In this document: positions 1-51,444 of the stretch, piece by piece
How positions within the stretch are numbered: position 1 is the first letter of the stretch
How the letters are laid out: each line of letters starts with the position of its first letter
DNA from: Thermodesulfobacteriota bacterium
GTDB taxonomy: Bacteria; Desulfobacterota; WTBG01; CAIYCZ01; CAIRTM01
NCBI GenBank assembly: GCA_028282925.1
Contig: JANQGV010000284.1
Location: 1 to 51,444, forward strand
DNA length: 51,444 bases
Reading direction: 5' to 3'
Made by a program: the position numbers and the translations under genes
Notes under the pieces: generated by a model
The model's input: the letters and a program-made list of their open reading frames with translations, nothing else
Told to the model about the DNA's origin: nothing
Database searches by the model: none

Positions 1-1
1 C

Positions 2-109
2 ATGGAACTGCCGGGAGTCTCGGACGAGCTCAAGGAGCGCATGCAGTTCATAATCGATGCCGACATGGCACAGGTTGCACAGGTCGTAGGACAGGTGCAA
101 AAAGCCTGA
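2..109 (+). CDS. C-terminal end of a protein truncated by the window start; possibly Lon-like protease C-terminus
   Basis: Open frame MELPGVSDELKERMQFIIDADMAQVAQVVGQVQKA* running in from the window edge; resembles the Lon/S16 C-terminal 'lP..v...l.f...dm.eVl' pattern. Confidence 0.35.
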   Translation: MELPGVSDELKERMQFIIDADMAQVAQVVGQVQKA

Positions 110-266
110 TTGAGAGATATTTGTTCCTGAGATATACAGAAAAGCGGCGATCCCGGTGAGGGGATTGAAATTATTTCTTTTGGTGGATACGTCCCATAAG
201 CAAAATTCATCGGGAAAGATCCTCCGTTCCTGCCTGAAGAAGGTCTCGATCCCCTCTCGATGAATG

Positions 267-701
267 CTACTTATTGAACTCCCATTTTTTCTTTACCGGG
301 TAATAGCGCAGGCGGGAGCCGGGCTTTCTGAACTGCCACTCGTCTTCCATTACATTATGTTCCAGTTTCGCCCTCGGTCCCTTGTATTCCAGCGTCTTGT
401 CATAATAGTTATAGTGCAGGCGTGCATTCCACCAGATATACTCCCACTTGTCCACCGTAAAATTATATTTATAGGTCGACCGGAAGTCGTCGATATCTTC
501 CTGTGGCCGTACGGCCCCCGGCATTGTAGGTCCCGCGTATGACTCCGGCCGGGGAAATTTTTCATTCTCCTGCATCATGTAGCAGCCGGGCATTGCAGGT
601 GCAGGCGGACCCGAAATCTCAGGCCTTTGGAAATAGAACTCACCGGCTACCGCTATGCCGGCAAATGATACGATGATATATACTAAAAATAATTTCTTCA
701 T
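267..701 (-). CDS. Secreted hypothetical protein with C-terminal 18-residue aromatic tandem repeats
   Basis: 144-aa ORF, signal peptide MKKLFLVYIIVSFAGIAVAG, four repeats of about 18 aa at the C-terminus. Confidence 0.7.
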   Translation of the reverse strand: MKKLFLVYIIVSFAGIAVAGEFYFQRPEISGPPAPAMPGCYMMQENEKFPRPESYAGPTMPGAVRPQEDIDDFRSTYKYNFTVDKWEYIWWNARLHYNYYDKTLEYKGPRAKLEHNVMEDEWQFRKPGSRLRYYPVKKKWEFNK

Positions 702-744
702 GACAGTCTCCTGCTGTTAAGTGACGTCCTTCTATGTATGCTTT

Positions 745-1722
745 TCAAACAGTATAATCGCTATAAAACGGCAAGTCAAATGCAGCCGTAATGTGTTCAA
801 TTTTTTGCAGGTCTTCTTCCGAGAGCCGTTCCTTCCAGATTGTTCCCATTTTACAGGTCTTTCTTTCCAGGCCCGAATCCAGCGATTTTGAAAAGGTTAT
901 ATCGGCCGAGGTGGACGCGGAAATTTCCTGCTCCACCCTTTCGGACCACAGCAGATTCACCGCCGCAAACAGTTTTTTAAATTCCGCAAGCGGCTCAGCG
1001 CACAGATCTTCATAGCGCACCCAGAAATATCCTTTTTTTTCAATCCACTTCCACAAAACAAAATTGATAACCGACCAGATCAGGGCTCCCTTTTCCACAT
1101 CCATCCGTCTCTGCCGGTAGCGTTCCAGCAGGTCCCTGAACGGGTGCAGCCAGTCCTGCATCAAGGGTTCCTGATCAAGGAAAACATTCAAATCGAAGTC
1201 CCACTGCAAAGCAAGTACGCTTGAAACAAAACCAGCCGGATGCCGGACAAGAATAATCACATCCAGGTCGTAATGAGCATCGAGCCAGCCCAGGAGAAAC
1301 GCCGCGGTCGGATCTTTGATAAAATGCCGCTGTGGTCTGCGGAACCAGTTGCTCCTGATTGTATGGTCGAACTGCGACCCGGCATAGTGCCCGGAAAAAA
1401 GTCTCTCGGTAAAGCATGTATACAGATCATCCTCCATATGCTCCGTAAGGTACTGGTACTGCCGGGGCATTCGGGGCACCACCGACGGATTATACGGCTC
1501 CCGCCAGAAGGCGACGGTATCGGCATATGAAAGAACACGTCCGACCCACGAAGTTCCCGAACGGTACGCGCCTGTCAGGAAAATCCCCTTTTGAGGGCCT
1601 TCGACAGACCCCTTTGCCGGGACAGGATCCGGGGTAATTATTTTAGAGAGAACCCGTAACAGACCGTATTTCTTTACAAAAACGACCGGGTCGTATCCAT
1701 GGCGCGCAAATACCGAAGTCAT
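745..1722 (-). CDS. Sulfotransferase family protein
   Basis: N-terminal PAPS-loop-like motif GIFLTGAYRSGTSWVGRVLS; later VRHPAGFVSSVL and RYEDLCAEP motifs. Confidence 0.85.
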   Translation of the reverse strand: MTSVFARHGYDPVVFVKKYGLLRVLSKIITPDPVPAKGSVEGPQKGIFLTGAYRSGTSWVGRVLSYADTVAFWREPYNPSVVPRMPRQYQYLTEHMEDDLYTCFTERLFSGHYAGSQFDHTIRSNWFRRPQRHFIKDPTAAFLLGWLDAHYDLDVIILVRHPAGFVSSVLALQWDFDLNVFLDQEPLMQDWLHPFRDLLERYRQRRMDVEKGALIWSVINFVLWKWIEKKGYFWVRYEDLCAEPLAEFKKLFAAVNLLWSERVEQEISASTSADITFSKSLDSGLERKTCKMGTIWKERLSEEDLQKIEHITAAFDLPFYSDYTV

Positions 1723-1741
1723 ATCCTGTTATCGGAACAAT

Positions 1742-4345
1742 TTATTCCACACTTAAGCTCCAGGGTGCCGTAAAACGGGGATTCTGTATAGTATAGATAT
1801 AGTCCTGCAGGTTTTGCAGTTCGTCGAAGCTTTTCAGGCCTCCCACCCTCCAGTAGAGCATTTGTTCCTGCTGAGCCATGGCGGTGATAAGCGCCCTGGC
1901 CACAGGGCCGGGTTCATAAGAAGCACCATATGTGTAAAAGGTGAGCATAGAATCGCCTGAAAAGTCTTCCTGGGGTGAAAACTGGACTGCAAACCATGTA
2001 TACCCGTCTGCAACCCACGAATACGTGACATCGGTTGCAAAGGATGTCTCGTCAGCGGGCGACTCCAGGTAAAAGTCGCAAAGGTTGATTTTGGTTGCCG
2101 GGTCGCCCAGAAAGGTCAGAGATTCAAAGGAGTAGTCCTCCAAAAGTCCTTCCTGATAGGTCGCGATACTTGCATCGGTGCAGACGGCACCCAGAACATT
2201 CCTGTTCTCGTTGAAAAGCATGTTTAAAATCTTCATTCCCACGGACCGATGCTCCACAACATTGCCGCCCGCGGCCGGGGAAAAACAGGCCAGTCCTCCA
2301 CCGTTCGACGTCCTGACGAACTCCTCGGTAAAGCTCTCGGCAAGCGGGCTGGAAAACCCGCCGTTCCAGCAGCTGAAAGAAACCAGGAAGGTCGGTTTGT
2401 CGTAGTTGTCCAGCGAGCCGAAATGTGAGGTATTGATGAGTTGGGTCCAGTCCGTAATATTGCTGTGCCCGGTGTAAAAGGTCATTGCCCGGCCGGCATT
2501 GAACTTGGCGATAATTTTCCGGCTGTTCTCATCCTTCAAGCCCGGGAAATCATCTTCTGAAAGAAAATCCGTGTAATAATTAAAGGGGGCCAGATCCGCC
2601 ATCTCCCCGTTAACCAGGTGAAAAGTATCGCTGTAAAGGCCTCCCACAAACTGTATGTTGCGCATCCACTCCGCAATCGGTGCGGTTTCATAGTCGATGA
2701 TTTTATCAATCAGCAGGCTCAGTTGCTCTGCCGATTTCACCGGCAGGCGGCCGATATACATCATTGGCAATTCGCTGTCGTCCTTAACCGCAGCATACCA
2801 GGTGTCCGTCGGTCGGGGGTAATCATAACCCCGCATCTTGCAGGGGATAAAATTTTTCGACCCCTTTTTGAGCGTGTCGGTTGCATCGCTGCATCCATCG
2901 CCCACCAGCAACACATATGTGGGCGCGGGGCGTGCCCAGGATTCATAGGCATAGCCGAGAAAGTCCTTGATTGCCTGGGGGTGCAATATTCCGTAGTTGA
3001 ACTCATCATACACATCTTGCACTTTTACCACGGTGACGGTATAGCCGTCGCTGCGGCGGTGTTCGGCCAGACGCAGCGTTTCGGTGTAAAAATCTTCATG
3101 CGCGATCATAATATAATCGGCCTGAAGAGAGGTGTTTTTTAAATCCGACGTTTCGTCGACGTACATCGCGCCGGGCTTGAGCCATGCGGAGGGAGTGAGG
3201 GCCAGATAACGCTTCATATATGTCTGTTCCTGACCGAAAACCGCCGCATATCCACCTGATCCGTTTTCCCTGACTTCTATGCTTTGCATTGTAATCACAT
3301 GGTCGGGATAGGTAATGTCGAACAACGCAATGGATTCATTATCAAATCCGTCAATAGTCACATTGTAGGCAGAGGTGTTGTTGCACGAAAAAAGCAGATG
3401 GTTGTCGGTAGTGGAAAAATATCTGCGGTACTCTATCTCAATATAATCCAGGTAAAAAAGGTTTTCCGCGCCGGTATCAAGGATGTTCGCAACAGTAATC
3501 TCGTTGCTGCCCTCTTTAAGAATGTTTGCCGGTATTTCAGTCTCATATACATAAAAAGCAACCCCGTCGAAATAGCAGTCGGCGGTCCAGGTGTTGTTCA
3601 GCGTTATCTTTCCGTGATGGTCCGGGGCCACCGTGGGATCGTCGTTGCCGCCCTTGAACCTGATCCTCAAAACAGCTTTTTGCGCGGTATCTATATCGGT
3701 AAGGGAGAAAGAAAAAGCATCAGGGGAATTTGCATCTTCCGTTCCGGAACTGTCGGGCATCTGTTTCCATACATAGTGGTCTATGTTTTCATTGATCATT
3801 ATCTCTTCCGACTCAAGATGCAGTGTTTCCGTATACTCTTCCAGGGTTGCATAGCTGCTGTTGGGCCTTTTATCCGCCTCATACATCCTTTTGGGGTTGT
3901 CGGCCCCGGCGGTAAGCCAGTATATATTCTCATATTTAAATTTTTTATCGTCTTCAGAATGATGCGTCAGGCTGCTCTGGGCAGGTTCACCGTAAAACAA
4001 AAAGTAATCGCCGGAATTAAACTCCCGGTCTCCTTCACCCACAAAAAGCATGGCAATGTCAAGGCCTCCGCTCTCGAGCTTCAGAGAGGTCGGATCGATT
4101 CCGGAAGGATCCCATCCTGCCTTCGTGATATCTGCATATGACACCGCATACATTCCCGCCTTTTCAACAACAATCTTTATGGGGGAGCCGGCAGACGGCG
4201 AACCGCTCGCATAAGCCGGGCTCGCGAGATCCACCCCGGGTGTGGGCTCAAAAGCCCACGCAGGGGTATCGCTTGTAAAAAAGACCGGTTTCACAACAAC
4301 TGTGCACAACAGCAACACGGATAACAGGCGAAGAAAATAATTCAT
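1742..4345 (-). CDS. C25 (gingipain-like) family cysteine peptidase
   Basis: 867 aa, signal peptide; YVLLVGDGCSD, catalytic-His segment MTFYTGHSNITDW and catalytic-Cys segment FLVSFSCWNGGF. Confidence 0.85.
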   Translation of the reverse strand: MNYFLRLLSVLLLCTVVVKPVFFTSDTPAWAFEPTPGVDLASPAYASGSPSAGSPIKIVVEKAGMYAVSYADITKAGWDPSGIDPTSLKLESGGLDIAMLFVGEGDREFNSGDYFLFYGEPAQSSLTHHSEDDKKFKYENIYWLTAGADNPKRMYEADKRPNSSYATLEEYTETLHLESEEIMINENIDHYVWKQMPDSSGTEDANSPDAFSFSLTDIDTAQKAVLRIRFKGGNDDPTVAPDHHGKITLNNTWTADCYFDGVAFYVYETEIPANILKEGSNEITVANILDTGAENLFYLDYIEIEYRRYFSTTDNHLLFSCNNTSAYNVTIDGFDNESIALFDITYPDHVITMQSIEVRENGSGGYAAVFGQEQTYMKRYLALTPSAWLKPGAMYVDETSDLKNTSLQADYIMIAHEDFYTETLRLAEHRRSDGYTVTVVKVQDVYDEFNYGILHPQAIKDFLGYAYESWARPAPTYVLLVGDGCSDATDTLKKGSKNFIPCKMRGYDYPRPTDTWYAAVKDDSELPMMYIGRLPVKSAEQLSLLIDKIIDYETAPIAEWMRNIQFVGGLYSDTFHLVNGEMADLAPFNYYTDFLSEDDFPGLKDENSRKIIAKFNAGRAMTFYTGHSNITDWTQLINTSHFGSLDNYDKPTFLVSFSCWNGGFSSPLAESFTEEFVRTSNGGGLACFSPAAGGNVVEHRSVGMKILNMLFNENRNVLGAVCTDASIATYQEGLLEDYSFESLTFLGDPATKINLCDFYLESPADETSFATDVTYSWVADGYTWFAVQFSPQEDFSGDSMLTFYTYGASYEPGPVARALITAMAQQEQMLYWRVGGLKSFDELQNLQDYIYTIQNPRFTAPWSLSVE

Positions 4346-4544
4346 ATTCAGGTTCCTTAACGATACACTTTTCCGGAAAAGTCACCCGGCATTTTTAAAA
4401 AAATAAGATTTCTCAATATATTACATCCAAATCACTCGATCAAAAAAAGGTCCCTTTCCCCTATCTTCCCTCTCTTATATATAACACAGTATTACAAAAA
4501 AAGTAGCAGACCCATATAACTTGTCTTACAGGCCCTTGACGGGC

Positions 4545-5663
4545 TTAGTCGGTTTGAAGGTTCATCAATACCCCCCGGTATACCTCCCGGGTGGCATCGG
4601 CAATCTGCTTCCAGTTGTATTTTTCCATGACGGACCTGGACTGCCGACGCTTGCCTTCATCCGTACATGTACACGCCGCAAACCGGGTTATTTTCTCAGC
4701 AAGCCCGTCCACATCCCCGGGTGCAAAATAACACTCCTCTTCCAGATCAATGTTCCTGTTTCCGGTAATATCGCTTGCCACACAGGCAAGCCCATAACTC
4801 CGGGCTTCAAGCAGCGCAATGGGAAAACCTTCATACACCGACGGCAGAACAAACAGGGCTGCATGGCTGTACAATTCATACAGAGGTTCCTGTGTCAAAA
4901 AACCCGGCATGATGATGTCCGGGTTCTTGTGCGACGCCTGCTTCAACTCTCTGCTGTATGTGTCCTCATGGTCCGCATCGCCGACAATCACAAGTTTCAA
5001 ACCACTCACATTACATTTCTCAAACGCACTGATCAGCGTCCGGTAATCCTTCTCCGGCACAAAGCGCCCCACCGACAAAACATATTTTCCTTTTTCCAGA
5101 CCGTACCGCCGCAGCGCGTTTCCACTCTTCAGCATCTGCGGCACGGCAACACCATTGGGAATAACTTCCGGCCTGCGGCCGTACTGGTCTTCAATGTCCC
5201 GGGCAATTGCGTTCGAAATCGCGATAACACGATGGGCAAAGGTTATCCCCAGTCGTTCGGCACATTTCAAAAAGCTGCGCGCGGCACGCCCCCATTTAAC
5301 GTGCTTGTAGTTGGGGCCATGGGTGGTAACCACAACCTTCATGCCCAGCATTCGTGCCAGCGGTGCAAAAAAAGACGGCCCGATGGCCTGGATATGCAGG
5401 ATATCCGGCCGGTAATACACCGCCGTCAGCACACCCACAAAGGTATGCAGCAGGGCCTCAAGATGTTTATGCCGCACCGCGGGAAGCGCAACCAGTTTAA
5501 CGCCCCGATACTCTTTGACACACGGGTCGACATAGGGCTTCCTGGTAAACACGATAACTTCGCATCCCCGGGCCGTCAGGTATACGGCCAACTGTTCACA
5601 GTGCTTCTCAACCCCCCCCTGCACATCGGGGAAGCCGCGAAGCCCGAGCAAAATGACTCTCAT
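4545..5663 (-). CDS. Glycosyltransferase family 4 protein
   Basis: GT-B fold: LGLRGFPDVQGGVEKHCEQLA N-terminus, SVGRFVPEKDYRTLISAF and PSVYEGFPIALLEA motifs. Confidence 0.92.
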   Translation of the reverse strand: MRVILLGLRGFPDVQGGVEKHCEQLAVYLTARGCEVIVFTRKPYVDPCVKEYRGVKLVALPAVRHKHLEALLHTFVGVLTAVYYRPDILHIQAIGPSFFAPLARMLGMKVVVTTHGPNYKHVKWGRAARSFLKCAERLGITFAHRVIAISNAIARDIEDQYGRRPEVIPNGVAVPQMLKSGNALRRYGLEKGKYVLSVGRFVPEKDYRTLISAFEKCNVSGLKLVIVGDADHEDTYSRELKQASHKNPDIIMPGFLTQEPLYELYSHAALFVLPSVYEGFPIALLEARSYGLACVASDITGNRNIDLEEECYFAPGDVDGLAEKITRFAACTCTDEGKRRQSRSVMEKYNWKQIADATREVYRGVLMNLQTD

Positions 5664-5672
5664 GGCTCCCTT

Positions 5673-6668
5673 TTAAATAGATAACGGGAAATGAAGCGAT
5701 AACCTGATTTTGTTGTTCAGAACCCACCACATCGGTTTCCAGGGCTTGCGTACCATGTCGTGCCGTTCGGTCACGATGAAACAGCAGTCTTTTGTGCAAG
5801 CCCTGACCTTTTGCATAATGCTGCGGGCTTTTTCCGAGGCCAGAATAGTTTCAACGGAATCGTCTTTAATGTTACCGCAAATCCACTTCTCATCCGATCC
5901 GTTACACGGCGTAAGATTTCCCCACGGATCGACAAAAAAGAAATCCTCACCCGCACCACACGGCGGGCGGTAGTTACAGCCGTTTCCCTCAAAGCGTTTG
6001 TAAATACTTTTGTTGAAATATGCCCGGCCGTAATCCTTGAGCTTGCCGGTCAGCCCGCGACGGCGCGACTGCAGCAACGCCTTGATGAATGCACCTTCTC
6101 CCCGAAGGGCTTTTTCACGGTCACGCAACGCATTATCATACTTGTGAAAATACCAGGAGTTGTGCATAACCGAATTACCCAGCTCAACGTCCAGATAACA
6201 GCACAATTCGTACAGACTGATTAAGTCGTCTACATTTTCATCGCAAATAACAATGGAAAATCCGATATTTTTACACTTTGTTTTTTTCAGCTCAAGGATG
6301 GTCCGCAGGGCGTGGTCGAAACCGTTCTTGATACCCCGCAGCCGGTCATTCAGGGCCGGCAGGCCCTCAACGCTTATACGGATCAAAGTCTTTGGATAAC
6401 GCTCGGCAAGAGAGACTATTTTGTCGGTAAAGTAGCCGTTGGTGCTCAATTCAAGGAGTGCCGCCCGTGGATAGACCACTTTAAAAATTTCATCGATATC
6501 GTCCCGGATGGTCGGTTCGCCGCCGGTAATATTGATGCGCAGCCCCTCCGGCAGCCGCTCATAGTAGGACGGGTCGATCTCTTCATCTTTTTTCGTGGGA
6601 TGCTGCCATATATCACACATATGACAGCGTGCATTACATCTGAATGTTGTGATAAGACTTGCTTGCAT
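5673..6668 (-). CDS. Radical SAM/SPASM domain protein
   Basis: CNARCHMC (CxxxCxxC) motif, INITGGEPTIRDD, C-terminal Cys-rich SPASM-like region. Confidence 0.9.
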   Translation of the reverse strand: MQASLITTFRCNARCHMCDIWQHPTKKDEEIDPSYYERLPEGLRINITGGEPTIRDDIDEIFKVVYPRAALLELSTNGYFTDKIVSLAERYPKTLIRISVEGLPALNDRLRGIKNGFDHALRTILELKKTKCKNIGFSIVICDENVDDLISLYELCCYLDVELGNSVMHNSWYFHKYDNALRDREKALRGEGAFIKALLQSRRRGLTGKLKDYGRAYFNKSIYKRFEGNGCNYRPPCGAGEDFFFVDPWGNLTPCNGSDEKWICGNIKDDSVETILASEKARSIMQKVRACTKDCCFIVTERHDMVRKPWKPMWWVLNNKIRLSLHFPLSI

Positions 6669-6685
6669 ACGAATTTCCTTCCTGA

Positions 6686-8803
6686 CTACTGTCCCCCTAG
6701 TTCCAGTACCGTGAGTGAATGCGGCTCAAAGGTATAACGCACAGCGTCTCCATTCCCTAGAGCGACCGGTTTGTCGACAACCTTTACCACCTTATCCCAG
6801 ATTTCGTTCGTTGAATCCACCCGCGCTGCGTTCAAAACCCGGGCACGGGCTTTACCAACCGGGCCCAATCCGGAAATGTCTATCCGGGCGGAGATCGGGT
6901 CATCCATGTGCTTATTGACCACCATCAAAACCACGGCCTTGTCGTCCGATCGTTTGCTCGCATTAACGGACAGGTAGTCAATGCCGGTATCCACGCATGG
7001 TTTAAAAGGCTGCAACGTGACGTCTTTAAAATAAGCCCGCCCCCGTAGCGGCCTGGCGCTGCTGTCCCGCCGGGCATACACTGTCACAGATGCGGCATCC
7101 GGCAGTGTTTTATACAGCGTTTCCATATACTGCCAGTCGGACGTTCCCTTGACCGTCTTCGTGCTTGCGGCGGACCGGGTCTGTGCCCAGCCCCGCCCGT
7201 CCATAATCTGAAGTCCTACACCGTGGGCATCCACCAGATTCTCAGTTCGTATGTAACCCGACAGCCGATAATAGGTATCCGGTTTTACCGGCACCTTCAT
7301 GTGTGAATGAAAATAATTTACTTTTTGGGGGTTTTTAAAATCAATCACAAGCTGCTTCTGTTTTTGCACAACCTGTATGCCTGCCCGGTCCGTAACTTTC
7401 CACTGAGGGGGTAATATACTCCCTGCCGTGGCTTTTCCGCACCGCACCAGACGGATAAAAGACTTAAGCGGATGCGTGTCACCGGCGGCATACGAGGGTG
7501 ATGTCACCGCAACATCCAGCAGGATGTCGCCGAAATGCTCGGCATACAGGCTGGCCACATGAAAATTCGGCCGCTTGTAATACTTTTTCTTCGGTGCTTT
7601 CCAGTCGCCTTTAAAGTTGATCATACCGGTATAGGCCCGGCCGAATTGCCAGTGGTTTGCCATGAGAACCGGCACTTCCGGTTTCATAAAAATACGCATA
7701 AGTTCCGCATTGATGAGGGCATTCCCCAGGGTGTGCCGGTACGGCACCGGCTTGTCCTGAACAAACCAGCCGTTATATTCGGTAATGGCAAGAGGCACAC
7801 TTTTTCCTGTTAGTCTTTTCAGGAGACGGCTGGTGTCCTGCAGCGCATATTCAGCAATTACCAGTGAAGGCCCAAGGGTAACGGCAAAGACCTCCCGGGG
7901 GTCCATCCTGGCCACATCCTCCTGGGTTGCCTCGGGCTGTGGATACATATGCATGATCCCGAAATCGATGTTGTTGCGTATAACCGTCAGCACCCGGGTG
8001 TTCCAGTTCTGAATATCCATCACAGGCTTGTTCCAGTCAAGCTTGTGCAAAACAGCCCCGACGCTGATGGATGAATCGACCTGCTTCATTGCCTGGTAAT
8101 ACTTCAGATACCGCAAGGCATATTCCTCGGGGACCACCTTTGCAATGCCGCGATGATTTCCGTGCCATACTTCGTTGCCGATCTCAAAATACTTGACCCC
8201 ATAGGGTTTCGGGTGGCCGTTTTCCGCTCTTTTTACGGCCCAGTTTGTACCGCCGTTTATGTTCGGCCCGTCGGCCGGGGCGTTCAAATACTCCACCAGG
8301 TCGGCGGCATCCTGCTCGGTACCGTGAAAATAGCTTACCGTGAAAACCGGATCAGCTCCCATTGCCCGGCAGGAAGTCAAAAATTCATCGACACCGTAGC
8401 GAAATCGGACCCTGCCCTTACCGATGGCGTCTTTCCAGTTGTAGTGGTGCGCTCCACAGCCGCCTGGAAAACGAGCAATGGAAATACCGGCCTCTTGTGC
8501 AAGGGCAACCACCTCCGGCACCGGCCGTTCTGTTGCCGGGTCCCAGATACCGGCCCCGTAATCGGAAAATCCGGTATAATTCCAGGCCCACCGTTCTGTG
8601 GGGTCATGATACGTGGCCGGGTCGTACCCAAGCATATTGTTGCCGAAGATATATGCATTTACCGGACCGAGGGTCTTTGAATAGTCGACCCTGATTACGG
8701 CCTCTCCCGCAAGGCTCTGCCCCACAGGCCCTGCAATCATCATCAACAAAACGAAATATACCAACACCCGATTCATCATGTAATCACACATTTCACTTAT
8801 CAC
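6686..8803 (-). CDS. Alpha-L-arabinofuranosidase-like (GH51-like, clan GH-A) secreted glycoside hydrolase
   Basis: Signal peptide; ISIARFPGGCGAHHYNW, FEIGNEVW (acid/base), LAITEYNGWF (nucleophile); CBM-like segment before the C-terminus. Confidence 0.75.
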   Translation of the reverse strand: MISEMCDYMMNRVLVYFVLLMMIAGPVGQSLAGEAVIRVDYSKTLGPVNAYIFGNNMLGYDPATYHDPTERWAWNYTGFSDYGAGIWDPATERPVPEVVALAQEAGISIARFPGGCGAHHYNWKDAIGKGRVRFRYGVDEFLTSCRAMGADPVFTVSYFHGTEQDAADLVEYLNAPADGPNINGGTNWAVKRAENGHPKPYGVKYFEIGNEVWHGNHRGIAKVVPEEYALRYLKYYQAMKQVDSSISVGAVLHKLDWNKPVMDIQNWNTRVLTVIRNNIDFGIMHMYPQPEATQEDVARMDPREVFAVTLGPSLVIAEYALQDTSRLLKRLTGKSVPLAITEYNGWFVQDKPVPYRHTLGNALINAELMRIFMKPEVPVLMANHWQFGRAYTGMINFKGDWKAPKKKYYKRPNFHVASLYAEHFGDILLDVAVTSPSYAAGDTHPLKSFIRLVRCGKATAGSILPPQWKVTDRAGIQVVQKQKQLVIDFKNPQKVNYFHSHMKVPVKPDTYYRLSGYIRTENLVDAHGVGLQIMDGRGWAQTRSAASTKTVKGTSDWQYMETLYKTLPDAASVTVYARRDSSARPLRGRAYFKDVTLQPFKPCVDTGIDYLSVNASKRSDDKAVVLMVVNKHMDDPISARIDISGLGPVGKARARVLNAARVDSTNEIWDKVVKVVDKPVALGNGDAVRYTFEPHSLTVLELGGQ

Positions 8804-9504
8804 GTCGTTATGTACGACGAAATGTTTTTACCGGTCTGTGGTTTACTGAACACAAGACAGACATTGTTCATAAAACGTTTCAACTGCACGGCATTGACAA
8901 TCGTGTCGTACAGTTTGCCGAACGGACACAGCAGTGCAAACCGGTGCAAATAGCCCAAAGCAAACGACCAGTACCCGGCATCCCTGGCAACAAAACCGGC
9001 ATCGGTAAACAGTCTTGTCAGCATACCGATATCATTAAAAGCATACACGGTTTCAACGGCATCGGGCCCCTGGAAAATTTTATGAAACCAGAAGGGCGTA
9101 TGCTTTGCCAGTCTGCATTCAGGCGCTGTCGGGTTCGGAACCGTAAGGACGCACATCCCGCCCGGCTTTGCCACCCTGTAAAGCTCCCTTACCGCCGACG
9201 ACACATCGCCGACATGTTCAAGCACATAGTTGGAGAAAACCGCATCATAGCTGTCCGTCTGCACCATGTCCATCGACTCCACCGAGCAATGGAAGCATTC
9301 ACCGGTAAACGGTTCATCTATCACATGCCGTACAATATCTACCCTGTCACAGACAAACGGCTTTTCCCCCCTCAAGAGCTCTTTTTCTATGACCGTGCTT
9401 TTCCCGCTGCCCACATTCAGCAGCTTCGCCGGTTTACCGTCCGGGATTTGCCTGAGATATGCCCTGAGCACCTCTATCATATACTGTTCAGCAGGTGTCT
9501 GCAT
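8800..9504 (-). CDS. Class I SAM-dependent methyltransferase
   Basis: LLNVGSGKS motif I, FSNYVLEHVGDVSSAVRELYRVAKPGGMCVLTVPN. Confidence 0.9.
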   Translation of the reverse strand: MQTPAEQYMIEVLRAYLRQIPDGKPAKLLNVGSGKSTVIEKELLRGEKPFVCDRVDIVRHVIDEPFTGECFHCSVESMDMVQTDSYDAVFSNYVLEHVGDVSSAVRELYRVAKPGGMCVLTVPNPTAPECRLAKHTPFWFHKIFQGPDAVETVYAFNDIGMLTRLFTDAGFVARDAGYWSFALGYLHRFALLCPFGKLYDTIVNAVQLKRFMNNVCLVFSKPQTGKNISSYITT

Positions 9505-9507
9505 GTT

Positions 9508-10722
9508 CTAGCGCAGCGCCTCCCGGTATACGGCCATGAGCTTCTCGTAATGTGTTTCGGCATTCAATTCGGTCTCCACAAATGCCCGGGCGTTTTTTCC
9601 CATGGCAGCCACCGCATCCGGGTTACCGAGCAGCTCCTCAAGCGCCGCCCGCAATTCGCCCACATTGCCGGGCGTAAAGGTCAGACCCGTTTTCCGGTCC
9701 ACCACCATTTCAGGAATACCCCCGATCCGCGACCCTACGACCGGTTTTCCCATGGCAAAAGCTTCCATCACGGCAAACGGATAATTCTCATACCACTCCG
9801 ACGGCACAACAATAATCATCGCTTCCCGGAGGATCTTCTGCAACGCTTCTCCCTGCAGGTACCCTAGGAAATGCGCATTTTTTATACTTTCCCGCTCGGC
9901 CGTTGCCCTCAGATCTTCCTTCAACGGCCCGTCACCGGCTACATTCAGTTGTACGTCCAGCCCTTTAACCGCCTGCAAAAGAGTTTCAACACCTTTTTCC
10001 CGGGAAAGGCGTCCGAAATAGACAATGGTGTTTTGCCGACCTTCATAACTGGGTTCATGTTTTTTTAAATCTATAAAGTAGTGCAGCAGCTTGATCTCGT
10101 ACTTAAAACCCATTGCATGAAACGTCTCTTTCAAAAACCTGCTGGGACTGATAAACACGTCCACCAGGCGGTAGATGTCCAGCAGGTTATTGTGCAAATA
10201 CATTTCAAGGGTATTGAGCATACTTTTGCTGCGTGATCCCTTCACACATTTTCGCCGCAGGCACTGCATGTACGCGCCCCCTCTGCAGTCTTCGCAGACG
10301 GCTCCCCCGGCAAGCATGGAGTAGGATGCACATACGATCTTATAGTCATGCAGGGTCCACACAACCGGAATATCATATTTTTTGAAGCTGTGTAGTATTG
10401 AGGGTGAGAGTTGATGATGAATATTATGCAGGTGGGCGATATCCGGCTTCTCGTTGAGAATGATTGTTTCAATATTTTTTCGGGCTTCCCGGGAATAAAG
10501 GATGTTGCCGGAATACTTGAGCCGATGCCGCATATCGGCCCGGGCGTAATCGACCTCTTCCACAAAACAGTCTGCATATTCGCTGGGCTCATTTTCCGGA
10601 TGATGCATGGAAAAAAAAACCGGCTTATGGCCTTTGGATGCGAGCAGATCGGCCGTTTCGAAAAACGATGTTTCCGACCCCCCTTTTTTATAGAAGAATT
10701 TGTTGACCAGAAGTACTTTCAT
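9508..10722 (-). CDS. Glycosyltransferase family 4 protein
   Basis: GT-B motifs YFGRLSREKGVETLLQAV and PSEWYENYPFAVMEAFAMGKPVVGSRIGG; start trimmed to MKVLLVNKFFY (the longer ORF overlaps the upstream gene). Confidence 0.92.
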   Translation of the reverse strand: MKVLLVNKFFYKKGGSETSFFETADLLASKGHKPVFFSMHHPENEPSEYADCFVEEVDYARADMRHRLKYSGNILYSREARKNIETIILNEKPDIAHLHNIHHQLSPSILHSFKKYDIPVVWTLHDYKIVCASYSMLAGGAVCEDCRGGAYMQCLRRKCVKGSRSKSMLNTLEMYLHNNLLDIYRLVDVFISPSRFLKETFHAMGFKYEIKLLHYFIDLKKHEPSYEGRQNTIVYFGRLSREKGVETLLQAVKGLDVQLNVAGDGPLKEDLRATAERESIKNAHFLGYLQGEALQKILREAMIIVVPSEWYENYPFAVMEAFAMGKPVVGSRIGGIPEMVVDRKTGLTFTPGNVGELRAALEELLGNPDAVAAMGKNARAFVETELNAETHYEKLMAVYREALR

Positions 10723-10724
10723 CG

Positions 10725-11801
10725 TTACTGGGCCAGCGCCTTTCTGTACACCTGCTCGGTTTTGGCTGCAATTGAGCGCCATGAAAGAATCCCGTCCGTC
10801 ATGGAGGAAATATTCGCGGCCATCGTGCTGCGCAACTCACTGCTCTTCAAGATCTCGACAAGAGCTTCGGCCAGCTTTTCCGAATCTCCGGGAGGAACCA
10901 CAAATCCCGTCTCGCCGTGCTTGACAACCTCGGAAATACTGCCCACATCGGTTGCCACAACCGGCTTTTTAAAAGCGTAAGCCATGGCTACAATACCGCT
11001 TTGAGACCCATCGATATAGGGCAGGGCCACAACGGTGGCCTTGCGGAACAGGTCAGCCGCTTTTTCATTGGGAATATACTCGTTATAGACGGTGTAACGC
11101 CCTTTATCTGCCATTATTTTTTCATATTGGTCGAAATTTTCGCCGGTTCCGGCGATTATTATAGTAATATCCGGAATTTTCGCCGAAATCAGGGGTTCCG
11201 CCTCAATCAAATACCGCAACCCCTTATACGGCCAGATCCGCCCGAAAAACAGAATTGTTGTCTCTTCTTCCACCATATCCTGCTTACCATAGCCGGTGTA
11301 AAAGGTGAGGGCGCCGTGGGGGACAACCGCCAGCCGGTTTTCGTCAAAACGGTAGCGTTTCAAGAGGTCCTCCCGCAGTCGTTCTCCGTGAACGATCAGG
11401 CACGCGGAGTGTTTGACCGGATAGTCCCGTAACGGCATTCTCCGGGTCAGGGCATCGCCGGTATGGGGTGTAATATCGTGTATTGTGGAAACCAGGCAGT
11501 AACGCTTATTGAGCACAGGCAGGCACATATTAAACCAGGGGTGTCCTGCTATCAAATGAACGACATCCGGCTTGATCTGTGCAATCCGTCTGAAAACACG
11601 CCAGACCATGGCGATATTGCTTGGGTACCTGATACGCGGACACCGGAACAGGTCCAGGTCCACCCTTTCCGACACCTGCGGTGGATAGTCGCAGGCCAGT
11701 TTTTCGGGCAACAGTAAATGAACGCTATCTTCTCTGGCAAGCGCATTGGCCAGTTGAATCGAATATTCAGGAAAATCAAATGAAAGCACAACAATAGTCA
11801 T
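10725..11801 (-). CDS. Glycosyltransferase family 4 protein
   Basis: LFFGRIWPYKGLRYLIEA, ALPYIDGSQSGIVAMAYAFKKPVVATDVGS. Confidence 0.92.
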   Translation of the reverse strand: MTIVVLSFDFPEYSIQLANALAREDSVHLLLPEKLACDYPPQVSERVDLDLFRCPRIRYPSNIAMVWRVFRRIAQIKPDVVHLIAGHPWFNMCLPVLNKRYCLVSTIHDITPHTGDALTRRMPLRDYPVKHSACLIVHGERLREDLLKRYRFDENRLAVVPHGALTFYTGYGKQDMVEEETTILFFGRIWPYKGLRYLIEAEPLISAKIPDITIIIAGTGENFDQYEKIMADKGRYTVYNEYIPNEKAADLFRKATVVALPYIDGSQSGIVAMAYAFKKPVVATDVGSISEVVKHGETGFVVPPGDSEKLAEALVEILKSSELRSTMAANISSMTDGILSWRSIAAKTEQVYRKALAQ

Positions 11802-11825
11802 AGAGTGCCTCGTACAACCCTGGCC

Positions 11826-13040
11826 TCAGTGTGCGGCAAGACCACGGTAAAAATCCTGGAGTTTTCCGGCAATACCGGTCCATGCAAAACGGCTCTCAAC
11901 AAAGCTTCTGGCAGCAGCCGCAAGGCGCTGCCGACGTTGCCGGTCTGAAAGCAGATCAATAACCTGCCGGGCAAAGAGTTCCGGGGTATCCGCAATCAAA
12001 AGGTGTTCATTATGCCTGCAGTGCAGGCCCTCGCACCCGACGGTGGTACTCACAACCGGACGCCCCAGTGCCATGGCCTCCAGTATTTTCAAGCGCGTTC
12101 CGCCTCCGGACCGAAGAGGAGTTACAACAACACCGCATTTTTTATATCGGCATTGTATGTCCTGAACATAACCGGTTACGGTTATTCCCGAAACCGATGC
12201 AAGCCTTTGCACCTCATCAACCGGACTTCCGCCCGCAATGGTAAACACACAATCCGGCACTTCCTGCCGGATCAGGGGAAATATTTCCTGCGCAAACCAG
12301 ACAACTGCATCAATATTGGGTTCATAATCCATTTTCCCCATAAAAAGCAGATGTGGGGCACTCTCCGGCTCTTCCAGCGGCACATACCCTTCGGTATCCA
12401 CACCGTTTGGGACGACCTCTACCGGCAAACCGCTGTTTTTTTCAAGCAGCGCCCGGCGGTCGTCCGGTGAGGTAACAACACAGGCGTCAAAGCGTTCGGC
12501 AATACGTGCTTCATAACGCTCCATGGGAAGCCAGTTGAGAAAATGCCGGATCTTTCGGTAGGGGTTCCTTTCGGTTTTAAACATGCGCCGATACTGCAAA
12601 AAACCGACATTATGAAACGTCAGCACGGTTTTCGCGGTACTCTGCCCCGCAACAGCCCTGATATACGGCGCCATAATGGAATGTTCAATCTGAATGATAT
12701 CATAGTGGCGTAATGCCGTATAATCGCCTATTTTGGCCAGCATATGTCCACTGTCGACAAAATAGCTGTCAAGCGGTCTTCCCGACAGCAAATGCGGAAT
12801 CAGCCTGATTGCATGACGCGGCTTGGAACGCTTCGGCACGCCCACCGCCTCGGCTCGGGAACACCACAGCAGCACCTCGGGTAACATTTGCCGCTCCTGC
12901 TCTGAAAAAACCAGGCTGAGCAATGACAGTGTGTTGGTTCGCGCCAGGGATCTCATAAGATGATAATTTCTGATGCGCTCGCCGCTGTCGGGCGGATACG
13001 GCATGGTATTTGAGATAATCAATATGTTCAAAGGTTCCAT
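11826..13040 (-). CDS. Glycosyltransferase family 4 protein
   Basis: LLFMGKMDYEPNIDAVVWF, VTPLRSGGGTRLKILEAMALGRPVVSTTVGCEGL; start trimmed to MEPLNILIIS. Confidence 0.92.
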   Translation of the reverse strand: MEPLNILIISNTMPYPPDSGERIRNYHLMRSLARTNTLSLLSLVFSEQERQMLPEVLLWCSRAEAVGVPKRSKPRHAIRLIPHLLSGRPLDSYFVDSGHMLAKIGDYTALRHYDIIQIEHSIMAPYIRAVAGQSTAKTVLTFHNVGFLQYRRMFKTERNPYRKIRHFLNWLPMERYEARIAERFDACVVTSPDDRRALLEKNSGLPVEVVPNGVDTEGYVPLEEPESAPHLLFMGKMDYEPNIDAVVWFAQEIFPLIRQEVPDCVFTIAGGSPVDEVQRLASVSGITVTGYVQDIQCRYKKCGVVVTPLRSGGGTRLKILEAMALGRPVVSTTVGCEGLHCRHNEHLLIADTPELFARQVIDLLSDRQRRQRLAAAARSFVESRFAWTGIAGKLQDFYRGLAAH

Positions 13041-13041
13041 A

Positions 13042-14283
13042 TTATGCCGCTGGTTGTGCTGTGCCGCCGGCCTGACGCACCGCATTCACTAAACAGTTCT
13101 CTAATTGATCCACGATACCTTCATGGGTATAGGATGCCCGCACCTGCGTAATACCGTTTGCGCTTATCTGTTCGTACAGACCGGGCGCGTCGATCAGTTC
13201 AAGAATCGCCTGTGCCAGCTCCGCAGGGTTATCCGCTGCAACGAGCATACCGGTTTGGGCGTGAACAATTCGTTCCGGTATACCGCCGATCCGTGATCCC
13301 ACCACCGGCACCCCCTGGGACTGGGCCTCGATAATCACCGAAGGCGACGGATCATCCCATAGCGACGGAACCAGCAGAATGTCATTGGCCCGCATTTCTT
13401 CCAGAATGCGATCCGGAGCAACGTTCCCTCGGAACCGAACCTGTTCCGAAACCCCGAGGTCTGCGGCAAGGGACTCCAGTTCCCGTATATATTCTGTATC
13501 ACCGTCCCCCATGATTTCCAGCGTAACCCCCTGCACTCCCATGGATGAAACCAGTTGATGAACGGCCGTAACAGCATGGTGCACGCCCTTCATTCGGGTT
13601 ATGCGACCCAGGTACAGAAGCTTCAGCGATCCTTCTTTGGTGGGGCCCGTTTTTTTCGGCCCCTCCTGTATCAGTGCCGAGGGTACGCCGCGGGGCGGAA
13701 TAACGCTTACCTGCTCGTCTGAAAACCCCACCTCCAAATGTTTCTTCTTCATCGCCGTACTCACGGCAATGATATTGTTGAATACGGGGTCGCTGCGCCT
13801 GAAGAATCCGAAAATACACTTTCGGTACAAGCGTTTCATGACGCTTGGTTGCAAAACACAGTCCCGCATATATTCCGCATATACATATGTGCCGATATGA
13901 TGCACGATCGGAATAGAGAGCGCTGCTATCGCTTTGAGTGTAAACAGCGATATGCCGTTGGTCTGGCCCGCATACACAACATCGGGTTTGAGCCGTTCCA
14001 CTCTGTTTCGGGCTATGCCGTAATTGAGTCGTCCCCGCACGGCAAGTTTCCATTCCTGTTCCCTGCTTCCGAGCAGGCCCTGTTGTGCCATATCTACATA
14101 GTGCAACACCCGAAAAATGCCGCCCTCGCTGAAGGAGGCACCACCAGCCGTGCCGTACCGGCTCGTCAGAACCGAAAGCCGGTGTCCTCTTCGCTGCAGT
14201 TCATCACCGATAAACTTGCACCGGATTTCATGTCCGCCTTTATGGTACGGCGGAAACAGATCTGATAAAAGGACTATATGCAC
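13042..14283 (-). CDS. Glycosyltransferase family 4 protein
   Basis: LLYLGRITRMKGVHHAV, VPSLWDDPSPSVIIEAQSQGVPVVGSRIGG. Confidence 0.92.
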   Translation of the reverse strand: MHIVLLSDLFPPYHKGGHEIRCKFIGDELQRRGHRLSVLTSRYGTAGGASFSEGGIFRVLHYVDMAQQGLLGSREQEWKLAVRGRLNYGIARNRVERLKPDVVYAGQTNGISLFTLKAIAALSIPIVHHIGTYVYAEYMRDCVLQPSVMKRLYRKCIFGFFRRSDPVFNNIIAVSTAMKKKHLEVGFSDEQVSVIPPRGVPSALIQEGPKKTGPTKEGSLKLLYLGRITRMKGVHHAVTAVHQLVSSMGVQGVTLEIMGDGDTEYIRELESLAADLGVSEQVRFRGNVAPDRILEEMRANDILLVPSLWDDPSPSVIIEAQSQGVPVVGSRIGGIPERIVHAQTGMLVAADNPAELAQAILELIDAPGLYEQISANGITQVRASYTHEGIVDQLENCLVNAVRQAGGTAQPAA

Positions 14284-14397
14284 AGTAGTTGTTTCTTTCC
14301 TGCAAACCCACCCGGGAAGCCGGTTCAGACCTTTGCGGCTGAGGCCGAATGGTGTTGCACAAAAGCCTGTTAACCCGCGGGGGCATCATTCTTTCAT

Positions 14398-15831
14398 TCA
14401 GCCCGCGTCCCTGCGCAGGGCCGGCGTAAAATCGTTTTTATAAATAACATTGCTCCACCAGCTCAGCACAACATACAAACCAAGAACGGTAATCTTCAGC
14501 AGTAGGAAATCACTTCCCAGCAGCACAAATCCGCCGCAGCAGACCAAAAATACCAGCAGCGGCTTTACATATGCCGTAATACTGACGGCAATTCCCCTGC
14601 TCTTCAGATAAAATACCAGAAAAGGATGTGCGGCACAATTGGAGATAACCGTGGCATACACCGCCCCCAAAAACCCGAACCGTGGAATCATGACCAGGTT
14701 GCCGATCACATTAATTATTGTTACAAAACAGTTGACGATCACCGGCGGGGTCGGATGCCCGGCTGCAACCAGGGAGGTCCCGAACATGTTACCGATCAAC
14801 CCGATAGCCAGGCTGAACATGAGCAGTGAAAAAGCCGAAGCGCTCTCAAGATAATCAACGGTAAAGATGATGGTGATGATTTCCTTTTGAAACAGAAAAG
14901 CTCCCAGTGCACAAAACAGCGTAATAAAGGTAACCAGCCTGACCGAGTTGTTTAAAAGCGCTTCCGATTTTTCCGGTTTCTGCTTGGAAAACATTTGCGC
15001 CATATGTGGAAAAAAAACCGACCGGAAGGAGTCATACAGTTGCCGGGAGCTGGTGGGTATTCTGTCGGCGACCTCGTACAGGGCCAGCCCCATAGGGCTC
15101 ATCATGGCGCCGATCATAAAGCGGTCTATTTTGGTAAACGTAAAATTAAGCATCCTGTTGAATCCCAGCGGCAAGCTGAAACTGAACATGTCTTTAAACA
15201 GTTTGCCGTCGAACCTCAAACCAGGGCTGACCGGAATAGAGCTGAGTTGATAAAGGACTGCACCACCCAATGCCGCAATCCGCGCCCACAGCAGGCCCTG
15301 AATACCGAAACCCAAAAGAACCACGAACACCACCATGAGCACCAGGTATCCTCCGGCCATGAGCACCTGGGCCTGAGCCATACGCTTGTAACGATGAAAG
15401 CCCTGCAATATCGATATGAACAGGGCATAAAAGCTTTCACAAAAAAAAAGCAGGGGGAGATACACATAGAGCGCGGACAACACAGGCGAATCAAAAAGAC
15501 CGGTCACGGCGGGTTTACACGCCAGGATGATTCCTGAGAGCAGCAATACGATTCCGACCTTGTAACAGATGATGGTATGTACGGTTTTCTTTTGGAGTGT
15601 CTCAGGATTGCCGACAATATATTTTGTAACCGTGGTATGGGTACCGAAATCACCCAGCAGCACAAAGAACAGTGATATGACCTGCATAAGCATGTATGTT
15701 CCGAATGCATCCTTCGAAACATACCGTACCGCCAGCATTATGGAAAAAAAACTCAGGACCATAGCAGTAAACGTACCTGCTCCGGTGAACGCAATACCCC
15801 GTAAAAATCCGGCAAGGATGCTTTTATTCAT
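14398..15831 (-). CDS. Oligosaccharide flippase (Wzx-like, MOP superfamily)
   Basis: 477-aa polytopic membrane protein, AVRYVSKDAFGTYMLMQVISLFFVLLGDFG N-terminus typical of polysaccharide flippases. Confidence 0.88.
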   Translation of the reverse strand: MNKSILAGFLRGIAFTGAGTFTAMVLSFFSIMLAVRYVSKDAFGTYMLMQVISLFFVLLGDFGTHTTVTKYIVGNPETLQKKTVHTIICYKVGIVLLLSGIILACKPAVTGLFDSPVLSALYVYLPLLFFCESFYALFISILQGFHRYKRMAQAQVLMAGGYLVLMVVFVVLLGFGIQGLLWARIAALGGAVLYQLSSIPVSPGLRFDGKLFKDMFSFSLPLGFNRMLNFTFTKIDRFMIGAMMSPMGLALYEVADRIPTSSRQLYDSFRSVFFPHMAQMFSKQKPEKSEALLNNSVRLVTFITLFCALGAFLFQKEIITIIFTVDYLESASAFSLLMFSLAIGLIGNMFGTSLVAAGHPTPPVIVNCFVTIINVIGNLVMIPRFGFLGAVYATVISNCAAHPFLVFYLKSRGIAVSITAYVKPLLVFLVCCGGFVLLGSDFLLLKITVLGLYVVLSWWSNVIYKNDFTPALRRDAG

Positions 15832-17305
15832 TAATCATGTGTGTTTCACTCTTATGCAATCTGATAATAGCTTCATTCAGTCCGAACATTGTAGCGATTA
15901 TAACAATAGAGTACCATTGCAGAAATATAGGGTTGATAATGACGGCGATCATGATCCCGGTTGCGCTCAGTGAAAACCCCACCAGAGCGGTCTTAAGCGC
16001 ATGATCATCAACCCGCTTCCAATAGAGGACCCCCCGAACCAGAGACAGGATAAAAAAGCAGAGATAGGCTGCCAGCCCCAAAAAGCCCGTTTTAAGCGTG
16101 ATGCCGTAATAGCCGTTATGGATATAACGCGTCAGATCATCCCTGGGCTTGATGTAATACGGCCTGTATTCATTCCCCAAGCCGATACCGATCAGAGGAT
16201 GATCTTTAATGCTTTCAGCGGCATAGAAGTGCTCCATTTTGCGCCATTTAATAGTGGCGCTGTGCATGATCCGCTCTGCATCGTAGAGAGACTCAACTCT
16301 GGCGGCCACCGCCTGGATAAACCCGTCGACTTTATCAGAGCGCAACACACCGAACTGTACGGCAAGCACCAGCAACGCCAGGAAAACAACACCCACAACG
16401 ATCATCCGGGCCTTTTGCAGAATTGTTGATGAGCAGACAAGAATAACCAGGCAGAAAAGAATCGTTACCCAGTAGCTGCGGTTAAATGTGAGCAGGATGG
16501 CTCCGCCGAATGTTATCAGGAAAAGATACCTATAGCTTTTTTGAAAGGATCCTTTACTCACCAGGAATATTTCGCACAAAACGGTGATCAACGACACATA
16601 CAGCAGCAATTGCCCGGGCGGAAGAATGCGGGTTGCTTGATAGGTGGTGCCGAATGTGCGGGCCGCCTCGACCCGGCCCGGCATGAGCTGGATCGACGGG
16701 CCGATAATCGCCTGAATGATCATTACGGCCGCGACAACCGTGGCAATGCCGAACATTACATTGAGTATAAATTTTATTGTTTTTTTATCCCGGACAAAGC
16801 TGGTTACAATAAAGAACATCAGGTAATAGGCAAAATGCCTGAATTCCCGCATTGCAATATTAAAATCAACGTCGTAGGCGTATACGGCCACCAGTGTCGA
16901 AGTCAGTGCAATGGCCAGGAACAGCAGCAACGGCACATCCGCAGGAGTGCGGGCAAGGTGGAAGTCTCTGGAGACAATGAGTTCGTAAACTATTTTCGCA
17001 ACCAGCAGGAGCAGAATGATATCGGTAAAATGAAGGCTGATGGTCCCGATGGTCAGGTACGGCAGACCTTCCTCAAAAACAATACTCGCGATAATACCGA
17101 TAATTACCAGAACACCAAGGGCGGGACGCATGCAGGAAGCCGCTATCAGCACGACCCCGATACCACCGGCAACAACCAGCCGGTAGTCGGCCAAAAGGAT
17201 TATCAGGCCGAGAACAATTCCAAGAACAACAGGTAGTGCGATGAGGTTATACTTGAGGTGGGATCCCGATACCGCGGAACCGTTTTTTTGTAAGGATATA
17301 TTCAC
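15824..17305 (-). CDS. O-antigen ligase/polymerase (Wzy-like) membrane protein
   Basis: 493-aa polytopic protein with large periplasmic loop ending HPLIGIGLGNEYRPYY..HNGYYGITLKTGFLGLAAYL. Confidence 0.85.
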   Translation of the reverse strand: MNISLQKNGSAVSGSHLKYNLIALPVVLGIVLGLIILLADYRLVVAGGIGVVLIAASCMRPALGVLVIIGIIASIVFEEGLPYLTIGTISLHFTDIILLLLVAKIVYELIVSRDFHLARTPADVPLLLFLAIALTSTLVAVYAYDVDFNIAMREFRHFAYYLMFFIVTSFVRDKKTIKFILNVMFGIATVVAAVMIIQAIIGPSIQLMPGRVEAARTFGTTYQATRILPPGQLLLYVSLITVLCEIFLVSKGSFQKSYRYLFLITFGGAILLTFNRSYWVTILFCLVILVCSSTILQKARMIVVGVVFLALLVLAVQFGVLRSDKVDGFIQAVAARVESLYDAERIMHSATIKWRKMEHFYAAESIKDHPLIGIGLGNEYRPYYIKPRDDLTRYIHNGYYGITLKTGFLGLAAYLCFFILSLVRGVLYWKRVDDHALKTALVGFSLSATGIMIAVIINPIFLQWYSIVIIATMFGLNEAIIRLHKSETHMINE

Positions 17306-17487
17306 CGGTATATCTCCCGTTATGCAAAGCTACGTCGTCCGGGCAGAGGATGCAGCCTGTGATATAAAAACCATGGGTTTACACGTACACCGCAACACAC
17401 CAGGCTGTCGACGATAGCGTGCAGGTGCACAGGGGAGCAGTCCCCGCGAGTTATCTGCGAGCGCAAAGGGCTGGCCTGCCGGAACAG

Positions 17488-19677
17488 CTATGAGAGCGTT
17501 CTGTACAACCACATCGGCACATAGAATTTCCGTTTATTGAGGATAGCACCTTTCAGTTTCACGCCGCCGTTCTCAAGCCGTTCTTTAGCCCGCTGGGCAA
17601 CCTCCCAGCGTACTTTCTCCGCCTCAATGACCATAACGGCATAATCCGCAACTCTCCCCAGGCTTACTATATATGATGCTTCCCACACTGCCGGCATATC
17701 AACCACTACAAAATGATATTCGCGTTTCCAGTGGTTGATCAAATCGTGATATTTTTTCGATTCAAAAAAGCGCCGCGGATGCTCTTCGTCTGTTTCACCG
17801 GCACACAACAAATCCAGGTTTTTCACCGACGTGGGCTGGATAACGCTTGCAAGACTTTCACCCTTGTCGAGGATATCCGCCAGCCCCGGTGAAGTGTTGG
17901 CGTCAAAAATACTTTGCAGTCTCGGCCTCTTCAAATTGGTGTCCACAAGCAGCACCCGTCCGGCGGTATTTCGTGACAGGGTAAGGGCGAGCTGACTGGC
18001 AACCATACTGACACCGGCGCCCGGATGACAGCTTGTCAGCGCAACAATACTGCCGGTCTGCTGGGCTTCGGTAAGAGACAGATGCAACCGCTCGGTCAGC
18101 ATTTCATAATGCTGATGCAAAACCTTGGGGACTTTCAGGTGTGTTTTCAGCACACCCTTGCCCTCAAACACCTTGTCCTGCAACACCTGGCCCGGGCTTA
18201 ACGAAGGAATAGCGGCCAGCGCCGGAACCTCAAGCTTCTCTTCAATGTCTTCCGGTGTTTTTAAAGTATGGTCAAGCCGCTCTATGAAGAAGGCCAGCCC
18301 GACACCGCCTACAGTTGCAATCACCAAACCCAGCATGATATTCAGCAGGGGGCGCGGACGTATCGGCTTTAAAGGGTATGTCGGATACTGAGAAATATTG
18401 ATATTGGATATCCGTTCCTGTTCCAGGGCGTTATCAATACGGGTTTGCTCGAAGCTGTCTGAATATTTTCTATAATTTTCCTCATATACTTCTTTATCAC
18501 GCTCGAGTTTCGAAAGCCGGGTTTCGGCTTCGTTAATGCTTTTCAATTCTTCTTTTGCCCGGATCAACTGCCCGCGCATGGTTGTCACCTTGGCCTCAAA
18601 AGCGGCCAGGGCCACTTTTTCGGTTACCAGCTCCGCCTCGGTTTTCTGCCGGTTTTCGTTCAGACCGCGGGTGACCGCCTTGGCTTCCGTGGCCTGGGCC
18701 AGAACTTCCTTTGCCTCTTCAAGCCGTCGGTTGAACTCGCTCACCGGTATACTGTCTTCGGTATAAATGGAAAGGAGTTCCTGACGCTTCAGCTTCATTT
18801 CATACACCTGGCGGCGCAGTGAATCGATTGCCGAAAGCGGGCCTCCGGTAACCTCCTGTAGAATGAGGGTTTCTTCCATATCGCCAAGGGCTTCCGTCAA
18901 CGCCCCGACCTTGGCGACGGCCACTGCCAGGTCTGCTTCGGCGATATCAATTTCGGTTTGCATGTAACTGATACGCTCTTCCAGAATTTTACGCCGTTCT
19001 TCAAGCATACCGATATATGTGCTGTTTTTAATGTCCTTAATCTGGATCTCTGTGTCGGTCAACGCCTCATTGAGATTAGCTTTCTGGTCTTTGAAAAAGT
19101 CGTGAGAGCCGCGGGTGCGGTGAACACTGATATGCTTGGAAAGATAGAAATCAATGAGCTTTTTCAGAACCATTTGTGCAAGCTTGGGGTCCAGGGCATC
19201 ATAGACAATTTGAATAATATTACTTTGCTTCACCACATCAACAGTCAGGTTCCGCATAAGCTTGTTTGTTGCCTTATCGATGTTCTTCAGCTGCTTTTCC
19301 CCTGCGCCGGAATCGTCCTGCTCGGCCGGTTCGGCATAAATCCCGTCGAGAATAGAATCGATACCCAGGGATTTGACGACCTTTTCGGCAACTTCACGGC
19401 TGGTAAGAATCTCGAGTTCCGAATTCATTTCATTTTGACGATCCTGGCCGACGTTGACAATCGGTTTCTGGCCCGTTTCTACGGTAGGATCAAGCGTTAC
19501 GCTGGCGCGCCCCAGCCGGATCAGCAGCTTTGCTTCGGACTGATAAATTTTATCCCCGAGAAACGTTCCGACAACCGTGGTAACCATAACGGCCAGAAAA
19601 AACAGGATCACGGCCCATTTGTGCCGAAATAGAATATAATATAAATCCCTTAGAGAGTGTACGGTTCGTGTTTCCAT
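17488..19677 (-). CDS. Wzz/GumC-type polysaccharide chain-length protein with BY-kinase-like C-terminal domain (Walker A Lys not conserved)
   Basis: N-terminal Wzz TM region, coiled coil, second TM preceded by YPTYPLKPIRPRPLLN, then VALTSCHPGAGVSMVASQLAL...VLLVDTNLKRPRL; start trimmed to METRTVHSL. Confidence 0.88.
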   Translation of the reverse strand: METRTVHSLRDLYYILFRHKWAVILFFLAVMVTTVVGTFLGDKIYQSEAKLLIRLGRASVTLDPTVETGQKPIVNVGQDRQNEMNSELEILTSREVAEKVVKSLGIDSILDGIYAEPAEQDDSGAGEKQLKNIDKATNKLMRNLTVDVVKQSNIIQIVYDALDPKLAQMVLKKLIDFYLSKHISVHRTRGSHDFFKDQKANLNEALTDTEIQIKDIKNSTYIGMLEERRKILEERISYMQTEIDIAEADLAVAVAKVGALTEALGDMEETLILQEVTGGPLSAIDSLRRQVYEMKLKRQELLSIYTEDSIPVSEFNRRLEEAKEVLAQATEAKAVTRGLNENRQKTEAELVTEKVALAAFEAKVTTMRGQLIRAKEELKSINEAETRLSKLERDKEVYEENYRKYSDSFEQTRIDNALEQERISNINISQYPTYPLKPIRPRPLLNIMLGLVIATVGGVGLAFFIERLDHTLKTPEDIEEKLEVPALAAIPSLSPGQVLQDKVFEGKGVLKTHLKVPKVLHQHYEMLTERLHLSLTEAQQTGSIVALTSCHPGAGVSMVASQLALTLSRNTAGRVLLVDTNLKRPRLQSIFDANTSPGLADILDKGESLASVIQPTSVKNLDLLCAGETDEEHPRRFFESKKYHDLINHWKREYHFVVVDMPAVWEASYIVSLGRVADYAVMVIEAEKVRWEVAQRAKERLENGGVKLKGAILNKRKFYVPMWLYRTLS

Positions 19678-19735
19678 GTCGCAATCATACTCCCATCTAT
19701 ATAATATCAATTAAAAGTAATGTGGGGCTACGCAC

Positions 19736-20557
19736 CTATTCCCATCCCATGTCAGCCGAATCTATGCTGACACCGACGGAACCATCGCCCACCGTTTGTG
19801 AATAGTGAAAACCTGTCTGCGGTATCACCCGGTTAATGTACTGATCGATCCACTGATTGACCTTGACGATAGTGGTCGTTGGAACCCAAACAATATCAAA
19901 GGGTTCCAGAAAAAAAGGCTTATCAATCTCGCCGGCCAGGGCCTTCCGATAGTCGATTTTATATCCGAAGCGCTGTCCGTCTTTATGGCGAATAACTATG
20001 ATGTCTTTTGTTTTGGCTCTGGTCGGGTCAAACCCGCCGGCATGCATGATAGCCTCCAGCGCAGTAAGTTTGCCCGGCATGGGGATCTGCCCCGGATTGT
20101 GAACCTCTCCACCGACATATACGCGGCGGTCTTCAAGCGAACGAACAATAACGGCAATATCCGGATACTTCAGTTGTCCGGCATACAACTCCCGCAATTC
20201 TTCGCGCAACTCTCCGGGTGTCTTTCCGGCGACCGTCAGGTCCCCTATCAGTTTTAACTGGATTTTTCCATCCGGGGTGACCGTAACCGTTTCATCAAAT
20301 TGGTTGGCAAAGGTGAATTTTATTTCAATAATATCACCCGATGCCAGCGTTAGTCGTGGTTTCGGCACCGCCTGGATCTCGGAATAATCCTTGGGATACA
20401 GCCCTTGTGTTTTTGGGCCGCCGCCACATCCAATCAATGAGAAAATAACGCAAATAATACCGATAAAAATAACCATGCTTTTTTTGTTGTTATGTAGTGA
20501 TAGTCTCATTTTCATAAAATCCATATAATTTTGGTTTTTTGGATTTTCACAATACAT
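19736..20557 (-). CDS. Polysaccharide export lipoprotein (Wza-like, Poly_export and SLBB domains)
   Basis: Lipobox-like LIGCGGG; SGDIIEIKFTFANQFDETVTVTPDGKIQLKLIGDLTVAGKTPGELREEL, RRVYVGGEVHNPGQIPMPGKLTALEAIMHAGG; true start may be an internal Met. Confidence 0.9.
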   Translation of the reverse strand: MYCENPKNQNYMDFMKMRLSLHNNKKSMVIFIGIICVIFSLIGCGGGPKTQGLYPKDYSEIQAVPKPRLTLASGDIIEIKFTFANQFDETVTVTPDGKIQLKLIGDLTVAGKTPGELREELRELYAGQLKYPDIAVIVRSLEDRRVYVGGEVHNPGQIPMPGKLTALEAIMHAGGFDPTRAKTKDIIVIRHKDGQRFGYKIDYRKALAGEIDKPFFLEPFDIVWVPTTTIVKVNQWIDQYINRVIPQTGFHYSQTVGDGSVGVSIDSADMGWE

Positions 20558-20583
20558 TGTGGTTTGACGGATGACAAATACAC

Positions 20584-20611
20584 TATATATTGCTTTTTTA
20601 ATCAGTTACAA
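20584..20611 (-). promoter_or_regulatory. Candidate sigma70 promoter upstream of the EPS exporter gene
   Basis: Minus strand TTGTAA-16 nt-TATATA just upstream of the Wza-like ORF. Confidence 0.35.
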
Positions 20612-21132
20612 ACCCTAACTGCAAAACGACTTGAGATAGTTGTTGCAATCATCTGTTTTGCCTTAACAATCTCTTTTTTGCTGTGCATCACTATCTTCGG
20701 TCAACTACAGGTATTCTTTAGCAAAAACATCTGACAGGCCTATTTCCCATCAAATCACTACGGATAATTTGTTCTTTGATTATTACATAAAAACAAATAT
20801 TTTTGTAGTGTTTTTTATTCAAGAAAATCCCCGATTTATATATTTTTTATTTGCAGCATGCATTACATACTGAACGCCAATATGCTCTATTAAACATTTA
20901 TTATTTATAGTATGTATCCTTTTTTTTCTGAATTAAATGAAAAGAAAAAAATATCAAAAAGAACGCAATAATATTATACCCTGTTTATGTAAGCTTGAAG
21001 CACGTCCAACTACAAAGTCATATTGTCCCGGATAATACGTAACAGTGCTCCGGAGCAACAAGGAACGCAAACAAAACGACAGACGGATGTTTATACACTT
21101 TTTGCTCAGGAGCCGGTGGAATAAACCCGATC

Positions 21133-21228
21133 AGGCTGCCGGAGAATGCCCGCATACGAGGCAAAAAAAATCCTGAGGCATGAAGGGTACTTGGCGGTAC
21201 GCTGCAGTGACGAAGGGCGTGCAAAACC
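21133..21228. repeat. Dispersed palindromic repeat, copy C (right end apparently lost)
   Basis: AGGCTGCCGGAGAATG...GGGTACTTGGCGGTACGCTGCAGTGACGAAGGG aligns without gaps to copy A at 27307. Confidence 0.6.
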
Positions 21229-21269
21229 CAGGAAACGGCAACGATACAACAAACCCCGGAAAAAGAAAT

Positions 21270-21302
21270 ATCCCCTTGGCAAGGGGCAGATGCCAAGGGG
21301 AT
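21270..21302. other. Perfect 12-bp inverted repeat, hairpin
   Basis: ATCCCCTTGGCA-AGGGGCAGA-TGCCAAGGGGAT; on the minus strand followed by ATTTCTTTTT. Confidence 0.6.
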
Positions 21303-21383
21303 GAGGGGGGGTACAGAAAAGAAACTGTCATCTTATTTATAACATACCTTTTAAAACGTGCAAGTGCCTAATACATTTTTTTT

Positions 21384-21418
21384 AAAAAAAAGGCAGCATC
21401 AACCTCGCGATGCTGCCT
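21384..21418 (-). terminator. Rho-independent terminator of the DksA-like gene
   Basis: Minus strand AGGCAGCATC-loop-GATGCTGCCT followed by TTTTTTT. Confidence 0.85.
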
Positions 21419-21462
21419 GCCGAACATTGGAATATATGCAATAAAGCCGGAGGGTGCCCGGT

Positions 21463-21885
21463 TTATTCATCGCTGCTTTCTATGTCTGTTATGGACACAT
21501 CCTTGTAAAGCATTTTGTCTTCCATCGATTCACCGTCTCGCGCAGCCTGTTTTTCAAGCTCCTCCTGACAGGCAACACAATACCGGGCAAAGGGGAGTAC
21601 TTTCAATCTTTTTTTATTAATGTCGCAGCCGCATTCTTCACATATGCCGTATGAGCCGTCTTCTATACGTTCCAGGGCGCTGTCGATGGCCACGAGCTTC
21701 ACCCGTTCACGCTCGCCCAGCATATGCATCATTTGCCTGTCTTTTTCAATATCCACATCATCGTAAAAATCACCGACATCCCGCTCAGGCGCACTTCTCA
21801 CGTTTTTGATATTCTCATCCATGTCCTTGAGAATATCTTCGCGCATCTTCAACAGGTTCTTTTTAAGGGTCACGGTTCCCTTCAT
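21463..21885 (-). CDS. TraR/DksA family zinc-finger protein
   Basis: DSALERIEDGSYGICEECGCDINKKRLKVLPFARYCVACQEELE zinc-finger motif. Confidence 0.88.
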   Translation of the reverse strand: MKGTVTLKKNLLKMREDILKDMDENIKNVRSAPERDVGDFYDDVDIEKDRQMMHMLGERERVKLVAIDSALERIEDGSYGICEECGCDINKKRLKVLPFARYCVACQEELEKQAARDGESMEDKMLYKDVSITDIESSDE

Positions 21886-21973
21886 AAAATGGCATTCCTA
21901 TAAGAGGTTTATGTATGGGGCTGTCACGCTACCCAAGCCCCCTTTTCAGCCTTCGATCACGAAATGAAGTAGT

Positions 21974-22002
21974 TCTATAGTCCTATTATACATATTTGTC
22001 AA
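21974..22002 (-). promoter_or_regulatory. Candidate sigma70 promoter of the DksA-like gene
   Basis: Minus strand TTGACA-17 nt-TATAGA. Confidence 0.5.
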
Positions 22003-22227
22003 CAAAAAATTACATCATATTGTTATAACTTATTTTTTTCTGTTTTTCCAGCAGATCACGTTTGCAGGTCGCATTGTATAATGATACTATTACATTAAAA
22101 AGATTATGGAAAGATAGTGAACGGGAACGAATATACCCCGTTCCAGTCTACCGGTCGAATACCACTGGCGGGATATCGGCTGATGGGTATCAAAAAACAG
22201 TAGCAATCGACCGCACATGCGGAAAAA

Positions 22228-22362
22228 CTTGCTCAAAAATGCTCAAATACAAGGCGTACGAAATCCTTTGGACTGCGGCATACGTATTGGCACGCCCCAG
22301 GGACGAAGGGTGAGCGCAATCCCGATACAATCGGGATAGATGGACGGTTTTCAGCAGTCTGG
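22228..22362. repeat. Dispersed palindromic repeat, copy B, ending 8 nt before rlmN
   Basis: ACAAGGCGTACGAAATCCTTTGG...GACGAAGGGTGAGCGCAAT...TGGACGGTTTTCAGCAGTCTG matches copy A core and right end. Confidence 0.65.
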
Positions 22363-22370
22363 AAAAATAC

Positions 22371-23396
22371 ATGAAACAGGATTTAAAAAACAACTCCCTT
22401 GATGAAATAAAAGCAACCCTCAAGGGGCTCAACGCGGAACAATACCGGGCAAAACAGGTTGCCCAGTGGGTGTTTCAAAAAAAAGCGTCTTCCGTGCATG
22501 AAATGACCAACATTTCAAAAGACTTCCGAAACGCCCTGGGTGAGATTGCCTGCATCAGTTCGTTTACCCCTTTAAAAATAGATGTTTCCCGCGACGGGTC
22601 CAAAAAATTTCTTTTCAAGACTACGGACGGCCACGGCGTGGAGAGCGTGCTGATCCCGGAGAAAAAGCACTGGACCCTGTGCATCTCCACCCAGATCGGC
22701 TGCCCCCTGCAATGCCGCTTCTGCTATACCGGGCGCAACGGTCTTGTGAGAAACCTGACTGCCGCTGAAATACTCAACCAGATAGATGCCGTATTTACAA
22801 CGGAGAGCTTTGACAAGCAACTGCCGAACCTGGTTTTCATGGGTATGGGTGAGCCCCTTGCAAACTACGACAACACCCTGAAGACCCTGCAGATACTCAC
22901 CAGTTCATGGGGGCATCACTACTCTCACCGCAAAATAACCGTGTCAACCGCAGGACTTGTGCCCCGGATAAAACAACTCGGGGAAGACATCCATGTCAAC
23001 CTGGCCGTTTCACTGAACGCTTCAAACGACAAAACCCGAAACTACGTGATGCCCGTAAACAAAAAATATCCCCTTCGCGAATTGATAGAAGCGGCAAAAC
23101 GGTTTCCGCTCCCGTCCCGCAAAAGAATAACCTTCGAATATATCCTTATCAAAGGCATTAACGATTCTGCCCAAAACGCCCTGGAACTGACAAAACTTCT
23201 GAAAAACGTGCCCTGCAAAATAAACCTGATACCCTTCAACGAACACCCGGCGGTCGACTTCGAAACACCCGACGAGAAAACCATACAACGGTTCCAGGAC
23301 GTGCTTCACGACAACCATTTCACCGCCCCCATCAGAAGGAGCAAGGGCTCCGACATTGCCGCGGCCTGCGGCCAGCTGGGCGACAGCGCCTCGTAG
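22371..23396 (+). CDS. rlmN: 23S rRNA (adenine(2503)-C(2))-methyltransferase RlmN
   Basis: Radical SAM CPLQCRFC, RNLTAAEIL, FMGMGEPLANYDNTL, C-terminal GSDIAAACGQL. Confidence 0.95.
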   Translation: MKQDLKNNSLDEIKATLKGLNAEQYRAKQVAQWVFQKKASSVHEMTNISKDFRNALGEIACISSFTPLKIDVSRDGSKKFLFKTTDGHGVESVLIPEKKHWTLCISTQIGCPLQCRFCYTGRNGLVRNLTAAEILNQIDAVFTTESFDKQLPNLVFMGMGEPLANYDNTLKTLQILTSSWGHHYSHRKITVSTAGLVPRIKQLGEDIHVNLAVSLNASNDKTRNYVMPVNKKYPLRELIEAAKRFPLPSRKRITFEYILIKGINDSAQNALELTKLLKNVPCKINLIPFNEHPAVDFETPDEKTIQRFQDVLHDNHFTAPIRRSKGSDIAAACGQLGDSAS

Positions 23397-23471
23397 AACA
23401 CCCCCGGGCAGGACATCCATGGATGGAGGTTGCACTAAAGCGGATGAATGTAGTCTTCGTAAGGATTGAAA

Positions 23472-24524
23472 CTATTCGCTTTTCTCTTCTTCGGGGACTT
23501 CTTCCGCATCCGGCGATTTCGCTACGGGCGCAAGGAGAAAATAGCGGCGGTAAAACTCGGGATTGTAGGCATCATAGGGCGGGATAAAGGGAGGAAAGGC
23601 TTCTGCCTGCTTGCGCGCCTCAATTATTTCCTCAAAGGAGATATCACGGGGTATCGATAAAATCTGTCCGGGATATACGACTTTGGGGTCCCGTATCTGG
23701 TCACGGTTTGCCTTGTAAATCAACGGCCACATAAACTGGTCGTTGAAAATCTCGCGGCGCTTGGCGATATCATTGAGGGTTTCCCCGCGTTTAACTTTAT
23801 AGGTCGACGGGTACATGCGCTCGAACTCTTCCTGCCGGGCCTTGGCGGCGCCCACCTGGGCTTCAAGCTTGATCTTATCGGCCTGCTTATGGGCGTCGTT
23901 TATGATGCCGGCCGCCTGTTTGCGGGCGGCGGCCAGAATTTCCTCAGCCGTCTGCTGGCTGCTTATCCTTTTCTTCTCTTCCTCCAGCAGCGAAACTTTT
24001 CCCTTCTCAATGGCCTCCGGCAGCATTGCCAGTCGCTGGTGCGACTTCTGCACCGACTCCAGGGCATCCATGTAACGGCCGTCGTCTAAAAGCCGGTGTC
24101 CGTTTTCCAGATACTTTTTTATCTCGATCAGAGCGTCGGGGGCATACTCTTTCTCTTTTCCTTTTTCATACTGGTCCCAGATTTCCTCCCCCCGGTACAG
24201 CAACCTCTCGGCGAGGGCCTTAACCCGCATACGTTCCTCGCGGCTCTCTTCGCAGGCCTGTTCACCTATGTTTTCAGCCTTCTGAGCAAGAGAGCGGGCC
24301 TCATCATAATTTTCGGAACTCATCATATTTTTGGCTCTTCTGAGGGTGAGCAGGGCTTCGAGGTAGGTTTCCGGGGCATAAACAGGGGATTCAAGTTTCT
24401 GGGCCTGGAAGAGTACGGCGTCGGCCCGGCGAATATCACGATATGTCTGCTCCCGGTAGGGCAGAGAACTGCAACTGCTCAAAAACAGCGCAATACTACA
24501 AAAAAATAGAATCCGTTTATTCAT
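23472..24524 (-). CDS. LysM domain lipoprotein with DUF4398-like helical region
   Basis: Lipobox LFLSSCSS; YKVKRGETLNDIAKRREIFNDQFMWPLIYKANRDQIRDPKVVYPGQILSIP LysM. Confidence 0.88.
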   Translation of the reverse strand: MNKRILFFCSIALFLSSCSSLPYREQTYRDIRRADAVLFQAQKLESPVYAPETYLEALLTLRRAKNMMSSENYDEARSLAQKAENIGEQACEESREERMRVKALAERLLYRGEEIWDQYEKGKEKEYAPDALIEIKKYLENGHRLLDDGRYMDALESVQKSHQRLAMLPEAIEKGKVSLLEEEKKRISSQQTAEEILAAARKQAAGIINDAHKQADKIKLEAQVGAAKARQEEFERMYPSTYKVKRGETLNDIAKRREIFNDQFMWPLIYKANRDQIRDPKVVYPGQILSIPRDISFEEIIEARKQAEAFPPFIPPYDAYNPEFYRRYFLLAPVAKSPDAEEVPEEEKSE

Positions 24525-24592
24525 GGTCAGGCTGTCCCGCTAAAACAGTAACGGCTGAAAAACACCTGCCGCCTCTATTATTACATTCGCAT

Positions 24593-27094
24593 TTAATAGA
24601 AAAAATGCACATTTGTCAATAGTTTATTCAAAAAGCCGGTATCAGTTCCATCTGCCGCTGAATCTTGCTGCGTTGTGACGGAATAGGATGTCGGCCGAGC
24701 CTCAATCATAACGGCCCCATGGGTGTCGGTGCGTACAACCCTTGCCCCGATGTCTCTGTACCGTTCCATCACAGATGGAGACGGTCCTCTTCCCCTCCCG
24801 AACGCCCTGCAGCTGATAACCGCCACTTCCGGGCGCACGTGTGCAACGAACTCCCGGGAACTGGACCCCTTCCTGCCGTGATGCGGTACTTTTATGACCG
24901 TTGCCTGCAGGTCGGGATATGCAACCACCAGTTCATCCTCGCGTTCAAGCATAATATCACCACAAAAAAGAAAACTGACCTGTCCGTATGTCAGCTTCAG
25001 CACCAGCGAACTATTATTCAAATCTTTAAATGATGAAACGCCTTCAGGCGTGACGGAAAAACCTGCTGTCTCTACCTTCACTCCGTCGACTTTTATTGAG
25101 TCTGCAAGATCGCGGCCCTCTTTGTGCTTCACACCCCTTGCTTCTGCATCGTACAACAACTGCCGATACGCGGGAATGTTGCGGCCCGGCCCCGGGCTCC
25201 AGAGCTCCCCCACTCTGAAGTGCCTGACCATATGGCCGAGCCCGCCCATATGGTCGTGATGCGGATGACTGAGCACCACATAATCGAGTACCCGAATTCC
25301 CTTCCGGTGCAACACCGGAGCCAGTATGCGTTCTCCCACGTCGAAATCCGAATCTCGGAAGCCCCCGCCGTCAATAAGCATTGTCCGCTGTCCCGGAAAC
25401 TCCACCAAGGCGGCATCCCCCTGTCCGACATCAAGAAATGTTACCCGCAGGCAGCCGTTGTCCGGCCGATACAGTCCCGAAACCGCTCCTGTCAAAACAA
25501 AACCCGTCACAATCACCAGGAGCATGATGTATTTTTTCCGTTGGATGCAGAGCGGCACACTCACGAGCACGGCATAGTACCCTGCAACCTCCCATACTGC
25601 CGGAGCCACCGCGGCAGCTTCCGGCGGCAGACATCGCGACCAGACCCTGGTCAGCAGCAGCATCTGGTCGACAAAGAGTCCACCCCATGAAAAAAGCAAG
25701 CCACTGAAGGTTTCGCTGACAGGCAGCACCAGTGTTGCGGCCAGCCCGAGCGGCACAATACAAAAACCGGTCAGTGGGACAAGCACGCTGTTTGTAAAGC
25801 ATCCGGCAAAAGAAACATGATGAAAAGCCAAGGCAACAAGCGGAGCAACTCCCAGGATTGCCGCAGCAGTAGCGCAGCCGGATGAGAACAACACGTTTGT
25901 CGACCACAGCACAAACCGTTGCCGCACTGATGCGTCCCGCTCTTCCCTGCCGAACGGTACCAGGGTCTGTAGTGCCGGAACAATGGTAATGATGGCAAAG
26001 ACCGCTGCAAAAGAAAGCTGGAACGATAGATCAAACAGCGACGGGGGCCACATCAGCAGAATAATCCAGGCCGCCAGAAAAAGCGTGCTCACCAGGTCGC
26101 GACTCCTCCCGGCCAAAACCGTTGCCACATAGGCACTGATCATAATAAAGGCCCGCACGGTAGGCAGATGAAATCCCGCAACGAAACAATAGAAGAGCAC
26201 CGGTGCCAGGGACAACGCAAGGGCATATTTGCCGGCGTCGATATAGTAAAGAACCCTATGGTTTCGACGCAGCAGCCACATCAATACCACATAGGACATA
26301 AAAGCAACGATACCGACATGCAGCCCGGAAATAGCCAGCAGGTGGGAAACGCCCAGGCGGGCGAACCGGTCGGTAATGTTTTCAGGTATTAATCCTTTTT
26401 CACCCAGGATCAGGGCCTGCATCAGTGCAGCAGAGGGGGCTTCCAGGCGGGTCGTAATGACGTCCCTGACCCGGTCGCGGTAGTGCTCGATCCCGGTCCG
26501 CAGTGCATTACCGGCACCCTCCCGCATGACGACAACGGCGCGGTCGTCACGCAAAAATGCAGTGACGAAAACGGAACGGTAGGCAAGGTACCGGACATAA
26601 TCAAATCTCCCGGGATTTTCAAAGTTTTTCGGTTTCCTGAGCACGCACGTAAAGCGTATCCGGTCACCGTAGCGAAAAGCACGCTTCACCTCCCGGATGC
26701 GCACCTGAACCCGACCGCTCACCCGAAAGGTCCGGGCCGGCGTGTGAACGTGTTCGGCGCTGACCATGATCCGAACACCCCCCGTTGAAACGGCAGGCGT
26801 GGCGTCGATAACTCCTTCGACCTGTAGCCCCTGCCTCTCGGCAAACTGCACGACATGGTCGGAGGCAAACCGGGGGCGCTCGAAAGGAACAAGATACAAA
26901 ATCCCCAGCAAAAAACACAGAAAAATCGCCAGGCCGGTTGCGCCGGTCTGTTTCCGCCGCAGAACCGCCCGGACAAAAAAAACCGCGACCGGCAAAAAAA
27001 ACAACATTACCCAGGCCGGTTCCATTGCATACCGTTGCCCGGCAACAAGACCGAGACTGAAGGCGATAACCAGCGGAGGCAAAGGCCTTTTCAT
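24593..27094 (-). CDS. comEC: DNA internalization-related competence protein ComEC/Rec2
   Basis: 833 aa; LLAISGLHVGIVAF competence domain, C-terminal metallo-beta-lactamase VLSHPHHDHMGGLGHM. Confidence 0.93.
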   Translation of the reverse strand: MKRPLPPLVIAFSLGLVAGQRYAMEPAWVMLFFLPVAVFFVRAVLRRKQTGATGLAIFLCFLLGILYLVPFERPRFASDHVVQFAERQGLQVEGVIDATPAVSTGGVRIMVSAEHVHTPARTFRVSGRVQVRIREVKRAFRYGDRIRFTCVLRKPKNFENPGRFDYVRYLAYRSVFVTAFLRDDRAVVVMREGAGNALRTGIEHYRDRVRDVITTRLEAPSAALMQALILGEKGLIPENITDRFARLGVSHLLAISGLHVGIVAFMSYVVLMWLLRRNHRVLYYIDAGKYALALSLAPVLFYCFVAGFHLPTVRAFIMISAYVATVLAGRSRDLVSTLFLAAWIILLMWPPSLFDLSFQLSFAAVFAIITIVPALQTLVPFGREERDASVRQRFVLWSTNVLFSSGCATAAAILGVAPLVALAFHHVSFAGCFTNSVLVPLTGFCIVPLGLAATLVLPVSETFSGLLFSWGGLFVDQMLLLTRVWSRCLPPEAAAVAPAVWEVAGYYAVLVSVPLCIQRKKYIMLLVIVTGFVLTGAVSGLYRPDNGCLRVTFLDVGQGDAALVEFPGQRTMLIDGGGFRDSDFDVGERILAPVLHRKGIRVLDYVVLSHPHHDHMGGLGHMVRHFRVGELWSPGPGRNIPAYRQLLYDAEARGVKHKEGRDLADSIKVDGVKVETAGFSVTPEGVSSFKDLNNSSLVLKLTYGQVSFLFCGDIMLEREDELVVAYPDLQATVIKVPHHGRKGSSSREFVAHVRPEVAVISCRAFGRGRGPSPSVMERYRDIGARVVRTDTHGAVMIEARPTSYSVTTQQDSAADGTDTGFLNKLLTNVHFFY

Positions 27095-27304
27095 ATAATA
27101 CGCTGTCCTTGACCTGCGGGAAACTTAAGAAGATGCCCCAAAGATGGTTTTAAAAAAACGAAAAAACTCCAGGCGGTTCAATTTCAAACACCTGTACGGA
27201 TACAACAACTGCTGTTATTCCGGGTCGCCTGTGGTAAACGGCAACATTGGGGAGAAACCGCCCTCGCCTTGCGACGGAAGTCAAACCCTTCCCTGTTCCG
27301 GGAG

Positions 27305-27432
27305 GGAGGCTGTTGGAGAATGTTCAGACACAAGGCGCGCGAAACCTTTAGGAGTGAGGCGTACTTGGTTGTACGTCGCAACGACGAAAGGTGAGCGCAA
27401 CGCAAGCTGTTGGACGTTCTCCAACAGCCTCC
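27305..27432. repeat. Dispersed palindromic repeat, copy A, bounded by perfect 16-bp inverted repeats (MITE/REP-like)
   Basis: GGAGGCTGTTGGAGAA (27305-27320) and TTCTCCAACAGCCTCC (27417-27432); internal GCGTAC-TTGGTT-GTACGTCGC. Confidence 0.75.
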
Positions 27433-29747
27433 TAGGGAATGACGCATTCCAGGTTTTCAATAACAAGCAGTTCCCCGATCCGGCGCGGAATAAATTTCCA
27501 GAACAGCCGGTCCTGTACCCGGGCAAATGAGGAAAGACCGTTAAACACCAGGGGAAATACCTCTATTGCCGCACCGGTTTTGTCCTGGAACTGCAAGAAA
27601 GATTGTCCCTGCTGTTGCCGTGCAATAACATAGATATTTTCGGCTATCTCAATTCTGGCATTATCGGGCACGGTCTCTTCCTGCACAAACTGCGTTATCA
27701 GCAGTTTGGCCTTGGAAAGATTCTGATACGTACCGAGTTCGGCCGGGTCACTCTCAACATAATAGCCCTTCACCTCCGGGTTCCACACGATATTGCCTAC
27801 ATCGTCGTTTTTACCGGAGACAGCGGCTATGGAAAGGTCTTCGGGCAGGAACACCTTGGGCATATAGGTTCTCATAGGACGGAGATAATCATACACAGGA
27901 TAAAGGGCTTCCACGGATATCCACCCGGCACCGGCAAGCCAGACCTGGCACCAGGTTTTGCCCTTGATGCTCATCACAATTCGGGCCGGAATGCCGGCGG
28001 CACGTGCAAGCGTGCAAATCAGCCTGGCCTTTGCATGGTGGTCGCCCTTGCGGTTTTCAAGCACATAATACACATCTTTGGCCGAACCGATGGCCGCGTT
28101 TTCCTCACCGCGCTCTTTTTCCGAAATGAGACCGATATTCTTTTCAATCGGGCCCAGGTGCTGCACCAGTTTTGAATACACGATATCCCGCATGGTTTGG
28201 GCCATATCTCCCCTGGATTCCGGGCGGACCAGCCTCTCGACAAGCTTCTTGATTTCCGGGTCGTTGCTGGGAATCCGGCCCCCCGGCTTGATCAGTCCCA
28301 GAAGCTCTTCAGGGTACTTGCCGGGAAAGGGATGACGGGACGCCGTATCAAGGGTATCCCCGGAAAACGAACTGAGGATGCCGCCACTGATAAAAAACAT
28401 CGTTTGAAAAAAGTTGCCGTTGAAAGTGATGCGCCGGTTTCCACGCCGATTACCCTCGACCCGGTAATCCAGGTCCGCGAACCGAAAATTCTGATCTTCC
28501 CATACGGCGGCATAGAACCATGAACGTCCTTGCTGTGCGAACGACGGCAATGCAAGGGAAAGCTGGGGCTCGAGCTCGGCATCGCCGATATTCTCCCACA
28601 TGAGTGCATGTGCAAAGGGGTAGTAAACACCCTCGCCGAGGCGCGTATCGGACGGCTCCAGAAATTGCCTGTCCGGCATTTGAACAACCGTCTTCTGCAT
28701 GCCGTTACCCAGACTGCAAAGGCCCGCCGGTGTCGCAACCCACAAAACTCCGTCGGCATCCACAACAAGATCATTGATCGCATTGTCCGGCAGATTCGAG
28801 TTGTCACGATTATACCGTGTCCACATGCCGAAGCTGTCCAGCTTAAAAAGGCCTCCCTGTCGTGTGCCGATCCACTTGTTGCCGGACCCGTCGATAACAA
28901 CGTTTGTCGGCACATAACTGCCCAGGGGGCTGTTGCGTGCGGTGTATGACATCCAATTCTGACCGTCAAACACACTGACCCCCTGGGACGTTACAAACCA
29001 CATCCGGTTTGGTTTTTCATCGGCAATGTCGAAAACGTAATTGCCGATGAGGCCCGAGTTGGCGGAAGAAAAATGCAGCCAGTTGCCGTCGCGGTCCAGA
29101 AAACTCACGCCGCGACCTTTCGAGCCGAACCACATATTGCCGTTGGCGTCTTCATGCATGGACAGAATCGTATTACTGCACAGCCCGTCGGCAACCGTGT
29201 ACGTGCCCCAGTTGAATTCGGCGTCGATACAGCAGACCCCTTTACCCTGAACGGAAACCCATTTGGTATTTTCTTTATTAATAAACAGCGATGTAATCGT
29301 ATTGCCCGGGAGGGATGTGTTACGCGAATTCAGTGTGGTAACAACTCCCCGCCGGTCCAGGACATTGATGCCGCTGTCGGTTGCTATCCAGATATTGCCG
29401 TACTCATAGTCATCGACAAACCCCTCCGGCACGTGTTCGAAAGCGATATCGGCTATGGCCGTGCTGCTCAAACCGTCGGAGGCGTCAAACGGCGCTGTAC
29501 ATTCATGCATCCGGTCCAGAACAGACAGTCCGCCCTCTCCGGTTTCCGGGTCCTGTGCGCTGAACCAGACATACCCGGCAGGGTCTACGGCAATATCCAC
29601 GACGTTCCGTGAGGACAATCCATCACTTGGACCGAAGGTTTTCATGGAGTATGCAGCGGCGTGACAAAGCGGCAGCATACAGACAACTGCAATAGTTACG
29701 GTGAGTATGTTCCTGATCTTTCGCATATATATCATACACTTGAACAT
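27432..29747 (-). CDS. Secreted two-component-regulator-type beta-propeller protein with transglutaminase-like domain
   Basis: Repeated GNMWFGS/NKWIGT propeller motifs; C-terminal ARLICTLARAAGIPARIV...GWISVEALYPVYDY transglutaminase-like core. Confidence 0.82.
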   Translation of the reverse strand: MFKCMIYMRKIRNILTVTIAVVCMLPLCHAAAYSMKTFGPSDGLSSRNVVDIAVDPAGYVWFSAQDPETGEGGLSVLDRMHECTAPFDASDGLSSTAIADIAFEHVPEGFVDDYEYGNIWIATDSGINVLDRRGVVTTLNSRNTSLPGNTITSLFINKENTKWVSVQGKGVCCIDAEFNWGTYTVADGLCSNTILSMHEDANGNMWFGSKGRGVSFLDRDGNWLHFSSANSGLIGNYVFDIADEKPNRMWFVTSQGVSVFDGQNWMSYTARNSPLGSYVPTNVVIDGSGNKWIGTRQGGLFKLDSFGMWTRYNRDNSNLPDNAINDLVVDADGVLWVATPAGLCSLGNGMQKTVVQMPDRQFLEPSDTRLGEGVYYPFAHALMWENIGDAELEPQLSLALPSFAQQGRSWFYAAVWEDQNFRFADLDYRVEGNRRGNRRITFNGNFFQTMFFISGGILSSFSGDTLDTASRHPFPGKYPEELLGLIKPGGRIPSNDPEIKKLVERLVRPESRGDMAQTMRDIVYSKLVQHLGPIEKNIGLISEKERGEENAAIGSAKDVYYVLENRKGDHHAKARLICTLARAAGIPARIVMSIKGKTWCQVWLAGAGWISVEALYPVYDYLRPMRTYMPKVFLPEDLSIAAVSGKNDDVGNIVWNPEVKGYYVESDPAELGTYQNLSKAKLLITQFVQEETVPDNARIEIAENIYVIARQQQGQSFLQFQDKTGAAIEVFPLVFNGLSSFARVQDRLFWKFIPRRIGELLVIENLECVIP

Positions 29748-29838
29748 CTGTTATCGTCCTGTGAGGGGCTTCCGCCCGCACATCATCAAAAGTCTACTGA
29801 TTCGGCAGGTATTTAGCAACAGTTTTCTTATGGCGGTC

Positions 29839-31017
29839 TCAGGCGCTCTTCAACTGTTCGATCAACGCCGGCACGATGATATTCATATCGCCGACGAGGG
29901 CATAATGGGCAATGCTGAAAATAGGGGCCTGGGGATCTTTATTTATCGCTACAATGATATCGGAATTCTGCATTCCGGCAAGGTGCTGGACCGCCCCGGA
30001 AATACCGCATGCAATGTACATGGTCGGCCGCACGGTTTTGCCGGTTTGACCCACCTGGTGATCATGTGCGATCCAGCCCATATCCACCGCCGCACGGGAG
30101 GCCCCGACCTGCCCGGAAAAGAACCCCGCCAATTCCTCAAGCAGCTTGAAATTCCTGGGGTCCCGCAACCCGCGCCCGCCGGAAACAATAACGTCCGCCT
30201 TATCCAGCGCGATACGTCCCTGCTCCTTCTTGACCGAGGAAAGGATGTGCACCAGATCGTCGGATGGTGCCGGTTCAGCCGTAACCGTTTCAATGTCTCC
30301 CTTCCTCCCGGGCGAATGCTGTGCTTTCATCACACCGGGCCGGACCGTGGCCATCTGGGGACGATGCAACGGCGTTGTAATGGTTGCCATGATGTTGCCG
30401 CCGAAAGCCGGCCGGGTTTGAAGCAGCAGCCCGTCCGGGGACATTTCAAGCCCGGTACAATCGGCGGTGAGTCCTGTGCGAAAACGGTTTGCGATGCGGG
30501 GTGCAAGATCGCGCCCCATGGTTGTTGCCCCGAAGAGAATCACCTCGGGCTTGTGCTGCTCGATGAGCCCGCCGATGACCCGCTCGGCGGGAAGGGTGCG
30601 ATAGTCGCTGAGAAACGAGGCATCGGCCAGAAACACCTTGTCGGCCCCATGCTGAATGAGTGTCTCACCGTGCATATCCATACCGCTGCCCAACAGCACC
30701 GCCGTTACCGAACTGCCGCGCGCATCGGCAAGCTGTCGGGCTTTGCCCAGCAGTTCAAGCGCTACCGGCTGGAGACGGCCCCGCCGCTGCTCGGCCACAA
30801 CCCAGATACCGCTGTACAGGCTGGTGTCGTGCCCTGCTTTGCTGCGCTCGCCCTCCAGCACAATGGCGCCGACCTTACACACATCGACACAGGCCCCGCA
30901 GGCCGTACAATACTCGTTCAGAGCCGGTTCTTTATTGTCCAGCGTAATCCCGCCGAAAAGACATGCCTTAACGCATAGTCCGCATCCAATGCATTTTTCA
31001 GGAAGTAGTTTAATCAT
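29839..31017 (-). CDS. etfA: Electron transfer flavoprotein alpha subunit with N-terminal 2x[4Fe-4S] ferredoxin domain
   Basis: CIGCGLCVKAC and CTACGACVDVC clusters; ETF-alpha FAD motif VGQTGKTVRPTMYIACGISGAVQH. Confidence 0.95.
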   Translation of the reverse strand: MIKLLPEKCIGCGLCVKACLFGGITLDNKEPALNEYCTACGACVDVCKVGAIVLEGERSKAGHDTSLYSGIWVVAEQRRGRLQPVALELLGKARQLADARGSSVTAVLLGSGMDMHGETLIQHGADKVFLADASFLSDYRTLPAERVIGGLIEQHKPEVILFGATTMGRDLAPRIANRFRTGLTADCTGLEMSPDGLLLQTRPAFGGNIMATITTPLHRPQMATVRPGVMKAQHSPGRKGDIETVTAEPAPSDDLVHILSSVKKEQGRIALDKADVIVSGGRGLRDPRNFKLLEELAGFFSGQVGASRAAVDMGWIAHDHQVGQTGKTVRPTMYIACGISGAVQHLAGMQNSDIIVAINKDPQAPIFSIAHYALVGDMNIIVPALIEQLKSA

Positions 31018-31073
31018 AATTACAATAATTCCAGTATAGAACGTAGTGTTGTTAAACAGCCGGAGAGAACCCC

Positions 31074-31868
31074 CTAAAGGATACTCTGATCTTTTAAATG
31101 GTTTATCAGGGTTCTTGCCATCTCTTTTTCATCACCGGACAGATACCGACACTCTGTAGTCCGTTCAGGTTCAAAGATTTTTTTTACACCGGTGGGCGAT
31201 GCATTCAAACCGAGCATGGAAGCCGGCACCTTTAAATCACCGGCCCCCATTATGGAAACACACGTTTCGTCACAGGCCTTTTCAATATTATACAGGGACG
31301 GGTGCCGGGGCCGGTTGATGCCGCCCAGCACCGTTACCAGCGCCGGCAGGCAGACCTTGACCAGTTCGGTACAGTCCTCAAGGCTTCGCTGTACGTGCGC
31401 ACAGTCATCCACAATCTCGATACGGTCGGCGTAGGTCACCTGGGGCAAATCAAGAAAGCTTGCCACCTGGGGGCCGACCTGGGCCGTATCGCCGTCAATG
31501 GCCTGGCGGCCGCAGATGATCAGATCAAAGGTGCCCAGTTTCATTATGCCGCGCGAGAGGGTAAAGGCGGTGACCAGGGTATCGGAACCGGCAAAGGCCC
31601 TGTCCGTCAGCAATACGGCGCGGTCTACTCCCATTGCCACAACTTCTTCAAGCACCTCCTGTGCCTGGGGCGGCCCCATGGTAACCGCGGTAACCGTGCC
31701 GCCGTACTGTTCCTTTAAGCTCAGCGCCGCTTCAACGGCATTAAGGTCCTCGGGATTGATGATGCTGGGCACCCCCTCCCTCATCAGAGAATTCGTTTCC
31801 GGGTCTATCCGCACCTCGGCCGTATCCGGCACCTGCTTTACCGTAACAATTATTGTAAGCTCTTTCAT
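31074..31868 (-). CDS. etfB: Electron transfer flavoprotein beta subunit
   Basis: VTVKQVPDTAEVRIDPETNSLMREGVPSIINPEDLNAVEAAL; DLIICGRQAIDGDTAQVGPQ. Confidence 0.95.
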   Translation of the reverse strand: MKELTIIVTVKQVPDTAEVRIDPETNSLMREGVPSIINPEDLNAVEAALSLKEQYGGTVTAVTMGPPQAQEVLEEVVAMGVDRAVLLTDRAFAGSDTLVTAFTLSRGIMKLGTFDLIICGRQAIDGDTAQVGPQVASFLDLPQVTYADRIEIVDDCAHVQRSLEDCTELVKVCLPALVTVLGGINRPRHPSLYNIEKACDETCVSIMGAGDLKVPASMLGLNASPTGVKKIFEPERTTECRYLSGDEKEMARTLINHLKDQSIL

Positions 31869-31927
31869 ATTCCCTAATCCATTATCCACGCGCTGCCGCG
31901 CCCGGCAGCCTGTTGTGCACGCATCCG

Positions 31928-33067
31928 CTAACCGATGGTATTGCGCGCAATTATCATCCGCTGTATTTCCGATGTCCCTTCATACACTTCAATAACTTTG
32001 GCGTCCCGGAAACAGCGTTCAACCTTGTAATCTTTCATGCATCCATAGCCTCCGTGTATCTGCACCGCCTTAGTGGCCGTGCGCATTGCAACCTCCGAGG
32101 CATACAGCTTTGCCATGGAGGCCTCTCTGGCAAAGGGTTTTCCCTGGTCTTTCAGACTGGAAGCCTTGAAAATAAGAAAGCGCGCAGCCTCGATTTCGGT
32201 CGCCATATCGGCTATCATCCACTGGATGGCCTGAAATTTAGCTATGGGCTTGCCGAACTGCTTCCGGTCCTGACTATACCGGATACACTCCTCCATGGCG
32301 CAGCGTGCCACACCAAGGGCCTGGGCACCCACGCCCACCCTGCCGAAGGTAAGGGCGTTGAGCGCGGCACTGAGACCTTTGCCCACCCCCCCCAGGACAT
32401 TCACTCTGGGCACCCGGCAATTTTCAAATATCAACTCACAGGTATCCGAGGCCCGAATCCCGAGCTTGTTCTCCTTGACTCCTACCGAAAAACCATCAAA
32501 CCCTTTTTCAACAATAAACGCCGTAACACCCCGGCCTCCTTTTGAGCGATCTGCATTAGCCATCACCACCAGCGTCTCGGCTGTACTGCCGCTGGTAATA
32601 AAGGTCTTGGTACCGTTCAGCACAAACGAATCGCCGTCTGCCTGTGCCGTTGTCTCAATGGAGGCGGGGTCGGATCCCGCGTTCGGCTCTGTCAGGGCGA
32701 ACCCGCCGAGCTTTCGCCCTGTGGCAAGGTCGTGCAGATACTTCTCTTTCTGGGCATCATCACCCAGCGCATAAATGGGGTAGGCCCCTACCGAATTATG
32801 CACCGACACGATTATGGCGGTCGACGCACAGGCCCGGGCAAGCTCCTCGATAATGAGCACGTAGCTGATGCTGTCGAGCCCGGCACCGCCGTAGTTCCGG
32901 GGTATGGATATTCCCATAAAGCCCAGGTCGGCCAGCTTTTCAAGAGCATCGGCCGGAAATTCCATTTTCTCGTCGCGGTCCTGGGCAAAAGGTTCCAGTT
33001 CCTGTTCCGCAAATCCCCGGGCGATTTTGCGGGCCATCATCTGTTGTTTTGTCGGTTCAAAATCCAT
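31928..33067 (-). CDS. Acyl-CoA dehydrogenase
   Basis: GGFALTEPNAGSD; IHGGYGCMKDYKVERCFRDAKVIEVYEGTSEIQRMIIAR with catalytic-Glu segment YEGTSEIQR. Confidence 0.95.
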   Translation of the reverse strand: MDFEPTKQQMMARKIARGFAEQELEPFAQDRDEKMEFPADALEKLADLGFMGISIPRNYGGAGLDSISYVLIIEELARACASTAIIVSVHNSVGAYPIYALGDDAQKEKYLHDLATGRKLGGFALTEPNAGSDPASIETTAQADGDSFVLNGTKTFITSGSTAETLVVMANADRSKGGRGVTAFIVEKGFDGFSVGVKENKLGIRASDTCELIFENCRVPRVNVLGGVGKGLSAALNALTFGRVGVGAQALGVARCAMEECIRYSQDRKQFGKPIAKFQAIQWMIADMATEIEAARFLIFKASSLKDQGKPFAREASMAKLYASEVAMRTATKAVQIHGGYGCMKDYKVERCFRDAKVIEVYEGTSEIQRMIIARNTIG

Positions 33068-33224
33068 AATACAACGTCATTCAATTAGTGGTGGTTATCG
33101 GTTCTGCTCATCCGTGCCGGGTCTATGCTTAATAAAAAAAGCTGCACCAATGGAACAGCTTCATATCCGCCTGCACATGATATATTGGTACACGGTTACA
33201 AACAGCCGGGAGCTTTCTTCCGGC

Positions 33225-34238
33225 CTACATGTTCCCTACCGTTTTTTCAACATACTCGGCGGCAGCAAGCATATATGTACTTATCTGCATGCTGTCCAGC
33301 TTCAAAAATTCCGCGGTGTGCCGGTCGATCGAATACATCATGCCGTCCACTCCTGCGCCGATACCGCTCATCAGGGCTATACCATCCGCGGCATGCACCA
33401 GAAAAGCCAGTTCATTATGGCCGAGCATAGACGGATTATGGTGGTATTGAATAGCCGTGGTAAGTTTTTTGGGGATGGTCCATTTCTCGCACACATCTGC
33501 CGCAATTTGCGAGTGGTCGAACCCCAGGATATCCCGCTCCGCGTCCAGAAACGTCTTTCCTTCCTCCTGTATAAATGCGTCGAACTGCGGCTTCCTTTCA
33601 AGGATATACTTGTCCAGAATAAGCTTGCCGCAGTCATGAATAAGCCCGGCCGAAAAAGCGTCATCGGCCAGCTCCGGATGCTTGTCGTTGGCAAGCTGTC
33701 TGGCACAGCCGGCCACAGCCAGGGAGTGCCTCCACAGGTCGCCCGTCTGCAATTCATACCCGTCAAGGTTGCTCCCAAGAAGGCTGGACGCGCACGCCAG
33801 GGTCAGTAGTTCATTCAGGGTCTTCATACCCAGCACAACAGAGGCATGCTGGATCGAAGTGACGGTGCCCATGACGCCGTAATATGACGAGTTGGACAGT
33901 TTCAAAACCCGCGCCGCTATTGCCTGGTCGGTTTCAATGACCTTGGCAAGATCGGCAAAACTCGAATCCGGGTCGGCCATAACCCGCCGGGCCTTATCTG
34001 CAACCTGCGGCATGGGGGGCAAGTCATTGACCGTGCGCAAAATCCGTTTTTTGAGGATATTCCCTGTGGGAACCGCTGTTGCCTCTGCGGCGTCCTTCTG
34101 AGGCCCGGCCTTCTCTGCCCTGATTTCAATAGTGCCTTTACAGGAGGGGCAGGCAAACGCCACAGACGTGCTGTACGCCTTAATCCGCTCCTCCGGTATA
34201 CTGTATGTTTTGCGACACTGCGGACACTGCACATTCAT
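33225..34238 (-). CDS. HDOD domain protein with N-terminal MJ0042-type zinc ribbon
   Basis: MNVQCPQCRKTYSIPEERI...FACPSCKGTIEI; HDOD LPPMPQVADKARRVMADPDSSFADLAKVIETDQAIAARVLKLSNSSYYG; start trimmed. Confidence 0.9.
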   Translation of the reverse strand: MNVQCPQCRKTYSIPEERIKAYSTSVAFACPSCKGTIEIRAEKAGPQKDAAEATAVPTGNILKKRILRTVNDLPPMPQVADKARRVMADPDSSFADLAKVIETDQAIAARVLKLSNSSYYGVMGTVTSIQHASVVLGMKTLNELLTLACASSLLGSNLDGYELQTGDLWRHSLAVAGCARQLANDKHPELADDAFSAGLIHDCGKLILDKYILERKPQFDAFIQEEGKTFLDAERDILGFDHSQIAADVCEKWTIPKKLTTAIQYHHNPSMLGHNELAFLVHAADGIALMSGIGAGVDGMMYSIDRHTAEFLKLDSMQISTYMLAAAEYVEKTVGNM

Positions 34239-34311
34239 GAAGCCACCCGATCGCGGTGATAAGCTGCTCACCGCACAAAAACAACAATCAATTACCGAAT
34301 CAATAGACTCT

Positions 34312-34749
34312 TTAGACTATTTTGATCTTCCCGGCATCAACATTAAGCAGAATTGATCGTATAACAACATCACCGGTCTCCTCAAGCTTGACCGGCAGCC
34401 CTTCTTTGGCCAGGGCCGCTTTCACTGCAACAAGTAGTTTTGAGCCGGCATTATCCTTGTCAGGCATACTCATCATGGACGCCGCACCGGCAACTGCAAC
34501 CGAGAACGGCTTTGACACTCCGCGTCTTTCAAATTCCTGCAGTATATACGGTATGGCGGTGTTGGCATAATACGCCGGATTGTCGGCATCGCCCCCGGGG
34601 GATTCCCCCCTGAGCACATGCACACCCGCTGCAACTTTATACGCACTGTTGAAAATAACGATTCCGACCCCCGAACCGATTCTGTCGATACGCAACAACC
34701 CTCCGGTTGCAATAGCGCACTGCATAGGCCGAACAATTATTTCCTTCAT
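34312..34749 (-). CDS. CheD-like protein lacking the catalytic Cys
   Basis: GSGVGIVIFNSAYKVAAGVHVLRGE...PFSVAVAGAASM matches the CheD pattern GLGSCVaVxL...GGxaHxxLP...AkxxGGAxM. Confidence 0.65.
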   Translation of the reverse strand: MKEIIVRPMQCAIATGGLLRIDRIGSGVGIVIFNSAYKVAAGVHVLRGESPGGDADNPAYYANTAIPYILQEFERRGVSKPFSVAVAGAASMMSMPDKDNAGSKLLVAVKAALAKEGLPVKLEETGDVVIRSILLNVDAGKIKIV

Positions 34750-34942
34750 AACCTGTTCCCTGTTTTAGCCAAACTGCCTGTAACGCATTCTCATTAATGA
34801 GAACTACAATACCATTCCCGTTTCCTAATGTCAATCCACTGAAAAATCATTTCTTTTTGGAATTTCAGCCCCTTTGGACGCAGCCTGCTGCGGAAACACG
34901 AGCTGTTTTGTTACAACATAGCCGGCTAAACATCTTTTTTTA

Positions 34943-36901
34943 TTAATATTCATTAATAAAGCTCGCTTTTTTTAAAAAAATTTCTCCTGCCTTGATTTCC
35001 CGGGCTTCCGGCTCGTTGGCTGCGACAAACACATTGTAGCGGCCGGGCGGAGCCGTATCCGGGATCCATAACAAGTGGGTTTCCCGAATTCCCCGGCCGG
35101 GCGTCCAGGTATCCAGCGGCACAACACCGTGGGTGGGAATATGCACCTTATCGAAAATACGCTGCTGCGAATCGGCATGGGCGATCCACGTTTTAACCGT
35201 TGTCCCGGCGGCAACGTCCTGCAGCACACGCCAGCGGTAGCTCACCTGCAGCGCCTGGGCCATATTGGGGACAACGAAAATTTCGCTCTTCTCCGCAGCA
35301 AAGGCCACCAGCCCGAGTCCGTTTCCCAGGGAAGCCGCTTCTCTGCTTCCCCCCTGCGCATCGGTGAACAATGCCCGTGCGGCCCCGGAATGCGGGTCGA
35401 CCCAGGCGACAATGCGCCGTACATCAAGCTGAAACGAATGCGTTACCGACGGTGTAGGATACATATCAATTCCGAATGATGCCAGTCCGGTTTCCTGCAG
35501 CAGCCCCTGCCGGTCATAAGCCGCCCGGTAAATGCCGTTCCAGACATCACAATCCGGACGCCGGGAGTATACCACCAGCGTAGCCCCCTTTTTTCTCAAC
35601 AGGCGTCCGGAATCATGCCGGATCAGGTAGGGATGCACCTCATCACCGGTAACCCCGCCCAGATCAACAACATACCGGCCGGTTATATACTTGATAAAAC
35701 CAATGTCGAATGCGGCTATAACGCTGTCATCGGTGTTTTCCGCAATCCACCGGGCGCAGTCCAGGTATACCCGTTGCATGTGGTCGGTGTTCTGATGATA
35801 CCATGAGCGCCATCTAACCTGGTTGCAAAGGCAACCCGCAATCAGAAGGCCGCAGACAACTATACATGCCCGTTTGTTCCTGAGAATCCGGAACAGGAGG
35901 CAGGTTCCCACAATGGAAAGAGCCGGGAACAGCACCCCGAGATATCGCATCTGCTGATTCAGCGACCGGAACAAAAGCCCGTGGACAACAAGGTGCAGCA
36001 TCAACCATGCCGCAACAATCCATATACCGGTACGCCGCATACCGGGGGCGGTCCTGTCGGACCGCATGAGAGAAGCACAGCCGGCAATAAAGGTACAGCC
36101 CAGCACCAGGAAAACCGGCTCGTAGAAAAACAAATACTTTAGAATCGCAAGATAAAAGGAAAGTATCCGTTCCGGGTCCCAACCGCCGTCCACATAGGTA
36201 AGCAGCTTGCCCCGGGCCGTAACAGGCAAAAAACCGCCCGTTACCAGAAAGTGGTACCCGTACCAGGGAAGCGGGATGCCGATGGTCGAAAGCATCCAGG
36301 GTACACGCTTGCGGGTCTGCAGCAGTTCGGCAAACATCAGCACCACCACAAGAAACAGTCCGGTAATCCGGCACAGCAATAAAGCTCCGGCAACCGCAGC
36401 AGTTGGGGCCGAATAGCCCTTTTTGATAAACAGCAGAATACAGGCAAGGCACAGCATATGAAACAACGGGGTCTCCATCCCGGAAAGCGCCAGCCAGGTC
36501 ATATTCCCCGCGGCAAGATACACCAGGGCGCCGACGACTCCCGCGGCATTCTTCCGGTCCGGGGCGGTAAGTGCACCGCATATATAATAAATGAGCAGGG
36601 CCGAACAACAATGAAAGCATACGGCCAGAGCCAGGGCCGCTGCGTACAGATCGGCCCCCGGCAGGGCGCACAGGGCCAGCAGGGCGGTCCATAACGGACT
36701 TGAGGTACCGAAACTCGTCTCCCCCCGGTTGAAGCTCAATCCGTCCCCGCCGGCGATACTGTCGGCATAGACAAAGTGTATATAGGTGTCATCAAGGGGA
36801 AATACCGCAGGGCCGCTCTTGAGATACCATGCCGCCGTCACAAGTGTGAACAAAAAGCATACACAAAAAACAATCAGGCCCTTTTTCATGGTTCCCGCCA
36901 A
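34943..36901 (-). CDS. Polytopic membrane glycosyltransferase-like protein (GT-C/GT39-like)
   Basis: 652 aa, many TM segments, early loop FPLDDTYIHFVYADSIAGGDGLSFNRGE. Confidence 0.72.
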   Translation of the reverse strand: MAGTMKKGLIVFCVCFLFTLVTAAWYLKSGPAVFPLDDTYIHFVYADSIAGGDGLSFNRGETSFGTSSPLWTALLALCALPGADLYAAALALAVCFHCCSALLIYYICGALTAPDRKNAAGVVGALVYLAAGNMTWLALSGMETPLFHMLCLACILLFIKKGYSAPTAAVAGALLLCRITGLFLVVVLMFAELLQTRKRVPWMLSTIGIPLPWYGYHFLVTGGFLPVTARGKLLTYVDGGWDPERILSFYLAILKYLFFYEPVFLVLGCTFIAGCASLMRSDRTAPGMRRTGIWIVAAWLMLHLVVHGLLFRSLNQQMRYLGVLFPALSIVGTCLLFRILRNKRACIVVCGLLIAGCLCNQVRWRSWYHQNTDHMQRVYLDCARWIAENTDDSVIAAFDIGFIKYITGRYVVDLGGVTGDEVHPYLIRHDSGRLLRKKGATLVVYSRRPDCDVWNGIYRAAYDRQGLLQETGLASFGIDMYPTPSVTHSFQLDVRRIVAWVDPHSGAARALFTDAQGGSREAASLGNGLGLVAFAAEKSEIFVVPNMAQALQVSYRWRVLQDVAAGTTVKTWIAHADSQQRIFDKVHIPTHGVVPLDTWTPGRGIRETHLLWIPDTAPPGRYNVFVAANEPEAREIKAGEIFLKKASFINEY

Positions 36902-37002
36902 TATTTTTCTTGAATCTACCTACGCTGTAAGATATTACTTTCTCTACACAGGCACGTCGTCAAACGATTTAAAAAACACCCATACAAGCTTCTCAACGCT
37001 TT

Positions 37003-39258
37003 GTGCCCATGAAACACAATCCTTTTTCCGGCGACGACACGCGCAATACGCTTTTCATTATTGCCGTATTCATAGTGGTCGTCCTTTTTGCCCGATGCTA
37101 CACGCTCTATCCGGTCGATGACGACTGGTCCTACATTCGGGCGGTCGAAACATTTTATACGACAGGCACGCTGTCGTTTACTCCCTGGACAAGTCCCAGT
37201 CTGGTTTTCCAGGTGCTGTGGGGCGGGCTTTTTTGTTTGCTGTTCGGCTTTTCCGTCAACACCCTTGTCCTGTCGACCCAGGTTATCAGCCTGGCCGGAT
37301 TTCTTGCGGCCTACCGGCTGCTGCGCGCAACCGGCTGTACGGCCCGCAATGCGCTCTGGCTTACCCTGCTGCTGATTTTCAACCCGTTCTGGTTTCCCCT
37401 GATGCACACCTTTTTTACCGACCATTTTTATCTGGCCCTGATGATCGGGGCAAGCTGGTTTTACTACCAGGGGTTCACCAAAAAAAAGTCTTCGACCATC
37501 CTGCTGGGGTCCCTTATCACCTCGTGTGCCGTACTGGAACGTCAGCCGGGCCTGCTTATTGCCGTGGCAGCGGCACTCTACTGTATCACGGACAGGGAGC
37601 GCCGCAAATATATTGCTCCGGTACTGGTGCTGCCGGTTATAACCTTTTGTCTCTACACCTGGTGGTTCCGGTACGTTCACGGAGAAACCTATTCCTCCCG
37701 GCAGCAGATACAGTGGATTGTGGACTGTCTCAGCAACCCGGTTTACCTTATCTCAAAGCTCGCAACCCGTCCACTGCTAATTCTTGAGCTGTTCGGCTTC
37801 AGCCTTCTGCCCCTGAGCCTTGCCCTGCTGCCCTCGCCCCGCGACCTGTTTACAAAACGGCAGACACCGCTTATCACCGTATTTGTTTTGTCCGGGGTGT
37901 TGTTCTACCTGATCGAGGACCACCTGGGCATCTACGCCATGCTCTACAACTGGATAAACGGATTTCATTTCGCCTATGTTTCCGAATACGGGTACCGGGG
38001 TGCGGGCAGCATGCTGCTTCTTTTTTACAAGCTGCTCGATTTCCTCTCAATCTTTTCCATTACCCATATCGTGTGGCATGCTCTTACCGGCCGCCGTCTC
38101 ATTCGCCGGGCACTATCGTCTCCCCGCCTGCTGCTGGCCCTGATCGCCCTTGTGCAGCTTCTTTTTCTCATGGTGGTACGCTACAAGTTCAGCAGGTATT
38201 ATATCCCGTTGCTGCCCTATGCCGTTATCCTTGTGTATCCGGCGCTGCACGACAGGGCCCTCAAAAAATACTATTTTGTCCCGTTACTGGTGTGCTTTGC
38301 TCTTTTCTCCTTTGCCGGCACCCAGGACTTTCTGGCCTGGAATGAGGCCAAATGGAAGCTCGGACAAAAAACCCTCGACAGGGGCGTTCCGCAGCTCAAG
38401 CTGTCTGCCGGGTTCCCGTGGGACTGCTGGTACAACCTCGAGTACTGCCAAAACAATCCGTCGGCGGCCCTGCCCCACATCTACGATATACCCTGGTGGT
38501 TTGAGGACCTCACCCCGGCCATCGACCCGGAATATCTTATCTCCAATTCACCGGTGCCGACCGGTTTCTATTCGCTTAAATACTTTTACAACGATTCCTA
38601 CCGGGTCATCGACACCGAAGAGTACCGCAGCCTGCTCTATATGCGCGCCATGAAGGTTTTCCTCCTGAAACGCAATCCCGGCACAGGGCACACGGAAACG
38701 GGCCTGGCGGCATACCGGTTCATCGACAACCTCAGGGGCGCAGATATTTTTGAGCTGGAGGACGGTGCTGAAACGCAGCCGGAAGTCGATCTGATTGAAG
38801 CGTCTCTTAACGGCCGGGCGCACCCGGCCATTGTGCAGCAGGCCCGGACCGCCGCCGGTTTCCGCCTGCAGCTCCCCGCAACACGCTGCCGCCTCACCGT
38901 CGACCTTGCCGCCGCACCCACAACCTGGAACAAGCCCGGGGACGGCATCCTGTGTAAAATTCTGCTCGGCGATAATCTTTTTGAAAACCTTTTTGATACG
39001 GTCGGCATGAGCGGAGTAGCACAACGGCAGGATTTTTTCAAGCCCCGGAACCTCTTCCTGGGCCCTCGCCCGCTGTATCTCCACTATCTGGATCCGAAAG
39101 AAAAACCGGGACAGCGCACGTGGCATTCCGTTTCAATAGACCTTACGCGCTTTGCCGGAAAAGTGGTGGATATTGTCTTTGTGGTCCTGCCGGGCCCGAA
39201 TGACGATGCCCGGTACGATACGGCCCTGTGGGGCAACCCGGTCATTGAAACCTACTGA
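37003..39258 (+). CDS. Polytopic membrane glycosyltransferase-like protein (GT-C/GT39-like)
   Basis: 751 aa, many TM segments, early loop YPVDDDWSYIRAVETFYTTG. Confidence 0.7.
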   Translation: MPMKHNPFSGDDTRNTLFIIAVFIVVVLFARCYTLYPVDDDWSYIRAVETFYTTGTLSFTPWTSPSLVFQVLWGGLFCLLFGFSVNTLVLSTQVISLAGFLAAYRLLRATGCTARNALWLTLLLIFNPFWFPLMHTFFTDHFYLALMIGASWFYYQGFTKKKSSTILLGSLITSCAVLERQPGLLIAVAAALYCITDRERRKYIAPVLVLPVITFCLYTWWFRYVHGETYSSRQQIQWIVDCLSNPVYLISKLATRPLLILELFGFSLLPLSLALLPSPRDLFTKRQTPLITVFVLSGVLFYLIEDHLGIYAMLYNWINGFHFAYVSEYGYRGAGSMLLLFYKLLDFLSIFSITHIVWHALTGRRLIRRALSSPRLLLALIALVQLLFLMVVRYKFSRYYIPLLPYAVILVYPALHDRALKKYYFVPLLVCFALFSFAGTQDFLAWNEAKWKLGQKTLDRGVPQLKLSAGFPWDCWYNLEYCQNNPSAALPHIYDIPWWFEDLTPAIDPEYLISNSPVPTGFYSLKYFYNDSYRVIDTEEYRSLLYMRAMKVFLLKRNPGTGHTETGLAAYRFIDNLRGADIFELEDGAETQPEVDLIEASLNGRAHPAIVQQARTAAGFRLQLPATRCRLTVDLAAAPTTWNKPGDGILCKILLGDNLFENLFDTVGMSGVAQRQDFFKPRNLFLGPRPLYLHYLDPKEKPGQRTWHSVSIDLTRFAGKVVDIVFVVLPGPNDDARYDTALWGNPVIETY

Positions 39259-39298
39259 TCCCGACTGACTAAACTATCCGCTTATTCGGGGGACAGCT

Positions 39299-40525
39299 CT
39301 ACTGGACCATAACGTTCATAACCCGCAATAGATACCCGCTGTTCATCCCATCGATAAGTCTCTGCAAATCATATTGGAACGCAGGACCGGCGAACTGCTT
39401 AACCTCATAGAGAAAGGCTATGAGCAAGTCCAACTGATCAGCGGCCATGACCCCCTTCTTACCCTCGGCAAGGCGCTGTACAAGTATTTCGTTCCCGGCA
39501 ACCAAACTTCGCAGGCGCTCCTGCAACTCTTCATTATCATACAGTATCATACCGAATTCAAAGGCATGCCGGTAATAGATGCTCACCGGTAGGATTCCGG
39601 CCCGGGTACGCAGCAGGGCATTTCGCATTTTTCTCAGTTCGGCGGCGGCTTCATGGTCGTTCAGAACCGACACAAGCAAACAGGGCACCGTCGGCAATAC
39701 TAAAATATAGGATTCTTTGATTTTTCTCACTTCCTCACCATCAGCATCGGTACCGTACAACATAACCGTATAGTTGCCTTCTTTGCTGTAGGTATGCGCT
39801 GGGTCCGTCTCCGTGCTGGTGCTGTTGTCCCCGAAATTCCACCTGAAATCTTTAATATCTCCGGTTGACAGATTGGTAAACTGCACGGTCAGGGGCACGA
39901 ATCCATAGGTGGTATTTGCAACAAAATCAACCGATGCGACCTGTGCGGTGGTGGTCGTTGTGCTTGACACTGTGGTCAGGGGCTGGGTTGTGGTTGACGT
40001 TGTGGGCGAAACCGTTGTGGTGGTGGATGTTGTTAAGGGGACCGTTGTGGTGGTACTTGTCGTGGCCGATCCATACACGGTAAAAGCATCTTCACAAACC
40101 AGTTCTCCGTCTTCAATCCGCACGGTTACATCGCCCTCGCAGTCGGGTGCCGAGGCTTCAATTCGCACAACCGCGTTGACGGTGGAGCTTCCCTCGCCAA
40201 TGCCGTTTTCATCAAAGGTAAGTCCTGCGGTGTTCAGGGTAGCGCTGACTACTGAAATACCGTCACAGTCAAAGGTAAGGTCGGCGGTGTTTATTGTAGT
40301 GCTCTCTGTAATAATACCCGCGGTTTCAAAGCCGAGGGAAAGATCGAGGGTGTCTGCCCCAGCCTGCCCCTGGTCGGGGGTAGCCCCGAAACAGCTCAAA
40401 GTCTTCTGTTCTTCGCTGGTTGTGCCGTATGCACTTCCTGCAACAATCATTACAGGTATCACAGCAAACAACACAATCATGTGTCTGACAGCACATCTTT
40501 TCATCTGAGAACCCCTTTCCTGCAC
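39299..40525 (-). CDS. Secreted PKD-domain protein with Thr/Ser-rich linker and diverged CFI-box-like C-terminus
   Basis: Signal peptide; STTTTVPLTTSTTTTVSPTTSTTTQPLTTVSSTTTTT linker; PKD motif TGDIKDFRWNFGDNSTSTETDPAHTYSKEGNYTVML. Confidence 0.82.
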   Translation of the reverse strand: MQERGSQMKRCAVRHMIVLFAVIPVMIVAGSAYGTTSEEQKTLSCFGATPDQGQAGADTLDLSLGFETAGIITESTTINTADLTFDCDGISVVSATLNTAGLTFDENGIGEGSSTVNAVVRIEASAPDCEGDVTVRIEDGELVCEDAFTVYGSATTSTTTTVPLTTSTTTTVSPTTSTTTQPLTTVSSTTTTTAQVASVDFVANTTYGFVPLTVQFTNLSTGDIKDFRWNFGDNSTSTETDPAHTYSKEGNYTVMLYGTDADGEEVRKIKESYILVLPTVPCLLVSVLNDHEAAAELRKMRNALLRTRAGILPVSIYYRHAFEFGMILYDNEELQERLRSLVAGNEILVQRLAEGKKGVMAADQLDLLIAFLYEVKQFAGPAFQYDLQRLIDGMNSGYLLRVMNVMVQ

Positions 40526-40543
40526 GCCCCTGTGCCCCTATGT

Positions 40544-41689
40544 TCATGAAAACAATAGCTGAATCTTTTGTTGCAGATCGCTTATGTCTCTAATTTGCAA
40601 TGTCCTCATAACATACAAATGCACTAGCGTCAAAATATTTGAAGTGACGGCATACAGTACCACCACCGGCCAAACGCTTTTTCGTGCCTCGCAGTACCTG
40701 CCCATGCCGCTCACAATCAGTGGGATCACAGCCGGATAGCACACAAAAAAGAGTCGTGGGTTATGAACAAACGTCAGGTAGGGAATTGCAAAGGCTGCAA
40801 AATACACAAGGCAATACATTCTGTACCGCTGTTGACTTCGGAATCCCTGCATAACGAACAGCCAGCCCCAGTGAAAACAGAAGAAAGCGGCCGACACGAT
40901 GTAGACCAGGCCCCGGTGCCGGGGAGCACCATACATGAAAAAGTCCTGTGGGGTTAAGCCCAACAGCCAGTAAACATTCGCAACAAGGCCAAAAGCCACA
41001 ACGAGCACCGCAACACCGTGCCGCCACAGGCGGTCGACAAAAAAGAAGCTTCCTGCAGCAAACAGCAGCAAACACACCAGGGTCGGCTTGACCAGTATCC
41101 CGAGACCGATTATAAGCCCGTACACAAGGGCGGCCTCAAGGCATCTCCTCCTGAACTGAAAGTACAGCAGAAAAACCAGTCCGGAAAAAAAGTACGCCCC
41201 CGCGTCAACCATGACGGGCAGCCCCCACTCAATAAGGGGCAGGGAGGTTGTCAAAATGACCGCCCCGCCGCAGGCCGCCTGCCGGTTATCGAACATCTGT
41301 TTCAGCAACTCATAAAAAACCAGGGCCGCAGCACACCACAGCACCACATTTATCAGCATAAACGCGGCGGCAACAGGCAGTACCCGCCCCAGCAGCGAGG
41401 CTGCAAACGGCAACGCCGGGCTCAGCAACCGGTAGCGCAGAAGCCCGGTATCTTCCGGTGCACTGTCCCGCCCCATAAAGTACTCGGCGGCAAGCAGGTA
41501 GCCTTTACTGTCCTCGGCATAAACCGCCGACCAGTTCATGGGCCGGCTCAGGCTGTTCAGAAACAGGCCGGCCAGCACTATCTGCACGAGGGTGCATCCG
41601 ATTACGATCAGACGGTAGTGTGTGTCCCGGGTCATACTATCAATTGCGTGTAAATCACAATACATGGTTGCCGCATCGGCAGGTGTCAC
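40544..41689 (-). CDS. Polytopic membrane protein, possibly GT-C-like
   Basis: 381 aa, many TM segments, early loop WSAVYAEDSKGYLLAAEYFMG; start may be internal. Confidence 0.6.
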   Translation of the reverse strand: MTPADAATMYCDLHAIDSMTRDTHYRLIVIGCTLVQIVLAGLFLNSLSRPMNWSAVYAEDSKGYLLAAEYFMGRDSAPEDTGLLRYRLLSPALPFAASLLGRVLPVAAAFMLINVVLWCAAALVFYELLKQMFDNRQAACGGAVILTTSLPLIEWGLPVMVDAGAYFFSGLVFLLYFQFRRRCLEAALVYGLIIGLGILVKPTLVCLLLFAAGSFFFVDRLWRHGVAVLVVAFGLVANVYWLLGLTPQDFFMYGAPRHRGLVYIVSAAFFCFHWGWLFVMQGFRSQQRYRMYCLVYFAAFAIPYLTFVHNPRLFFVCYPAVIPLIVSGMGRYCEARKSVWPVVVLYAVTSNILTLVHLYVMRTLQIRDISDLQQKIQLLFS

Positions 41690-41844
41690 CGGGGGCAGCC
41701 GCTTCTTTAAAACTCTTTGTTACGATCACCGATCTATGCTATATATCACTTTTATTATATGTTTGCAAAACCCCGGGCCTGCTTAAAAATTGAGTAGATG
41801 AACCAGCCTGGCCGGGCGGGCTGATCACTTTCAAACAAATACCG

Positions 41845-42813
41845 TTGCCGGATAATCCTATGCCGACACCTCCGGAAAAAACAATCGAGATCAGCGTTGT
41901 CATTCCCTGTTTCAATGAAAAACAGAGCCTGAAAGAACTCTGCGCGCGTCTTACCGACACCCTCACCAAAACCGGAAAAACATACGAACTGATCTTTGTA
42001 AATGACGGCAGCACCGATAACTCATTATCGGAACTGCAACGGCTGCGCACCTCCGATGAACGCATAAAAATAATTCATTTCAGAAAAAATTTCGGCAAAT
42101 CCCAGGCCCTGTCCCAGGGCTTTCATCATTCCCAGGGGCGCATCATCGTTACCATCGATGCCGACCTCCAGGATCAGCCCGAGGAAATCCCCAACCTGCT
42201 TGCCCATCTGGATAACGGCTATGACCTGGTATCCGGCTGGAAAAAGCAGCGGAGCGACTCTTTCGGCAGAAAAACCGCATCGCGGATTTTCAACACCTGC
42301 GCCTCATGGATCACAGGCATAAAAATTCATGATTTCAACTGCGGACTCAAGGCCTATCGCAGCGAGGTCACCCGGGCCCTGAACTTATACGGTGAGCTTT
42401 ACCGTTTTATTCCGGCACTGGCGGGCTGGCAGGGGTTCCGCATCGGGGAAATCCCCGTAAAGCACTCCCCCCGTTCCTATGGCCGCTCAAAATACGGCAG
42501 TGAGCGTATTATCAGGGGCTTTTTCGATCTCCTGACCATCATTTTCCTTACCAAGTATATTCAACGGCCGCTGCACCTTTTCGGCGGCCTGGGGTTCCTG
42601 TTCGCCCTGTTCGGTTGTATCATCGACACCTACCTTGCCGTTCTCTGGTTTTCAGGCGAGCATATCGGCCACAGGCCGCTCCTGCTGCTGGGAACGCTGC
42701 TGATAATTATCGGAGTCCAGTTCGTCTGTTTCGGGCTGCTGGGAGAACTGATTGTTTTCTCGTCCCGCAAGGACATTGATAAAATCGTAAAGGATACCTA
42801 TGGGGTTGAATAG
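41845..42813 (+). CDS. Glycosyltransferase family 2, polyprenyl-phosphate type (DPM1/GtrB-like) with C-terminal TMs
   Basis: ISVVIPCFNEKQSLKEL, FVNDGSTDNS, TIDADLQDQPEEIP, HSPRSYGRSKYGSERI, two C-terminal TM segments. Confidence 0.93.
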   Translation: MPDNPMPTPPEKTIEISVVIPCFNEKQSLKELCARLTDTLTKTGKTYELIFVNDGSTDNSLSELQRLRTSDERIKIIHFRKNFGKSQALSQGFHHSQGRIIVTIDADLQDQPEEIPNLLAHLDNGYDLVSGWKKQRSDSFGRKTASRIFNTCASWITGIKIHDFNCGLKAYRSEVTRALNLYGELYRFIPALAGWQGFRIGEIPVKHSPRSYGRSKYGSERIIRGFFDLLTIIFLTKYIQRPLHLFGGLGFLFALFGCIIDTYLAVLWFSGEHIGHRPLLLLGTLLIIIGVQFVCFGLLGELIVFSSRKDIDKIVKDTYGVE

Positions 42814-43813
42814 CCGGACCGAACCCTGCCGTATTTCCGTCATTGTCCCGACCTATAACCGCCGCCAAGAGATTGAAGGACTTCTTTCGGCCCTTGAGAA
42901 GCAAACCCTGCCTCCCGGCGCATTCGAAGTCATTATTGTAGACGACGGCTCGACGGACGACACGTCCGCATTTCTCGTATCATATGCTGAAACAACTTCT
43001 CTTTCCTTCGCGTTCTGCACCCAGGACAACAGCGGTCCCGGCGCTGCCCGCAACCGGGGTATGGAGATGGCCCATGCACCGGTCTTTGCCTTTACCGACA
43101 CGGATTGCCGCCCGCGCCGGGACTGGCTTGAAAAGGTGCTCACCGCGTTTCAGCACCCCGCCGTCGGTTGCGTGGGCGGAGCCGAAGAAGCCCCTCCTGC
43201 ACCAGGCTCCTTTATGCAGGCCGTCCACTTCTGCATGACATCGGCCTTGACCACCGGGGGCATGCGGGGAAAAACCGGCCGGAAACTTGCCCGCTATTAT
43301 CCCCGAACTTTCAATATGGCCGTTTCCAGGACGGCGTTAAAAAAAACCGGCGGCTTTAAACCGCTCTATCATGGCGAAGATGTCGAGATGAGTTGTCGCA
43401 TTAAAAAGGCCGGATTTACTCTCGTCTATACCGGCCGGGCAATCGTTGTTCACAAACGCCGTACAACCCTTGGCGCCTTTTTCCGTCAAACCCTGAATAT
43501 GGGCAGAGCCCGCATAACCCTTGCACGGCTGCACCGTGAGCTTCTGGAGCCCCTGCATATGGTTCCGGCCGCCGTCCTGCTGCTGTGTATCCAGATACTC
43601 TGCCTTTCCAGCATATCCCACGCCTTTTTACCGTTGCTGGCTGCATGTACTTCAGCCGGGGTGCTCTACCTTACCGTCATTGGTCTTACCGCCGGCCTGA
43701 CGCACAAAAACCCGGCCCTGCTCTTTCTTGCACCCCTTGTTTTTCTGGCCCAGCAAACCGGTTACGGCCTCGGTTTTCTGCTGGGCCTGTGCAAAAACAC
43801 CTTAAGCAAATAA
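42800..43813 (+). CDS. Glycosyltransferase family 2 protein
   Basis: ISVIVPTYNRRQEIEGLL, VDDGSTDDTSAF, AFTDTDCRPRRDWLE. Confidence 0.92.
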   Translation: MGLNSRTEPCRISVIVPTYNRRQEIEGLLSALEKQTLPPGAFEVIIVDDGSTDDTSAFLVSYAETTSLSFAFCTQDNSGPGAARNRGMEMAHAPVFAFTDTDCRPRRDWLEKVLTAFQHPAVGCVGGAEEAPPAPGSFMQAVHFCMTSALTTGGMRGKTGRKLARYYPRTFNMAVSRTALKKTGGFKPLYHGEDVEMSCRIKKAGFTLVYTGRAIVVHKRRTTLGAFFRQTLNMGRARITLARLHRELLEPLHMVPAAVLLLCIQILCLSSISHAFLPLLAACTSAGVLYLTVIGLTAGLTHKNPALLFLAPLVFLAQQTGYGLGFLLGLCKNTLSK

Positions 43814-43916
43814 CCTTAAGCTTTGTTTCCACGCACCACAAATTTCTTGATAACCACTTCTTTCTTCAGGTACAATTACAGATAACTCCGTAACACCGTT
43901 ATGATTCTATCCAGCC

Positions 43917-44519
43917 ATGAAAAAGCTCAAGCATGCCCTCGTGATTGTTGATGTCCAGGTAGACTTTTGCCCGGGCGGAGCCCTGGCAGTGCCTGAAGGC
44001 GATGCCGTCATCCCGGTTCTGAACAAGTATATCAAGCTGTTTTCCAAAGCCGGGCTGCCGATATTTGCAACCCGGGACTGGCATCCTGAGCACACCAAAC
44101 ATTTTCATTCCCATGGCGGCCGGTGGCCCGAGCATTGCAAACAGGGCTCTCCCGGCGCAGGTTTTCACCCTGCTTTGCATCTGCCTGATACGGCTGTTAT
44201 GCTGTCCAAGGGCATGCATCCCGAGGAAGACGGCTATTCCGCTTTTGATGCAACCGACAGACACGGCGCCACATTTAAAAACTGCCTGAAACAAATCGGC
44301 ATTACCACCCTGTACTTCGGTGGTCTGGCTACCGACTATTGCGTGAAGTGGTCCGTACTCGACGCACTCACCTTCGGTTTCCATGCCGTAGTGCTCAGCG
44401 ATGCGGTAAAAGGCGTCAACATCGACCGGCACGACACCGAAAAAGCCCTTGCAGAAATGCATCAGCAGGGAGCCGAAACAACAACCCTTGAAAAACTGAC
44501 ACGCCTGCTCTTGCAATAA
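43917..44519 (+). CDS. pncA: Nicotinamidase (isochorismatase superfamily)
   Basis: ALVIVDVQVDFCPGGALAVPEGD, TRDWHPEHTKHF, KGMHPEEDGYSAF, FGGLATDYCVKWSVLDA. Confidence 0.93.
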   Translation: MKKLKHALVIVDVQVDFCPGGALAVPEGDAVIPVLNKYIKLFSKAGLPIFATRDWHPEHTKHFHSHGGRWPEHCKQGSPGAGFHPALHLPDTAVMLSKGMHPEEDGYSAFDATDRHGATFKNCLKQIGITTLYFGGLATDYCVKWSVLDALTFGFHAVVLSDAVKGVNIDRHDTEKALAEMHQQGAETTTLEKLTRLLLQ

Positions 44520-44723
44520 GCGCCTTGGAGAAAATGCTTTTGCACATCGCACAATGCGCCGGGCTTCTCTTCCCCTGCACAATCGCCTTTTGGCATTACC
44601 GTCCGGTTATGCTATCATAAGAATAGAAAGTGCACTGTACCGTGGGCCGGTAATCGCACCGACAAACAAGAATCCAACAAAGACTTATTCGGTAATCACG
44701 TCTTTCTCGCCGGAGAAACACCG

Positions 44724-45842
44724 ATGTCTGACGATACCAGAACCAAAAAACAGCTCATCGATGAAGTCAATCGGCTTCGCCGCCGGGTCGACGAGTTGGA
44801 ACAGGCGGAATTGAAACGCCTTGCGGCCGAACAAAAGCTGCAGGACTTGAACACTGAGAGGGATCAAGTCAGTGCAGCAGTTGAAGAGTCCATTGCCCGC
44901 TCGAACTATATGGCGGTTGAATCCGAGCTTGTCTACCTTGAACTCAACCAGATGTTTAATGCCGGGGGCGACGGCGTGTGGGCGGTTGATAAAGACTGCA
45001 ACATACTGCGCATCAATAAAACCCTGTCCCGGATTATCGGTGTCAAAGTAGACGAAGCCCTGAAAAACAAATGTTACGACCTCCTGAACATACCGTTGTG
45101 CCATACCGGCGAATGCCCGATGAACCTTATTAAAAAAGGAAGGCGGCGCGTTGAATGCGACGTAGAGCTTGTACGCGCCGATGGTACGGCCTGCACGTTC
45201 AGCATAACGGCCACCCCTTTCAAAGGCCTTTCAGATGAAATTGTCGGAATGGTTGCCAATTACAAAGATATTACCGACCGCAAAAGGGCCGAAGCCGAAT
45301 TACAGGAGGCCAACCGCAAACTTGAAGAGCTTGCAACCCAGGACGGCCTGACAAAGACGGCCAACCGTCGCCTTTTCGACGGCTATCTCCGTCGGGAGTG
45401 GAACAGGCAATCGCGCAAAAATCAGCCTGTATCCCTGATTATGTGTGATATCGACTACTTCAAGCTGTATAATGATACCTATGGGCACGTCCAGGGTGAT
45501 GAATGCCTGTGCTCGGTAGCCGGTGCCATTACGACCAATGTCAACCGGGCCGCCGACGTGGTTGCCCGGTATGGTGGTGAGGAATTTGCCGTTATTATGC
45601 CTGAAACCGATGCCGAGGGCGCCATGCATGTGGCAAACAGCATTATGCAGACTGTCAACGACCTTAATCTAGAGCATTCCGGCTCAGCCGTTTCGCCCCG
45701 GGTAACGCTCAGCATCGGTGTAGCCTGTATGGTTCCGGAACCCACCCTCGATCCCGAAACGCTCATTGAAGCCGCCGATAAAGCTCTCTACACATCCAAA
45801 GAAACAGGGCGCAACCGGATCACCCTGATACAGGATGAGTGA
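44724..45842 (+). CDS. PAS-GGDEF diguanylate cyclase with intact active site and I-site
   Basis: RAADVVARYGGEEFAVIMPETD (RxxD I-site 5 residues before GGEEF); PAS segment GGDGVWAVDKDCNILRINKTL. Confidence 0.92.
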   Translation: MSDDTRTKKQLIDEVNRLRRRVDELEQAELKRLAAEQKLQDLNTERDQVSAAVEESIARSNYMAVESELVYLELNQMFNAGGDGVWAVDKDCNILRINKTLSRIIGVKVDEALKNKCYDLLNIPLCHTGECPMNLIKKGRRRVECDVELVRADGTACTFSITATPFKGLSDEIVGMVANYKDITDRKRAEAELQEANRKLEELATQDGLTKTANRRLFDGYLRREWNRQSRKNQPVSLIMCDIDYFKLYNDTYGHVQGDECLCSVAGAITTNVNRAADVVARYGGEEFAVIMPETDAEGAMHVANSIMQTVNDLNLEHSGSAVSPRVTLSIGVACMVPEPTLDPETLIEAADKALYTSKETGRNRITLIQDE

Positions 45843-46095
45843 ACCCCACAGGAGCCTCCTGTAAAAAAATTGCCTCCCGGCAGCACATTTTGCTTCTCCG
45901 GCCATTGGGCCGACCTCCTTTCCATGCACACAAACACGTTGCAAAATAATATTAATTTATACTTATTGATCCATATTTAATCAGTTTATAGTGTTAAATC
46001 ATTATAATATTTATACGTTTAAACAAGGTATACATTTTGCAATTATCATTATTTATACATACAGGTAGGGTCTATAAACCAATACCGGTTTTTTT

Positions 46096-46944
46096 ATGGG
46101 GAGTGTGCGGACTATGAATATCGAAACGATTTTGAATATTGTGGTCGCCTCGGCGGCCCGGCAACAAACCGAACTGAAGGAGCACTGTGAAAAATTTATA
46201 CAGGAACTGAAACAGGATGGCCTCATAACTGCGGCCGGGCAGGTAGAAAAGCTCATCAAAACGATTATGGACGATACGGCCGGATATGCCGGCTACTGGA
46301 CCCTGCTGGGAGAAAACAGAACCCCTGATGAGGTTACCGGCGGCGGAAAATATATGCATCAAAAACAGCGCGATTTCCTGATTAATGAATGCGGCCTGGA
46401 GAAACACCACACTTTTCTGGATATCGGCACCGGGTCGTTGCGGGGAACCCGCCTGCTCATACCCTATCTCGACAAAGGCTGTTTCTATGGAATGGATATC
46501 ACGGCAGAGCTGGTTGAATACTCCAAACAGCGGGTAGCAACAGACCCTGAACTGACGGACAAAGAACCGACGCTCATCTGCGATGACCGTTTCCGCTTTT
46601 CAAAAATTTTCCCGGGTGTGGTGTTTGATGTTGCCTTTGCAAAATCGGTCTTCACGCACATATATCCCGACGGTGTATGGGACTGCCTTGTCCAACTCCG
46701 CAAAGTCATTGCCGACGACGGATCATTTTACGCAACAATTTTCAAAGACAATTCGGCCGGGACTTATAAAGGCGATGTGCAGATCATGTACTACAACACC
46801 GAATGGCTGGCCGAAACAGCCGAAATGGCCGGCTGGAAACTGACCGAAATCGGACAAACCCGGGTCGGGCAATACATGTGCCTTTTTGAACCGGTTATTG
46901 CATCAGCCCAGGCACAACAGGATCTGCGCCTCATGACCGCATAA
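46096..46944 (+). CDS. Class I SAM-dependent methyltransferase
   Basis: HTFLDIGTGSLRGTRLLIPYLDKGCFYGMDI; DVAFAKSVFTHIYPDGVWDCLVQLRKVIADDGSFYATIF; start may be 46114. Confidence 0.85.
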   Translation: MGSVRTMNIETILNIVVASAARQQTELKEHCEKFIQELKQDGLITAAGQVEKLIKTIMDDTAGYAGYWTLLGENRTPDEVTGGGKYMHQKQRDFLINECGLEKHHTFLDIGTGSLRGTRLLIPYLDKGCFYGMDITAELVEYSKQRVATDPELTDKEPTLICDDRFRFSKIFPGVVFDVAFAKSVFTHIYPDGVWDCLVQLRKVIADDGSFYATIFKDNSAGTYKGDVQIMYYNTEWLAETAEMAGWKLTEIGQTRVGQYMCLFEPVIASAQAQQDLRLMTA

Positions 46945-47225
46945 ACATCAAGACCTTCAACATCTTTTTACGTCAGACAGCAGAATAATTTCTACTCTCC
47001 GTTTTCACCGCCTTCATTCGGCGGAGTATCATCACCCCGGCTTTGCGGAGCCGGTTCCCTGTCTTTCTTGTGCCGGTATCGGCTTTATGTACACTATTCT
47101 TTGAATGTGCATTGCAAAACCGGTGATGCATTATATAATAATAAAGACGTGCCTTTTCCTAAGACCATACCAACGGACCGCTTTTTGCGTACTTTTAATC
47201 AAAAAAATAAATACTCAGGCACCCT

Positions 47226-48188
47226 ATGAGACTTAAAGCTTTTACCGGCAATATATCCTTTGCCCTCGCCTGTGCCGGCATCTACATTGGTGCTGTTGCC
47301 TTTTACTGTTTCCTGTCCTACCGCAACAATGAAAAGACCATCATGAACGAAATAGACCGGAAACTGCTCATAACCGCTCAAAGCATTAAATACATGCTGG
47401 CCCCCGATTTTCATGATCGGGCAGTAGACGTTAATTCAATCTCACCCGCAGAAAAAATCCGCAACCGTGACGCCGTCTCCGCCTTTGCCGCTGAAACTGA
47501 TTTCGAGTATGTGTATACTCTTATCGAAAAAAACGGCGTATTCTATTTTGCGGCCCCCACCGTCACCCCGGAAGACCTGCAGGAGCGGAAGTGGTGGTAC
47601 TTTTATCCCTATAAAGACATCCCGGAAGAATTCATAAAGGCCTTTGAAACAAAAAAAACCCGTTATGCCGACTACTCCGACCGATGGGGGGAATTCAGAT
47701 CAGTAGCCCTGCCCCGGACATCGCCCGGCGGCAGAACCTATCTGGCCTGTGCCGATTACAAAATATCATTCGTCAAAGGACTGCTGTATCAAAGCGCGAT
47801 CGAGGCCCTGATCTCTGCCGGATACTTTTTTTTATGTACGTTTCCCTTGATGTTTTTGTTCCGTCGGATGTACAGGGCCTATGCAGCCGACCTCCTTGGG
47901 GTCAACCGCGAACTGCAAAACCATCAAGATCATCTGGAAGAGCTCGTTGAAGAGAGAACCAGGGAACTGGAATCGGAAAAACAGAAACTGTCCCATGCCC
48001 TGGATGAAGTGTCTGCGTTAAGCGGCCTTTTGCCCATCTGTTCCGCCTGTAAAAAAATCCGGGACGATCAGGGCTACTGGAACCGGATTGAAAACTACAT
48101 TGAAGAACGCTCCGAGGCACAGTTCAGTCACAGCCTCTGCCCGGAATGCAGCCAGAAACTGTACCCGAAGCTTTTCAAAAAAGGGTAG
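47226..48188 (+). CDS. Membrane sensor-like protein with coiled coil and Cys-rich C-terminal tail, no catalytic output domain
   Basis: Two TMs flanking a periplasmic region, EELVEERTRELESEKQKL coiled coil, then LPICSACKKIRDDQGYWNRIENYIEERSEAQFSHSLCPECSQKLYP. Confidence 0.75.
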   Translation: MRLKAFTGNISFALACAGIYIGAVAFYCFLSYRNNEKTIMNEIDRKLLITAQSIKYMLAPDFHDRAVDVNSISPAEKIRNRDAVSAFAAETDFEYVYTLIEKNGVFYFAAPTVTPEDLQERKWWYFYPYKDIPEEFIKAFETKKTRYADYSDRWGEFRSVALPRTSPGGRTYLACADYKISFVKGLLYQSAIEALISAGYFFLCTFPLMFLFRRMYRAYAADLLGVNRELQNHQDHLEELVEERTRELESEKQKLSHALDEVSALSGLLPICSACKKIRDDQGYWNRIENYIEERSEAQFSHSLCPECSQKLYPKLFKKG

Positions 48189-48206
48189 CGCCTTCCGTGC
48201 TGAATA

Positions 48207-48416
48207 CAGTTATTCCTTGACTCTCTCGGAAAAATGCTGGCTTCGTGCCTGATGATAATGGGCTACGGCATCATTGCCGTGCCCACCGGTATCGTAACTG
48301 CTGAATTTTCCAAAGCCGCCCGCAACAAAATCTCTACTCAGGCATGCCCGGAGTGCGGTGCCGAAGGCCACGACCCCGATGCAAAACACTGTAAATACTG
48401 CGGAGCATCCCTGTAA
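48207..48416 (+). pseudogene. C-terminal remnant of a voltage-gated (Kv-like) ion channel: S6 segment plus zinc ribbon
   Basis: [32 protein letters not shown]...[24 protein letters not shown]; in-frame stop (tga 48201-48203) shortly upstream; no S1-S5. Confidence 0.65.
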
Positions 48417-48557
48417 ACCGTTCCGGCTGTCGCGTTGTATTTAAAAATCAATATTAGTTACGAAAATTATTCCTGCCTACAACAACTTTTGAATAAAAAT
48501 CGTAAAAATCAACACTTTTAATCTTGAAAAAACTCTTTTTGCGTGTTAGAAATTATA

Positions 48558-48563
48558 TATAAT
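48558..48563 (+). promoter_or_regulatory. Candidate -10 box (TATAAT) upstream of the riboswitch
   Basis: AAATTATATATAATCG in an AT-rich leader about 35 nt before the aptamer; no convincing -35. Confidence 0.35.
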
Positions 48564-48596
48564 CGAAACTTATTTTATATACATATAAGAATAAGA

Positions 48597-48690
48597 CTCT
48601 GCACAGGGCAAACTACGCCGAAAGGGTAGGACGCAAAGTCACCGGTCCTCAACGGGTGTATAATCCGTAAGGACGGCGGGACCGCCAGAG
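48597..48690 (+). ncRNA. c-di-GMP-I (GEMM-I) riboswitch aptamer
   Basis: GCACAGGGCAAAC..CCGAAAGG..GGACGCAAAG..ACCGG consensus; GAAA tetraloop; closing stem CTCTG/CAGAG; P2 stem GTCCT/AGGAC. Confidence 0.93.
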
Positions 48691-48712
48691 GCTGAAAGAG
48701 AAGCGTGTAAAG

Positions 48713-48747
48713 CCTGCCCTGGAATACATCCAGCGGCAGGTTTTTTT
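48713..48747 (+). terminator. Rho-independent terminator, expression platform of the c-di-GMP riboswitch
   Basis: CCTGCC-CTGGA-ATACA-TCCAG-C-GGCAGG followed by TTTTTTT. Confidence 0.9.
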
Positions 48748-48791
48748 ATTATCTTTACGGGTAAAAACACAAACATTTCGGGAGGCTCCTC

Positions 48792-49949
48792 ATGGTCGAC
48801 TTACGGGAAATGACCGTTCTCGTCGTTGATGACATGGAAAACATGTATAACTCCATTCGCAGTATCATGCGGGTACTGAAATTCGGACGCCGGTTCTACT
48901 ATGCCGAAAACGCCGAAGAAGCCCTGAAATTGCTTAAGGATCAGGACCTTCCCATTGACCTGCTGATTCTCGACAACAATATGCCGGGGATGAAGGGGGT
49001 GGAGCTGTTGCAGATGATTCGCGATGATACATCCCTGCGTGAATTGCCGGTGGTTATGATAACGGCCGATGCACAGCAGGAGTTCGTAACCATGGCCGCC
49101 GAATCTGAAATCGACGCCTATCTGCTGAAACCGATAACCGTCGGGCTCGTTAACGAAAAGATCCCTCCGGTCATAGAACGGGCCAACGATCCTCCGCCCA
49201 TGATGCTGCACCTAAAACAGGCCTATAAATACGAAGAGGAAGGCGATCTTGAAAAAGCCGTTCTCGAAGCACAGAAGGCTCTGGCCGAAAATCCCGACTC
49301 TTCCCGGCCGGTCCGGGAACTGGGTAAACTGTATATGCAGGCAGGAGATCTGCCCAGTGCCGAAAAGCACCTTCTGAAAGCGGCTAAAATGAATCACCTT
49401 GATGTAATCGCATTTAATCACCTGGGTGACCTGTATCTTGCCCAAAACGACCTGGACAATGCCCTGAACTATTATTCCCGGGCCGTTGAAATCAGCCCCC
49501 GCAATTATGAGCGGAGCCTGAACCTGGGCAAGCTGATGATACAGAAACACCTCACCGATAAGGCGGTGCCGGTTCTCAACAAGGTGTATGAACTGGCGGG
49601 CGATCAGCAGCAGGTGAAGGAAGAAATAATCGATCTGTGTCTTCAAGAGGGAGAAACGGACTACGCCGAGAAACTGCTCAAGGGCCTTGTGTCCGTGAGT
49701 CCCGGTCGTGGCGATCTCCTGCACAAGCTCGGGCGCATATCATTACAAAACGGCAACGATACCGATGCGCTCAAATATCTCTCTGAAGCCGAACAGTTCG
49801 ACCGGAACAATACGGACATAAAGCTGCACATGGCACAGGTGTACATTTCCCAAGGGATGCTTCTCCGGGCGGAAACACCCTTAAAGGCGGTTCTGGAAAT
49901 CAACCCCGAACACAAAGAAGCCCGGGAAATGCTGCGCCAGTGCGTATAA
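48792..49949 (+). CDS. Response regulator receiver domain fused to TPR repeats
   Basis: VLVVDDMENMYNSIRSIM, LILDNNMPGMKG, VVMITADA, LLKPI; then TPR units (e.g. VIAFNHLGDLYLAQNDLDNALNYYSRAVEISP). Confidence 0.92.
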   Translation: MVDLREMTVLVVDDMENMYNSIRSIMRVLKFGRRFYYAENAEEALKLLKDQDLPIDLLILDNNMPGMKGVELLQMIRDDTSLRELPVVMITADAQQEFVTMAAESEIDAYLLKPITVGLVNEKIPPVIERANDPPPMMLHLKQAYKYEEEGDLEKAVLEAQKALAENPDSSRPVRELGKLYMQAGDLPSAEKHLLKAAKMNHLDVIAFNHLGDLYLAQNDLDNALNYYSRAVEISPRNYERSLNLGKLMIQKHLTDKAVPVLNKVYELAGDQQQVKEEIIDLCLQEGETDYAEKLLKGLVSVSPGRGDLLHKLGRISLQNGNDTDALKYLSEAEQFDRNNTDIKLHMAQVYISQGMLLRAETPLKAVLEINPEHKEAREMLRQCV

Positions 49950-50042
49950 CCTGCTCTGCAGCAGCGTACAAGCAGTGCTTCTGCATCTGGCAGGAGTCTG
50001 TTCACAGTCAGGTAATCAAGCACGAATCGTAAGGCAAAACCC

Positions 50043-51107
50043 ATGTACGACGACCGCGGTTATTTTTCAATGCCCCCCGGTGCGATCCTGCCGGGCAAGC
50101 TGGGCGCATTCAGCATGTATCTGAAAACGCCCGACAGCAAGTTCCCGGTGCTGTTTGCCCGTGCCGGCGAAGTGGTCAGTCCTGCAGTACTGCAACGGCT
50201 TGAGGATACCGGTGTGCGGGAAGTATTCATCCGCACCGAAGATAAAGTGAACTTCGACCGATACCTGGAGGACCACCTCGAGCTGATCCTCAACAATACC
50301 GGGGTGGACCTCGAAAAACGCACCGAGGTCTTTACCCGTGTATCCATATCCCTCATTCGGGAATCCTTTGACCTTGTTACCAGGGAGGGTATCACCCACG
50401 ATGTTACCTCTCGGCTCGAGCATATGGTCCGCAACACGACCGTCTTTTTAACCCGCCAGAATACCCTTCCCGTGCTGTCCATGATGATCGGGTACGATTA
50501 CGATACCTACCGGCACTCTATGCTTGTATACTGGTACACCACCGCCCTGATGCATTACTGCCGGGATCTGATTGAGCAGCATATTTTCGAGGATTTCGAT
50601 GAATACCTGGTAAAGGGAGGTGTGGCCGCGCTGCTGCACGACATCGGGAAAACCATGATTGATCCCCGCATCATAAAAAAACCGGACAGCCTGTCCGAAT
50701 ACGAATATACCATCATCAAATCACACCCGTCCCATGCCATGGCCATTCTGCTTGAAATCGACATACATATCAGCATTAAAAAAGCGATTCTGCACCACCA
50801 TGAGGACTATAACGGCAATGGGTATCCGTTCGGCCTTGCCGGAAACGACATTCCGCTCCTGTCCCGCATTATCCGGATTACCGATGTGTTCGAAGCCATA
50901 ACCAGTCGCCGTCCCTATAAAGAAGCGATTACCCCGTTTCAGGCCCGGACCATCATGCTCGGTGAACTCTCCGGCCTGAAACCCGAACTGACACAGGATC
51001 CCCGCGACCATAATGCTTCGGGGTATTTCGACGGTGAAATTCTACACCTCTTTTTCAGTATGCTTGAAGAAAACAGGGTAATCGAACCGGAAGAGGTTGC
51101 ACCATAG
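50043..51107 (+). CDS. HD-GYP domain protein (candidate c-di-GMP phosphodiesterase)
   Basis: ALLHDIGKTMIDPRI; HHEDYNGNGYPFGLAGNDIPLLSRIIRITDVFEAITSRRPYKEA. Confidence 0.92.
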   Translation: MYDDRGYFSMPPGAILPGKLGAFSMYLKTPDSKFPVLFARAGEVVSPAVLQRLEDTGVREVFIRTEDKVNFDRYLEDHLELILNNTGVDLEKRTEVFTRVSISLIRESFDLVTREGITHDVTSRLEHMVRNTTVFLTRQNTLPVLSMMIGYDYDTYRHSMLVYWYTTALMHYCRDLIEQHIFEDFDEYLVKGGVAALLHDIGKTMIDPRIIKKPDSLSEYEYTIIKSHPSHAMAILLEIDIHISIKKAILHHHEDYNGNGYPFGLAGNDIPLLSRIIRITDVFEAITSRRPYKEAITPFQARTIMLGELSGLKPELTQDPRDHNASGYFDGEILHLFFSMLEENRVIEPEEVAP

Positions 51108-51146
51108 CCCCTCCCCCCTCATTCGGCAACACATTTTCAAGACGGA

Positions 51147-51444
51147 TCATCCGACATCGTGCCAGGTAAAAACCTTTGGTGAAATCAGGGCGTTGCAGGC
51201 CCGGGCAACGGCAACGGTCTCCCGGTGCAGCACATTCAGCAGAACCATACTCAGCCCTGACGCCGCCAGCATCGGGAGATAGGTACGCTCAAGAAGCCGT
51301 TTTTTTTCGCGGCCGCCGTCACCGGCAGTCAGGTTTGAAAGGCCGCCGATTGTCCGCACGGGAAACCCCAGCACGTCCGGCAGCAACCGGACAACCTCCA
51401 CCGCCTCCATGGCCTGCCGGTTGCCCTCGTGCCACATAACCGGG
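51147..51444 (-). CDS. Pterin-binding / methyltetrahydrofolate methyltransferase family protein, 5' end outside window
   Basis: FPVRTIGGLSNLTAGDGGREKKRLLERTYLPMLAASGLSMVLLNVLHRETV resembles the pterin-binding C-terminus (GLSN motif). Confidence 0.6.
   Translation of the reverse strand, partial: PVMWHEGNRQAMEAVEVVRLLPDVLGFPVRTIGGLSNLTAGDGGREKKRLLERTYLPMLAASGLSMVLLNVLHRETVAVARACNALISPKVFTWHDVG

Follow-up and report, generated by a model that had tools for sequence, protein, structure and literature searches.

In the textbook OFF riboswitch, the 3′ strand of the aptamer is swapped between the aptamer and an antiterminator. Among c-di-GMP-I riboswitches, Cd1 of Clostridioides difficile is an OFF-switch whose antiterminator is formed from the aptamer 3′ strand, strand A pairing with strand T (PMC9262584). 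pilM (Gmet_0970) of Geobacter metallireducens is a cGAMP riboswitch with ON logic (PMC9262584), and, of the two Bacillus thuringiensis leaders, Bc2 is an ON-switch and Bc1, which has two terminators, gave no in vitro response to c-di-GMP (PMC11218506, PMC4933901). Here we describe a c-di-GMP-I leader in a 51,444-nucleotide stretch of DNA from a Thermodesulfobacteriota bacterium (the window). Its sequence and modelled folding suggest, with a probability of roughly 0.7, a transcriptional OFF-switch with an antiterminator made from the aptamer 5′ strand (P pairing with T). A search of the open-access literature gave no description of 5′-strand antitermination in the c-di-GMP-I class.

The window leader and Cd1 are alike in aptamer class and in having a downstream terminator that is independent of the aptamer; OFF logic, a kinetic decision and a transient antiterminator opposed to the ligand-bound fold are further likenesses, predicted in the case of the window leader. 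They differ in the strand that is used: Cd1 employs the aptamer 3′ strand, whereas the main helix predicted here employs the 5′ strand, helped by a short A-side helix, and, unlike that of Cd1, captures the ligand-contacting position. A homologous aptamer and an intrinsic terminator are common to the window leader, pilM and the ON-type leaders surveyed below, but pilM and the ON-type leaders have ON logic and a terminator 5′ arm that is the aptamer 3′ strand, and the ligand of pilM is cGAMP. Bc1 and Bc2 share the aptamer class and the intrinsic terminators with the window leader; the logic of Bc2 is ON.

The aptamer, its terminator and the neighbouring genes

The only Rfam match in the window (cmscan) is to RF01051 (c-di-GMP-I, GEMM-I), which spans model positions 1–87 of 87 with an E value of 3.4e-9 and a score of 59.5 bits, above the gathering score of 35 (Table 1). 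This Infernal comparison bears out the class proposed in the initial annotation, and by its sequence we assign the leader to c-di-GMP-I. The same annotation described CAGGGCA as conserved; strong conservation in the class is confined to its GGCA part. Base 48607, which we take to be the equivalent of the ligand-contacting position 20 (numbering transferred from Vc2), is G, the c-di-GMP type, and the same column is A in the sister leader L002. G20A variants of c-di-GMP-I aptamers bind cGAMP (PMC6274999). The window aptamer is thus predicted to prefer c-di-GMP, and cGAMP is disfavoured as its ligand, though two sister aptamers do have A. These are L002 (650-731, minus strand; GAGCA) and L004 (1501-1585, minus strand; AAGCA), which have the cGAMP-type base at this position in a genome that also encodes G-type aptamers.

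Table 1. Features of the leader and of the genes downstream, in window coordinates
Feature	Position	Strand	Basis
TATAAT, possible −10 element	48558–48563	+	sequence
c-di-GMP-I (GEMM-I) aptamer, full-length RF01051 match	48597–48689	+	cmscan, 59.5 bits
Aptamer helix P1, 5′ strand CUCUG (partner CAGAG 48686–48690)	48597–48601	+	sequence, pairing checked by script
CAGGGCA, aptamer 5′ strand and ligand junction; predicted 5′ side of the main antiterminator helix	48604–48610	+	sequence; partner probability 0.90–1.0 for the first six pairs
Aptamer helix P1, 3′ strand CAGAG	48686–48690	+	sequence
AGGCU, predicted 5′ side of the second antiterminator helix; incompatible with P1, which it overlaps	48689–48693	+	folding
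AGCCU, predicted 3′ side of the second antiterminator helix; extends into the first bases of the terminator arm	48711–48715	+	folding
Terminator 5′ arm CCTGCCCTGG (CCTGCC-CTGG, switching strand T), with TGCCCTG 48715–48721 inside	48713–48722	+	sequence, folding scan
Terminator 3′ arm CCAG-C-GGCAGG (strand H), one bulged C	48730–48740	+	sequence, folding scan
U-tract T7 of the intrinsic terminator	48741–48747	+	sequence
GGGAGG, likely ribosome-binding site for the receiver-TPR gene, beyond the terminator	48780–48785	+	sequence
Response-regulator receiver and TPR protein, 385 aa, immediate target	48792–49949	+	ORF; Pfam Response_reg and TPR families
HD-GYP protein, 354 aa, HDIGK and NGYP motifs, possible second operon gene	50043–51107	+	ORF; Pfam HD_5 and HD

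The terminator that had been annotated, a hairpin (48713–48740) followed by T7, was recovered in the folding scan at −22.6 kcal/mol, with AATACAT as the loop between its two arms. A consensus terminator scanner did not detect it because of the bulged C in the 3′ arm. The hairpin starts at +19 from the aptamer end and is compatible with the full aptamer fold, the two together amounting to −61.6 kcal/mol; the leader has an intrinsic terminator that lies downstream of the aptamer and can coexist with it. No good −35 element was found for the possible −10 element, and the promoter scan lists no forward-strand sigma-70 site there.

Between the receiver-TPR and HD-GYP genes no terminator was found, the only terminator-like match on the forward strand from 49900 to 51200 being internal to a coding sequence. 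Gene order suggests that the riboswitch possibly controls the HD-GYP gene as well; the two genes were not found together near receiver-TPR orthologues. These orthologues are 46–57% identical in genomes of the same family, and the window genome itself holds a paralogue. The stretches starting 1.5 kb upstream of the orthologues (L011–L014, L019) gave no c-di-GMP-I match. We note two further features of the neighbourhood: a PAS-GGDEF diguanylate cyclase (44724–45842) is encoded on the same strand about 3 kb upstream of the riboswitch, and a frame just upstream of the leader (48240–48416), which ends in a zinc ribbon (CPEC...CKYCG), resembles the remaining 3′ part of an ion-channel-like gene.

Predicted pairing of the terminator arm with the aptamer 5′ strand

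CAGGGCA and the TGCCCTG of the terminator 5′ arm are exact reverse complements over 7 bp, at the positions given by the initial annotation. Random or permuted 10-nt arms reach at least seven Watson–Crick pairs with the aptamer 5′ segment in 0.4–1.6% of trials; if any part of the aptamer may serve as the partner, the figure is 2.7–8.8%. Because the chance rate is thus 0.4–8.8%, depending on the null, the 7-bp match in this leader taken alone is suggestive, not decisive.

The nascent transcript was folded at successive end positions with assumed starts at 48575, 48585 or 48595. For all three starts, transcripts that end between 48722 and 48734, where the terminator 3′ arm is still unmade, are predicted to have the 5′ arm on 48604–48609 (48604–48608 with 48717–48721, and 48609 with 48716) at a probability of ~0.9–1.0. 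Beside this main helix the ensemble contains a second one that the initial annotation overlooked, AGGCU/AGCCU, whose pairs 48690–48714 and 48691–48713 have a probability of 0.85 in transcripts ending at 48722–48730. In the model the antiterminator is bipartite, with the AGGCU/AGCCU helix stacked on the CAGGGCA helix. As the AGGCU helix overlaps the P1 3′ strand, the predicted antiterminator is incompatible with the aptamer at either side. The mutual exclusivity of aptamer and 7-bp pairing had been proposed from the complementarity, and the folding agrees; the modelled pairing also excludes the terminator and dominates before the terminator 3′ arm is made.

Energies calculated with tertiary contacts, ligand and polymerase excluded place the ligand-free antiterminator ensemble 7–11.6 kcal/mol below the aptamer secondary structure for ends 48722–48734, and the terminator 6–7 kcal/mol (6.6) below the antiterminator at full length (end 48748). 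Since the full-length RNA is more stable with the terminator folded, the switch must be kinetic; the barrier from antiterminator to terminator along a direct path is estimated at ~9–10 kcal/mol.

The complement could nonetheless be a product of chance, with the terminator a simple attenuator or the aptamer working otherwise, and c-di-GMP hardly altering termination. The chance rate above allows for this, no orthologous leader conserves the 7-bp match, and Bc1 is a c-di-GMP-I leader with terminators that is unresponsive in vitro (PMC11218506). Against it are the antiterminator occupancy near 1 in the decision window and the recurrence of the same register and design, with compensatory changes, in an independent set of leaders (below), and we regard a chance complement as quite unlikely. 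An antiterminator that forms when ligand is absent, as had been annotated, agrees with both the occupancy and the pairing in that second set.

The leader among its relatives

A search of 395 genomes of the phylum for a close homologue of the whole leader gave short aptamer matches only, and a gapped pattern scan of viral contigs for the leader returned nothing. We therefore rely on comparison by design, in a survey of 215 c-di-GMP-I leaders from the window genome and others of the phylum, classed by terminator position. In ON-type leaders the 3′ strand of the aptamer doubles as the terminator 5′ arm, which starts between −10 and −22 counted from the aptamer end; in OFF-type leaders the terminator lies downstream of the aptamer. 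The survey yielded 64 ON-type and 80 OFF-type leaders, and 71 without a clear terminator. The window genome (G000) has nine c-di-GMP-I aptamers (L001–L009): L005, L008 and L009 are ON-type, L002, L003, L004, L006 (the window leader) and L007 are OFF-type, and L001 has no clear terminator. Secreted-looking proteins are encoded downstream of two of its ON-type leaders. Relatives have c-di-GMP-I aptamers in tandem or in clusters (L126, L194, L199, L207, L213, L233).

The abundance of ON-type leaders, three of them in the window genome, lends some weight to an ON-switch here too, in which binding of c-di-GMP would prevent the terminator as in pilM-type leaders. The geometry is wrong for this, however: the window hairpin is not built from the aptamer 3′ strand, begins beyond the aptamer end and coexists with the full aptamer, and we consider ON logic highly improbable.

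In most of the OFF-type leaders outside the family discussed below, the best partner of the arm before termination is the aptamer 3′ region. The sisters in the window genome follow this pattern: the four other OFF-type leaders pair the arm with P2 3′ or P3 3′ and not with the 5′ strand, and we have rejected a common origin for their platforms and that of the window leader. The arms of L003, L004 and L007 (CCTGTCC.., CCTGTTC..) can form 8–10 bp with their own P2 3′ or P3 3′ (shuffled-arm p 0.025–0.05), which would give these sister leaders different antiterminator partners. The window leader might then be an ordinary 3′-strand (A-T) OFF-switch like Cd1, whose antiterminator is built from the A strand (PMC9262584), with either AGGCU/AGCCU or GGCGGG 48675–48680/CCUGCC 48713–48718 decisive and the 5′ complement a bystander. 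Both A-side pairings are present in the leader. In the folding model, however, the GGCGGG/CCUGCC option is 3–7 kcal/mol worse than the P-T fold at 48722–48734, and the AGGCU helix, which is present in the ensemble together with the P-T helix, reaches no further than the third base of the arm; the predicted main helix uses the 5′ strand at 48604–48609. An A-T switch is accordingly an unlikely account of this leader, and a 5′-strand antiterminator is the reading that we carry forward.

The independent set comes from another family of the phylum (e.g. G041), labelled f30 after the tool numbering. We define the P-T type platform as a terminator 5′ arm complementary to aptamer nt 14–23 and kept with compensatory change. 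In 27 of the 35 OFF-type leaders of f30 the folded arm lies mainly on the aptamer 5′ strand, and on sequence grounds these and the window leader appear to share the platform. The register is the same as in the window, with aptamer strand GAAAAGGCA against arm TGCCTTTTC; the terminator arm CCTGCCTTTTC faces GAAAAGGCA in f30 as CCTGCCCTG faces CAGGGCA in the window. The f30 P-T leaders (L102, L141–L169; e.g. L143, L155, L158, L162) resemble the window leader in the arm (C)CTGCC..., the TGCC/GGCA core and a covarying flank. They differ in the flank itself, which is AAAA or AAAU with 7–9 bp in f30 and CAG in the window, and in linker and target genes. One of them, L151 (1509-1583, plus strand), lies upstream of an HD-GYP protein (HHERFDGEGYP), an arrangement that the window may share.

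Within f30 an A-U pair is changed to U-A with compensation in L158 and L162 (GAAATGGCA/TGCCATTTC), and relative to f30 the CAG/CTG of the window amounts to compensated changes of A-U to G-C and of A-U to C-G; L146, L154, L156, L159 and L163 are uncompensated at the position changed in L158 and L162. A P-T helix of −8 kcal/mol or lower is found in 46% of f30 leaders versus 0.3% when arms are swapped in from other groups, and shuffling the arms gives 0.9%. Over 26 leaders, the window leader included, 90.2% of the cells of a 9-bp helix pair versus 42–58% when the register is slid by 1–3 columns, a count in which the cells are not independent, as f30 leaders are related, and for which arms were picked by a pattern. 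None of 500 shuffles attained the covariation score of these 26 leaders (0.116), but pairs with both sides changed number 2 versus 1.0 in shuffles, and 126 of 500 shuffles reach 2. The covariation statistics are consequently modest and, for the window, cross-family. In 19 f30 leaders, with arms picked by a pattern that favours conserved ones, the 5′ arm of the terminator is less variable than the 3′ arm of the same hairpin (mean edit distance 1.40 vs 3.39), as expected if the 5′ arm has a second partner.

A proposed switch and its meaning

In the mechanism that we propose, once polymerase has passed ~48722 with c-di-GMP absent, the terminator arm would capture the aptamer 5′ strand, including the G at position 20. 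With the arm captured, the terminator would come too late to form, and the receiver-TPR gene, possibly with the HD-GYP gene, would be transcribed. Were c-di-GMP to bind first, the 5′ strand would be locked in P1/P2, the arm would stay free, the terminator would form and expression would stop. The decision would be kinetic. That ligand leads to termination we infer from the topology and from analogy with the Cd1 OFF-switch (PMC9262584), and the OFF sense given in the initial annotation is supported on these grounds. Should the HD-GYP gene lie on the same transcript and encode an active phosphodiesterase, the outcome would be positive feedback, in which high c-di-GMP lowers an enzyme that removes c-di-GMP.

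The sensor is ordinary and of a known riboswitch class; the platform appears to be a recurrent variant, found in distant relatives too. We lean slightly towards regarding it as a distinct platform that recurs in the phylum, in which the arm captures the ligand-contacting 5′ strand, position 20 included, the ligand competes with the antiterminator for one set of nucleotides, and a free flank co-evolves with the arm and predicts OFF logic. If the 5′ strand is the switching element, the variable bases of J1/2 would be explained by their pairing to the terminator arm. A simple sequence rule would follow, in which an arm that matches the aptamer 5′ strand denotes OFF and an arm that is the aptamer 3′ strand denotes ON, and it may serve to sort the leaders of unannotated genomes into OFF and ON.
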